Assembly: GCA_034401795.1 (NCBI GenBank)
Contig: CM067372.1
Location: 15,044,426-15,108,425, forward strand
Length of the DNA stretch: 64,000 nucleotides
Reading direction: 5' to 3'
DNA from: Chaetoderma sp. LZ-2023a
Lineage: Eukaryota > Mollusca > Caudofoveata > Chaetodermatida > Chaetodermatidae
Shown here: piece by piece, positions 1-64,000 of the stretch
How positions within the stretch are numbered: position 1 is the stretch's first letter
Layout: every line of letters begins with the position of its first letter
Made by a program: the position numbers and the translations under genes
The notes under the pieces: model-generated
Told to the model about the DNA's origin: nothing
The model's input: only the letters and a program-made list of their open reading frames with translations
The model's database searches: none

Positions 1-454
1 TTTTGAAACATGATGTTCCCAAATTATTCCCATGGAACAAATAGAAGGACATGTTTTTTCACCAAAATAGTGCCTCCTCTCATATTGCACGAAAGAGCTT
101 AACATACTTAAAGCAGAACAATGTTAAATTCATTAGCCCTGAAGAATGGATGCCGAAGTCGCCGGATGCTGCCCCTATGGACTTTAGTATCTGGGGGATT
201 GTCAAGCGCCGTCTACAGAAGCAGAAAGTTACAAGTCTTAACAGTCTAAAACGTGCTCTCAAAACCGAATGGAAGGCACTAGTCAAACTGTGATCAATAC
301 AGCCCTTTCTTCTTGGCCTAAGCGCTGTAGACTGATATATCATGCTCAGGGGTCTCAAATTGAACATCTTCTGCAATGAAATTATTTTGTGATAAATTAT
401 TGTTGATTAAATACTTATTTGAAATTTGTGACAAAATAAACTGAACACCTCTCG
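1..454 (+). pseudogene. mariner/Tc1-type transposase, C-terminal relic
   Basis: This is the 3' end of a decayed transposase gene that enters the window from the left. The frame reads through FHQNSASSH (51-100), the place where mariner/Tc1 enzymes usually have a QDNAPxH-like motif; the catalytic Asp appears as Asn. It continues into WMPKSPDAAPMDFSIWG (about 147-195), the family's W-P-SPD-NP-D--WG block. An in-frame TAG at 42-44 precedes this part. A frameshift near 290 moves the end (SSWPKRCRLIYHAQG, IEHLL) into another frame, which stops at 377-379. The element probably ends at about 454 before a TA, because modular-repeat sequence also found near 46880 resumes there. It is non-functional. 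Confidence 0.8.
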
Positions 455-2290
455 TATTCAGCTAATAATCAGACCAGCAAGAGCGATTGATGTATGTGCA
501 GATGACAGTTGATATGAAACAGGCGCCCGTATTGTTGCAATGTTTTCCTGTCATTCCAAGGGAGATGAGGCGACATATAGACGACACGGATGTCAATTAT
601 GACAGGTCTCTCATCTTTTCACTATCGCTACATTACATCTTTGTTTCACATGAGCGGGTCCTCATCCATGTTTATGTCAGGCCATCACGGGATCTATAGC
701 AGATATGTATACTGGGTGACGGCATGTCCAACGCTGTAGCATGCATGGATGGAGAATATGGCCATAGATCCGCTATCCCTGACACTTTACCAAGCAATAA
801 AGTACAGTCAGAACCGTTCTTGCTGCAGAGAACCCGGAGTGTCTGTCCTTTATTGCGGCATGATTATTGTCAGCGTTAGAACTAACACATGCCATGTAGA
901 GGAAGTCCATTGAGAAAAGCCATAAAGAAGCCATACATTATTTTTATTTAATTCTTTCTCATCACTTGACACGCCTGTCTTATTTAATTAAATTCTATAT
1001 CTGCAGCATTCCTTCATTCATTATTTATTTTATTTTTCAAGTTTTAATTTATCTATTATTTCCTTTCCTGCTCTGTCTCTGACATTTGTCTCTACTCGCC
1101 ATGCCAAATTAAAGATACAGTCTGTATGTCTGTCTGATCCTTCAGAATGTCACACATTTACAATGTTGACCAAATTGGACACCCAATACAACGATGTCAA
1201 ATGCAAGAGCTAGGAACAGATTAATTTTACTTGTATTGTATAAAACCGAAGGTTATTTCAAAGAAAATCAGCGGTATAGTCAGGCTGTCATTCCTGTCAA
1301 TCATGAATCATCTAATGTGCAGGAATAATTTACACAACTATACGTGCTTTGATCGAATGCAAATAAATTTCGATGAAGAAAGATCCGACAAATCTAATGT
1401 ACGGTTTACCAACAACTTAGTGTAATGAACAAAATAAACCTGTTTGCTTTTGTCAGATTTCCAAATGGCACACAGCTTCCATGGACGAATATCATGTCCA
1501 AACTGGCTGCTCTTTGCTCTCATACATATCCCCATTCATGATGATACACGGCTTCTCGGCGACTAAAGAATACAATCTGTTTGTCTTGTAGAGCTGGCTG
1601 ATGAATGATAGTAGCCTAGTCTTCTTAATGAACACCATCGCATCCAGTGTTAGAAGATGAGAGGTCTAATTCTTCTTCGATATTTACCTAACGCGGCAAT
1701 GTGCCACTGATAGCTACCATCCATCTTCCTGCTTCTGTCCAGATGCTTGCCTTAATAAGCTGCTGGTTTGATGTAGATAGATTTAATGGCTTGATACCGC
1801 AAGTTAAAGAAGTCTTCTATTCGAACGAACTGTGATTCTGAGACAAAGACAAATTACTAACCACGATCCCCTGTCAAGCAAGAATAACACTCACGATATT
1901 TTTCTCATCGCAATTCCTGAATAAATACTAGAATATATAAATCAGAACGCTATGCATACACCAGAAACAATTAGGGTTTCCGCCTCATTTCAGGATATTG
2001 TGCCGAGAAATTATAATACTGAGATATTATATATTGGATTCTTGTCGATCTGGCCTATGTTCCTGGTAAAGTGGAGAATGCATCACGCTGAACGGTAGGC
2101 GAATAGAACAGGACCATATCCATCAACTGACATACATATCTCAATGTCTCAAACCATTCCTGTTTTTATCAGACATAATGTCTGATGTGATGCCTTTTAT
2201 CAGTTTGATCTTCGACAATGCCAATCTGTTATGGATATAGGAGATACTGTGTGCAACAACACTCTGCCAATAAAATAAATAACTATTTGT
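455..2290 (+). repeat. Modular repeat, copy 1 (modules A-B-C-D-E)
   Basis: This is non-coding interspersed repeat. Module A (about 480-800) and its tail (825-910) match 44620-45050, 46920-47380 and 61900-62290. B (1140-1340), C (1380-1670) and D (1680-1800) match 39600-40280 closely; for example 'agtgttagaagatgaga' occurs in both. E (1840-2290) matches 40720-41100 and 48220-48628. The short ORFs here shift between frames and are not shared between copies, so I call no gene. Confidence 0.75.
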
Positions 2291-3180
2291 TGTAAGACTC
2301 TCTGAAAACCCCAATAAATACTCACGAGTATGCCATGTCTAGTTTCAAGCTCAGAAAAGATAAATTTGCTACGATGTAAGACGTTCTAGTAAATAGTTTG
2401 GGATGTTGTTTCCATTGCAATTATTTTCTAAATGTTCAAAATCGTTATTGTATGGTGATCATCATTTTAATCAGAGGGAATTTTAGTGTTGAAAGCTTTA
2501 TTGTGTTCCGTTTACGAATCGTGACTCCTAAAACCGTACACTATGGCTCACCCATTATTTGACATCATAAGCCAAGTATTTGCATGATAGAGTCACATCT
2601 TTAACACGTGAAAATATCTGTTTCTTCGATCAGAAAGCAGCCTGTCTTTAAAAAGTCTCCTCAGGCTTGATAATATCGAATTACATTGGATGCTTGTTGT
2701 CAGATTTTTCCATTGTTGATCTTCTGATGTTGGGTATTTTATTGAACCTTGTGGATGCCTCAGATGTATTTGGTCAAATCTTGCTATCAAAATTATATGT
2801 TTTGGAAAATGGTCAAGAAGGAAGGTGTCCGCACCATAGTACACCAACATAGATGGTATTTCTGCTGGATCTTCTGAACATAATACGCTGCTCAGAATGG
2901 TCACAATGTCTGTGTTAGATCGTATGAACACCAGCTCGGAATAACTCTGTTTGTTGAAATAGAGATGATTACATTACATGATCACGTGAATTCAATTATA
3001 TCCATGAACATAACTGAGAAATATTAGAGCCACGCCCATCTACACAAAAGTAGATCTGAGCATAGTTCCTCGCAGATCCACCAAGATAGAGTTAATTCTC
3101 TCTATCCTGAAGTTCTTCTCAAATCTTTATTCATCTACAATTTCATCTACAATATCCTTTTTATTCAACAGGGAGTAATT
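2291..3180. other. Unassigned AT-rich stretch
   Basis: I recognise no gene or repeat family here. The longest reading frame is on the minus strand at 2593-2931 (112 codons). It has no motif I know and no match elsewhere in the window, so I treat it as chance. Confidence 0.5.
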
Positions 3181-4780
3181 ATAGTTTTTAATGGTGTGAG
3201 ATTGTAAATTTCACTTAACCAATATATGGTAGTATTAGTTCATGCAGAAATGTGAAAGGTTTAATCAAGACTGTAAAGTTCCAGAGTTTACCTAATCACG
3301 AAAGTATACATTACAGTATTCTGTCTTTACTGTGCCAATAGCGAAGAAATCGGCGTGGTGTACATTTCTCAACAATTTTTATGACAGCAAAACCTTCCAC
3401 CAAATTTGTTATAAAATGGATACCAGTTCATCCTTTTATTAATTTGGAAGTTTAAAATATTTATATTAGAGTGGTAATGGTTAAGCGTGCATCTAGCATC
3501 GTATTGCCGCATTCTGTCCGGAAATTTGTTATTGCACAAAGATTTATACATCAGCCTCGACGAGGAGCTGGCACTAAACCAAAGACAGAATCTGATAATT
3601 ATTTATTTCAATTCCGTAGGTTATTCTGTCATTTGTTACCTTTATTTGCCTATTGCATTGTGAATTTACTAATAGCAGACTGAAAATCAGTGTGAATCAT
3701 GCAAGGATGTGGCACCGTGCAAGGAGATATAATTTAAAGGAACTCTCACCTCATAATAAACTATTTATTCAGGTGATTCAATATGACACACATAAAATAT
3801 ACATGCCATTTTAGCTTTCTCTTATGACGTCATACAAGAAGCAATACATTAAGGTAGCATCGCCCATAAGAACTACGCATGTCAAAAATAAAAAAATAGT
3901 AAAGCAATAAAATTACAAACATATTTGTCATTGCAATACTTTTGGTGAGGTAATCGCTGTAGCTTTCAGTATTTCCGATGGGTGTGCATGCAACACATCG
4001 GGCAGACGACAGCACTGATCACGGCAGCCGACAGCACTGGTCAAGGCAGCCGACAGCACTGATCCAGGCATTCGATGAAGACATGCACAGATTGTAAATT
4101 ACCTTTCCGCATCTCTCTGGCATCATTTCGTTGTCTCTATTCATCTCCTCCAATTTAATCAGCCTTCTCGAAATGTTAAATTAAAATACATATTTTAACT
4201 TGACTATTAAATTTCCACCGTCCATGACGAATCGCCGAAAAGCTTTTTTTTAAACTAGAATAGATATCTATGCATATTTAATCTGTGTTTCTGTTAATTT
4301 GTGTTTAAACTTTGACCAATTTGACTAATTTGACACATGTTACAAATACTTGCTGAGATTGCTCGAGTAAAAGATCCTTTATTGTATTCAACTGTAGGTT
4401 GCATAAAATTCCGCCAGCTACATAACCAGTGCGCTAATGATGAATGGTGTAATGTGCCTGATTACTGTGCATGGCTTATCATCGAATACCACTCATTTTC
4501 CACCAATACAGCTCCATCAACGCGAATGTAAAGTGTACCAATAACTTAGTGAATTGACCAGTTCATTTGTTCTTGCCAGCCACTTGAATGCCACTGCCTC
4601 ATGTCCCAACGATGCTCTGCTCTCAAGCAAAACCCATTCATGATGATACACAGATTCTTATCGGCTAATGAATACAATCTGCATGTCCTGTATAGCTGGC
4701 CCGTGTTGCTAATCAATAATAGCGCAGCTATTGTTAGAAGATGCTGCCAGTTCTAATTCTTCATCGATATTCAAAGACAG
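3181..4780 (+). repeat. Modular repeat, copy 2 (K-like, P, Q, B, C)
   Basis: About 3190-3310 resembles 45470-45590. About 3370-3480 ('ttccaccaaatttg', 'agagtggtaa') recurs at 6285-6390. About 3600-3990 recurs at 17660-17960 with the same markers: loss-of-frame 'agcaga', 'ggagatataattta', 'acatgccattttagc'. B is at 4300-4500 and C at 4510-4760. Three copies of a roughly 24-bp unit containing 'cgacagcactg' lie at 4005-4075. No gene is supported. Confidence 0.65.
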
Positions 4781-7700
4781 CAGCCACGAATAAAGAGGAG
4801 TATATCTGTGAATTGTCAGACAATCATTCTGTGACTCTATAAAGGACTCTCTCGTCGCTCAATGAAGACACAGTAAAGTGGTCGTGTCCTTTTACCGCGA
4901 GATCGACAGTGCATGCCTTATCGGCTTATTAGGACTAGTAAGTTTATTCAGGAATAGACCAGTAGCAGAGCTCCAACACAGTGACCATCTTCACAAAATA
5001 TTAGATTATTTATATTTATTGTAATTCTTAGAGATGTGTTATTTCTTGGCCCTGATTATGGATACGTTATCTCTAATCAGTCTGGACAAGACGCGTGGTA
5101 TTTTGGCACATCATTTCGATTGTTTCTCACAAGAGGACGACGCCAAATAATATGCATGCAAACCAATGATAAGAATAATTTAGCATCACCCGTGTGTCAA
5201 AGTCATAAAGAGTAATTTGCTCGATTATGGAAATTTTTCAGCAGATGTAAACTTCCGAGTGTATCCAACGCGAATTACGTTGTCAAGATAAATTATCTCT
5301 GTCCTGACACATAGCTGTGATCAGACGTTACAGGATAATAATTGAATTTAACGTATGATTACTTTAGCCCGTCTTGTCCCGTTGTCTTATCAGCAATCCT
5401 GATATTAGCATATATATGGTTATTCTATATGTATGTGCTTACAGAGCCGCCTGATGGCGTATATCAGTGTACTTGCTGTTATCACAGTCTGTCATATTTT
5501 CTCTCTTCCATGTGCAATGTCTACATCGCATCTCATATTAATAAAGATCCATTTCTAGCCATGCCACGCCCATTTCTAGCTACGCTCCGCCCACATTTTG
5601 CACATGTTGGGATCCTTTAACTTGTAGCTTATCTTAACCTCCTTTCTAGGAGAACCGTCCAAGTACTTATGATTACGACAATACACTATTTTATTTATTA
5701 TTTACCATTACCTATCATCACCATTTACCACATCGGGACATCACTGAGATCAAAGATGACAACTACAACGTAGTATAAGTCCAAGCCACCAGCCACGTCG
5801 CGCAACCTTCGATTTATATACTTTGAGCCTTGACTTCTCAAAATCCCATTGCCATTGTAATTATACTGGTAAGTTGATGGATATGTTGACACTAATTTGC
5901 ATGTATAATTTTGCTACCTATGGCAAACACAGCGCCAAGTCAGATTAGTTTCAAAATATTCAACATAATGTTTATTAAATAATAAATCCATCATTCAGTT
6001 ATGATTGTGACAACAGACTATACGTGATGTAATTGGATATGATGTCATATACGTGAGTGGCATATCAGATATATCCATTCTGTGTATGGTGTGGATCTCT
6101 TAGAGGCTGGTGCAAGGAGGAAGATGTGTTGTTGTATGATGTTGCATGAACAGCTTCCATAACCTGTTCGTAAACTGTTGCTTAGCCCTTAGCACACTGA
6201 TGTCAATATTATATCTTCTACAGTGTCAATAGCAAAAGAAACTTGTGTACCTTTTTCAACAATGTTGGTGGAATATGTTGCTGTCTACGACAGCACCATC
6301 TTCCACCAAATTTGCTAAAAAAATAAACACCAGTTTATCTTTTACTTTAATTTGAAAATTAAAAATTTTGACATCAGAGTGGTAAGGGTTACCCCGCACT
6401 ATAAGATATTTACTGCAAACATACTTTCTGGATAGACACCATTATTGTCGAATAGAATGGTGCTGAATTTACTGCCACGTGTTTGAGAGAAATAGTTGAC
6501 ATGATAACTGACGACGAACTGACACATCGTATCACCCCCACCCACTATCCATCTGTGATTGTCTCAACCATAAGCTTGATATTCTGTCCTAGGCACATAG
6601 ATGCGCTAAGTAGACCAATAAGCCGATAGATGCACTGACACCATACGATGTATGCTGATCCAGGCCCGTCACATATAACCTTCCCATTCAATCCATGCTG
6701 ACGCGGCTTAGATTTTGTTAACGCGACACCGAGGTGTGTAAAGCCTTACGAAACGCAGACAAATCAGGAACTCGATGCAATGATGAAGGTCTCAACAGAT
6801 CTCGATCTGACTCAGGAGTGACTGACGTCTATAGATCACAGGCGTTAATCACCTTACTTTGCTTAATCCCTGGAATTCACCGAGAGTGAAGCAAATCTCT
6901 GGACCGGTTAGATGATACTATTTATTTGTTGTTGCTACTTAATGTAGTATAATTATTTGCGTGAAAGGGTCATGTCTTTCTTTCTCATTCCCATTCGTTC
7001 AGTAGATGTTTCAAGCTCACAACATCTAGCTTAGTCCATCAAGCTAATTATAATCTCTCAGAGCCAATAAATAGCAGAGGCATGTCCATGCGTGCACGAA
7101 TGTTACTGTACACAGTTCTCAAATCTGTGTACTTCATCTCCAATCTCTGGTCTTCTTGAGACAACGTCGTTCATTATAGATAGTAATCGTGTGAGATTAC
7201 AACTATGTCAATCCGACCGATACATTCGTTATACATTTTTATTTTATGTGAGCGTGCGCACAAGCTGCTGAAGCGTAAGCGTCTCTATGTTAACAGAAAT
7301 CTGTTATTGGACAATGATTTACAGAGCTGATATTCTTCTAAGGGCAGAATCAGATAATTGTTGGTTTTAATGGTAATTGCCAGCTTTTGCCAGCTTATTC
7401 GGTATCAATACAAATTCACACTGATGAGAAAGTTTGATAATGAATAAATCTCTGTAAGAACATCGTTCATTGACTCCACGTGTTTGTAATAAATAGTATG
7501 GCTGATATTGAATGCCACCACTGGTTGCGCTTTAATTTGTTGCTGGGCGGTGTGGCAAGGCTTTGATAAACGGCATCATACAGGACTGTCGTATTTAATC
7601 CCTTTCGATAGCTACGATATCTACCCAACGCGTCATTGAGCATGTACTTTATTTATCAAACTTTAACTTATTTAATACTTAATTCGCTTGAAGAAATCTC

Positions 7701-7926
7701 ATTACATGGACATTGACGGTTTGAAACATGATGTGTGATGCAATTTGTTTTACACTATCATTCTTCTAATGTTTGACAAATTTAATTCAACAAAGCCTCC
7801 ACATCACATCACCAAAGCGTCATAACATCTTAAAATAGACTGCCACTGTATTAGACATTTATCTATCGCTGTATCTCTACGTCGCCAGTCTCTACACCCC
7901 ACCCCCACCACGCCCCACCCCATCTC

Positions 7927-7930
<4 letters not shown>
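4781..7930 (+). repeat. Modular repeat, copy 2 continued (F to L)
   Basis: F (5010-5300) and G (5340-5600) match 35390-36000. An unnamed module with 'attagtttcaaaatattcaaca' (about 5930-5990) matches 40490-40530. H (6580-6750), J (7030-7110), K (7120-7210) and L (7430-7560) match the copies at 9.5-10.4, 14.1-15.1 and 36.2-37.7 kb in the same order and orientation. It is non-coding. Confidence 0.7.

Positions 7931-7981
<51 letters not shown>
7931..7981. repeat. (TC)n microsatellite
   Basis: This is a nearly uninterrupted CT dinucleotide run. It sits just before module B, the same relative place as the TC runs at 17.06, 39.28, 43.55 and 62.64 kb. Confidence 0.95.
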
Positions 7982-7984
<3 letters not shown>

Positions 7985-8029
7985 CCATACATTTCTTGCT
8001 GATCGGGGCATATGAAGAATACATATTCA

Positions 8030-10390
8030 TACATACTCACTCTCTCAATATTCCTGTTTCTCTTTGTGTGCCCTCCAATTTACTAAGCCTATTCGAAATG
8101 TTAAATTAAAAACTCTTTTTGTGTAACCATTACATATTCAGGATACAAAACGTTTTTAGAGTATATTTATGTGTATATTTGATCTTTCGAAATGCCATAT
8201 GTTTACAATACTGACAAATTTGACGCATACGCCAATTACTTGCTGTGATTCCTTGGGGAAAGGATCCGTTATTGTATTCAACTGCAGGTTGTTTCTAAGC
8301 ACATCAGCGAGATAATCAAGCTGCTAATGATGAATCCTCTGATGTGCCGGATTAATGTGCGTTGCTTTATATACTCTTACCACTTTCTACCATCACAATT
8401 AATTAACAGATATTATTATAGATAAATCAGAATATTTAGTACAGACGACTAGATTTCCCTCCTCATTTCGAGATATTGTTCTGGAACAATATAACCCTGG
8501 GATATTAGATAGCCTGTTGAAACTCATATCTCAAATATATCCCTGCCATTTTCCGAGGCGGTGGTACTTCTTAGAGATGCTCTATATCTTGGTTCTGTTT
8601 AGAGATAAGCTGGGCCATTTTTGTCTCTCTAATCCGCCTGGACTGCTGATATTTTTATCATCTCGCGTGTTTATTATAGTATAACCTCCACAATGCCAGA
8701 TAATATGTATGAGGACGAATCCTAAGAATAACATAGCATCATCCCCGTGCTAAATTCATAGAGAATAATTTGCTTGATTATGGACATTTTTCACCAGAGA
8801 TAAACATGGGAGTATTTCCAAAGTGAATTATATTATTCAGTTACATCTGATCACAACTATGTGAGAAATATCTTGACATAGCTCTGATCAGATGTTACTG
8901 AATAATAATTTAATTTAACATATTATTGATTCAGTCCGTCTTGTCGCTTTGTCTTAGCAATTAGCAATTGAGATATTAGCATATATTTATATGGTTATTG
9001 CCAATGTATGTGCTTATAAAGAGGCGTAATACTTTGCCCGTGTTGAGTTTGCAATGGCACCACACAGGATCTTAGACCACTAGACTTGGTGTTACCAAAG
9101 TTTGTCATTCTTCCCTTTCATAATTTGACATGTCGGCAACACATCTCACATTCTGTGTATAATGGAGAACTGCTAGAAGTTGGTGGAGTGAAAAGAAAGT
9201 TCGTTGTATGAGGTTGCATAAGCAGTTTCTACAAGCTGTTTGCGCACACATTTGTTTAAGTTGTTACTTTAAAATGCTGTGCTAATATGTTATTTTCAGA
9301 GTTAGAAATCGTTTATCTCCAGAATAAACACGAGTTTTGTCAAGCATAATGAAGCTGGATTTGTTGTCACATTGTTGGGATCAATAGCTAGCGGGTACAA
9401 TACAATGCTGGTTCATGTTTTCAGATACATCATTTCACCACCTGTCCATGTGTGATTGTCGCAACCATAAACTTAACATTATGTTTTAGACACATTAACA
9501 GATACGCCCAACAAACACGTAACCAGATAAATGCATTGAGACCAAGTACTTTATGCTGTTACTGAACTGTCACCTATAATCGTCCATTCAATCCATTCTG
9601 ACGTGGATTAAATGTTGCTAACACCACATTTACCTGGCTAAATCCAGAAAAAACGTGAACTCGATGCTGTGGTTAACGTAACAGCAGATTGTCTTGTTCT
9701 GATTCAGCAGCGATTGGCATGTATGGATCAGAGGGCATGTATATCTTAGTCTGTGCTAAAACATGCCATTTAGAGTAGAATAGAAGCGATATAGGAAACA
9801 TTACCATGTGTTTTGGCTCATTCCCATTGCATAAGGACATGCTCCCTGATCATAACATCTAGTACCATCAGAAAAGCTAATTATAAATTCCAAGACAATA
9901 AATAACTGACGCTCCGCCATGAACCCAGGAATGTTGTCGAATAGCGGTGCCAATTTCTACCTGTCTCAAGCACTCGTCTCTCTACAGCTATCATCGCCCA
10001 TCAGTGGTTCTCATATCTTTATTTATCTACAGTTTCAGTCCTTCAACTTCACTTCCTAAGACAACTTCGTTAATTATAGATGGTAATCTTGTGAGATTAC
10101 AACTATTACTAGGCCTATGGGCGTGCGTGCGTGCGTGCGTGCGTGCATGCGTGCGTGTGTGCGTACGTGTGTGCGTGCGTGTGTATGTGCAAACTGTTCG
10201 GAAGATGATTTCAGTTTCCCATCTTCAGAAATCTAATGATGAAGTCTGGATAATAAATCTCTGCATAAATATCGCTCATTGGCTGCACGTGTCTGTACTA
10301 ATTGACAAAGTTGATATTGCGTGATGCTAGTGCCCAGGTTTTAATTTGCATGTGGGTGATGTGGTGGGTTCGTGAGTGATGAAGGGACAT
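8030..10390 (+). repeat. Modular repeat, copy 3 (B, E to L)
   Basis: A pre-B segment with 'cgaaatgttaaattaaaa' matches 4170-4190. B is at about 8190-8370, a shortened E at 8400-8550, F at 8560-8900, G at 8900-9200, H at 9480-9630, I at 9690-9760, J at 9880-9950, K at 10010-10110 and L at 10230-10370. Modules C and D are missing here. A (GCGT)n run at 10119-10190 interrupts K, and a CA/CG-repeat run sits in the same spot at 37160-37255. Confidence 0.7.
10119..10190. repeat. (GCGT)n tetranucleotide array
   Basis: GCGT repeats with scattered GTGT and GCAT variants. The open frames across it read as monotonous Cys-Val-Arg-Ala repeats and are artefacts of the 4-bp period. Confidence 0.9.
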
Positions 10391-10964
10391 CAAAAGACAA
10401 AGGTTCTAGCGAGCGAAATACGGACTGCAGGTACCTCATCATGGTGAATGGCGTGTTGAAAGTAGCTGCTGAAGCGGGTAACATTTAACAGTAACCGATG
10501 TTTGTATTAACAACATCGAGGTTTGATATTGCAATATATCACATTGTAAACACTCCATTCTGACATTGCTTGTGGTGATTCTATAACAATGGCAACTACA
10601 AGGAATTTTGATGAAATCCGTTGCAATGTGATAACATCCTGATCAAGAGTACGCATGCGCCTATGGTCTGATGTGCAGATGGTTAATCAGTCGAGTTCTC
10701 TCAAGTTTTCTACTAGGTGCGGCGGGTTGGGATTCTGCATGACGATATATTGGCACTACCAATCTTTAGTGAGATTGTCTTTTTCTACATACTTCTTTGT
10801 CTAATGTTTGAAAAATTGATGCTTCCAATGCTCCGCAGCAAATCACTACCCTCAACATCTTGGTAGAGGAACATATTAACATAGCTGTGGTGGTAACATG
10901 CAGTGTTTCAGTAGCTCTGTTGAAATTGTCACGTGTAGGTTAGTCATCTTTCCTGCGACCATGT

Positions 10965-11726
10965 TCACATGAATATGCAGCTCGTTGTCAAGCTGCTCAT
11001 TGGCTCATGAGAAGTAAATGTTTCACCGCAGTCCACTTGAATACTCCACTGCTGCTGCAACTTGTGTGGCGCTGAGGCTTTCTTTAATTTCTGGCAGCTG
11101 TGGCAGCTTACAAACATGCTGTCTTTAGACGGACTTTGCCAAAGCCCAATCTGATTTCTTTTTGTGCACAGCATTTTGGACCAATAAGCTGTCGCTGCAC
11201 TTAATCACTAACTTATGCATAACACCTCGACGCGTGTAGAGTTCGGCTTCGTCATGTGGCTTGACTTGACGTGATAGAAATTCAGCAAGTAGTCTATATC
11301 AAAAGCTTTGTCCTTTACAAGTTCAGGTTCTATATAAGAAACGTGTTTCTCGAATGCAGTATCATGTTGTGAACCCACAGCTGACATCTCAGGCTTTATG
11401 ACAAATATTATGGCACCTTGCTCTAATGCAATCAACTTGTGCCACCAATTATACCTTTAATTTGTTATTAGTTCTCTATTTTGCATCTCAAGAGTATTTC
11501 TGAATTCGAAAGTTGTCACCAAAGTTCTATGTTTTTGCATGACTAATCTACAGAGCAAGCATACTGTTTTAAAGTCAAATGATTCTCGAAGTAGTACTTA
11601 CTTACCTTGTACACCAATGCAGCTTCTGTTTCAACATGTGACTGCAGATCGATCCAGTGTGTTGTTGATGTAAATGACGAGTAGCAGTTCTTAGGCCACT
11701 GTATACAAGGTTGGGGCTCGACGAAT
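10965..11726 (-). pseudogene. Unidentified minus-strand coding relic
   Basis: Three minus-strand blocks look more protein-like than their surroundings. An open block at 11606-11725 (40 codons, with the stretch STTHWIDLQSHVETEAALVY) ends in a strong donor-like AAG|GTAAGTAAGTA at 11606/11605. A second block (11208-11450) contains FYHVKSSHMTKP. A third (10965-11200) contains YWSKM and then CHSCQKLKK. The order H-x4-H, YW, CxxCQ resembles the zinc-binding (HHCC) region of retroelement-type integrases. The blocks lie in different frames, and I could not find a clean acceptor that keeps the frame. This is a weak call. Confidence 0.3.
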
Positions 11727-13255
11727 TAAAGACTTGTAGCAACGATTCTAATCAATCTTATTAAATACATATTCCAGCATCATTCCAGCATCATTCCTTT
11801 CTAGATCAACAAGGAATGATGTCGATCGTTGGATCGAGCTGTGCCTCAGTTTCTGATCAATCCCCTTTGATGCACTTTCCTTTGTTTGCAGTAACTCCTT
11901 TCCATATATGACGTCATAATGACGTTAAGATAAATGTAATTAGGAATTGTGGCGCAATGGTAGATTTATTTAAGCGTAATCACAAACGATTTATTCAGTT
12001 CAAGAATTGTATTCAGCGAATATTCAAGAGTAAACCTATAACAGCGGGAACGGCGTAAGGCGGTTACAGCACCACCACCACCAAAGTTGCCATGAACGTT
12101 ACTTGAAAATAGACTTACTTAATATTTCCTGATCATACCCTCAATACAATGATGATTTCTGATAATCTAGACATGTTTGCTATTAAATGGCAGCATAGTG
12201 AGCTGCTACTTTGCTCCAGAAATGCACATTACTAATTTAAAATGCAAAAAGTTGCAAAATTACTCTATTTTTCACACGTGTGACGTCTTAATAGTATGGA
12301 AACTAGAGAACATTTACTGAAGTAACTGTAAATCTGCAATGTCTGGCCATGAAGAAATAGTATAAGGCCTCTTCTAAGGCTATTGAACACGTCTGATGAT
12401 GATTTAATACAAACTCTATGTGTAGTCACAGCTCAAAGATCCATGCTGGAAATGCCCATAGGTTTAAAACTAAAAGACCTTGACGCTAACGATAAAATAA
12501 AGTGTGTCTTCTAACAGGATCTTTGAAGTTGCATGATGAAAGGCAGGTAACTTATGCCAAACATGAAAACCGGAAAGCTTTACCCGTGAATGACCTTGAC
12601 CCCACGGGAGATATTACAATTTTCATTAGAAACTTTTTAGATCTGTCATTGATCTAGAATCTGGCCAGGTTTACAGAGAATCGGAAACATCTATAGGAGA
12701 TAACACTGTTCCAATATTGCTCTCATAGGTTTACTATGGGGATATGTGTTACCCAAAAGCGGATTTTCTCGAAAACTGTTGGTCGGATCAACCTTAAGTT
12801 TGATACCAAATCAAGTGAATACGAGAGCTAGAAGTTCCCCGAATTTCAAGTAGATCAGAGCAAAAACCATTTTGGCGAACATTTTTAAACAAAAATGTTG
12901 AAAAAAACCATTTTGTTTTTCACAGCGAGTTCATTTCTGCCAAAAAAAAATCTGTGGTCATTTTGAACCCAAAATGTGCGCCTGGTCGCCATTTTTCATC
13001 CTGAGTTCATTTCTGCAAAAAACGAAAACTGGTATTTTTGTCAATCATTTTTTCATGCCGGCCATTTAATAAAAAATAATCATCAGTGATCCGATCAAAA
13101 CTGGTGTAGTAAGTAGCACTTCAAACATTCATTTGAAATACCCATACATTTCCTATGGGACATTTTTCTATGTACTCTGGGGTCAAAGGTCTGGCTGCCA
13201 TTTTAGAAAAAAAAATTTTCGGAAACAAATGGCCAGTGATAACATCCTCAGCAAA
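11727..13255. other. Unassigned AT-rich stretch with A-rich tracts
   Basis: No gene is recognised. The part at 12840-13080 has several short A-rich runs and repeated 'accattttg' and 'gttcatttctgc' words, suggesting a decayed repeat. Nothing convincing is open on either strand. Confidence 0.5.
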
Positions 13256-13257
13256 TA

Positions 13258-14085
13258 TGCTGTCGAAATTGCTTCCGTTATCATGGCTGCTGTAGAGAGT
13301 ACTTCTGTTATCACGACTTCTGTAGATTGCTTCCGTTATCACTGCTGCTGCAGAGATTGCTTCTGTTATCATTGCTGTAGTATAGATTGCTTCTGTTATC
13401 ACGGCTGCTGTAGCGATTGCTTCTGTTATCACGGCTACTGTAGAGATTTCTTCTGTTATCACGGCTGCTGTAGAGATTGCTTCTGGTATCACTGCTGCTG
13501 TAAGAGATTGCTTCTGTTATCACAGCTGCTGTAAACATTACTTCTGTTATTACGACTGCTGTAGAGATTGCTTCTGTTATCACGGCTGCTGTAGAGATCC
13601 GTTCTCGACACGTATTATGCTACCACCGCTGCTACCGAGATGGCTTGCCTTACCACGGCTCCTGTCGAGAGTGCTTCTGTTGCTAGTACTCATTTTGTGA
13701 TTGCTTCTGTTACTACTGCTCATGTCGAGATTGCTTCTGTTACCACTGCTCATGTTGTGATTGCTTCTGGTACCACTGCTGTTGTCAAGATTGATTCTGC
13801 TACCATCGTTGATAACCAGATTGTTTCTGTTACGACTACAGTGGTCAGTATTTCTCCTATTATCACTGCTCATGTCGAGATTGCTTCTGTTATCGCTGAG
13901 CATGGTGTGATTGCTTCGGGTACCACAACTGATAACAAGATTGCTTCTGTTACGACTGCAGCTGTCGATATTGCTTCTGAGGCCACTGCCACTGTTTGGA
14001 TCTCTTCTGGTACCACTGCTGCTGTCGAGATTGCTTCTTGCTTCTGATGCCGCTGCCATTGTTAATGTTGAGATTGCTGCTGTTA
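13258..14085 (+). repeat. 30-bp minisatellite, about 27 diverged copies
   Basis: Tandem copies of a roughly 30-bp unit of the form 'gctgctgtagagattgcttctgttatcac' split here as gctgctgtagagattgct + tctgttatca. The first half (13258-13600) is fairly uniform; the second (13640-14085) is more diverged. Because the period is a multiple of three, long frames stay open on both strands. They read as 10-residue repeats without a start, signal or domain, so they are not called as genes. Confidence 0.85.
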
Positions 14086-14099
14086 CTATTGTTCACACA

Positions 14100-16230
14100 C
14101 ACACCCGTCAGTGTCTGTTTGTCACAACCCTACGCTTGGTATTCTGTCTTAGACACATTAACAAATAAGCCCAGCAAACTCCTAACCAGATAGCTGCACT
14201 GACGCCATATGATCGTTGTTGATCCTGACCCGTTACCTATAATTTTCCATTAGATCCATACTGATGTTGATGTTGCTAGTACCACACCGACATGAGTAAA
14301 GGCTTTCTATAGCCAGAAATAACAAGTAAAGGTCTCAGCAGATTGTCGTGGTCTGATTCAGCGTTAATTGTCATGTATGGATCACACGGGTTGATCGCCT
14401 TAATTTGTTGAGACTTAGGAATTAATTTTAGAATGACAAATCTCACATATCTGGACCAGTTTAATGATATTATTTACTTGTTTCTGCCAGCTGTCGTAGT
14501 AGGAATCGGTCTTTCCGTCGCATCCCCATTCCTTAAGCATAATCTGGATTTCCATCCAATCAAGCGAATTCTAAGCCCCCAGATGCCCTAGTCTATAAAT
14601 AACAGTGACACAGCCATATGCCCACGAATGCTACAGTATGCCGGTGAAAATTTTTGCCCATCATAAATACCATCATCTCTAGAACCATCTCTGTCCGTCA
14701 GTGATTCTCAAATTTGTAATTATTTACAGTTGGTTCGATCCTTCCATTTCACCGACTGAGAGCCAGTTGAAACATATAAGGGTGTCATGCGTTATTATTT
14801 TGTTAGAGCATGTGCTCATGCTGTTCGGAAGATATGATTTTATTTTCGCCTCATCTCTTCTGCAGAAATCTGTTATTGAACAATGATTTCTACATTTGAT
14901 TGCAGGGAGATCTGAAGACACTCATTTAATGACAGAATCTAATAACTATTTATTCTAATAATACTTTTCATCGTTTGCTCTCAAATTCATTATCAACACG
15001 ACACTCCACTGATGAGAAAGTTTGATAATAAATCTCTGCATCAATGCCGCTCATTAGTAGCACATATCTGTAATAAAAGAAATGGCTGGTATCGCATTAT
15101 GCCAGCGGTTGCACTGTAATTTGTTAGCAGATCATGCGGTGTGTGTGTGTGTGGGTGAAATTGGGACAGATGTCAGTAAGGCAAGACACCAATTTTATCA
15201 TCACATCCAGCATGCGCCAGACTCGCCACAAATATGCATATATTATAGGACAGCCACCAGTCCACCGAGAGCCATCAAATGAACCGGTATCATTTCTGTC
15301 ATATGTGAATTTTCGTCTGAGTAATGACTGTAATAATTAAAGAAATGCCATCTGTTTAAGTCGGGTATGAAAGTCAGAACTGTTCGGTGGTAAATTATTC
15401 TTTCTCGTGTGAAGGAAGTAGACCAATTAAACTTTGTGATGTATTTGCGATGTACTTGCGATGCATTTGCGATGCAATCTGCGTGGAATAATAGAATATG
15501 GTGAACGCGATATCTGTGAAGACTGGCTGCAAAATATGGCACCAGGCGATCATAAGACAATTACCATTGTGTCCAGTATAGACCGGTGTGATTAACTGAC
15601 CCTGATGTAAAGCTGAGTTATTCAGGTGCAGGATTTTCTCCTTTGTGTATTTTCGTCAAATATTCCACATAAATACCCTTGTAACGAATGAATTGCAAAA
15701 GAGGCTTTGCCAGAAATTGACCTCTAATCAGTTAGATCGCCGCGTTAACATTCCAGCGAAAAGCACGCCATGTTTCAAAGCTCAGAACATCGACCGTTTT
15801 ACGGAAATTTATATAGGCAATTAAGCGAGGCTGGTTGGAACAAGAGCTGTGTGTCAATATTGCGAGCGAACTGGAGTGAGAGATGCTGACAAGCGAGGGC
15901 CACATCAAATCAGCTTTTCTCGGATCATACAGAGTGCCTATTGGGAAAACTCTGTGAATATGCTAGAACAACAGACCACAATATCAAATAGTCAGTCAAT
16001 AAGTTGCGCACTATGTTTGGGTTTTTTCACTCGCTATGGTTAGCCAGTCGAACTTGACCATTGTGCGCGAACTGGAATAAGAGATGCTTGACAGGTGTAG
16101 CGAGGGTCACTTTAAATTGGCTTTTCTTGGATCATACAGAGTAGAGTGCTTCTTGGCAAAAGCATTGCGAATAAAGCTAGAACAACCGACCACAATATCA
16201 GATAGTCAGTCAATAAGTTTATGGCTCAAT
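14100..16230 (+). repeat. Modular repeat, copy 4 (H to N, N duplicated)
   Basis: H is at 14140-14300, I at 14340-14400, J at 14570-14640, K-like at 14690-14800, L at 15000-15140 with its tail to 15345, M (diverged) at 15400-15560 and N at 15660-16010. The end of N is tandemly duplicated: 'accacaatatca.atagtcagtcaataagtt' type sequence occurs at about 15975-16005 and 16185-16220, giving a roughly 205-bp duplication. A four-fold 12-bp repeat 'gatgyatttgc' is at 15438-15475. Confidence 0.7.
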
Positions 16231-16740
16231 GTAAGGTCTTTGTATAAGACCATTTGTCACTGAACGATCACTTCACATGCCTTACTTGCTAGCTTGCGTG
16301 GGAGTTGGTGTCTGCACCAACAACAACGGTGTTGTAATCCGTAGCTAGACACATAGTCCTGTTAACAAATATTGAAAACCGGTATTTCTTCCAAGATTTG
16401 AAAGGGCACATACCAATCTTTCAATTCAATAGCAGGAGCTGCTGGTGAATTGCTTCATTGTCTTTTAAGCACTCCTATGTAAATGGAAATAATATGGTGG
16501 ATATACTACCCAAATTGCTATTATACTCTATTGGTTATGAACCAAAGGTGTTATTGAAACAGGAGTGGAATTTTACTGGCAAATTCTCCGAAACATTCTT
16601 CTCCTGCGCTGCAAGTGGACATGCACCATTAAGAATATATTATCTTGGCCAATCTTACATTGTGAACGTGCATTGCGTTTGCTGGAACCTGTTACCTTAG
16701 TGGCAGTCCGATTAATGATTTATATAAGGCATTGTGTGGA
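16231..16740. other. Unassigned stretch
   Basis: No gene or known repeat is recognised. Two overlapping short frames (16458-16700 and 16565-16759) carry no motif and are probably chance. Confidence 0.5.
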
Positions 16741-17076
16741 TAGTTCGAAAAGTGTATAGTAAATTAATCTGAACTATCTATGAACTTACAATTCAAGGCT
16801 GTCTCTATGTTATGCACCAAGATTAGAAATGCACATGTCGAACACCCAGTAACTACATTCACTGCTACCGTCATGTGATCGTATTCTCCTTCAGGAGTTA
16901 ACTTCATACACTGATCCACAAATCTAGCCTTTAATACAAAGAAGAAGAACGCCTGACAGAATAATAACATTGGAAAAGTCAAAGTAATAAAATCAGAAGT
17001 GTATTTGTCATTAGGGTTTATAGTGATTGGCTGCGTGTAGGATACAATATTTTACATGATTCTCTCTCTTTCTCTC

Positions 17077-17142
<66 letters not shown>

Positions 17143-17278
17143 AAGTCAAAGTAATAAAAAATAAAATCAGAAATCTGTTTTGTTATTAGGGTTTTTAGTT
17201 ATTTGCTGCGGGTAGGATACAATATTTTACATGATTCTCTCCCTCTCCCTCCCTCCCTCCCTCCTTCCCCTCCCTCCC

Positions 17279-17324
<46 letters not shown>

Positions 17325-18950
17325 CTCTCACATACGCGGGCGATGATTACCGCATATTATTGGTGAATCGTGGAAGAGAATCGTGAAGACTGTGATTTAC
17401 CTCAAATCAGATGAGTGGACTGACCAATGACACGGCGCATCGGGCCGGATTCCATACAGATGTAATCATCTTACTATCGCTTACTAATCAGTGAAGTCTT
17501 ATGTGCCATGCTTGTAATAGACAGATCTCCGTAAAGAGTTAACTCACAGTTAGTCCAATAGTTTGAGTGGCATTGTTACGAGAATGGACGCTGCTACTGT
17601 TGCGTCTGCTTCTGTTGCGTCGGGTGTGATTGATGAAGTTGAAACCGCTTTGGCTATTCCAAAGGTTATTTTGTCATTTACCAATTCCCTTGCCTACTGC
17701 AGGTTAAATTTTCTAGTAGCAGACATAACATTAAAAATCAGTTTTACGCTTTTATTTCCTCCAAATGTGTATCATCGTACACGGAGATATAATTTAGCGG
17801 GAAAACTCAGATCAAGTTATCACTCAGATGATACACGATACCACACAATAAACTATTACATGCCATTTTAGCCTTCCATCATGCCTTCATGCAAGGGGCC
17901 ATAAATTAATGGTGACGTGTCATTGTGAAAGGAAGAAATATACTGTTTATTAAAAATCGTAAGTATATTAATTATTCATGTTTATAATTCGCACCAGGTA
18001 AGCATCTGATCCGTGGAGATCATTTTCCTCCACCACCCCCCCCCCACCCTCACCCCACCCCCTCATATATTCGACGTTACAAACGAGCTCGCTAAATCGG
18101 AATCTGTACCATTCACGTTTTGATGTATGGCGTGTAAGACGTCCAACGAGCATCTCAATATCACATTTTTTCCAGACATTTGTTCGCAAGGCTGACCAGT
18201 TTGGTACATGCTACAATTACCGGATGAGATTGATCGAGGAAAAGACACCCTACACCCTTTAGTCAGCTGCAGGTTGTATGCAAGGGAGATATAATCATGA
18301 GGCCAACAATGAATCGTATAATGTGCCAGAATAATGCATGGATTGTTCATACTTTCATTGCATGCCAATCATTTCCCATCAAGAAACCTCCGTCAATGCG
18401 AATGCAAGGTTTACCAATGACTTAGTTTGTTTGTTCTTGTCAGCCGGTTAAATAGAACAATTTAATGTCCAAACCGGCTCTTTTCTCTTGTACAACTACC
18501 ATTCATGATTCTCGTCGACTAACGAATATAATCTGTTTGTCTTGCACGGCTGGCCTGTGTATCATAGTAGTTCCCCTTTTGCTAATCCTGTGTTAGAAGA
18601 GTTCTAATTCTTCGTGGCTATTTACATACGGCAGCCATGAGTCGCTGATAGCAACCGTACGGCTTCATGCTTTTATCTAGATGTGTGCCGTAATACGACC
18701 CTGGTTTTACGTAGCCAGATATTGGAGTTAATGTGAATTGTCAGTAACACACCATTGTGACAGCTTAGCAAATTGTAGTATAGTTAAATCAGACACGTGA
18801 GAAATATAATACAGATAACTAGGTTTCCCTCCTCAGAATATTGTTCTAAAAATATAACCTTGAGATATTAGATAACATGTTGATGTAGATCTGAGTCTGC
18901 GTTGTGAGAGAAGTTGTAAACACATCGCTGTTGGTGAAATAGGAATCGCA
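16741..18950 (+). repeat. Modular repeat, copy 5 (Q, TC runs, Q, B to E)
   Basis: A Q-like segment with 'taataaaatcagaa' occurs at 16970-17060 and again at 17140-17235, with (TC)n after each (17062-17139 and 17282-17325). This is a roughly 170-bp duplication that includes the microsatellite. Q is at 17660-17960, B at 18190-18390, C at 18390-18620, D at 18630-18740 and E (first part) at 18770-18900. A poly-C/CCCCACC patch is at 18030-18062. Confidence 0.7.
17062..17325. repeat. Duplicated (TC)n microsatellites
   Basis: Two CT runs (17062-17139; 17282-17325 with a poly-C run at 17276-17289) are separated by a repeat of the preceding unique segment. This points to a local tandem duplication after the array formed. 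Confidence 0.9.
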
Positions 18951-19089
18951 TAGTGAAAATGTAGAAAAGCATTACTGTTCTTATGTTGTTTTATTGTTGT
19001 TTTAAATACAGGTAGTTGCATGGTAATGCGTTGCTTATTCAAGATGCTAGTGCATTCACTGTTAAATCTTGAAATAAAATTCTTTTTAA

Positions 19090-19320
19090 TTGCAGCTGGG
19101 CATCAACAGAGACCGTGATCCTTGGAACTGGTCTCTCAGATACAGCCCTGGCATCTTCAAATGCTCGGGTTCTTGAAACTGGTATCTCACATACAGCTCT
19201 GGCATCTTCAAAGACCGTGATCATTAAAACTCGTGTCTCCAATACCACCATGACATCGTAAGAGGCTGGTGTACTTGAAACTGGTATCTCAGATACAGCT
19301 GTAACTGAAGGCGTCAAGGC
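19090..19320 (-). repeat. Roughly 54-bp minisatellite (3-4 copies)
   Basis: Diverged copies of a unit containing 'ctggcatcttcaaa' and 'gaaactggtatctcagata'. The same unit occurs twice at 35045-35165, so it lies on both sides of the 19-35 kb foreign block. The minus-strand frame across it (19039-19497) reads as an 18-residue repeat and is an effect of the period. Confidence 0.7.
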
Positions 19321-19419
19321 TGGGTGGCGGGCCAGAAAGTGGGATCTGTCGCCGTGGGCAGGCATGAGCTGGCGTGAATGGGCCACTATGGTCATCTGGT
19401 CGTCGGTGGAGGTGATGTG

Positions 19420-19740
19420 ATAATCACATAACGGTGGGTGCCAGCGTGGCTTCTGCCATTCCTGTTGCTGCCGGCGCTGCGGGAGGACAGGTGTCATCCG
19501 ATCTCAGGGGGGTTGGGATGAGCACACCTCTCTTGCATCCCACTTGCCCGCGGCCCCTCGCTCCCTATAATTGTTTGCTAACCAGAACTGGCAGCTCCAT
19601 CTATGGACGCACGTGGGTAAGGCCGTATATATACAGAGACGAGCACGTTCCTATAGTTGAATTCGATCACAGATTCTGGTTTGTCTTCATATTACCTGGA
19701 GTCGGTTTGTAGTTTTATCTGGTAGCAGGGAACTTGATTC
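19420..19740 (+). other. GC-rich patch with a TATA-like element
   Basis: This patch is visibly richer in G and C than its neighbours (for example 'ctgccggcgctgcgggagga' at about 19469) and has a TATA-like 'gtatatatacag' at 19624-19635. It could be a promoter or LTR relic. No matching LTR was found and no gene starts downstream, so the role is unknown. Confidence 0.3.
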
Positions 19741-20039
19741 TCCATATCGATGCAAGTAGATGATTTTCTTGACGATTTTACCGGTTGATCAAATAATGAC
19801 AGCAGTTCAACGATGTGATGGTAATAACGCGTATGTGTCGATTTCTGTGCTGTTAGGCATAAACCATGCCATTTGTTAATCAGATTAGGCTTTAATCGTT
19901 TGAACCCTGAATTTACACAACCACAATTTCAAGGTCACTATACTGGTGTCACAAAATCACAAGTATAGTAAGATCTACAAAAGATAATGGGCCGGTACAT
20001 AGGTGTGATATACATTTTTTCAAACTGTTCATAAGTTAA
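19741..20039. other. Unassigned stretch
   Basis: I see nothing recognisable between the GC-rich patch and the first LINE. Confidence 0.5.
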
Positions 20040-22446
20040 GTTGTTTTTATACTAATGCAGACCAGTTTCGGAACAAATTCACAGAGTTTCAGGTTAGATC
20101 AAATAACTTTGCTCCAAGTATAATATGCGTCGCAGAGGTCAAAGCAAAAAAATAGTGCTTATAATCTGAATCCTGCTGAATTTTCACTAAATCAAAGCAG
20201 AGACAACGAATTATTTCCTAGGAACATAGACAGCAGTGCTGGCAGGGTTATGATTCTATACACAAATCGTTCACTACATGCTCAGGAAATACACATGGAA
20301 ACTAAAGTCGAGGAGAAAATTGTTGTTGACCTCAACAATTAAGATAGACTACTAATTGGACTGATATATAGACCTGATAGTGGAACAGACGAGAATAATG
20401 CTAATCTGAGAAAACTGATATCAGAAGTAGTAAATAAGGGATTCTCACACATTCTAATTATGGATGATATGAACTAGCCAAGTATTAACTGGAAATCATG
20501 AAGTACTAGAGGTGACAATACTCAAACACCAGAGCATATGTTTATAGAATGCCTACAGAATAACTTCTTGTTTCAACTTGTTGACAAACCTACAAGATAA
20601 AGGGGGTCAGAAACCCTTCATATACTGGACCTAATTTTAACAAATGAAGAGCAGGTGCTAACTGATTTAGAATATTTAAGCCCATTAGGAAAAGTGATCA
20701 CTGTGGTTTTCAGTTCCAATATAATTGCTACGCCATACTTAAAGACAGTGCATTGCCAAAGAACTATGTGATAAAGCAAAATTTGAAGACATGAATAATG
20801 AGCTACATCAGACCCAATGGGATAAAGTTCTCGGGATTTCAGAAGTTATAGACACTATGTGGAAATTATTCCATTCGAAAATCATGGAGATCGAGAGTAA
20901 ATATGTGCCAAGAAAGAAAGCATGAACATCACAATGCAGGAATGACATCATTCCATTAGACAAGAAGGTTCTAGAAACCATAAGAAAGAAAACCATTCTA
21001 TCAAGACAGGCTATTGCAACAAGAAATGTCGAGACCAGGTGTGAATATAACAGAGTTAGGAATACAGTTAAGAGCATGATAAATAAACTGAAAAAGCAAT
21101 TCGAGCAGAAATTGGCAAAGAAAGCAAATGTCAATCCGAAATCCACATGGCAGTATATCAAATCAAAGTCCAAAACCAGAGTGGGTATATGTGAACTATG
21201 TATAGATCCCAGTGACCCAACATCAGTTGTCACAGATGATAACCAAACAAAAGAACACACCCCTGCCACTTACTTCAGCAGTGTTTTTTACGAATGAGCC
21301 GAGAGGAGACATTCCAGCACTACCACCGAGAGAAACGTTACATGCCATGAAATTATTAACCCTAACCAGAGAAAATGTGCAAAACGTGTTACAGAATCTA
21401 CAAATTGATAAATCTCCAGGCCCGGACAACCTCCACCCTAGAGTGCTAAAAGAAACGGCTGAATACATATCCATTCCACTTACTATAATATTTAACCAAT
21501 TATTAAAGACTGGGAAAAAGTGAAGATCAGTGCAATATTTAAGAAGGGACATAAGAGACTAGCAGGGAATTACAGACCGGTCAGGCTTACATCGATTGTA
21601 CGCAAGATAATGGAAACCCTAATTCGAAACCATATCATAGAATTCATGAAAGCTAACAACTATCTCACGAATAGGCTTCGGCTTCGTATCAGGAAGGTCG
21701 ACATCACTGCAGCTGCTAGCAGTAATGGATCAATGGACAGAAGCACTAGATAAACAATTATCAATAGATTGCATATATATGGATTAGCAAAAAGCATTCG
21801 ACACAGTTCCGTACAAATGCTTAGCTAGTAAACTCAAAACATATAATATTTCAAACCAAATATGTGGATGGACAGAAGCCCTTCTGTCAGGAAGGGTGGC
21901 AGTCAATGGAGACTGTTCAGACTGGATGAATGTAACATCGGGCATCCCACAAGGTTCGGTGCTTGGACCATTACTGTTCGTGTTTTTCATAAATGACTTG
22001 CCAGATATAGTTACGTCACAAATATACCTCTTCACCGATAATACAAAGATATTTAACATCATAGCCAGTCAATATGATATGGATATATCTGCATGGAAAT
22101 TACGACCCCGAAGCAGCACCTTTCCTCAAAATGTGGAAGGACATGGCACTCAGGGACTCGAGGTAATCAGTACAAACTCTTCCCACAGAGAGCGAAAACT
22201 GGACTACTAAAAATGCGTTTGCATTCAGAGTGGTAAATCTCTGCTATAATCTGCCCAATAGCGTTGCATCCACACCGAGGGTAAATAGCTTCAAAAACAA
22301 ACTCGACAAGCATTGGGAAAACCAAGATATAGTATATGTAGACTTCAAAGCCCCAATCACCGGAAAACCTCGAGTCCAACGAAGAGGAGCCGTGAGGGTC
22401 CTGTGTTGGAAATCATCTCTAAGTAACCCTAAGTAAGTAACTAAGT
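20040..22446 (+). mobile_element. CR1-like non-LTR retrotransposon, truncated and dead
   Basis: This is the ORF2 region of a LINE cut off at its 5' end. The endonuclease part runs from about 20060 (NADQFRNKFTEFQVRSNN). The usual GDFN appears as DDMN near 20465, and SPLGK-SDH is at about 20680-20705 with a frame slip. The reverse transcriptase follows: KSPGPDNLHPRVLKE (21412-21456), KKGHKRLAGNYRPV (21541-21580), GIPQGSVLGPLLF (21940-21980) and FTDNTK (about 22031-22050), where F/YADD has lost its second Asp. A stretch of thumb/C-terminal sequence is missing after about 22115, but the C-terminal NSFKNKLDKHW block is present at about 22286-22318. Several stops and frameshifts interrupt it. The end carries short 'ctaagtaa' repeats, as does the element ending at 32930, so the two probably belong to related families. 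Confidence 0.85.
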
Positions 22447-23574
22447 ACAATGTTTTACATACAAGCTGTTGAATATCTGTAAGCTAATTTGACAGTAACA
22501 TGAATTGGAATGTATAGCTAAGAAAGCTAGCTGTAGGCTTTTCATGGCCCCTACTAACGGTTTGAGGGTTTGGCCAGTGCACGCATTTTTTTCTTGCCTC
22601 AGAGGCTTAGTGCTATCCTAACTTATTAGGTTATATTAGTAGACATGGCACAAAATGGGCATAACATTTGAGTTCCGAGTGACACCAACAGCCACAACAA
22701 AGGATACGCCACTCCATATTGACCGGCATCGAAGAGCATAATACACCACTATATTGAGAAACATATACGGATACAGCCCTGGGATGTGAAGAGTTACAAA
22801 AAGTGCATGCTGTGTATTCCTCTGAATGGTAGTGCAGTGGGCTTACTCGAGCACAGGTTCAGAGTCGCTCATCGAGCCTCAAGTACCGTATAATCCTTTC
22901 AATCAGCGAATAATTGTTGGGGGGGGGGTGGGAAACTGATATCGTCTGTTAACTGGCTGTCTGACGATAATATCTTATGTATGATGCTCACGCAGCCACT
23001 TATGTATTAGAAGCTAGTTAGGTTCTTAACTAGACCCCTGTCGCCATCCGAACGGTAGTTCAGCGAGTTGATGCAGTTCACAGATCATGGAGTAGCAAGC
23101 GATATACATATTTAAATATGTAAGACGAAAAGTGCAAACGAATATTCAAAACAGCTATATGGGGACACAAATATTTAGGTCAACACATGTAACCAAGAAT
23201 ATTTAGCACAGCTACAGGACGAGACAATAAAAATAGAGATGTAGCGCATACACCAGATTATTCTGATTCTTCAACGAGTAGGCAGAGCAGCATAATGTGT
23301 CAGGTAGGTGGAACTACTATGCTAGCTCGGAAAGGGCTATTGCCTATCTCTACCTAACTTACCTTTTAGCCAAGGGCCAGCTTGCAAGTCAGGATGGTGG
23401 TAGTGGTGGAGATATTTCTACACAAGGCAGTGGTGGTGTGAGTGTTGTTATTTTGCAGCCTATATCCTTCAATTTGGTGTGATTCTATTATTGTAAAATA
23501 ATAACGAGTACAATTATGGTGAGTGCGGATGATGTGTCGATGTCATAACCGTTCGTCTGGCAGCCCGAATAGCC
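22447..23574. other. Unassigned stretch between LINE and satellite
   Basis: No gene is recognised. It contains a G run (22919-22928) and a short stretch at 22828-22875 that faintly resembles a Pol III box B ('ggttcagagtcg'), which is not enough to call a SINE. Confidence 0.45.
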
Positions 23575-26305
23575 GTAGGTAGTCCACACATTTAGGAAAT
23601 CAGAACCTCAGAACACATACAGCAGTATGCGGTCCACACATTCAAGATATCACGTCAGAAGACATATAGCAGTACGCAGTCCACACCTTTAAGAAATCAC
23701 AACTTCAGAACATATATGGCAGTAGGCGATTCACACATGTAGGAAATCAGAACTTCAGAACATGTATGGCAGTAGGCCGGCCACACATTTAAGAAATCAC
23801 AACTTCAGAACACATATAGCAGTAGGTGGTCCCCACATTTAAGAGATCACAACTTCAGAACACATATATCTCAGTTGGCAGTCCACACATTTAATAAATC
23901 ACAACTTCGGAACACATATAGTGGTAGGTGGCCAACACATTTAAGAAATCACAACCTTAGAACACATATAGCAGTAGGCCGCCCACTCATTTAAGAAATC
24001 ACAACTTTAGTACACATATAGCAGTAGGCAGCCCAATACTTAAGAAATCACAACTTCAGAAGACATAGCAGTACGCAGTCCACACATTTAAGAAATCACA
24101 ACTTCAGAACACATACAGCAGTTGGTGGTCCACACATTTAAGATATCACAACTTCAGAACACATACAGCAGTATGTGGGCCACACATTTAAGAAATCACA
24201 CCTTCAGAACACATACAGCTGTATGCGGTCCACACATTTAAGAAATCACAACTTAGGAACACATATAGCAGTATGCGGTCCACACATTTAAGATATCACA
24301 ACTTCAGAACACATACAGCAGTATGTGGTCCACACATTTAAGAAATCACAACTTCAGAACACATACAGCAGTATGTGGTCCACACATTTAAGAAATCACA
24401 ACTTCAGAACACATACAGCAGTATGCGGTCCACACATTTAAGAAATCACAACTTCAGAACACATACAGCAGTATGCGGTCCACACATTTAAGAAATCACA
24501 ACTTCAGAACACATACAGCTGTATGCGGCCCACACATTTAAGAAATCACAACTTTAGAACACATATAGCAGTATGCAGTCCACACATTTAAGAAATCACA
24601 ACTTCAGAACACATACAGCAGTATGTGGTCCACACATTTAAGAAATCACAACTTCAGAACACATACAGCAGTATGTGGTCCACACATTTAAGAAATCACA
24701 ACTTCAGAACACATACAGCAGTATGCGGTCCACACATTTAAGATATCACAACTTCAGAACACACACAGCAGTATGCGGTCCACACATTTAAGAAATCACA
24801 ACTTCAGAACACATACAGCAGTATGTGGTCCACACATTTAAGAAACCACAACTTCAGAACACATACAGCAGTATGTGGTTCACACATTTAAGAAATCACA
24901 ACTTCAGAACACATACAGCAGTATGTGGTCCACACATTTAAGAAATCACAACTTCAGAAGACATACAGCAGTATGCGGTCCACACATTTAAGAAATCACA
25001 ACTTCAGAACACATACAGCAGTAGGCGGCCCAATACTTAAGAAATCACAACTTCAGAAGACATAGCAGTACGCAGTCCACACATTTAAGAAATCACAACT
25101 TCAGAACACATACAGCAGTTGGTGGTCCACACATTTAAGATATCACAACTTCAGAACACATACAGCAGTAGGTGGGCCACACATTTAAGAAATCACAACT
25201 TAAGAACACATATAGCAGTATGTGGTCCACACATTTAAGAAATCACAACTTCAGAACACATACAGCAGTATGTGGTCCACACATTTAAGAAATCACAACT
25301 TCAGAACACATACAGCAGTATGTGGTCCACACATTTAAGAAATCACAACTTCAGAACACATACAGCAGTATGCGGTCCACACATTTAAGATATCACAACT
25401 TCAGAACACATACAGCAGTATGTGGTCCACACATTTAAGAAATCACAACTTCAGAACACATATAGCATTATGCGGTCCACACATTTAAGAAATCACAACT
25501 TCAGAACACATACAGCAGTAGGTGGTCCACACATTTAAGAAATCACAACTTCAGAACACATACAGCAGTATGTGGTCCACACATTTAAGAAATCACAACT
25601 TCAGAACACATATAGCAGTAAGTGGTCGACACATTTAATAAATCACAACTTCAGAACACATACAGCAGTATGCGGTCCACACATTTAAGATATCACAACT
25701 TCAGAACACATATTAGCAGTAGGTGGTCCACACATTTAAGAAATCACAACTTCAGAACACATACAGCAGTATGCGGTCCACACATTTACGAAATCACAAC
25801 TTCAGAACACATATAGCAGTAGGTGGTCGACACATTTAAGAAATCACAACTTTAGAACACATATAGCAGTAGGTGGTCCACACATTTAAGAAATCACAAC
25901 TTCAGAACACATACAGCAGTATGTGGTCCACACCTATAAGAAATCACAACTTCAGAACATATGGCAGTAGGCGGTTCACACATGTAGGAAATCAGAACTT
26001 CAGAACATGTATGGCAGTAGGCCGGCCACACATTTAATAAATCACAACTTCAGAACACATACAGCAGTATGTGGTCCACACATTTAATAAATCACCACTT
26101 CAGAACACATACAGCAGTATGTGGTCCACACATTTAATAAATCACAACTTCGGAACACATATAGTGGTAGGTGGCCCACACATTTAAGAAATCACAACTT
26201 TAGAACACATATACCAGTAGGCGGCCCACAAACTTAAGAAATCACAACTTCAGAAGACATAGCAGTACGCAGTCCACACATTTAAGAAATCACAACTTCA
26301 GAACA
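23575..26305 (+). repeat. 50-bp satellite array, about 54 copies
   Basis: The tandem unit is 50 bp, with landmarks 'gtccacacatttaagaaatc' and 'acaacttcagaacacata'. Main variants are gcagtatgtgg/gcagtatgcgg and agaaatc/agatatc. Longer blocks are duplicated too. The marker 'cccaatacttaag' occurs at 24032 and 25029 (about 997 bp, 20 units), followed by the same run of variant units. A variant block with 'catgtaggaaatcagaactt' occurs near 23730 and 25980. The array resumes after two LINE insertions at 27688-27744 and 32931-33256. It has no coding potential: the period is not a multiple of three. Confidence 0.95.
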
Positions 26306-27687
26306 ATATGATCGGAGTGCTGATATTACTGGATCAGCAGCATTCGACACAATAGATCACGACTGACTACGTGTTAGACTAGAAAATATGTTTGGAGTAA
26401 CCGACTCGGCTTTAGCTTGGTTTCGTTAATATTTGATCAATCAAACACAAATTGTCACTATTGATGGTAAATCTGCTCAACCTCAAACTTTGTCATTTGG
26501 TGTCCCACAAGGCTCAGTATTGGGACCATTACATGTTATTGCATATACAGCTCCATTGGGTGGCATTATTCGTCAACAAGGATTGAACTATCATCTATAT
26601 GCTGACGATACACACATTTACACCTGGTTCAAATCTTCTGATAGCGCTACTATTACCATCGAACAAATTCAGACTCGTTTGGCTGATATACAACTATGGA
26701 TGAAAGAAAACTTCCTTATTCTAAATGCCGATAAAACATACACCATTGTCTTTTGGATCTCCAAATATGAGAACTAACATGAATAACGTGTCTATTAAGG
26801 CTGGTGAACTTACCATCATACCGGCATCTCATGCAAAAAACCTCTGTTTGATATTTGACTCGCACATTGCACTGGAGAAGCACATGAGCTCTCTGTGTCG
26901 GTCTACACACCTAAGTCTCAGATCCATTGGGCGAATTAGAAAATACCTGACATCTTCAGCGCAAAAATACTTATGCAATCACTGGTGATTAATAAATTGG
27001 ACTACGCTAATGCACTTCTCATCGGAGTCACGGGTCAGACCCTTGACCATCTCTAAAGGATAAAAAATATAGCCACTCGTATCGTCACTTGTTGTAGCCA
27101 CACTATGCTCACGTCCAACCAGTGTTAAAAGAACTTCATTGGTTACCAGTTAGTAGACGTATTCAATTTAAGGTGTGACCTTTAGTTTATAAAGCGCTGA
27201 AGGGTCTGGCTCCTGAATACATTACACAAATGATACGCCTCTACGAACCAAGTCAAAACCTACGCTCAGTCGCAAAACAGCAACTTAAGGTTCCTAGAAC
27301 CCGCCTCTCCACCTTCGGTGACAGGGCATTTGGTGGAATGATTTGCCAATAGCTCTCAGAACAATAACACATGTTAACGATTTTAAGAAAGGACTAAAAC
27401 ACATCTTTTTAAACTTCAATATAATTGTTAATTTTTTAACTATATATATATAGCACTATTTTACACGCTGACCTTGCATTTTAATCATATAAAATTTGGT
27501 TTTTACATTTTTCCCATAGCGTTCTTTTACTAATTATACTGTTTTTACCAATGACTGCTTGTTTACTTACAGATAGTTTTAATGACTGATTGTTTAAAAT
27601 CCCATATAATCTTTTAATAACTGACTAGTGTAAAGCGCTTAGAGCAATTTTTTATAAGCGCTATATATATAAGCCATATAATAATAA
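26306..27687 (+). mobile_element. 5'-truncated L2-like LINE inserted in the satellite
   Basis: This reverse-transcriptase fragment starts within the palm (SAAFDTIDH, with a frame slip, 26337-26362). It continues with FGVPQGSVLGP (26498-26530), HLYADDTH (26592-26616, catalytic Asp pair kept), LNADKT (26722-26740) and the thumb. The last part (27000-27400) is broken by many stops. The tail has the 'gtaaagcgctta'/'aagcgctatatata' stem and ends in an AT-rich 'ataataata' run, as in L2-type elements. The 6-bp AGAACA flanks it at 26300-26305 and 27688-27693, a likely target-site duplication, and satellite sequence continues on both sides. Confidence 0.85.
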
Positions 27688-27744
27688 AGAACATATATAG
27701 CAATAGGCGATTCACACATGTAAGAAATCATAACCTCAGAACAC
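27688..27744 (+). repeat. 50-bp satellite, single unit between two LINEs
   Basis: About one unit ('gcaataggcgattcacacat', then 'agaaatcataacctcagaac') lies between the L2-like and CR1-like insertions. It shows that both went into one array. Confidence 0.85.
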
Positions 27745-27980
27745 GGTTTCTGGTCATGGTGGACGTGACATAATTTGGAAGCAGAATTGCCAATTATAAT
27801 CACCTATAATCAATTATAATCTTATCACGCCTACATAAACAGCTGTGAAAATACAATTAAAAGAAAAGTATTATGTAGTCAATGAACTTGAAGCAATTGT
27901 TTTAGCAAATAATAGTTGAATAGTAGATTAGTCGAGATGCCATATATTTCCGTGATGGCATCAATAAAGAACAGCCGCTA

Positions 27981-29967
27981 TTGAGCGATGGTTCACAATC
28001 AGTTATCGATACAGTAACAGGCCTAAGGAGTAGCAGTACGCGTGAGAGTGACAACAAAACAGTTGGATGGACATGTCAACAGTGTAACAAACTATTTAGC
28101 AACGAGAAAGATCGTGTCTTGGAATGCCAGTATTGTGAACAACACTTCTGTATCAAATGCTTGAAATACAAGATAAGAGAATACAATGCTATGTCAAAGG
28201 CAGAATGTATGTGGTTCTGCCCACCATGTAAGATAAAAGTATAAAAAAACATCATCGTGGAGAAACTTATCAAGAAGTTTTGCGACTTGTACCTAAACAC
28301 ATTTAATGATAGGCTTGCTAAGGTTGAACTCGAGATGGACAAAACATGTGATGTAGCGATGGTTAAAGATAGAGTGACAGAACAATTACATGTTGTAGGT
28401 CCAGATAGAACCCAAAAAGCAGGGGTAGTAGTCCAGAATACAGATGCACAGAATGACATAATGGATGAAACAGTGAAAGAGATGAATGATAGACGTGCAC
28501 GTTAAACAAATATAGTGATATTCAAAGCACCTGAGCCAAAGACAAACCTAAAAGATGAGCGTAAGAAGGATGACTTAAAACTAATTGATGAACTGTGTAA
28601 CAAAACGTGTAATATTAATTTGCCATTAGATGATGTAAAGACAATTCGCCTTGGTAAAAAGAGGGAGGATGACAAACCAAGGCCATTCCTAGTCCAATTT
28701 CCAAATGTAGAATCAAAAAATGATCTGTTCGGAAATCTGCACAAGCTAAGAGAAGTGTCAGCGCCACTAAAGGACTTCAACATTCAGCATGATCTAACGC
28801 TAAGAGAAGTGTCAGCACCAATAAAGGACTTCAGCATTCAGCATGATCTAACGTTAAGTGAAGCGTCAGCGCCAAAAAGGACTTCAGCATTCAGCATGAT
28901 CTAACGCTAAGTGAAGCGCGAGTGCCAATAAAGGACTTCAGCATTCAGCATGATCTAACGCTAAGTGAAGCGCGAGCACCAATAAAGGACTTCAGCATTC
29001 AGCATGATCTAACGCTAAGTGAAGCGCGAGCGCCAATAAAGGACTTCAGCATTCAGCATGATCTAACACTAAGTGAAGTGTCAGCACCAATAAAGGACTT
29101 CAGCATTCAGCATGATCTAACGCCAAGTGAAGTGCGAGCGCCAATAAAGGACTTCAGCATTCAGCATGATCTAACGCTAAGTGAAGTGTCAGCACCAATA
29201 AAGGACTTCCTAAGTGAAGCGTCAGCGCCAATAAAGGACTTCAGCATTCAGCATGATCTAACGCTAAGTGAAGCGTAAGCGCCAATAAAGGACTTAAGCA
29301 TTCAGCATGATCTAATGCTAAGTGAAGCGTGAGCACCAAAAAGGACTTCAGCATTCAGCATGATCTAACGCTAAGTGAAGCGCGAGTGCCAATAAAGGAC
29401 TTCAGCATTCAGCATGATCTAACGCTAAGTGAAGCACGAGTGCCAATAAAGGACTTCAGCATTCAGCATGATCTAACGCTAAGTGAAGTGCGAGCGCCAA
29501 TAAAGGACTTCAACATTCAGCATGATCTAATGCTAAGTGAAGCGCAAGCGCCACTAAAGGACTTCAGCATTCAGCATGATCTAACGCTAAGTGAAGCGCG
29601 AGCGCCAATGAAGGACTTCAGCATTCAGCATGATCTAACGCTAAGTGAAGCGCGAGCGCCAATAAAGGACTTCAGCATTCAGCATGTTCTAACGCTAAGG
29701 GAAGCGCGAGCGCCAATAAAGGACTTCAGCATTCAGCATGATCTAACGCTAAGTGAAGTGCGAGCGCCAATAAAGGACTTCAGCATTCAGCATGATCTAA
29801 CGCAGAAAGAAAGACAGGAATTCAAGAAACTGGATGAGGAAGCAGGAGAGAAAGAGGCTAATGCACAGGGAAACTGGCTGTTCGGGGTCAGAGGCCCACC
29901 ATGGGCGAGAAACATAATTAGGATAAAACCAAAGGATTATGGATCAGAGACGGACGTAAAAGTGTAA
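27981..29967 (+). pseudogene. CR1-like LINE ORF1 (PHD-like finger, coiled coil, RRM-like), swollen by 18-codon repeats
   Basis: In such elements ORF1 encodes a nucleic-acid-binding chaperone. Domains in order: a PHD-like finger (CQQC, CQYC, H, C, and WFCPPC; 28074-28233); a charged, probably helical segment (28257-28505); an RRM-like region (IVIFKAPEP at 28509, then KTIRLGKK and RPFLVQF at about 28637-28700); and a C-terminal NWLFGVRGPPWARN block (29871-29915). Single TAA stops at 28242-28244 and 28503-28505 break an otherwise unchanged frame. Between the RRM-like part and the C-terminus an 18-codon unit is repeated about 20 times (separate entry), with two -1 shifts and stops at 29276 and 29329. 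The protein is therefore not made intact. The start is uncertain: the frame is open upstream of 27981 and has no clear ATG. Confidence 0.8.
28752..29812 (+). repeat. 54-bp (18-codon) minisatellite inside LINE ORF1, about 20 copies
   Basis: The unit encodes APIKDFSIQHDLTLSEAR. Nineteen units are full length. One, at 29202-29215, lacks about 21 bp in frame. Spacing is 54 bp except where one base is lost before 'aaaaaggac' (units starting at 28877 and 29341). One copy of the unit corresponds to the part of ORF1 that should link the RRM-like domain to the terminal block, since the last copy runs straight on into QHDLTQKERQEFKKL. Amplification of a normally single motif is the simplest reading. 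Confidence 0.9.
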
Positions 29968-29978
29968 AAAGTGTAAAT

Positions 29979-32779
29979 ATGGTTCCAGCAAGTTACTTTT
30001 ATTCATCATTGAGTCGTATGTACAGAAATGCGGACAGCTTCATTAATAAGTTTAATGAGTTTAAAATTCGTGTTAAGTTAAATAATTGCTTGATAATGCC
30101 CATAACCGAGGTGAAACCCAAACACCACCGTTATATCTTAAACCCAGCAGAACTATCATTAGAGGACTACGACATGTTTCTTGAAAATATCTCAAACAAC
30201 GTAGGACGAGGCGTATTTCTGTACAAAAATCACCAATGAGAGTTAAGTACACACCAGCAACCGTAAGCTACCGGGAATAAGTTTGCGTAGAAATTGAACT
30301 ATGTAGTACAGTAAAACTATTAATTGGATGAATCCACCGAAGCCCCTGTAGTAACTCAGATAATAATGGACAGTTAAACAAAGTTATCCGACACGTTGCA
30401 TGCCAAGGATATTCACACTTACTGATAGTCGGAGATTTCAACTATCCCTTGATTAATTGGAAGGATTGGAGCACGAAAGCCGATAGTACAGAAAGCGAGG
30501 AATTCAAATTTATAGAGTGTATTAGATACACCTTTCTATTCCAGCAAGTGACATAAGTAACTAGAAGAAGATTGAATAATATTCCTAATACTCTGGACTT
30601 AGTCTTTACAAATGAAGAAGGTATGGTGAATGAAATTGTATACGACAGCCCGCTTGGAAAAAGTGACCATTCAGTACTTCAGTTCGAATACAATTGTTAC
30701 GTCGAGCTCAGTTGCTACAAGAAATTGAAATATTATTATGATAAAGGTGACTATGTAATGTTGAAAGCAGAACTTGAGAAGGTTGATTGGGATATGGCTT
30801 TTGACTCATGTACAAATATTAACGAAATGTGGATACGTTTTAAAGCACTTATAAATTGATCTACAGACCAGATACATTCCAAGCAAAAAGGTTACTGTTA
30901 ATAGTAGGAGCAAAGGGAAATACCCTCAGAACAAAGAATCTATCAAGAAAATAAAGAAGAAGCATGTTCTATAGAAAAGATTTTTGTAGACTAAAGATGC
31001 CAAGTACTACATTGAATACTGCAAGACGAGGAACCAAATAGGAAGGATAACTAGACAACTCTAGAAAGCCTTGAAACCAACTTAGCTAAGGAGGCAAAGA
31101 AAACTCCCAAAGCAGTGTGGAAATACATGTTTCTAACGTCGAGGTAGGGCCCGGAGATAGAAATTCACGCTTAACTACATCAGACAAGGAAAAGGCAGAC
31201 ATATTAGGAAAACCTTTCTGCATTGTTTTACCAACGAACCGGACGGAGAGATACCACGAATTACAAAGTGTCAACTTCAACGAGACAATGATATTTTAGA
31301 AGTTACAGAAAATGCTGTCCAAAAGCCACTAGAAAACCTGACTAGCTGCAAGTCTCCAGGGGCTGATGGAATGCATCCGCGATTCCTAAAAGAATTAGCC
31401 ATACCACTTAGTAGGCCATTATGTTTGATATATAACTATAGTTTGAGGTCAAAAGAACTACCAGAAGAATGGAAACAAGGGAAAATTTCAGCAATTTTCA
31501 AAAAGGGAAGCCGCAAATTGGCAGGAAACTATAGACCTGTTAATATGACCAGTGTGGTGTGTAAGTGTAAGGAGCAGATTATTAGGGACTATGTAATGAA
31601 CCATATGACGGATAACAAACTCCTAAGCACCAAATAGTTCAGATTAGTGAAAGGAAGATCAACGGTCTTACAAATCCTACACGTAATGGATTCGTGGACA
31701 GAACCCCTAGACGAGAGAGAGTCGGTCGACACAGTATACTTAGATTTCATGAAGGCATTTGATATGGTCCCGCATAGAAGGCTATAGTAGGCAAACTAGA
31801 TGCTTATGGTATAACGAACCCAGCCCTTGGCTGGATCAAGACATTTTTTACGGATAGAGTCCAACAAGTTTGTGTAAATGGAGGGAGCTCAGACTGGAAG
31901 CATGTAACGAGTGGCACACTACAAGGCAGCGTACTTGGGCCTGTTCTATTTGTGTTATACATAAGCGATCTACCAGCAAGCCTAAAAGCAGAGGCATACT
32001 TGTTCACAGACGACACCAAGGTTTCCAAATCAATAGCCAATCAAAAAGACTGTGAGGTTCTACAGACAGACCTGAATATACTAAACCGCCTGGTCGGACA
32101 TATGGTTATTACGTTTTCATCCAGATAAGTGCAAGAATATGAGAGTAGGAAGAGCACATGACTTTGACTATAAATACAGCCTAACAACAGATGGAATATC
32201 GCACCAGATACAATTAACAGATGAAGAAAAAGACATAGGGGTTGTAATAGATTCAAAATTAGAATTCGGAAAGCACATAAATGAGAAAATCAATAAAGCT
32301 AACAGCATAATGGCAATCATCAGATGATCCTTCATGTTTTCTGGACGACACAAAATTCAGCGTTCTGTACAAAGCCTTGGTAAGATCACAGCTGGACTAT
32401 GCAGTGCCAATATGGAGCCCATATAAAATGAAATATATAGAAGCGATTGAAAATGTCCAACGTCACGCCCATGCGTCAGTTACCAGGAATGAAGGAACCT
32501 TCTTATCCTGAACGGCTAAAGAAGCTCAAACGACCAACTCTGGCATACAGGAGAGTAAGAGGTGATATGATCGGGGTATTCAAGATCTTGCGAGGAAAAT
32601 ACGATGCGGAAGTTTCAAATATACTGCAATTACATAAAGACTGTGTAGCCAGAGAGATCACCAGAGGACATAGGTACACACTAGTCCAGCAGAGAGCAAA
32701 TTCACATATCCGCAAGCACTCCTTCCCACTGCGCGTTGTTTCAGTATGGAATAATTTACCCAACATTAGAGACATTTAA
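29979..32779 (+). pseudogene. CR1-like LINE ORF2 (APE endonuclease and reverse transcriptase), decayed
   Basis: ORF2 of these elements nicks the target and copies the RNA into it. The endonuclease start is clear (MITEVKPKHHRYILNPAEL-like at about 30096-30150). It continues as VGDFNYPLINW (30426-30460) and ends with LDLVFTNEEGMV (30595-30630) and GKSDHSV (30655-30675). Reverse transcriptase motifs are KSPGADGMHPRFLKELA (about 31350-31400), NYRPVNMTSVV (31528-31560), DFMKAFDMVPHRR (31744-31782), QGSVLGPVLF (31924-31953) and LFTDDTK (32000-32020, catalytic Asp pair intact). The C-terminal SQLDYAVPIW (32390-32420) and a long open end (32447-32779) follow. Stops and frameshifts are frequent, the first at 30237. 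It starts 11 bp after the ORF1 stop. Confidence 0.85.
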
Positions 32780-32930
32780 ATCTAGACTTGATAGACACTG
32801 GAATAATAGTGAACTCCTATACGACAACTACAAGGCGACCAAAACTGGAAACCGTAAAGAATAGAGGGCAGACGATATTGAAGAGCCGACCATAGAGGCA
32901 TGAAGCCTGCATAAGTATACCTAAGTAAGC

Positions 32931-33256
32931 ATAGAGGTAGGTGGTCGACACATTTAGGAAATCACAACTTAAGAACACATATAGTGGTAGGCGGTCCACA
33001 CATTTAGGAAATCACAAAGTCAGAACACATATAGTGGTAGGCGGTCCACACATTTAGGAAATCACAAAGGCAGAACACATATAGTGGTAGATGGCCCACA
33101 CATTAAAGAAATCACAACATTAGAACACACATAGCAATAGCTGGCCCACACACTTAAGAAATCACAACTGTATACACATACAATGGTAGGCGGTCCACAC
33201 ATTTAAGAAATCACAACTTCGGAACACATATAGCGGCAGGGCGTCAACACATTTAA
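32931..33256 (+). repeat. 50-bp satellite, right-hand remainder (about 6 copies)
   Basis: Units with 'gtggtaggcggtccacacat' and 'aggaaatcacaaagtcagaa' variants, more diverged than the main array. They fade out at about 33256. Confidence 0.9.
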
Positions 33257-35040
33257 CGATTATCATTTAATATTTAAGTGGGCGACGGCTCATCAAAGTG
33301 CCAATTAACCACTCTTGTGTCAACATTACCTTTCTGAACTTCAAACCTTATATTTTAAGCCAATCAAAAAACAACTCTGCAGGCATGTCTATTTGCAGGC
33401 CAAAAGATGATTATTTTTCATTATTTAGCATTATAATATCTGTCATTCCAGTGGTAAATTGAAAAAAATACACTTCACTAGTCCTTCAAATGGACACCGG
33501 CTAAGCAGAACATTTAATTTTCTTTAACATTACTGCGGTGCTGGTCAAACCAACCAAAATAGACTTCTAGAATTTCTTGAAAAACATTGACCTTTAAAAA
33601 CGATTAATTGATATAAGTAGTATTGTACTGTGCTTTGAGGCTGTTGACACAAGAGGGGATAATATTTAACAATTAGGCCGTGTTCAATACAGTTGAAAAC
33701 CCCCAATAAATGTCTTAGTAATATTTAGGGACAGTTTTCAGCACGATCCATGAAGCAGTTGGAGACAACATGATCCATGAAACTAAACAGCAAATATGGG
33801 GGATGGCAAACAGTTTATGTACCGAAGAGTACACCGTGATGACGGATTTTAGAGAAGCGGCACTATCATGATCGTTAAATTACTGAGGTAGTCTTGATTC
33901 GTCTCAGAATGATGGTCGGGTAGAGGAACGGCTTTGGTGTCACATTTCAGTTCTTGTGCAGCTTGCTCCAGGTGATGACTGACTCTGTGGTAGACTGTGT
34001 GAGATCTCAGAGCGGTCAGCTGTCTCACTAGTTGGAGTGATCAGCTGTCTGATTGACGGAAGATGTTGGCTGTCTACGTGTTCAGAGCAATTAGCTGTCT
34101 GATTTATTGGAACGGTTGGATGCCTGTTGATTGCAACTGTTGACTGGCTGACATGTTGGCAGTACTAATTTTCAGATGGTGTTTATTAGCCCGCTGATAC
34201 CTCAGCGGGTTATCCCAAAATGGCAGATCGGGAGACAACCAAAGTCATCCCCCTTAGGTATTGAGATGGGATCTGGCAGGGACCTATATTCTTGTCAGTT
34301 GAGAGGCTTGGCTGAAGAATAGCTTGCAGAGCTGCAACCTAAGTCACACACGACCCTCCCTGGCTATACCCGTGACTTAGAATACGATCTTCACAATGAT
34401 TTCTCTCATTGAAACACCGTATATACGATCCAGAGGTACACGTGAATCCTCCCTTACTCACCGAGCGAATCAAGTACTTTGTTTGCGCTGCCTGAGAGCA
34501 CCGTCGCCTGACATGCCAGCCTCTTGCATATGGGCCAGTGCTTCAGTGTTGAGAGCTGAATAGAGAGATTCCTTACTTACGGAATATCTTTGTAAATATG
34601 TCACACAGGAAAGATCTGAAACTGTGTTCAAAATCCTGAAGAAGGGTCGATTCCAATCATATTAGATTCTTTACGACCGGTCCGGAATCAAACGAATATG
34701 GCTGAAATATAATTTTAAGGTCGTCTGGAGAAGTTTACTTAATATAAGATTGTAGTGTAGTCAGCTCTGATACGAGCTCTCTGTTATCTGTATATTCTCC
34801 CCCCCCCCCCCGAAGGAAACTGGCAGGCTCCAACTCTCGACTTAGATTTATGACAAGTTGGTTAATAGAATAATACTACTATCGCGCTATAGAGTCCTAC
34901 CATACATTAGCGCGTGTGTATGGTCACAACAAATACCCGATTGACGTCGCTGCACAGGTTCTATGCTAACCAGCGAAATCGCGTTGTATCTCACAGATCG
35001 GTATCATGTACGAAGAATGCTTCATGCCGACACAATCCGA
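33257..35040. other. Unassigned unique-looking stretch
   Basis: No gene or known element is recognised. Three small structures stand out. About 33950-34150 repeats words such as 'agctgtctgat' and 'gttggctg'. A perfect 8-bp hairpin, cccgctga-tacc-tcagcggg, lies at 34191-34210. A C13-14 run lies at about 34799-34812. Confidence 0.5.
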
Positions 35041-35165
35041 CAACACAGCCCTGCCATCTTCAATGGCTGGCGTCCTTGAGAAACTAGTATCTCAGATACA
35101 GCCCTGGTATCTTCAAAGGCCTTTCAAAGGCTGGAGTTTTTTTAACTGGTATTTCAGATATCACC
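35041..35165 (-). repeat. Two copies of the roughly 54-bp minisatellite
   Basis: 'cagccctgccatcttcaa' and 'agccctggtatcttcaaagg' match the units at 19100-19320 in the same orientation. This marks the right side of the foreign block. Confidence 0.65.
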
Positions 35166-35289
35166 ATTAACTCTCGCTGGGAGCAATTACTACAAAAGGG
35201 TAAAGAATGTACAACTATAGAGTGACAAACAATAATTAGGTAGAAACGATCGACCACTCCATGAAGGCACATTACCCAAAGAGGGGTGG

Positions 35290-37173
35290 TGCATGTTTTA
35301 TCCACTTATTACAATTGGTAAGACCATCAGAGCTCCCACTCAACACACAGCCCACCCCAACCATGCCCCGCGACAATCTTGCTCAAAATATTGGATGAAT
35401 GATATTTATCAATCTGGATGGGACACGCGGTATTTTGGCACATTATTTCACATGTTTATCATAATGCAAACTCCACAGCGCCAACTAATATGTGCGTGGG
35501 CAAATGATAAGAATATATTAGCATCACCTCGTGCCAAAGTCATACAGAGTAATTTGGTCGATTATTCACATGTTTTACCCAGGATAAGCATGGGAGAATA
35601 TCCAAAGTGGATTCACTTGTCAAGATAAATTATTTCCCGCGTGACACACACAGCTGGAATCAGACGTTACTTTATGATAGTTGAATTTAATGTATGATTG
35701 TTTCAGCTCGTCTTGTCGCTTGCTCTTATTTGCAATTATGATATTATATTGTTTTTGTCAATGTATATGCTTATAAAGATATGTGATACTTTGCCCGCTC
35801 GCAACACGCAGATGGCTCCACACAGGAGCTTAGCCCATTACACTTGGTGTTATCAGTTTGTCATTTCTTTTCCTTCCACTTGTCATGTCAGCATCACATC
35901 TCACACATATGGATTCTGTGTATGATGGCGATCCTCTAGACCATGGTGGAAGCTAGAAAACGCGTCGTTATATGATGTTGCATAAGCAGTTTCCACAAGC
36001 TGTTTGCACAAACTGCTTTTTAAGTTATTCCTCTAAAATGCTGTTGTAATATGTTATGTTCTTAGATACAAATAATTTACAGCAAACATCATCAAGATAA
36101 ATAGCATTATTGTTGAAGAGAGTAAAGCTTGATTTGCTGCCACATAGTGGAAATCAATAGTTGACATGACAAACTGGTGACGAACTGACAGTCGCGTTTT
36201 CAGCCATATCTTATCATAGGCTCTCAAGATGTGTTTGTCTCAACAATAAACTTACCATTGTGTCTTAGACACATTGGCAGACGAACCCAACACACGCCCA
36301 ACCAGATAGATGCATTGACATCATGTGCTCTATGCTGATCCAGACCCGTCACCTATAATCTTCCATTCAATCCATACTGGCGTGGACTAAATATGGCTTA
36401 CACCAAGCAGACGTGGGTAGACTATCACTGAAGGCAGACGAAACAGGAGGAACTCGATGCAATGATTAAGCTCACAACACATTGATTCAGCAGTGATTGG
36501 CATTTTGGCTTAGAGGGCTTGGATACCGTACTCTGCTAAATCTCAGAAATTCCTCTTAGAGTGTTATTAATCTCTGGACCCGTTTAATGGTATTATTTAT
36601 TTGTTATTGTTCGCTCTGGTAGTAAGAATAGAAACGATTTACGTCGCAGAGTCATGTCTTTCTGCCTAAGGCACTCGGTGCATTGATTAAGGTGTCAACA
36701 TATTGTCTTGTTCTGATTCAGCAGTCATTGGCATGTATGGATTAGAGGGCTTGATCACCTTAATCTGCTTAATCCCAGCTATTCCTCTTAGAATGTGGCA
36801 ATTCTCTGGACGCATGTAATGGTATTATTTATTTGCCGTTGTTATCGCTGGTAGTACAAATAGAAAGGACTTACGTTGTTAGCGCTGGTAATACAAATAG
36901 AAAGGACTTACGTAGCATGGCTATGACTTTCTGGCTCATTCCCGTTTCTTAAGGATATGTGCCATGCTGCTCAAAATGACTAACGTAATCAATCCAGCTA
37001 ATTCTAAACCCTCAGATGTCATGGCTTATGGATAGCAGAGGCATGTTCTTGCGCACATGCATGTTATAGAGTACATGTGTCAATTTCTACCTATCTCAAA
37101 CACCTGCCTCTCTAGAGCCATCTTGGCCTATCAGTGGTTCTCAATTCCGTATTCATATACAGTTTGGCACACA

Positions 37174-37233
<60 letters not shown>

Positions 37234-39240
37234 CGTACGTACGTACGCTCGCACGCACATTTTACCGCCTGAAACAACTTCGTTAATTATAGTTGCTATA
37301 TGTGTGGGATTACAACGTTTACTGGATCGATTTATGAAAATATTCTTACATGTAGGAAAATTTGAAACATTTAAGCAAGACTGAGAATATCGGCAATCAC
37401 AAGTTGACACTTGTTTCGGTGGCATGGGTTATTATTTTATGTGTGACTGGATGTCAGACGTACCCGAGATGATATCATTTTCACATCGTCTCGATATCTT
37501 CATACATCTGTAATTAGGCAATCATTTCTACACCTGATTGTCAATGGGCATAATCTGATACTTGCTTGTTTTAATGATGATTCCCAGCATTTGCTCTCCA
37601 ATTCATTATCAATACGAGGCTGCACTGGTGATACAGTTTAATAATAAATCTCTGAGTTAAATATCGCTCATTGGTGGCACGTGTCTGTAATAAATGACGC
37701 AGTCTGAGTAATGGCTACAATAATTAAAAGCAATCTCGTCTGTTTAAGGGGTGTGGATGCTAGGGCGGTGTGGGGAATGAATTTTAGAAGTGGCCGGTCG
37801 TAACAAAATCGTTATTCTAAGAAGGAAGCAGACCAATGAAACCTTGCGATGCAGATATGAGGGGAAGAATAGAGCATGGTACAGGCGTGGTGGCTGTAGC
37901 TAGCGCTGCTGTAATGTGGTACAAGGTGGTCACAAGACCGCTTGTCTTAGTAAACCACTGCGATTTAGCCCAAACTCTTATTTACTGTGGTATATATGGG
38001 CAGTATTACGCGACCACTTGTCTTTAGTCGCCACACTTTGAAGTTCCATATACTGTCCGGTAAAGATCGTTTGACTGATTCACGTTGAGGTAAAGCTGTG
38101 TTATTCAGGTGCACCATTTTTTTGCTTGTGTGTTTTCGTATTGTTCCGTCCATTTCCTCATTAAATTCATCTGCGTAAGATAAAGGCAGACTCACAATCT
38201 CCAAAATTGCATTCATTTACCCATATTAGATGCTATTTGCGCCTACTATAAGTCTGCCTGTTGATTTGCCAGTCAGTCTGTCAAATATTCACCCGCGTTG
38301 ATAATATAATCTTAAGCACGACACTAATACATAACTACATTCGCTGCAATCAGTTGTCTACATTCCCTGTAATCTGTTGTTAATGGTTCGAAAAAACCCG
38401 CAATGTTATGTAATATATCATATGAGATATAAAGGCTTATATTTAAATAACAAGCTTGCCACTCTTGTATCGCAATAGCAATTAAAGGCAATTTACAATC
38501 GATTATTCAAATTGTTATATAACAGAAGTATTATTTACAATTGGGAAATTCCAGCCAGTGTCATTCAGCATGATCAATTTTTCAAATATCCGTGTGTGTT
38601 CAGGACAGCGAAAGCATATAATTAACACGTGACAGACAAATAGAGGTCACGGGGTTAACTCGCTGCAGTTTCGTTATCATTTTCTTTAGAAATCATTTAT
38701 TATGTGACAAAGAAACTCTGACAGAGGTTACACATTTGAAGTTATAACTTATTGGCTTTCTTTGTGCGTTATGCGGCTGTCAGCGTGCAGCAGATGAATG
38801 CCTACACTGAGGGTATGCCTGATTAATCACAAGACATGTTGTCCTTGATTCTCTTACCAACGAAGAATACACCATCAACACAACAAGGCGAATGGTTATT
38901 CTAGGCAAATATTCCACATAAATAGCGCTGTGAGGAATGAATTAGAAAAGACGGTTTACCAGAAGTTGATGTCTAATCAATTAGATCTACCCGCTAACAT
39001 TCCAGCGAAAGGCACGCCATGTTTCAAATCTCAGAATATCGCTCGTTTTACGGAAATTTATACAGGCAATTAAGCGAGTCTGCTTTAAACAAGAGCTGAG
39101 TGTGTCAATATTGCGAGCGAACTGGGGTGAGAGATGCTGACAAGTGTTGCGAGGGCCACGTCAAATCAGCTTTCTTCGGAAAAGGCGCCGTGAGTAAAGC
39201 TAGAACAGTCAATCGACCACAATATCAGCGAGTCAGTCAA
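35290..39240 (+). repeat. Modular repeat, copy 6, most complete (F to N)
   Basis: F is at 35390-35650, G at 35680-36010, H at 36250-36420 and I at 36480-36600. I is duplicated at 36700-36950, with 'aaatagaaaggacttacgt' itself doubled. J is at 36980-37080, K at 37130-37330 (interrupted by a CGCA array), L at 37620-37740, M at 37830-38030 and N at 38900-39240. Order and strand match the other copies. A 63-codon frame in M (37836-38027) is also open at 42192-42383, but most base changes between the two alter the protein, so I do not call it a gene. Confidence 0.75.
37165..37255. repeat. (CGCA)n tetranucleotide array
   Basis: CGCA repeats ending in CGTA and CTCG variants. The open frames read Arg-Thr-His-Ala and are period artefacts. 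Confidence 0.95.
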
Positions 39241-39280
39241 TAAGTTGCTCATTCTCTTTCCACCAACCCCTCCCCGTATC

Positions 39281-39284
39281 TCTC

Positions 39285-39337
<53 letters not shown>

Positions 39338-39446
39338 ATCGCTTGCACGCCCAGACGTCCAAGCGCCCAAATACCCACCCACCCACCCACCCACCCACCC
39401 ACCCACCCACCCACCACCCACCCACCCACCCACCCACCCACCCACT
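39281..39446. repeat. (TC)n then (ACCC)n arrays
   Basis: A CT run (39281-39332) is followed after about 40 bp by ACCC repeats (39373-39446). Both strands of the second give G- or C-rich low-complexity frames without biological meaning. Confidence 0.95.
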
Positions 39447-39579
39447 CGTTCGCCCTCATCCTCTCATATCTCCGTTTTGTTTCCCTTGCTATGATTTATG
39501 CGCAGATACTCCATATAATAACTGTTTATAAGACGATGTTAGATTAGTAGTTGCTATGTGTATGTTTGCTTCTTCGAAA

Positions 39580-41320
39580 CATCACCTCTTTATAATATTT
39601 ACAATTTTGACACATGCTACAATGCTATGATTGTATTAGTAACCGATCCATCCATTCCTTTCTTTATTGAACCCGTCTGAAGGTTTTATGAAATCTCGTC
39701 AGTGATATAACCAATGATGCATCGTTTAATGTGCAGGATTTATCTGCCTGCCTCTGGATGCTTTTACTCAATGCCAATTTCCCTTGAACAAAGATCCGGC
39801 AAATCGAATGTAAGGTTTACCAACAACTTAGTGTAATGGACAGCTTGTTTGCTCTTGTTAGATTGCTAAATGACACATAGCTTCCACGACCGAATATCAC
39901 GCCCAAACTGGCCGCTCTCTTCTCTCATGAATATTCCCATCCATGATGATACATGGATTCCCAGCGACTAATGAATACAATCTGTTTGTCTTGTAGCGCT
40001 GGCTGATGTATGATAGTAGCCTAGTCTTCTTTGTGAACAATATTGCATCCAGTGTTAGAAGATGAGATGTCTAATTCTTCTTCGATATTTACCTAACGCG
40101 GCAATGTGTCACTGATAGTATCTATGTGTTCTTCATGAGGAATACCTTTCAAATGTTAGACGATGCTGGGAGGTATAATCTTTCATCAATGTTTACCTAA
40201 TGCGGCCATGGGTCGCTGATAACCAGCATCCATCTTCCATCCAGATGCTTGCCTTAATATTTTCCAGATTTGATGTACAGAGGATTATTGGATTGATGAT
40301 GCAAGACGGTTCCAGTTTTTGCTAAGCTCTGCCCACCTCTAGCTAAGCTCCAGCCACATCTCGCTCGTGTTGGGATCGATCGATCCCTGAACTTCCTGAC
40401 CATAAATTTCCAGAAAACGTTATCGAGAAGCTATTAAATATTTTGAAACTTATTTGACTGGTTGCTGTTGCTGCCTATGGCAGCAACAGCGCCCATTGAA
40501 ATTAGTTTAAAAATATTCAACAGAATCTTTATTAAATAGTAAAGACATCCAATTCGTACAAGAACGCATAGTCCGTTTTCAGTTATGTGTTCGTGACGTA
40601 CTTGTTTACGTCATCCATGACGTCATTATATATCATTGACTATGACGTTATTCTAAACGCCACGTAGGTAATTATGACGTCATATGATGGATGGATAGAG
40701 TCGAAAGTTCCATTGTGATTCTGAGTAAGAGACTGATTCATAACCAGCATCTCTTGTCAAACAAGGATACCCCTCAAGATATTTTGCCCATCGCTGTTCC
40801 TGAAGAAATATTAGAATAGATAAATCAGAAGACTATAAACATATCTAGAACCAATTACGATAGCCCCCTCATTGCGGGATATTTCTTTGAGAAAATATTT
40901 TGCTGAGATATGATATGAGATACCGGGTTGATGTCAATCTGAGCTTATGTTCTACGGGAAGTTGTGAATACATCACGCTGAAAAATAGACGAATAGGACA
41001 TGACCCTATCCATCATCTGGCATACATATCTCAATGGCACAAACCATTCCTGTTTTTGTCAGATATTAAGCCTGATGTGATAAATCTTCTCAGATTTCTG
41101 TTCAGTAATTGTAATATGTGTCTTATATTGGGGTTTCTTAGACGTCAATGGAAATCATCAAACTGTTGGACTTCAAACAACTGTTGCAAAAAACCTGTCT
41201 ACAGTTCACTGGAATATACCAAGGTGGATAAGCCATTGCTAAAGCCAGACAAAATACGACTCGATGCGGTGACAAAGTTCTTTGTAAATTTGCTTGGTCT
41301 ATTTCAGCAGTGATTGCCAT
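39580..41320 (+). repeat. Modular repeat, copy 7 (B to E, then I)
   Basis: B is at 39590-39790, C at 39800-40070, D at 40080-40280, an unnamed module at 40370-40560 (also at 5830-6000 and 49200-49330), E at 40720-41100 and I at 41290-41350. C and D are very close to 1380-1800. A CRE-like cluster is inside (separate entry). A 137-codon frame at 40900-41313 spans E and has no motif or conservation between copies. Confidence 0.75.
40594..40682. promoter_or_regulatory. Cluster of TGACGTCA (CRE/ATF-like) palindromes
   Basis: Two perfect TGACGTCA sites (40618-40625, 40675-40682) lie with near-matches TGACGTAC (40594), TTACGTCA (40606) and TGACGTTA (40653) in under 100 bp. Single TGACGTCA copies also occur at 3825 and 11909. 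This is a consensus match only. No gene is nearby, so function is unproven. Confidence 0.35.
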
Positions 41321-41479
41321 GCATGGATCTACCGTATTGATTCTGCTAAATCATAGACATTTATATTCGAGAGTGATGCATCTTTTAATGGTAATATTTA
41401 TTCAGAAATTAGTTGTGGGTTGTTGCTACCTCGGCAACCAGGAGTAGAAACAATCTGACAAATAATATAGCAACGCAAC

Positions 41480-43540
41480 AATGGGAATATGGGAATATTC
41501 TTACATACAGGAAAATATGAAACTTTTAAGCAAGATTCTAAGATTCCAGTATTCACAACTTATCACTTGTATGGGTGTCATAGGCTATTATTTAATATGT
41601 GAGTGGGTGCAACAATGATATCAGTTTCACATCATCTCAATATCTTCAGAAATCTGTAATTAGACAATGAGTTCTACATCTGATCTGAGGTGGAGTGAAC
41701 ACTCATCAATGGGCATAACCTATCACGTGTTTGCTTTAATTCATTTTCAATACGATTCAGCACTGCTTGGAAGGTTTAATAATAAATCTCTGAGGGTAAA
41801 TGTCGCTCAGTGGTGGCAAGTGTCTGTAATAACTGACTTATCTGATATTGCATTATCCTAGTGGTTGTGCTTCAATTTGTTGGCGGATGATGTGGTGCCG
41901 TAGATCGGCAAGCCACGAAGGAACGCGCGATCAAAGATTAACAAAACAGGGTTCCAATTTGTCAATGCATCCAGCATGCGGCAAAGCTCACCACAACTAT
42001 GTGTTTATTACGACACAGCGACCAATCCAGCGAGAGGCATTAAATGAACCGTTATCATCTCCGTCATACGTGGATTTTAGTCTGAATAATGGCTATAATA
42101 ATTAAAGAAATCTCGCCACTTTAGGGGTGGGAGACAATTTTAGAAGTGGCCGCTGGTAACTAAATCATTATTTTATGAAGGAAGTAGACCAATGAAGCTT
42201 TGCGATGTAAATATTAGGGGAAGAATAGAGCATGGTACACGCGTGATGTCTGTAACTAGCACTGCTATAATATGGTACAAGGTGGTCACAAGACCGATTG
42301 TGTTAATGAACCACCGAGATGTATCCCAAACACTTATTTACTATGGCATATATGAGCAGTATTACCCGACCCCTTGTCTTTAGTCAGCACGCTTCGAAGT
42401 TCCATATGCTGTCCAGTATTGAACGTTTAACCGTTTGACTTTGAAAGGCTGTGTTTATTTTCTCCCTTGTGTGTTTTCGTATTGTTTCGTCCATCTTCTC
42501 ATTAAATTCTTCTGCGTTAGATAAAGGCAGACAGGTTATCTCCAAAATTGAATTCATTTATCCATATTAGCCGCTATGTGCATCTACTGTAAGTCTGCCT
42601 GGTAGTGTGTCAGTCAGTCCGTTGGTCTGGCAAATAGTCGTAACCGCTGATAGTATAATCTTAGGCATGATACTCATACATAACTATGTTCGCTGTAATT
42701 TGTTGTTCATGAAGAATGCAATATTATGTGTTATATCATATTAAATATAAAGGCGCATATTTAAACAACAAGCTTGCCAGAAATTAAAGGCAATTTACAG
42801 TATTGTATATAACAGAAGTATTATTTAAAATTGGAGAATCTTATTCAGTGTCATTCAGCGTGAACAATTGTTCAAATATCCGTGTGTGTTCAGGACAGCG
42901 AAAGCATATAATTAACACGTGACAGACACATAGAGGTCACGGGGTTAACTTGCTGCAGTTTCATTATCACTTTCTTTACAAATCATTTATTATGTAACAA
43001 AGAAACTCTGACAGAGGTTACACATTTGAAGTTATAACTTATTGGCTTTCATTGTGCGTTATGCGGCTGTCAGTGTGCAACAGATGAAGGAACACACTTA
43101 GCGTATGGCTGGTTAATCACGTGACGTGTTGTCCTTCATTCTCCATCCAACGAAGAATAAACCATTGGCACAACAAGGCGAATGGTTATTCTAGGCAAAT
43201 ATTCCACATAAATACCCGTCTAAGGAATGAATTGGAAAAGACGGTTTACCAGAAGATGACGTCTAATCAATTAGATCCACCCGCTAGCATTCTGGGGAAA
43301 GGCACGCCATGGTTCAAAGCTCAGCGATGTTTCAAAGCTCACAATTTCGCTCGTTACAGAAATGAATTACAGGCAATTAAGCGAGTTTGCTTGAAACAAT
43401 TGCTGGGTGTCAATATTGCGAACAAATTGGAGTGAGAGATGCTGACAGGTGTAGCGTGGCCACCTCAAATCAGCTTTCCTCGGAAAAAGCAATGTGAGTA
43501 AAGCTAGAACACTGAATCGACCACAATATCAGCGAGTCAG
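41480..43540 (+). repeat. Modular repeat, copy 8 (K/L, M, N)
   Basis: About 41480-41660 matches 37330-37510 ('tattcttacat', 'ggaaaat.tgaaac'). L is at 41770-41900 with its tail to 42110, M at 42170-42390, and 42640-43110 matches 38290-38830 closely ('aattaacacgtgacagaca' in both). N is at 43190-43540. Together with copy 6 this is one of the best-preserved pairs. Confidence 0.75.
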
Positions 43541-43544
43541 TCAA

Positions 43545-43866
43545 TAAGTTGCTCTCTCTCTCTCTCTCTCTCGCTCTCTCTCTCTCTCTCGCTCGCTCGC
43601 TCTCTCTCTCTCTTTCTCCCGCGCTCTCTCTCTCTCTCGCGCGCTCTCCCTCTCTCTCTCTCTCTCTCTCGCTCTCTCCGTCCATCCGTCCGTCCGTCCG
43701 TCCGTCCGTCCGTCCAACCGGCTGCACGCCCACCCACTCGCCCGCCCGCCCACCTGCCAGTCCACCCGCCAGCCACCCGCCAGCGCGCCCGCCCGCCCGC
43801 CCACTCGCCCCTCCCTCCCTCTCTCCGTCCGTCCGTCCGTCCGTCCGTCCGTCCGACCGACCGTCT
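43545..43866. repeat. (TC)n and (GTCC)n low-complexity block
   Basis: A CT run with CG interruptions (43545-43680) is followed by GTCC repeats (43678-43716 and 43822-43866) flanking C-rich 'cgcccgcc' sequence. The long frames on both strands are low-complexity artefacts. Confidence 0.95.
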
Positions 43867-44055
43867 TTACATTAAGAAAAACCGCATTGGCACAGGAATT
43901 TAATTTAAAATTTCTTTACCTAAATTTGTCCTATCGATACCAAGTTTAGAATTACTTAGAGTGATCCCCCCTTGAGATTAGTTGGGGTAAAGTGAATTAA
44001 TCAGTATGTCGCTTTAACAGGTAAAGGCTGGGATTGATCCTACATTATAGAGAGA

Positions 44056-44088
44056 TCACACACGCGAATGCACGCACGCACGCACACA

Positions 44089-44164
<76 letters not shown>

Positions 44165-44345
44165 TCTGAACGAATGCACGCAATAATACATGCACACAGT
44201 AATACATGCACGAATGCACGCAATAATGCATGCATGAACGCATGCACGAACATACGCACGAATGCATGCACGTACACACCCACGCACCAATGTACTCACG
44301 AATTAATGCACCCACACCCACATACACACACGCACACATACACCC
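44056..44345. repeat. (GCAC)n array and diverged flank
   Basis: A nearly pure GCAC/CGCA run (44064-44165) is followed by diverged 'gcacgaatgcatgc'-type repeats to about 44345. Confidence 0.95.
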
Positions 44346-44599
44346 ATTCGTGCATTAAAGCGATTTCGTTGACGTATTTTGCTAATCCCGTGGTCATTCC
44401 CTGGGTATGTAGATACGAATATTTATTGAATGAGGAAGTGTCGTTATATAGATACTTGAATGAACACGCTGCACGCTTACAGGAAATGAGTATACGACAA
44501 ATCACAAACCTGAAGATTAGAATGTTGCAAAGACGCTGCCGAAAAGACAGCAACCGTAAATCAATTACCATGAACACGATATTTCGTTATGCAATACTT

Positions 44600-46150
44600 G
44601 TAGAAACCCGTTGCTCCATGTGTAGATGACAGTTGATATGAAACAGGGACCAGTATTGCCGTGAGGTTCTCCTATTATTCCATGGGAGATGAGGCGACAT
44701 TTAGACGACGGTTACGAATTATGACATGTCTCTCATCTCCCCCCTTAGCGCTATATTTCATTTATGTTGCACATGAGTGGGTCCGCCTCCCTTTTTATGC
44801 CAGGCCATCGCGTGATGTATAGCAGATAGTTACACAGAGCGACGGAATTTCTAGAATTATAGCACGCATGGATGGACAATATGGCCGAGCATTCGCACAA
44901 TGACACGACACAGGGGTGCAAATTGCAACATATCGTTGTTATAAGTATGCATCTTCTCCATAAAGAACCCGGATGCACTGTCTTTTATTATAGCATGCTT
45001 ATTATCAGCGTAATAACCGACACGCGAAATGGAGAAACGCTTTGATAAACATCATAATTCTGGGAATTGTTTTCCTTCAATTGACATGAGTGTCTTATTT
45101 ATTCCCTTTTTATCTCTGCGACAACGCTTTATTGAGAGTTCATATTATATTGTTCTTAACGCTAATGCCAGAAGATATTTCTGTAATAAGGTCACGCCGC
45201 CCTGCTTCATTGAGATTATTATGTTCCCCGGATTATACCAGTTACCAAAATAACTATGCAATAAGATTCCAAGGAACATAGACATAATAGGAACATGCCT
45301 ATCTTCCAACGACTGTAAGAACATATGGGTACCGATTTCTTCCTCTTGTTTCGCAAAGACCCATTATATAGCTCTGCCTATAGCTCTAGGCAGGTGTTCT
45401 TAAATATGTGTACATTTCCGGTCATTACATTCCAGCTTTTGAGACAAATGTGGTAAATATTGTTGATAATCTTGTGATAGTGCACCTTACAATTGGCTAA
45501 TATATGACAGTATTAGCTCTCCTGGAACACATGCGAAATGTGGAATTAAGACTGTGAACATCCGGGACCCACAAAGTGTGTGATTAAGATGCAACCCTTA
45601 AGAACTTAGCTTCACATTGTTTCCTTCTCACCGGAAATCTGTTAGTGGACAATGATTACTACAACTCATCCAAGGTGGAGCTAACGCTCCAGGATAGAAT
45701 TTAATAACTGTTTGTATTAGTGATAATTTCCTGCGTTTACTCGCTAATTCAATACCAATATGATGTTGATATGATGAGAAAGTTTGGTAATAGACATGTA
45801 TACAGATATCACAGATTTCGCTCTTTGCTTGCACGTGTCTGTAATAAATGATGTATCTGATATAATGATATTGCATGATGTTTAGTTAGTGCACTAAAAT
45901 TTGTTCTTGGGTGATGTGGCGGGTTTGCAGTGCCCGAGATCGGCAAGCCAAATGGAACATCTGTTCAAACGTGACCTGCGCAGGACGCCTATTTGTCACC
46001 ACCATCAAGCACGCAACAATCCCATCACGAAAATGCATATGTTACAAAACAGCCGTGGCACCGGCGAGGGACATTAAATCAACTGTCAATATTCGCGGAA
46101 TACTTATATTTTGTCTGGGCAACGGTTGTAATAGTTAAAGAAATCTAATC
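44600..46150 (+). repeat. Modular repeat, copy 9 (A, K-like, L)
   Basis: A is at 44620-44910 with its tail to 45050, a K-like segment at 45470-45590 (matches 3190-3310), and L at 45770-45920 with its tail to 46145 ('taatagttaaagaaatctaa', cf. 42093-42115). It is non-coding. Confidence 0.7.
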
Positions 46151-46179
46151 TGATTGGGGTGTGAATGTGAGATAGACTA

Positions 46180-46850
46180 TACGGTGGGGTGGGGTGGGGA
46201 TGGGTGGGTGGGTGGGTGGGTGGGTAGGTGGTGATGATTAATGAGGATGGGGGTGTAATTATACATATATTGTCATGCAGGTATCAGTGCTAGTACATCC
46301 ATATCAAAACAAAGTGTACAGGCTTCTTCATAACGATGGAAAAACAGCAGCATCAACCCGAGTGTTGTTGTTTGTTGATAGCTGTTCATCTTGAATAGAG
46401 GAATGATTAATGAAAAATGTTTCATGGCGATGAGAAACAATACATGTCAATCAGATCGACGAATTATTTCATGTCGATACTCAGTTTCCGGGTCCTGCGT
46501 CGGCGCACATTCCCTATGCTACGATCATAGATTATTGCTACAACGAATGTCAGGGTATTTTTAAGTCTCATCCAGACGCTGTATACTACTGGTGCACGAA
46601 CAATGAAATCCCGCATAGTAACTATGCTGGTATATTTTCTTAATCGACTGATCATTGTTGACACACATGCATTTAATATGGAAAGATGGTAATATAGATG
46701 GAACTCATGCCTGAATAAACGCGCTGCAATTAGTGCCCGCAAGAAAATGGGTATATAAGTCACAAACACGAGTGTGGGTCCATGATGTTGCAATGCTACT
46801 GCCAGAATGACATAGAAGACCCATTAATTACCATGAATACGGCTGATCAC
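46180..46850. other. (GGGT)n run and unassigned stretch
   Basis: G-rich 'ggtggggtgggg' and GGGT repeats lie at 46182-46232. Beyond that I see nothing recognisable; the 109-codon minus-strand frame at 46464-46793 has no motif. Confidence 0.5.
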
Positions 46851-46859
46851 GTTTCTTTA

Positions 46860-48628
46860 AGCAAGAAGAATACAACTGTTTTGCTCTTATATTGCATTAG
46901 GCTAATAATCAGACTTGCTGAAAAAACAATTCATGCATGTGTTGATGACAGGTGATATGGAACAGGGGCCAGTATTAGTGCGAAGTTTTCCTGTCATTCA
47001 TGTAAGACGAGGCGACATACAGACGACGGGTGTGCATTAAGCCAGGCCTGTCATCTCTTCGCTTACTGCTACATTACATTCTGTGTTTCACATAAATAGC
47101 TGACATCCTGCTTTATGTCAGCCCGGTGCGTGATCTATAGCAGATAGGCGCACTGGGCGACAGCATGTCTAACATTGCACCACGCATGGCTAGGCAATAT
47201 GGCCATAGAGCTGCTATTCATTGACACGCAGGATAAAGGTATGCAAAATGCAGCATATCGTTTGCACACCCATCTTCGCTGCAAGGAACCAGGATTTTCT
47301 CTCCTTTATTGCAGCAAAATCATCATCAGCGTATGACATGAAGAGGAAATGCGCTGATAAAAGCCACACAGCAAGCTTCAACTGCCGCAATGATTTATTG
47401 ATGGTATATTAAATTTTGATTTAATTTACTTCCATTCGACTGCATCTGACATTTGGCTTTACTCGTCATACTAAACTAAAGATAGCCTTTTGCACTTTTT
47501 TAAAACTTTAAATTTGTCCATACCTAATCTCAGAAAACGTTTTTTAATTATAGTAGTTGTTCACTATCGGCCTGGCGCGATAGAATAATGTCACATGATG
47601 GTGGTAGGAACAGATCCATTTTAGCTTTGTTGTGTAAAACCGAAGGTTGTATCAAAGCACGCCAACGGTATAATCACGCTGCCAATGGTTAATAGTCTAA
47701 TGTACAGGAATAATGTGCACACTGACACATGTTTTAATCGAATACAAATAAATCTCCTCGAAGATAGATCCCACAAATTCAATGTAAGATTTACCGAAAA
47801 TTAGAATAATAACCAGCTTGTTTGTTCTTATCAGATTGCTAAATTTCACAAAGCTTCCGAGGCCGAATATCATGTCCGAACCACACTCTTCTCTCGTGCA
47901 AATCTTAATTCATGAACAGACACTTATTCTCATTGGCCAATGAATGCAATCTGTTTGACTATCTTGCTGATGTACGATATGTCCCAGTGTTGCTAATGAA
48001 GAATATAACATACAATGTTAGATGATGCTAAGCGGTCTAATTCGTCATTAATATCTACCTAATGTGACAATAAGTTGCTGATACAACCCTCCAGCTTCCC
48101 GCTTCTGTCTAGATGCTTGCCTTAATATGTTCCTGGTTTGATGTAGAGAGATTTAATGGCGTGTTCCGACCGATAATATGTATCGTCTGCAAGAACGTAC
48201 TGCGAATCGGAGTCCAAGACTGTATTCCCTTGTCATGCAAAAGTAACACTCTGGATATTTATATCTTCGTAACTACCTAATACGTCTTAGAATAGAAAGG
48301 ACACAACACAATAAACATATCATAAACAAATAGAATCTCCTCGTTTTTTGGAAATTGTTCTGATAAAATATAGCACTCTGAAATCAGATTTGCTAAAGTA
48401 GATCTGAGCCTATGTTCTGCGGAATGTTATGAATACGTCACGCTGCACGATAGGAGAATGGAAACGGAACCTATCCATCATCTGTCATACAATAAAATAA
48501 ATGGCCTTTTTGTTATAAGACTCTCTGAGATGCTAGATATCCTGTTAGTGTCTATCTGAGCCCATGTTTTGTGGCAAGTTGTGAATACATCACGCTGAAC
48601 GATAGGTGAATAGAACAGGACCCTATCC
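46860..48628 (+). repeat. Modular repeat, copy 10 (A to E, E duplicated)
   Basis: A is at 46900-47220 with its tail to 47390, B at 47640-47760, C at 47770-48040, D at 48060-48170 and E at 48220-48490. The end of E is duplicated at 48520-48628 ('gaatacgtcacgctgca' and 'gaatacatcacgctgaa'). E is then cut by an insertion and resumes at 49619. Confidence 0.75.
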
Positions 48629-48708
<80 letters not shown>

Positions 48709-49034
48709 CATCTGTTCTTCTTCGTTTCATTGCCACATCTGCCTTCGAGACAAAGTTTTGGTCATCTGAAGAGACGAAAACGCTTTGGGATTCACAATGG
48801 TCTTAGACACGTGCCAGGCTTTCCTTTGGGACAATTATAATACGATAATTAAGGGCTAGGATGAAAAAAAAAATGACTTACTATTACAATCGCTACTACT
48901 GCTACTGCTACTACTGCTACTACTGCTACTACTGCTACTGCTGCTACTACCACCGCTGCCGGCACCGCTGCCGCCGCCGCCAAACGCCGCCGCCGCTGTT
49001 GCTGCTGCTACTACTACCACTGCTACTACTACTG

Positions 49035-49071
<37 letters not shown>

Positions 49072-49589
49072 CACTACTACTACTACTACCGAATCATAGA
49101 ATTATGAATATTACACACATGTAATTATTACTGTACTGCAAATACTCTACCACCACAGTCGTTATGTACATTTATATAAAGTGAACTTGAACATGTATGA
49201 TTTAATAAATATTCTGTTTAATATTTTGGGGCTAATATGGCTGGAGGCAGATGCTGCCTTAGGTAGCTACAGTGTCCGGTCAAATTAGTTTCCCAAAATA
49301 TTTTTAACAGCTTACCTGTTACCTTGAAGACTCGCAACTAGTATAAGTCTGCCTGTCTACCTCCCTTCATGTTTGCCTGCCTGCCTGCCTTACTGTATGT
49401 CTGCCTGCCCGCCCGCCTGCGTGTCTCAGCGAGCGCGTGCATGCGTGCGTGTAAGTGCAATTATTGTACACATGTCTATTTGTACATACCTGGCGTGTAT
49501 ATAATTATATATTATTGTACATAGTGTATATATGTTTTGAGGGCCTCGGGAACATCAGGCCACTGACGATGTACCCTCTTGAAATAAAG

Positions 49590-49618
<29 letters not shown>
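48629..49618. mobile_element. Composite insertion interrupting module E
   Basis: Module E breaks after 'accctatcc' and continues at 49619 with 'tatccattatctgtcat'. TATCC is on both sides (48624-48628 and 49619-49623) and may be a target duplication. The insert opens with a (TTA)n-(TAA)n palindrome (48629-48708) and contains a CTA/CTG/CCG triplet region (48885-49095) and a modular-repeat piece (about 49200-49330). It ends in a retroposon-like tail: 'gaaataaagattatt' then (ATT)n (49580-49618). The pieces probably arrived in more than one event. Confidence 0.5.
48885..49095. repeat. CTA/CTG/CCG trinucleotide array
   Basis: Triplet repeats in which CTA, CTG, CCG and CCA alternate. Frames read as runs of Tyr/Cys, Leu, Ser or Val and are artefacts. 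Confidence 0.9.
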
Positions 49619-49621
<3 letters not shown>

Positions 49622-50035
49622 CCATTATCTGTCATGCATATGTCAATGGCATACACCTTTCCTGTTTTGGTCAGATATAAGGGCTGGTGTAATGTGTTTA
49701 ATCAGTTTGATCTTCGACAATTGCAATCTGTTATGGATATAGGGATTTCTTTGCGCAGCAGTACTGTAAATAAAATTAATGTAAATGTCACTGTTTGTGA
49801 TAAGAATTCCCGGGAAAACAGTATTTCATGGTGTCTTCGTTTGGAAAGCAATCTGCCTCTCAGTAATTTCCTCAGGATTTTAAACCTAAATTAGAATTGA
49901 TGCATGTTGATATATTTTGTCATGTGTTATTCCTAATTGGTGTTTGGTTTTGTATTTGAGTGTAATTAGTGATTGGTTTGAAGAAATTTGATCAAGTATT
50001 GCAGTTAGAATAGATTGTATCACTGATCTGGTGGC
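49619..50035 (+). repeat. Module E remainder and short unassigned tail
   Basis: 49619-49745 continues E ('ctgtttttggtcagatat' type, 'cagtttgatcttcgacaa'; cf. 2200-2230). From 49745 to 50035 I recognise nothing. Confidence 0.6.
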
Positions 50036-50725
50036 CCCTGCAGGTCAGAATGGACGTTATCCCTGGGAGATCTGGGGCCCATCTGCATGTCAGAGTGGAC
50101 GTTATCTCTGCTAGATCTGGTACCCAACTGCAGGTCACAATAGACGGTATCTTTGCTAGATCTGATGCCCACCTGCAGATGAAAATGGACGGTATCTCTG
50201 CCGGATCTGATGCTCATGACAGGTCAGAATGGACGGTATCTTTGCTAGATATGATGCCCACCTGGAGATGAGAATGGATGGTATCTCTGCTAGAGCTAAG
50301 GCCCATCTGTAGGTCAGAGTGGACGTTATCTGTGTCAGATCTGGTACCCAACTGCAGGCCAGAATATACGGTATCTCTGATAGAGCTGAGGCCCATCTGC
50401 ACGTCAGAGTGAACGTTATCTCTGTTAGATCTGGTACCCAACTGCAGGTCAGAATATACGGTATCTCTAATAGAGCTGAGGCCCATCTGCACGTCAGCGT
50501 GGACGTTATCGCTGTTAGTTCTGGTACCCAACTGTAGGTAAGAATAGACGGTATCTCTGCTAGATCTGATGACCACCTGCAGATGAGAATGGACGTTATC
50601 TCTGCCGGATCTGATGCTCATATACAGGTTAGAGCGGAGGGTATCTCTGCTAGATTTGCTGTTCATGTGTAGGTAGGAATGGATTGTATCTCTGCTAGAT
50701 TGGCTGCTCATGCACAGGTAGTGAG
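50036..50725 (-). repeat. 45-bp minisatellite, about 15 copies
   Basis: The unit holds 'ggtatctctgctagatctga' and 'cccacctgcaggtcagaatg'. Alternating subtypes (toggling 'gaggcccatctgca' and 'tacccaactgcagg') suggest 90-bp pairs. Because 45 is divisible by three, frames stay open on both strands (for example 50214-50738 minus). Two more copies lie at 63427-63525. Confidence 0.9.
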
Positions 50726-50735
50726 TGTGTTCGTG

Positions 50736-50737
50736 CA

Positions 50738-50805
<68 letters not shown>

Positions 50806-50809
50806 TGAG

Positions 50810-50841
<32 letters not shown>

Positions 50842-50843
50842 AG
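50736..50843. repeat. (GTGC)n array
   Basis: GTGC/GCGT tetranucleotide run directly next to the 45-bp minisatellite. Confidence 0.95.
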
Positions 50844-50879
50844 ACCGGAGAGCAGTCTTGGTGAATCATCTTTTAGAAT

Positions 50880-51980
50880 AATGATTCTAGTTTCATGATC
50901 AATGCATTATGAGCAGCAATCACCACCATGTAACGTCGAGACAATAGCTACGTCATTATAAATAAGCAAAATGATTCAACGTTTATTTATTGTAGTTTGC
51001 TTAATATATAACATTTTATATTTAATGCTTTGAATATTATCGTTGAGGAAGCAATTACTTTCACGAGTAGTCGGCAAAACAAAGAAACGATAGAAGTTGA
51101 TGGAAATAAATGTGTTGCTAGTATCTGCTGAGTAGATTGTTGGTAGAGCTGTGGTTATAGACGACTGACGCAAAATGCTAATGATTAGACAGCAACACTT
51201 TAGAGCAAGCCAATATCGGCTCCATGTGTATCGAGTAGAATGGAATGGGATCTGTTGTCATATCACCGGGGCATTGGTGAATACAATAACACTTTCAAAG
51301 CTAAGGAAACATTGGCTCTCATTTGCTTAAAGGAGAACTCCATGCCTCCACCCATCCGCTATAGTACTTGATGTAAAATGCATCTACACAACGTAGCATT
51401 TCAAAAAATATAATTGTAACTTCTGTAATCAAATTAAAAGTTGAAATATTTATTATTTTAAAATGCGATCACACAAACGATGCCTGATAAAATGATATTA
51501 TTAATTATTATTTTACACATATTACAGAGAATCTTTAATTATTAAGCAGACATAAATGGTCACGATTTTTGCCATTCTAAATAGCAAAACAGGCATTACA
51601 CAAATTACAAAACATGTCACCAATTGCTCATGGCAGGCTGTGTGACATATATGCCGTCAAAATAATTACCTATCTCATCCTGAATCAATATATCTTCTGT
51701 TAATATCACCAGTCCTAGTAAATAAATACCAATTAAAATGGAGGTCATTCCTCATGATGCTCAACGACACCATCTAAATAGTGTTGCAATGTAATGCATC
51801 TGCTTCAATAAAATGAGTGAAATCGGTGTCCAAGTCTATAATTTTCACCCAGAGATTGCTAGGATTGTCATATTTAATCTTCCTCTCTTGCCTCTAAGAC
51901 ATGATTTCAGTATTCAAATACAATTTTCGTGAATAAAACATCCATTCATCATGGTTAGTGATGAAAGTTGTAGTTTATTG
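50880..51980. other. Unassigned AT-rich stretch left of the transposon
   Basis: No gene or recognised repeat. The outer end of the transposon may reach as far left as about 51890, where 'taagacatg.tttcag' weakly resembles the matching place on the right side, but I could not fix the boundary. Confidence 0.5.
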
Positions 51981-51990
51981 TGCGTCTGAG

Positions 51991-52182
51991 AAATTTGCTA
52001 ACTTTCCCAATTTAACTAAGCCTAGAAAAGCTCACGAATTTAATCAAATTCTAAGGAATTTTCTATATAGTGCAGCAGAGTATCCACTTAATTGTGCACT
52101 TTCTGGTACAAGCAAGAGATTTTGTATAATGAATCTACATACACTACAGATGATTTTAAGAACTGGACCCATCCCGAAAGTC
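51991..52182 (+). repeat. Left inverted repeat of the putative transposon
   Basis: It matches the reverse complement of 60276-60463 in four collinear blocks: aaatttgctaact (51991-52003 with 60463-60451), tagtgcagcag (52068-52078 with 60400-60390), tgtgcacttt-tggtacaagca (52093-52114 with 60365-60344), and a 30-bp block starting attttaag (52153-52182 with 60304-60276 region, 2 differences). Total spacing is nearly equal (192 and 188 bp). It may be terminal or just inside the true ends. A weak continuation inward to 52250 is possible. Confidence 0.75.
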
Positions 52183-52329
52183 GCCTGGATCTACCGTGGT
52201 AGCCATTTTTACTTTTCCGGTATGCGAAACCTATTTTTCACTATTTCCGGTACTAAATAATGACGAATGAACGAATTATTGTAGACAAAATTAACATAAA
52301 GCATGTAGCATATACCATCAAGACACATG

Positions 52330-52566
52330 CAAGATAATGGCATCTCCCAAAATGAAGGAAAAATTATAGTGGCCTATTATTTTATCTCCCAAAATGATAG
52401 AAAAATTCAAAATGGCCGCCAATTTGCATATTTCATGGCCGCCAATTTGCATATTTAATGATATGTTGATATGTATAAATTATCCCAACTTTAGGTATAA
52501 CACTAAATTATAGTTCTTGTTGTTTTTCAGGTTTAGTAGATTAGAGTAGATGAACATCTTTTAGCC
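52330..52566 (+). promoter_or_regulatory. Putative 5' region with tandem octamer sites and a 3' splice site
   Basis: Between the left inverted repeat and the start codon are two tandem repeats: 'atctcccaaaatga' (at about 52340 and 52384) and a 23-bp unit, atggccgccaatttgcat (52412 and 52435), each holding the POU octamer ATTTGCAT. A pyrimidine-rich 'ttgttgtttttcag' ends at 52530, a plausible acceptor for a leader exon that runs into the ATG at 52567. A short upstream ORF starts at 52550 (ATG AAC ATC TTT TAG). Role inferred from position only. Confidence 0.4.
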
Positions 52567-55500
52567 ATGGCCAAACGTTTCATGCTAGTAGATCCTGACC
52601 AACCAAGCGGATCAAAACAGCCCAAGTCACTCACATCTACAAATTGGGACCTGTGCGCATTGTGCCAGAAAGATACAGGGGATGCTCTCCAATGTCCCGT
52701 GAAGAAATTGAATCAAAGTGTTGGAAGTGCGTATAGGTCTTTCGCTAATAACATGGATGAATTTAATAAAATCAGGTGTTTACCAATGGACATTGACATT
52801 GACCGACTTGATGACGGAAGTGGTATCGAAGCAACATTTGAGAGAAATCTGGCAGCATGGCACAAAACATGCTTGTTAAAATTCAGTGATTTGAAACTAG
52901 AACGTGCAATGAAGAAACAAACTGTAAAGGACAAAATACCCATTTCAATGTTTAACAGACGTGGTTCAGGCCAAGCTAAATCAGTTGAACCAACATGCTT
53001 CTTTTGCGGGGAACTAGCAGGACAATTGGGTCTTCGTGAAGCTTCAACCTTCGATATAAATTTTCGTGTCCGCAAATGTGCCCATGACTTACAAGATACT
53101 AAACTGTTGGCAAAGTTAGCCCCGGGAGATATGATAGCGCAAGAGGCAAAATACCATCCCAAATGTCTAGTAAATGTATATAACCAAGCTTCAAGGACGG
53201 CTACCACCATTAATTGTGACAAACCGGATGATCATCTGCATGGTATTGTCTTTGCACAGTTAGTTGCGTATATAGAAGAATTCCGAACAGAGGAAGATAC
53301 AGCTGCGGTCTTCGAGTTAGCCTGTCTAGCAGATATGTATGCAAAGCGTCTTATCCAGCTAGGGGCTATTATTGCGGACAACAGAATTCACAGCACAAGA
53401 CTGAAAAACAGATTGCTAGCAGCAGTTCCTGACCTTATAGCTCACAGAGATGGTCGTGGAATACTTCTTACTTTTGACCAGAACATTGGAGGTGCACTAC
53501 GAAAGGCATGTGACCGTGATAGTGAAGCACTGTGCTTAGCAAGAGCTGCTCAGATTGTGCGTCAAGAAATGTTCAATCAAAAGTTCTCTTTCAACGGATC
53601 ATTTCAGGAGGGTTGTCAACAGGAGTCCATACCAACCACTTTGCTGACACTCGTAGAAATGATACAGGAAGGCCCGAACATTAAAACTCAGACAGAAAAC
53701 GGCTCCTCAAATAGAATTGCTGCTCTTTCTATATCTCAGCTCTTGATGTTCAACAGTGTTAAATATGCACGGGCCGCCAATTCAACAAGTACAGCACGCC
53801 ATAGTCGTGACCGTGAGAGTCCCCTTCCCATATACGTTGCTCTTAAAATTCATGGTCTCACCCGCAAGAGATCTCTGGTTGACACGTTCTTTAGTCTGGG
53901 ATTGTGTATATCGTATGACAGGTTATTGCAAATAACATCAGACATTGCGAAGGGGGTATGTACACGATTCGAATTAGACAATGTTGTGTGCCCACCAAAG
54001 ATGCGCCATGGATTATTTACCACAAGTGCCGTTGATAACGTAGACCACAATCCCAGCTCTGCTACTTCACATGATTCATTCCATGGAACAAGCATTTCCA
54101 TCATACAGCACCTCTCTCATGGATCAACTGGCATGGCACGTGACGAACTGGTTATTAATCAAGACACCTCCTCGACCAGAGTGGTACCTCCATTACCATC
54201 AAGCTTCACATCTGTTCCACCAGCTTCACTACGAACAAAAGAATTCAACGCACCAGTGGTGTGTGGACCTGTAAAGCCTCCAGACAATCGACTTACAGTT
54301 GAAGCCTCAGATGAAGAGAGAGTTTGGCTGAACAAAGTGATGACGGCCACAGAGAATGATACATTTGTGAGTGGAGACTGGATATCCTGGTCAGCCTATC
54401 ATGCTGACATGCAGCAAACATCTTGCCCTCCATCTGCACTAAATGGCCTGTTGCCCCTGTTCCTGGACAATGCACACTCGGTGGCGATGATTAAGCATTC
54501 TATGGATCTAGTCAAGGCAGCTGTTCAGCATCTCAACCCTGGTCAGATTCCTGTCCTTGCTGCTGACCAACCCTTGTATGCCATAGCCAAGCAAATACAA
54601 TGGACGTGGTCAGATACACATGGAGAAGACTCCTTCATAATAATGTTTGGCGGCCTACATATTGAAATGGCAGTCTTAAAGGTAAGTATAAAACACTGCT
54701 TCCAGTACAGTGCTTCAAGTATATTCCTCATGGTTAAATTTATTCCAAAATATCCAAAGATATAATACATACATGATAACAAATTGACATTTAGTATCTA
54801 GTACTCTTAAATATTTTGAAATTATATTGACTGAACTGGAAATTTCAATAAATATGTTCACCAATATCATAATGTGTTCATCTAATAAATGACAAAAACA
54901 GTGGCTGTCATAATTTTGGAAAATGTCCTCCTACACAGGTCATGAAACGACTATCAGAGAAAATTCCCAACTTGATTGACTGTACTGTGACAGCTAATCC
55001 AGCTGGAAATTTTCAAAATAACTTTTGTTTTGGCACTCTAAACCGTCATCCAAAATATGAAAATAAATAATTACTAAATGTTTTAGTCATTAGAGGATTA
55101 CCTAATCTAAACACTACAACTTGATCCAAACATTGTCAAAATACAAGTTGGAACTATGTGTGCTGGTCAATATTACCAATGAATATGATACAGTTTCTTC
55201 TTCTTCTTCTTCTTCTTTATCGTTTTGAGGCGGTTTTTCCAGGCTGTGCTGGGTTCGCCTTTGTTCTTCCTATGGCCTTCCTCCATTTGACACGGTCCCT
55301 GGCGTCCCGTTGGTCTATTCCCAGCAGTCTCATGTCGGCAGACACAGTATTCTGCCAGGTCTTTCTCGGCCTGCCAGAGGGAGCTGTCCCCTCCACCGTC
55401 ACTTTGGTACAACCCTTCACCCAGTCGGCGTCATCCTTCCTCTCCACGTGACCATACCATCTCAGTCTGCTCCTTCTCATCACATCTCCAATCGCCTCCA

Positions 55501-58500
55501 TTCCCGTTCTTCTTCGGAGTTCTGCACTGGACAGTCTGTCCTTCAGAGAGACACCACACATCCACCTCACCATCCTCATCTCAGTTTCATTAAATAAATC
55601 TCTTAATCCTTTAATTGTTACGATTGGCCAAGAAAAGTATAATGCGTGCTTGATTGGATGTTCATTTCGGGATATGAAAAGACAATAAGTCAGTAACCCC
55701 TACCTTAAGCAACACTGTTATACATCATCCTACCCACAGCATATTATGCCTTTAACATTCTCATTATCAAATTCAGATTCTCTCCAATGTCCATCTGTAT
55801 ACACCAAGAGAAGCATTTTTGTAGACTTTGCCAATTGAATAACTGGTTTGCTTATCGGACCAGTCTTTCCAGTGATAACTTCTCCAAAAGTGTCTTCTCT
55901 TCATCTGCAAATCGACATTTTCCAAGGCAAAACATTTTGGACTTGTATGATTGGCAAATCGCTAGGTCTCCCCAGATAATTCCATCCAGGGTTTACAGAT
56001 AGTGTGTCGGGCTTTCATTGCACATGTGTGAATGTCCTATTAAGCATACTAAATCTACAAACATTGTTGTCTTATATTATAGCTTTTGGGGGATTGGCTC
56101 GAAGACAGTGGATGGACGAGTGCTCTGACACAAGCTGATGTTGCAAGCTCTGGCACAGCAGATTCGTTCATTTCGGCAAGCCACGTGACGAAAACACGCC
56201 ATGCTCACCAGGTCACAGCAGCGAGTCTACATTGCTTGATCCATCAGGCATACACAGAAACGTCTCCAACTACTCTCAGCTTTGACGACTGGTGTGCACA
56301 GCGGGCAGTTCAAAGTGTCCATTTTGATTACTGGCTTACCGTTCTGTCCTTAGAGATCATGCTTCTCATCTATGTAAGATCAATTCGGGAAGGAAATTTT
56401 GATTTGTATCTACAATCACTAGCACAGATCACACCATGGATGTTTGCATTAGATCATACACACTATGCCCGCTGGTTATCTGTTCACATCCGCGACATGA
56501 TGATTCTGTCCTCGAAGCATCCAGACATCCTTGCAGAGTTTCGTTCTGGAAAATTCGTGGTCCACAAAACAAGCAACACATTTTCAGCAATGGCAATCGA
56601 CCAATGCCACGAGCAGAATAATTGTTTGGTTAAAACATCGGGAGGAGCAGTTGGACTGACTGACAATCCTGCAGCATTGCGTCGCTGGACTGTTGCGGGC
56701 CCTGAAGTGGCACGGCTGGTTAGAGAGTTTGAAGAAGATCAGATAATTAGTGGATCAAAAGTCAAGCAAAACCTGGAGGGTCTTCATCATGACCAACAAC
56801 CCGCGGTCCAGTCTGCCTTTCTGAAAGATGTCAAGTCCCTCATAGCAGTTATACAAGGGATGGGAAATCCATTTCTGGAGGACAGTGCCGATCTTCTCGT
56901 TCTAGACACGAAAGATATTATGAACAGTTCAGTTGCTGAAACTATCAGAAAAGTGAAAACCCTTGGTGAGGAACAGTTCACTAAGTTTGTTGATGAACGG
57001 TTATCCAATTGTGTTAAGCCTGTTACAGATCCATTGCCCAAGAACAAGTTACCTCTCTTCAGCCGCCCATCAGTCAAAGTACTGTCAAAAGATAAACTAC
57101 AGTTGCAGTCAGTAAAGAGTGATTGTAATTTGTTCTCTAGGTTATATGTGGCTTGTCAGGCGAGAGATGGTGATGTGGACCAATTCTTCTGCCATGAAAA
57201 TCAAGGATCCCCTCCATCACTGTCATTAGGGGGTAAATTACGGCTTGGTACAAAGGCAGATCTAATGCCTTGCATTGAAGCAGGGACAATCACAACAGAA
57301 CAATCTCCAGTTGTTGATGCCAAATTTCTGGATGGTGCCGCTGTGGTCCAGATGCTGAATCCTGGAACAGCAAAAACCTTCTTAGAGTATGCACAGCAGG
57401 TGTTTGTGCCTTATGTATCCTCACAGCTTCAGAATACCAATCGTATTGATATAGTGTGGGACCAATATCAGCCAGCTAGCCTTAAGGGTACCACCAGGCA
57501 AAAGAGGGGAAAAGGTGTGCGTAGACGAGTTGTTTCCTCTTCAGCAATGCCCAAGAATTGGAAGGATTTTTTGCGCGTGGACGAGAACAAAACAGAACTG
57601 TTCAGTTTCTTGTCACACCAAGTTATGCTTTTGCAAGGAGAAGGAAGGAACATATATGCAACTGATGGAACTAATGTGATCTGCTCTTCTGAACAGACAG
57701 ATATCTCAGAACTGTCGCCGTGTTCACACGAGGAAGCTGACACGCGTCTGTTTTTACACATGGCAGATGCTACTAAGAAGGGTTGCAAAAAACTATTGGT
57801 GCGTACCGTTGATACTGATGTTGTGGTGTTGGCAATAGCGACGCTAAACAAAATACAAGCAGATGAATTGTGGGTTGCATTCGGTACAGGTGGACATTTC
57901 AGATTCGTAGCCATCCATGAAATAGTTACAATCATTGGACCCCGGAAATCTGCTACCCTTCCAATGTTTCATGCCTTTACGGGCTGTGACACGGTGTCGT
58001 CATTTGGGGGTATAGGGAAAAACACAGCGTGGTCAACGTGGAACTCATTCCCTGAGGTAACTGAGGCACTTGCGGAGCTAATGAACATTTCAGAAACTAT
58101 CAGTGACAAGTCTATGGAACTATTAGAGCGCTTTGTTGTCCTCATGTATTCTAGAACAAGTGATATTATTAGAGTCAATGATGCTAGGAAGCAACTGTTC
58201 GCCCAGAAATCGCGTACATTGGAGAACATTCCACCAACTCAGGCTGCATTGGAGCAGCACATAAAGCGAGCCCGTTACCAGTGCTACTGTTGGAATATGT
58301 GTTTGTCATCAAATCCGCAGTTGCCAAATCCGTCTGATTGGGGCTGGATTAAGAGTTCCACGGATTGGCAACCATTCTGGACTACGCTCCCAGAAGCATC
58401 GAAGTCGTGCTATGAACTCATACACTGTAGTTGTAAGAAGACATGTCGAGGACGGTGTAAATGTATGAAAGCAGTGCTTAAATGTACTTCACTCTGTGCC

Positions 58501-58524
58501 TGTTCAGGAAATTGTCAGGATTAG
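52567..58524 (+). CDS. Two-exon Academ-like transposase / PIN-XPG nuclease protein with CXC cluster, about 1518 aa
   Basis: Exon 1 is 52567-54681 (705 codons) and exon 2 is 56083-58524 (813 codons plus stop). AAAG|GTAAGT and TTATAG|CTT give a phase-0 intron, and joining them keeps one frame without stops. Residues 30-102 and 144-200 each have a CxxC...C...HxxC pattern, probably two zinc modules. Residues about 440-510 contain a conserved block with DNVDHNPSS (490-498), and D667 (AADQPLY) and GGLHIE (695-700) follow; these could be nuclease acids. EEAD (D1258), DTD (1282-1284) and FTGCD (D1341) with GGIGK resemble the acidic sites and H3TH turn of XPG/FEN-type PIN nucleases. The last 38 residues (1481-1518) hold ten Cys in a CXC/TSO1-like pattern. 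I recall many unnamed invertebrate and fish homologues. The flanking inverted repeats make it a transposase candidate. Academ is reported to carry an XPG-like part, hence the guess. A domesticated host copy is the alternative. Confidence 0.7.
54682..56082 (+). other. Intron of the transposase-like gene
   Basis: This 1401-bp phase-0 intron has a strong donor (GTAAGTATA) and the acceptor TTATATTATAG. It holds an open block right after an acceptor-like 'cctacacag' (about 54939-55069, 43 codons to a TAA), possibly an unused or alternative exon, and a minus-strand LINE tail (55190-55600). Reading through instead of splicing would add 27 residues to exon 1 and stop at 54765. Confidence 0.75.
55190..55600 (-). 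mobile_element. 3'-terminal fragment of a LINE, minus strand
   Basis: On the minus strand, 55579-55217 encodes the C-terminal tail found in several invertebrate LINE polyproteins: RMVRWMCGVSLKDR, RRSRLRWYGHVERKDD, GRPRKTWQ and RDRVKWRKAI. The open frame is intact over about 120 codons, then the element ends in a (GAA)n tail (read as 'ttcttcttc' at 55195-55217 on the plus strand). It is a 5'-truncated insertion within the intron, younger than the intron itself. I cannot assign a clade from this part. Confidence 0.8.
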
Positions 58525-59570
58525 AATTTGATATTAGAGTTCCAAGTTGACTTCTTAGTATTAATCCATGAACTATAATATGTTATACAAACGTGTAAGT
58601 TGGTAGTTAATGTGAACATTATCAACTACCATTTCACTACGCTAACAACAGTTACTGTACCCATTTATCAATCAAGTATTTCTATGTATGATTAGTATAT
58701 TAAGTGAGTAATTTGATAGGTATTTTGAATTATGTGTGACAGGATATATACAGTAATTTTAGTGGCAATAATTATGGAACTGTTGATTATTTTGAAAATA
58801 ATCGACTGAACGCTTTAGGTGGATTAACCATGCACCAAAGACTTTCAGTCAAATTAGTTTCAGAAGATTTAACAGATTCAGAATTATAACACATGGACGA
58901 TGTCGTCTCCACTATTCCAGCAGTCAAACAGTTCACTGTTTCACTAGGGGATAAATTTAATTTGGCTTAATTTTGAAACCGTTAATTATTTTCAAATTAT
59001 CCTTCAGAATCAGAGATATACATGTATGTCTGAAAGAATTTAGCGGCCTTACAGTTAATAAGGATGTTTATCGTCATCCTCACCGAACATGAGGACGATG
59101 GTATTGCTATCGGGTCTGTCTATGTGTGTGTCTTTGTGCATGGATATATCGGAAACTACTGGTACGACCTGGCTGAAATTCTCGAACAACAAAGGTCGAA
59201 TTTCATCATGATCCAGCGAAAAGTGTCCAAATTCGAATGGATTGGATCAAAACCTGGATCAACTGATATCTTGAAAAGGAATTATCTAATTTTCCCCAAA
59301 TTTTAAAATAAGAATGTGGGATGTAATACTTAAGATTACATTTAGCAGTAATTTGAACTGAATCCAGATTAAACCAAAAATCCGAAAAAAGTGAAAAACC
59401 AAGCAAAATCTAATTTTTGCAAAGTGACACAGATGGCGAGGGTCTTGTTCTATGAGTGCTCATTCCATTTTATATTGCTTGTATATCATATCTACATACA
59501 AACATAGACAGGGCTTATATGTCCCTGTAAAAGATAGTTACTACAATAAACCTACTTACCAGCGGTTCAT
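58525..59570. other. 3' flank of the transposase-like gene
   Basis: AT-rich, with no further gene. No canonical AATAAA lies within about 1 kb of the stop; the first on the plus strand is near 59546 ('caataaacc'). The short frame at 59064-59306 has no motif. Confidence 0.5.
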
Positions 59571-60056
59571 ATTTTTAGCTCACCTGGCCTGAAGGGTACA
59601 TTGTACATATTAGGTGGAGACGACATGTCATGATTTTATTTCGGCGAGATCTGTCTATATTTGCTAGAGTTATCTCCCCTGAAGTGCTTAAAAATCATTA
59701 AAAAAATCTTTTTCAGGCCAGATCTCGACAAGTTTCGAACTTAGATTAGAAATTCTTTTTTCAGTGTAAATATTAGGTGGAGAGAAATCATCTTTTCTAA
59801 TTCACCTGTTACTTAAAATTTTCCTCAACTTTTTAGCGGGGCGGGGTATTATGCACCGTTTGCTGAGCTCTTGTTTATTTCGTGATTGTCTTCGTGGCCA
59901 TCTTGGATTTCAAAAATATTATGGGCAATATATGTAGTTATCGTCACTGTAGTCCAATATTTATATTGTGAATTTAAAGATCTCTCTCTTTTGAATCCGA
60001 ATGTCTTAAAGCTAATGTCCAGGTGAGCGTCACAGGCCCTTGGGCCTCTTGTTACA
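59571..60056. mobile_element. Foldback/MITE-like repeat of a type common in bivalves
   Basis: It starts 'tttttagctcacctggcctg' and ends with 'aggtgagcgtcacaggccct' followed by tgggcctcttgtt. The ends are partly complementary (agctcacctgg with ccaggtgagc; ggcctgaaggg with cccttgggcc), so the element can fold back on itself. I recall this end pair as abundant in bivalve genomes. It lies inside the putative transposon, between the gene and the right inverted repeat. Confidence 0.6.
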
Positions 60057-60275
60057 AAGTGCTATGTTTTGTGGCAATTTTGAAATTTTTTGCCGTCTTG
60101 GAACTTGATTCTATTGATTGTTCATGTTTAAATGTAGTAAGCATTAAAGTTGTATATATTTACTTAGTTAAATTGAACTAATTCCTTTAGTAGAAGTTGA
60201 CACAGAAACTGTAATGGCTCAAATTAGATTCCGAATATGGCAAATCTTAAAATTGCTGCCAAACCCGTCACATGT

Positions 60276-60463
60276 GACTTTCAGGATGGGTCCAGATCTT
60301 AAAATAATGGGGATAGAATCCCCAATCTCCCTGCCAAATTTCATGCTTGTACCACAAAGTGCACAATACCTCATATATTTTGGGTTAATCTGCTGCACTA
60401 ATAGGGAAAACAGTGAAAATGTGTTGCGAAATTCGAACAAAATTCTATGAAGTTAGCAAATTT
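60276..60463 (-). repeat. Right inverted repeat of the putative transposon
   Basis: Reverse-complement partner of 51991-52182 (blocks listed there). The minus-strand reading even preserves similar peptides by chance of homology (ILRSGP-LKV against ILRTGPIPKV). The sequence to the right, from about 60690, returns to modular repeat. Confidence 0.75.
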
Positions 60464-60639
60464 GTAATACTTCAGAAAACCACTCTTGTTGACGAGATAC
60501 ACTGACAGTAGTACCTAAACACATCTCTTAACCTCTTCTCCAGAAGTGATTATAGTAAACATAGGTTTGGCATTCAATCACATCAAAAAAATTCAATAAA
60601 GCCAATTACATATTCAGAGTTTCGGAAAGTCATAGAGAA

Positions 60640-60850
60640 TCAGCAGAGCTATGCATATCCATTCACACTACTTGGGAGTCCGATTTCTGTCAATTTGCCG
60701 CAAAAAAACAACTTCGTTAATTATACTTGGTGAACTGGAGGGAGTACAACTTTACGATGCATTCCACTACTATTTCCTGACCTGGAAATGTGAAGCATTC
60801 AAGCAAGCCTGTGCAACTCCAGAATTTATTCGACAGAAAGATGTGCCATA
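60640..60850 (+). repeat. Modular repeat, K-type fragment
   Basis: 'acaacttcgttaattata' at 60709 and the following 'gaagcattcaagcaag' match K and the segment after it at 10070-10110 and 37270-37380. Confidence 0.55.
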
Positions 60851-60929
60851 CGTTATTGTTTTATGTGAGTATGCGAACCAGCAGCATCCAAGATGATCTG
60901 TTACAGTGCAACGCAAGTGTTACGAGAAA

Positions 60930-61034
60930 CAAGTGTGCGTGCGTGCATGCGTGCGTGCGCGCGCGTGCGTGCGTGCGTGCGTGCGTGCGTGTGCGTGTGC
61001 GTGTGCGTGTGCGTGCGTGCGTGCGTGTGTGTGT

Positions 61035-61086
<52 letters not shown>

Positions 61087-61132
61087 CGTGTGCGTGTGCG
61101 TGTGCGTGTGCGTGTGCGTGTGCGGGTGTGCA
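60930..61132. repeat. GT/GC-rich microsatellite complex
   Basis: GCGT, GTGTGC and GT runs surround an AT core 'tatatatatatatatg' (61052-61069). The open frames are Cys-Val repeats without meaning. Confidence 0.95.
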
Positions 61133-61204
61133 TATAACTCGGTGTGGTTAGTGTTGGTGAGAGATTTATATTGACTAGATTAACCCAAGACACACTCCTA
61201 GCTC

Positions 61205-61314
61205 GCATCCCCTGACTTACCAAACACAGCTTCCTTTCTTTGGTCATATCAATCCAGCTGATCCCCTGACTTACCAAACACAGCTTCCTTTCTTTAGTCA
61301 TATCAATCCAGCTG
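61205..61314 (+). repeat. Tandem duplication of about 54 bp
   Basis: 'cccctgacttaccaaacaca' followed by 'gcttcctttctttrgtcata' and tcaatccagctg occurs twice back to back (61209 and 61263), with one difference in the part compared. Confidence 0.85.
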
Positions 61315-61473
61315 GATTCACCCTCTTCTTTTTGTTGTCTGATGATGTCATCATTGGGGAATGAACTTGTTGTCATTTATTATTCTGACGCTACTGTTGG
61401 GATTCACAATGTTACATTCTTTCTCGGTGTAGGTTGATAAATGTTATCCGATGTTCAATAACCATAAATCAAC

Positions 61474-61712
61474 TGACAATGATGTGCGAACACACAATGA
61501 CAATGATGTGTGAACACACAATGACAATGATGTGTGAACACACAATGACAATGATGTGTGAACACACAATGACAATGATGTGTGAACACACAATGACAAT
61601 GGTGTGTGAACACACAATGACAATGATGTGTGAACACACAATGACAATGATGTGTGAACACACACTGGCAATGATGTGTGAACACACAATGACAATGATG
61701 TGTGAACACACA
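61474..61712. repeat. 24-bp minisatellite, 10 copies
   Basis: The unit reads 'caatgacaatgatgtgtgaa' then caca. Each copy has tgtgtg-aa-cacaca, a potential small hairpin. Few variants (a C, a G or a 'ctggc' in single copies) suggest recent expansion. Five of six frames stay open because 24 is a multiple of three. Confidence 0.95.
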
Positions 61713-61889
61713 ATGTCCAAAGTAGCACCAGGAGGAAATAAATACATAACAATTCACAAACATGAAAAACAGTGCCGATCACATGATGTTATGAAGTCGC
61801 TATCAAAAAGATGATGAATACTCACAAATTACAATGAACATGGTCGAGCAAGTTTCATTTGGATGGCATCCAGCTAGTAAACAGACTTG

Positions 61890-62310
61890 CAGAAACAATT
61901 GATGTATGCGCAGATGATAGTTGATTCAAACAAATGATAGTTGATTCAAACAATAGATTCGGCAGAAATGAATTATGACAGGTTTCTCATCGTTCGGCGT
62001 ACCGCTACATTACATCTCTGTTTCACGTGAGTCGGTCCACAATCCTCTTTATGTCTGGCTATCACATGCTCCATATCAGATAGACGCATGAGGCGACGGC
62101 ACGTCCACCATTGTAGCACACAGGATGAACAACATGCCCACAGATCCACTTTTCTTTGACACTCTGTTAAGGCAAACTGGAAACTCTTGTCCTCATAAAT
62201 ATGTGTTAACGCCACAAGAACCTGGATTCGCTCTGCTTTATTGCAACATGTTTATTATCAGGGTAAATCCTAACACATGAAATTGCGAAGATATGCTTTG
62301 ATACATGTCA
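61890..62310 (+). repeat. Modular repeat, copy 11 (A)
   Basis: 'gatgatagttgattcaaaca' (itself doubled), 'ctacattacatctctgtttc' and 'tggattcgctctgctttatt' match A and its tail at 487-900 and 46930-47320. Confidence 0.65.
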
Positions 62311-62632
62311 TCATCTTTGAAAACTCTGGGGATTATTTTCCCTCGCTTGACATGACAGTCTTGTTTATCCTATAGCAACTCTTCGTTGAGACCACATTTT
62401 ATTTATAAAAATTTCCATTAATGCATTCTACCCATTTGAAGAAAACTAGGCTTATTATCAGGTTAAAAGATATAATCCTAATATATGACGTCATTTGTTT
62501 TACATTTATGTAATTAAATTTCATCCAACATAGCTTCACTATCTCAACAAAATAGGCTCATGTTAGATTAGCTTTCCCCTCTCCCCCTGATGTCCAGATT
62601 GATTTTGTGACAAAACTGGTAATCGCGCATGC

Positions 62633-62633
<1 letters not shown>

Positions 62634-62681
<48 letters not shown>

Positions 62682-62683
62682 CG

Positions 62684-62729
<46 letters not shown>

Positions 62730-62820
62730 CTCTCTCGTTCTCTTGTGTTATCTCTCTCTCCCTCTCTCCCTCCTTCCGTCCATCCCTCCCTCTCTCGCCC
62801 TCTCCCTCTCTCTCTCTCTC

Positions 62821-62864
<44 letters not shown>

Positions 62865-62866
62865 CA
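62634..62866. repeat. (TC)n microsatellite complex
   Basis: Long CT runs broken by CG, GTT and CCCT variants. It lies before module B, as in other copies. Frames on both strands are Ser/Leu or Arg/Glu artefacts. Confidence 0.95.
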
Positions 62867-62979
62867 CTCTCCGTTCTCTCTTTCTCTCACATTGCTCTCA
62901 TATGCATTCTCTCGATCTATCACGCTCTCAACATATCCGGAAGATAATACTATTTTATATGCTGATGTTAGATTAAGTA

Positions 62980-63420
62980 GTTTTTATTAATATGTTCGCT
63001 GAAGCGAGCCTTTGCATCTTTATACTGTTGAAGAATTTTAACACAATCATGCTACAATGATAAGAGTGTGTGACTACCAGAACCATGTAATTCTTTACAG
63101 TATCCATCTGAAGCTTGTATGACATCCCGTCAATGAAATAATCACGTTGCTAAAGAGTTGTTAAAGAGGAAACGGCTCGGCATGATTTAATCAGACGCAC
63201 AAGGAGTCTCCAGCAAGACAGATCTGTCAAATCGAATGCAACGCTTAAGAACAACTTAGCGTAATGAACAGCTTATTTGCTCTTGTCAGATTGCTAAATA
63301 GCACCCACTTTCCATGGCCGAGGATGATCTCCATATCAGCTCTCTGCTTGTGTTACCACCTTGATTCTATTACCACAAATCTCCCTCATTCAAGATCATA
63401 TACATGTTTTGGAGACTATT
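62980..63420 (+). repeat. Modular repeat, copy 12 (B, C)
   Basis: B (63040-63200) is diverged. C (63230-63330) has 'acaacttagcgtaatgaaca' and 'ttgctcttgtcagattgct', as at 39825-39870. Confidence 0.65.
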
Positions 63421-63426
63421 GCGCAT

Positions 63427-63525
63427 ATGCAGGTTAGAATGGATGGTACCTCTGCTAGATCAGATAGGGGTGTGCAGGTCAGCATGGACGGTATATCTCA
63501 TAGATCTAACCCGCATATACAGGTA
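63427..63525 (-). repeat. Two copies of the 45-bp minisatellite unit
   Basis: 'gcaggttagaatggatggta' and 'gcaggtcagcatggacggta' followed by tctc.tagatc match the array at 50036-50725, 13 kb away. Confidence 0.75.
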
Positions 63526-64000
63526 GTGTTTATGTGATAACAGAGATGTACAAAGTTCAGGTGAGATCAATGATGGATGTTCTTTATCAATTAAATATAT
63601 AACTAATCTACAAGTACATTTACATTAGAATTGATTCAAATGTGCAGGTCAAAATATATAGCATCACGGCTGGATTTTGTGTACATGTTTAGGTTGCATT
63701 TGTGATGAAAATCAATACTATAAATTGCTGTGTGTTATAGGATGTGCTACAAACAAAACCACTCACAAAAATTCCATGCGTATTTTCCAAAGATATGTTT
63801 TTGTCTTTAGTAACATTGTCAAGCACGGAATGGCGAATTCTTTACGAGTTACGAAATGTTCTCTTGAGTATTCTGGAATTCATTTGTCTGAAAACTGCAT
63901 GCATGGGAATTACTCTCAAAATAGGCAACACCACGAGTGTACAGTTGTCTTGCTGGTGTGATTCTGCACTTTCAGAGTTGAGAGCAAACCCCACTGGTGC
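63526..64000. other. Unassigned right edge
   Basis: A 94-codon plus-strand frame (63677-63961) is rich in Cys and His but has no regular spacing or known motif. I do not call it a gene. Nothing else is recognised. Confidence 0.45.

Follow-up and report, generated by a model that had tools for sequence, protein, structure and literature searches.

In the human genome, 7,276 arrays, or 23% of the minisatellites and satellites studied, are derived from transposable elements (PMC3389668). They are local arrays in individual element copies, begun at or after insertion and grown by local duplication, and the array analysed here, a tandem repeat within a molluscan LINE, appears to be of the same kind. 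Here the coding sequence of a PHD-like LINE ORF1 is the source, in a genome of 2.44 Gb, whereas in the main text of the human survey the words 'ORF' and 'coding' have 0 occurrences and ORF1 is not singled out. At the level of titles and beginnings of abstracts we met no minisatellite from a LINE ORF1 in the literature, which is not a claim of absence. In-frame tandem units inside a LINE ORF1 are known from the length polymorphism region of mouse L1 (units of 66 and 42 bp; PMC3600994). The mouse units are few, from one to four, and are situated in the coiled coil; whole families have them in common, and they were therefore propagated by active elements; ORF1 length changes related to the mouse type occur in perissodactyls (PMC5872511). 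Compared with the mouse case, the present array is longer and private to one copy: instead of a unit number common to several insertions, at least two units were present in 0 of the 17 sister copies fetched.

LINE sequence has also become tandem repeat in PROsat (from L1 ORF2), in the chicken HinfI satellite (from CR1) and in the common cetacean satellite (from the L1 3' end) (PMC9659126). These are satellite families, while the present array comes from ORF1 and, in place of many loci or long blocks, was found at one locus of 1.06 kb. The soybean Gmr9/Ogre minisatellites likewise lie within a retrotransposon, but they are family-wide (a family of more than 3,200 intact copies) and outside the coding region (PMC3305785), whereas ours is private and in ORF1. 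The array is ordinary in kind and works like the human TE-born minisatellites, with an unusually clear comparison of before and after. Its value is that of a clean, polarised example of minisatellite birth, in which the sisters preserve the single-unit start, the junction identity is only 2 bp and the array seems to record its own stepwise growth. It illustrates that selection need not lie behind an array that keeps the frame within coding sequence, and no new protein or system follows from it.

The window, that is, the whole stretch of DNA analysed, comprises 64,000 nucleotides of Chaetoderma sp. LZ-2023a. The original prediction saw about 20 in-frame repeats of 18 codons inside a LINE ORF1, at 28752-29812. 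Tandem Repeats Finder and a manual parse recovered 20 head-to-tail units in the ORF1 frame, so that the array is where it was said to be, although its measured bounds are 28746-29802 on the forward strand (1057 bp). The LINE and its array are laid out as follows.

27745-28745, forward strand: LINE 5' end and ORF1 before the array, including a PHD-like zinc finger at about 28074-28229 and stops at 28242 and 28503
28746-29802, forward strand: the array, 20 tandem units with a 54-bp consensus
28746-28853, forward strand: units 1-2, nearest to the sister single unit, retaining A at column 6 and the TCA codon
28854-28906, forward strand: unit 3, 53 bp, with a frame-shifting 1-bp deletion
29177-29209, forward strand: unit 9, 33 bp, with an in-frame loss of 21 bp
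29264-29370, forward strand: units 11-12, both carrying an in-frame stop, with the 1-bp deletion of unit 3 recurring in unit 12
29803-29967, forward strand: C-terminal part of ORF1 after the array, open in the frame of the last units
29968-32929, forward strand: decayed ORF2 (reverse transcriptase by Pfam) and LINE 3' end

Seventeen units are 54 bp long, two are 53 bp (at 28854 and 29318) and one is 33 bp (at 29177), within the 10-100 bp range of minisatellites. The 54-bp consensus is LSEARAPIKDFSIQHDLT and the sister-type state is LREASAPIKDFSIQHDLT. With up to 3 mismatches allowed, a 30-mer core of the unit gave 19 matches, each with at most 2 mismatches, against a maximum of 0 across 100 dinucleotide shuffles at the same threshold. 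The array bridges the ORF1 pieces …FGNLHKLRE… (upstream) and …HDLTQKERQEFKKLDEEAG… (downstream), passes cleanly into ORF1 at both edges and keeps the ORF1 frame except for two deletions and the stops. The deletions account for the two frame slips already noticed in the original prediction: units 3 and 12 have each lost 1 bp (CAATAAAGG to CAAAAAGG), each time shifting the frame. The in-frame stops are TAA in unit 11 and TGA in unit 12. No difference separates unit 4 from unit 13 or, at positions where both have bases, unit 7 from unit 9. A higher-order repeat was considered, as Tandem Repeats Finder also proposes periods of 141 and 464 bp beside 54, and was rejected: no fixed higher-order period stood out, the smallest mean difference over offsets 1-12 was that between direct neighbours, a result common in shuffled order (p = 0.48), and offset 9 gave p = 0.44. 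It is likely that the array contains at most a small block copy, units 3-4 resembling units 12-13.

The host LINE spans about 27745-32929 and is decayed. Upstream of the array, the PHD-like zinc finger (PF00628, E 6.9e-5) scores 23.2 bits, just below the cut-off of 24; downstream, the reverse transcriptase (PF00078, E 2e-7) scores 31.4 bits, above its cut-off of 29.6. The RRM-like domain that had been proposed to precede the array was not confirmed: Pfam gave no RRM or Transposase_22 match near the array and neither the window piece nor the sister pieces had a PDB match. A frame-path estimate for ORF2 gave 6-9 frameshifts and 7-12 stops in 2891 bp, depending on the cost setting; it is rough, its codon table having been trained on the same element, and serves only to call the element dead. 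This copy of the LINE is non-functional. Rfam (at gathering scores) and tRNA scans across the window returned no match. By eye, we take the start of ORF2 to be endonuclease-like. The element is a candidate member of the Jockey superfamily (CR1/L2-like) with a PHD-bearing ORF1, a lead suggested in part by PMC4120745.

Window positions 28500-30000 served as the query for sister copies in the same genome, which comprises 2.44 Gb in 2753 contigs. Of 40 matches, 30 were followed to loci, several of these being two ends of one copy, and yielded the window copy and 17 sister copies, a modest sample from a search that scores only the best candidates and may therefore miss copies. One unit, whole, deletion-shortened or diverged, was present in 16 of the 17 (two of them with one flank only, L007 being without the right and L026 without the left), none in the remaining one and two or more in none. 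The exception, L029 (C2:56884074-56887230), has a deletion across this region of ORF1 that removed the unit. Four weaker places, on C2, C7, C11 and C16, are outside this count; at the C11 place the two flanks abut in the way expected of one unit. According to the 16 sisters, the unit is homologous to a single-copy stretch of the LINE family, and the expectation that this linker should occur once in ORF1, in a form close to LREASAPIKDFSIQHDLT, proved right. The counting of units in sister copies, which the original prediction named as its check, gave at most one in each of 17 and favours a local, post-insertion event, the outcome there given as refuting.

The same picture emerged from searches with other parts of the locus. 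The array alone gave 20 matches, 6 in the array locus and 14 elsewhere of 33-59 bp, the size of a single unit, and the right flank gave 41 matches and no further array. A 20-mer across the unit-to-unit junction, with up to 3 mismatches, matched 85 times in the 2.44-Gb genome, compared with 19 for a read-backwards control. All 18 matches with 0-1 mismatch lie inside the array and one further match is the array's own right end; the 66 matches elsewhere, a number still above that of the control, have 2-3 mismatches (three of them 2), and some are the ends of sister single units. Neither the junction 20-mer nor the array query found a second array in this genome-wide, non-exhaustive search. By eye, there were no clear tandem arrays within the matched LINE stretches of the 17 sisters (Tandem Repeats Finder reported arrays in 8 of the 17 loci), with the exception of a 12-bp repeat of 2.2 copies at 805-830 within the left LINE match of L003. 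A search for relatives in viral contigs produced 3 pattern matches, 0 of them confirmed.

We conclude, with a probability of roughly 0.93, that the array is a private minisatellite that arose within a single inserted, non-functional LINE copy by post-insertion growth; it does not represent an ORF1 variant with observed transposition. Of the two outcomes foreseen in the original prediction, a satellite born later from a LINE coding exon holds as far as a later tandem array is concerned, while 'satellite' overstates a single 1.06-kb minisatellite at one locus. The other, that an active element made an ORF1 protein with a long repetitive arm, found no support in the 17 sisters, none with a second unit, nor in the 0-1-mismatch junction, of which the search turned up no instance outside the array.

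Outside CpG sites, the flanks of the window copy differ from the sister majority at 32 of 858 and 35 of 932 columns (67/1790, 3.7%), and the units of the array depart from the array consensus at 12 of 899 bases (1.3%). The array is thus less diverged than its host LINE (Fisher p = 4e-4), in a comparison that is asymmetric, since the array is measured against its own consensus and the flanks against the sister majority, and in which the CpG mask came from the consensus for the array but, for the flanks, from any row with a CpG. The tree is star-like: the window branch measures 0.050 and is joined on by a branch of 0.001 (support 0.60). It contains the 14 rows with both flanks (13 sisters and the window) and leaves out L030, which is too distant, and L007, L014 and L026, in which a side is missing or short. 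The upstream ORF1 stops at 28242 and 28503 are absent from 14 of 14 (three with a 1-base codon gap) and 16 of 16 covering sister rows, respectively, and to judge from these alignments they most likely arose after insertion. Because of the lower non-CpG divergence, the star-like tree and the ORF1 stops not found in sisters, the array is most likely younger than the insertion of the LINE. Strictly, divergence dates the last homogenisation and not the first duplication. A start of the array in some unsampled source copy, shortly before this insertion, would be compatible with the star-like tree.

In its full form, that reading would have the array made in an active source LINE and retrotransposed here, and an ORF1 protein with a long repetitive arm would once have existed. 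We consider it very unlikely. The unit spans 18 codons and keeps the frame, yet one length in three is a multiple of 3 by chance; the source could have been coding, as the upstream stops are not common to the sisters, and a star-like tree would suit an unsampled source, but the single units of the fetched sisters, the confinement of the 0-1-mismatch junction to the window array and the lower divergence of the array all tell against it. A version in which an active LINE lineage briefly had an ORF1 with many 18-residue copies, inserted here and left no other sampled descendant is very unlikely; if true, that brief lineage would have had a protein with a long repeated segment ahead of the C-terminal block.

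Units 1-2, the 5'-most, hold the old sister state and the derived changes sit in units further 3': column 6 has changed from A to T in units 3-18 and 20, with G in unit 19, and columns 13-14 from TC to CG in units 4-6, 8, 13-15 and 17-20. Neighbouring units resemble one another more closely than they do when the order is shuffled (p = 0.02). The old-state units at one end and the similarity of neighbours fit stepwise growth from mutated inner units. CpG decay probably makes up most of the unit-to-unit variation, because 35 of the 158 bases in the 8 CpG columns differ, which is 35 of the 47 differences among units. Identity at the first junction amounts to 1 + 1 bp (GC) in the window; of the 7 sister sites tested, 5 show the same and 2 have 1 bp. 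Identity of 2 bp is about chance level, and so no seeding repeat is evident. Expansion driven by hairpins was tried as an explanation and discarded: no stable hairpin was found in the unit folds, and two- and one-unit DNA folds are less stable than the shuffle mean (z 1.6, 0.9 and 1.2). The proposed course is that a private minisatellite would have arisen inside one inserted, non-functional LINE copy. The first tandem duplication may have come about by replication slippage or unequal exchange with only the 2 bp of junction identity (GC), and the array would then have been enlarged stepwise through slippage, unequal exchange or conversion of mutated units. Most of the differences between units would afterwards have come from CpG decay. 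The frame would have been retained since 54 is a multiple of 3, and not by selection.

Tandem arrays are error-prone in assemblies and this one was read from a single assembly, so that it might be an artefact, or its unit number might be inflated or collapsed. This is highly improbable in view of the many units with distinct changes, the clean edges into ORF1 on both sides and a length of 1.06 kb that a single long read would span, provided such reads went into the assembly; the presence of the array is likely to be robust, and the exact count of 20 less so. As for coding potential, the 18 change types in the reading frame comprise 5 synonymous, 11 replacement and 2 stop changes, with 26% synonymous expected; the test has little power. 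As far as sequence can tell, the codon changes fit neutrality and the array is most likely without function. That the repeat unit was co-opted, the open 213-aa frame at 29326-29967 (about 8.5 units and the ORF1 C-terminus) making a host repeat protein, is barely credible, given synonymous types (5/18) as expected without selection, stops and frameshifts among units 3-12, and Pfam matches of which five fall below their cut-offs and the sixth, PF20751 SP2_M (26.9 bits, cut-off 25), just passes for the whole frame by summing short repeated pieces, none passing alone.

The LINE itself was inserted in another minisatellite, with a 50-bp unit, which is arranged around it as follows.

23571-26305, forward strand: 50-bp minisatellite upstream, the insertion target of the LINE
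27688-27744, forward strand: the length of one 50-bp unit between the LINE-A fragment and the LINE
32930-33256, forward strand: 50-bp minisatellite resuming in register behind the LINE

The two main blocks hold about 54 and 6.5 units. A second LINE 3' fragment (LINE-A, about 26306-27687, with reverse transcriptase by Pfam) also interrupts the 50-bp array, and it and the LINE at 27745-32929 were inserted within a few bases of the same place in the 50-bp unit (around AGAACAC), with edges set by eye. The near-identical insertion place of two different LINEs may reflect a shared nicking preference or chance. A genome search with the 50-bp repeat, in which very common words were skipped, placed 19 of 21 matches at the locus, the two elsewhere being 68-69 bp long at 81% identity; this minisatellite, too, is apparently private to the locus. 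The possibility that the 50-bp repeat is the LINE's own end was rejected: the unit had 0 hits in the 17 sister loci, which stop before the LINE 3' ends, against 68 in the window at the same settings. With a 3'-side query, the best 40 of 107 candidates gave 46 matches, among which those outside the locus stop at or before query base 434 and the 50-bp part was matched at the window locus only, and the repeat was likewise dismissed as a LINE 3' end. Two unrelated local minisatellites within 10 kb suggest, by inference, a repeat-prone neighbourhood.

Further minisatellites in the window have periods that are all multiples of 3 (13258-14038, 30 bp; 19121-19299, 51 bp; 50038-50700, 45 bp; 61474-61715, 24 bp), some of which give long open frames on one or both strands; other periods in the window, among them 50, 22 and 11 bp, are not multiples of 3. 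Long open frames also occur on the forward strand at 52540-54765 (741 aa) and 56083-58524 (813 aa), with no Pfam match at E 0.01; the two may belong to a single gene or to a large protein of a mobile element.
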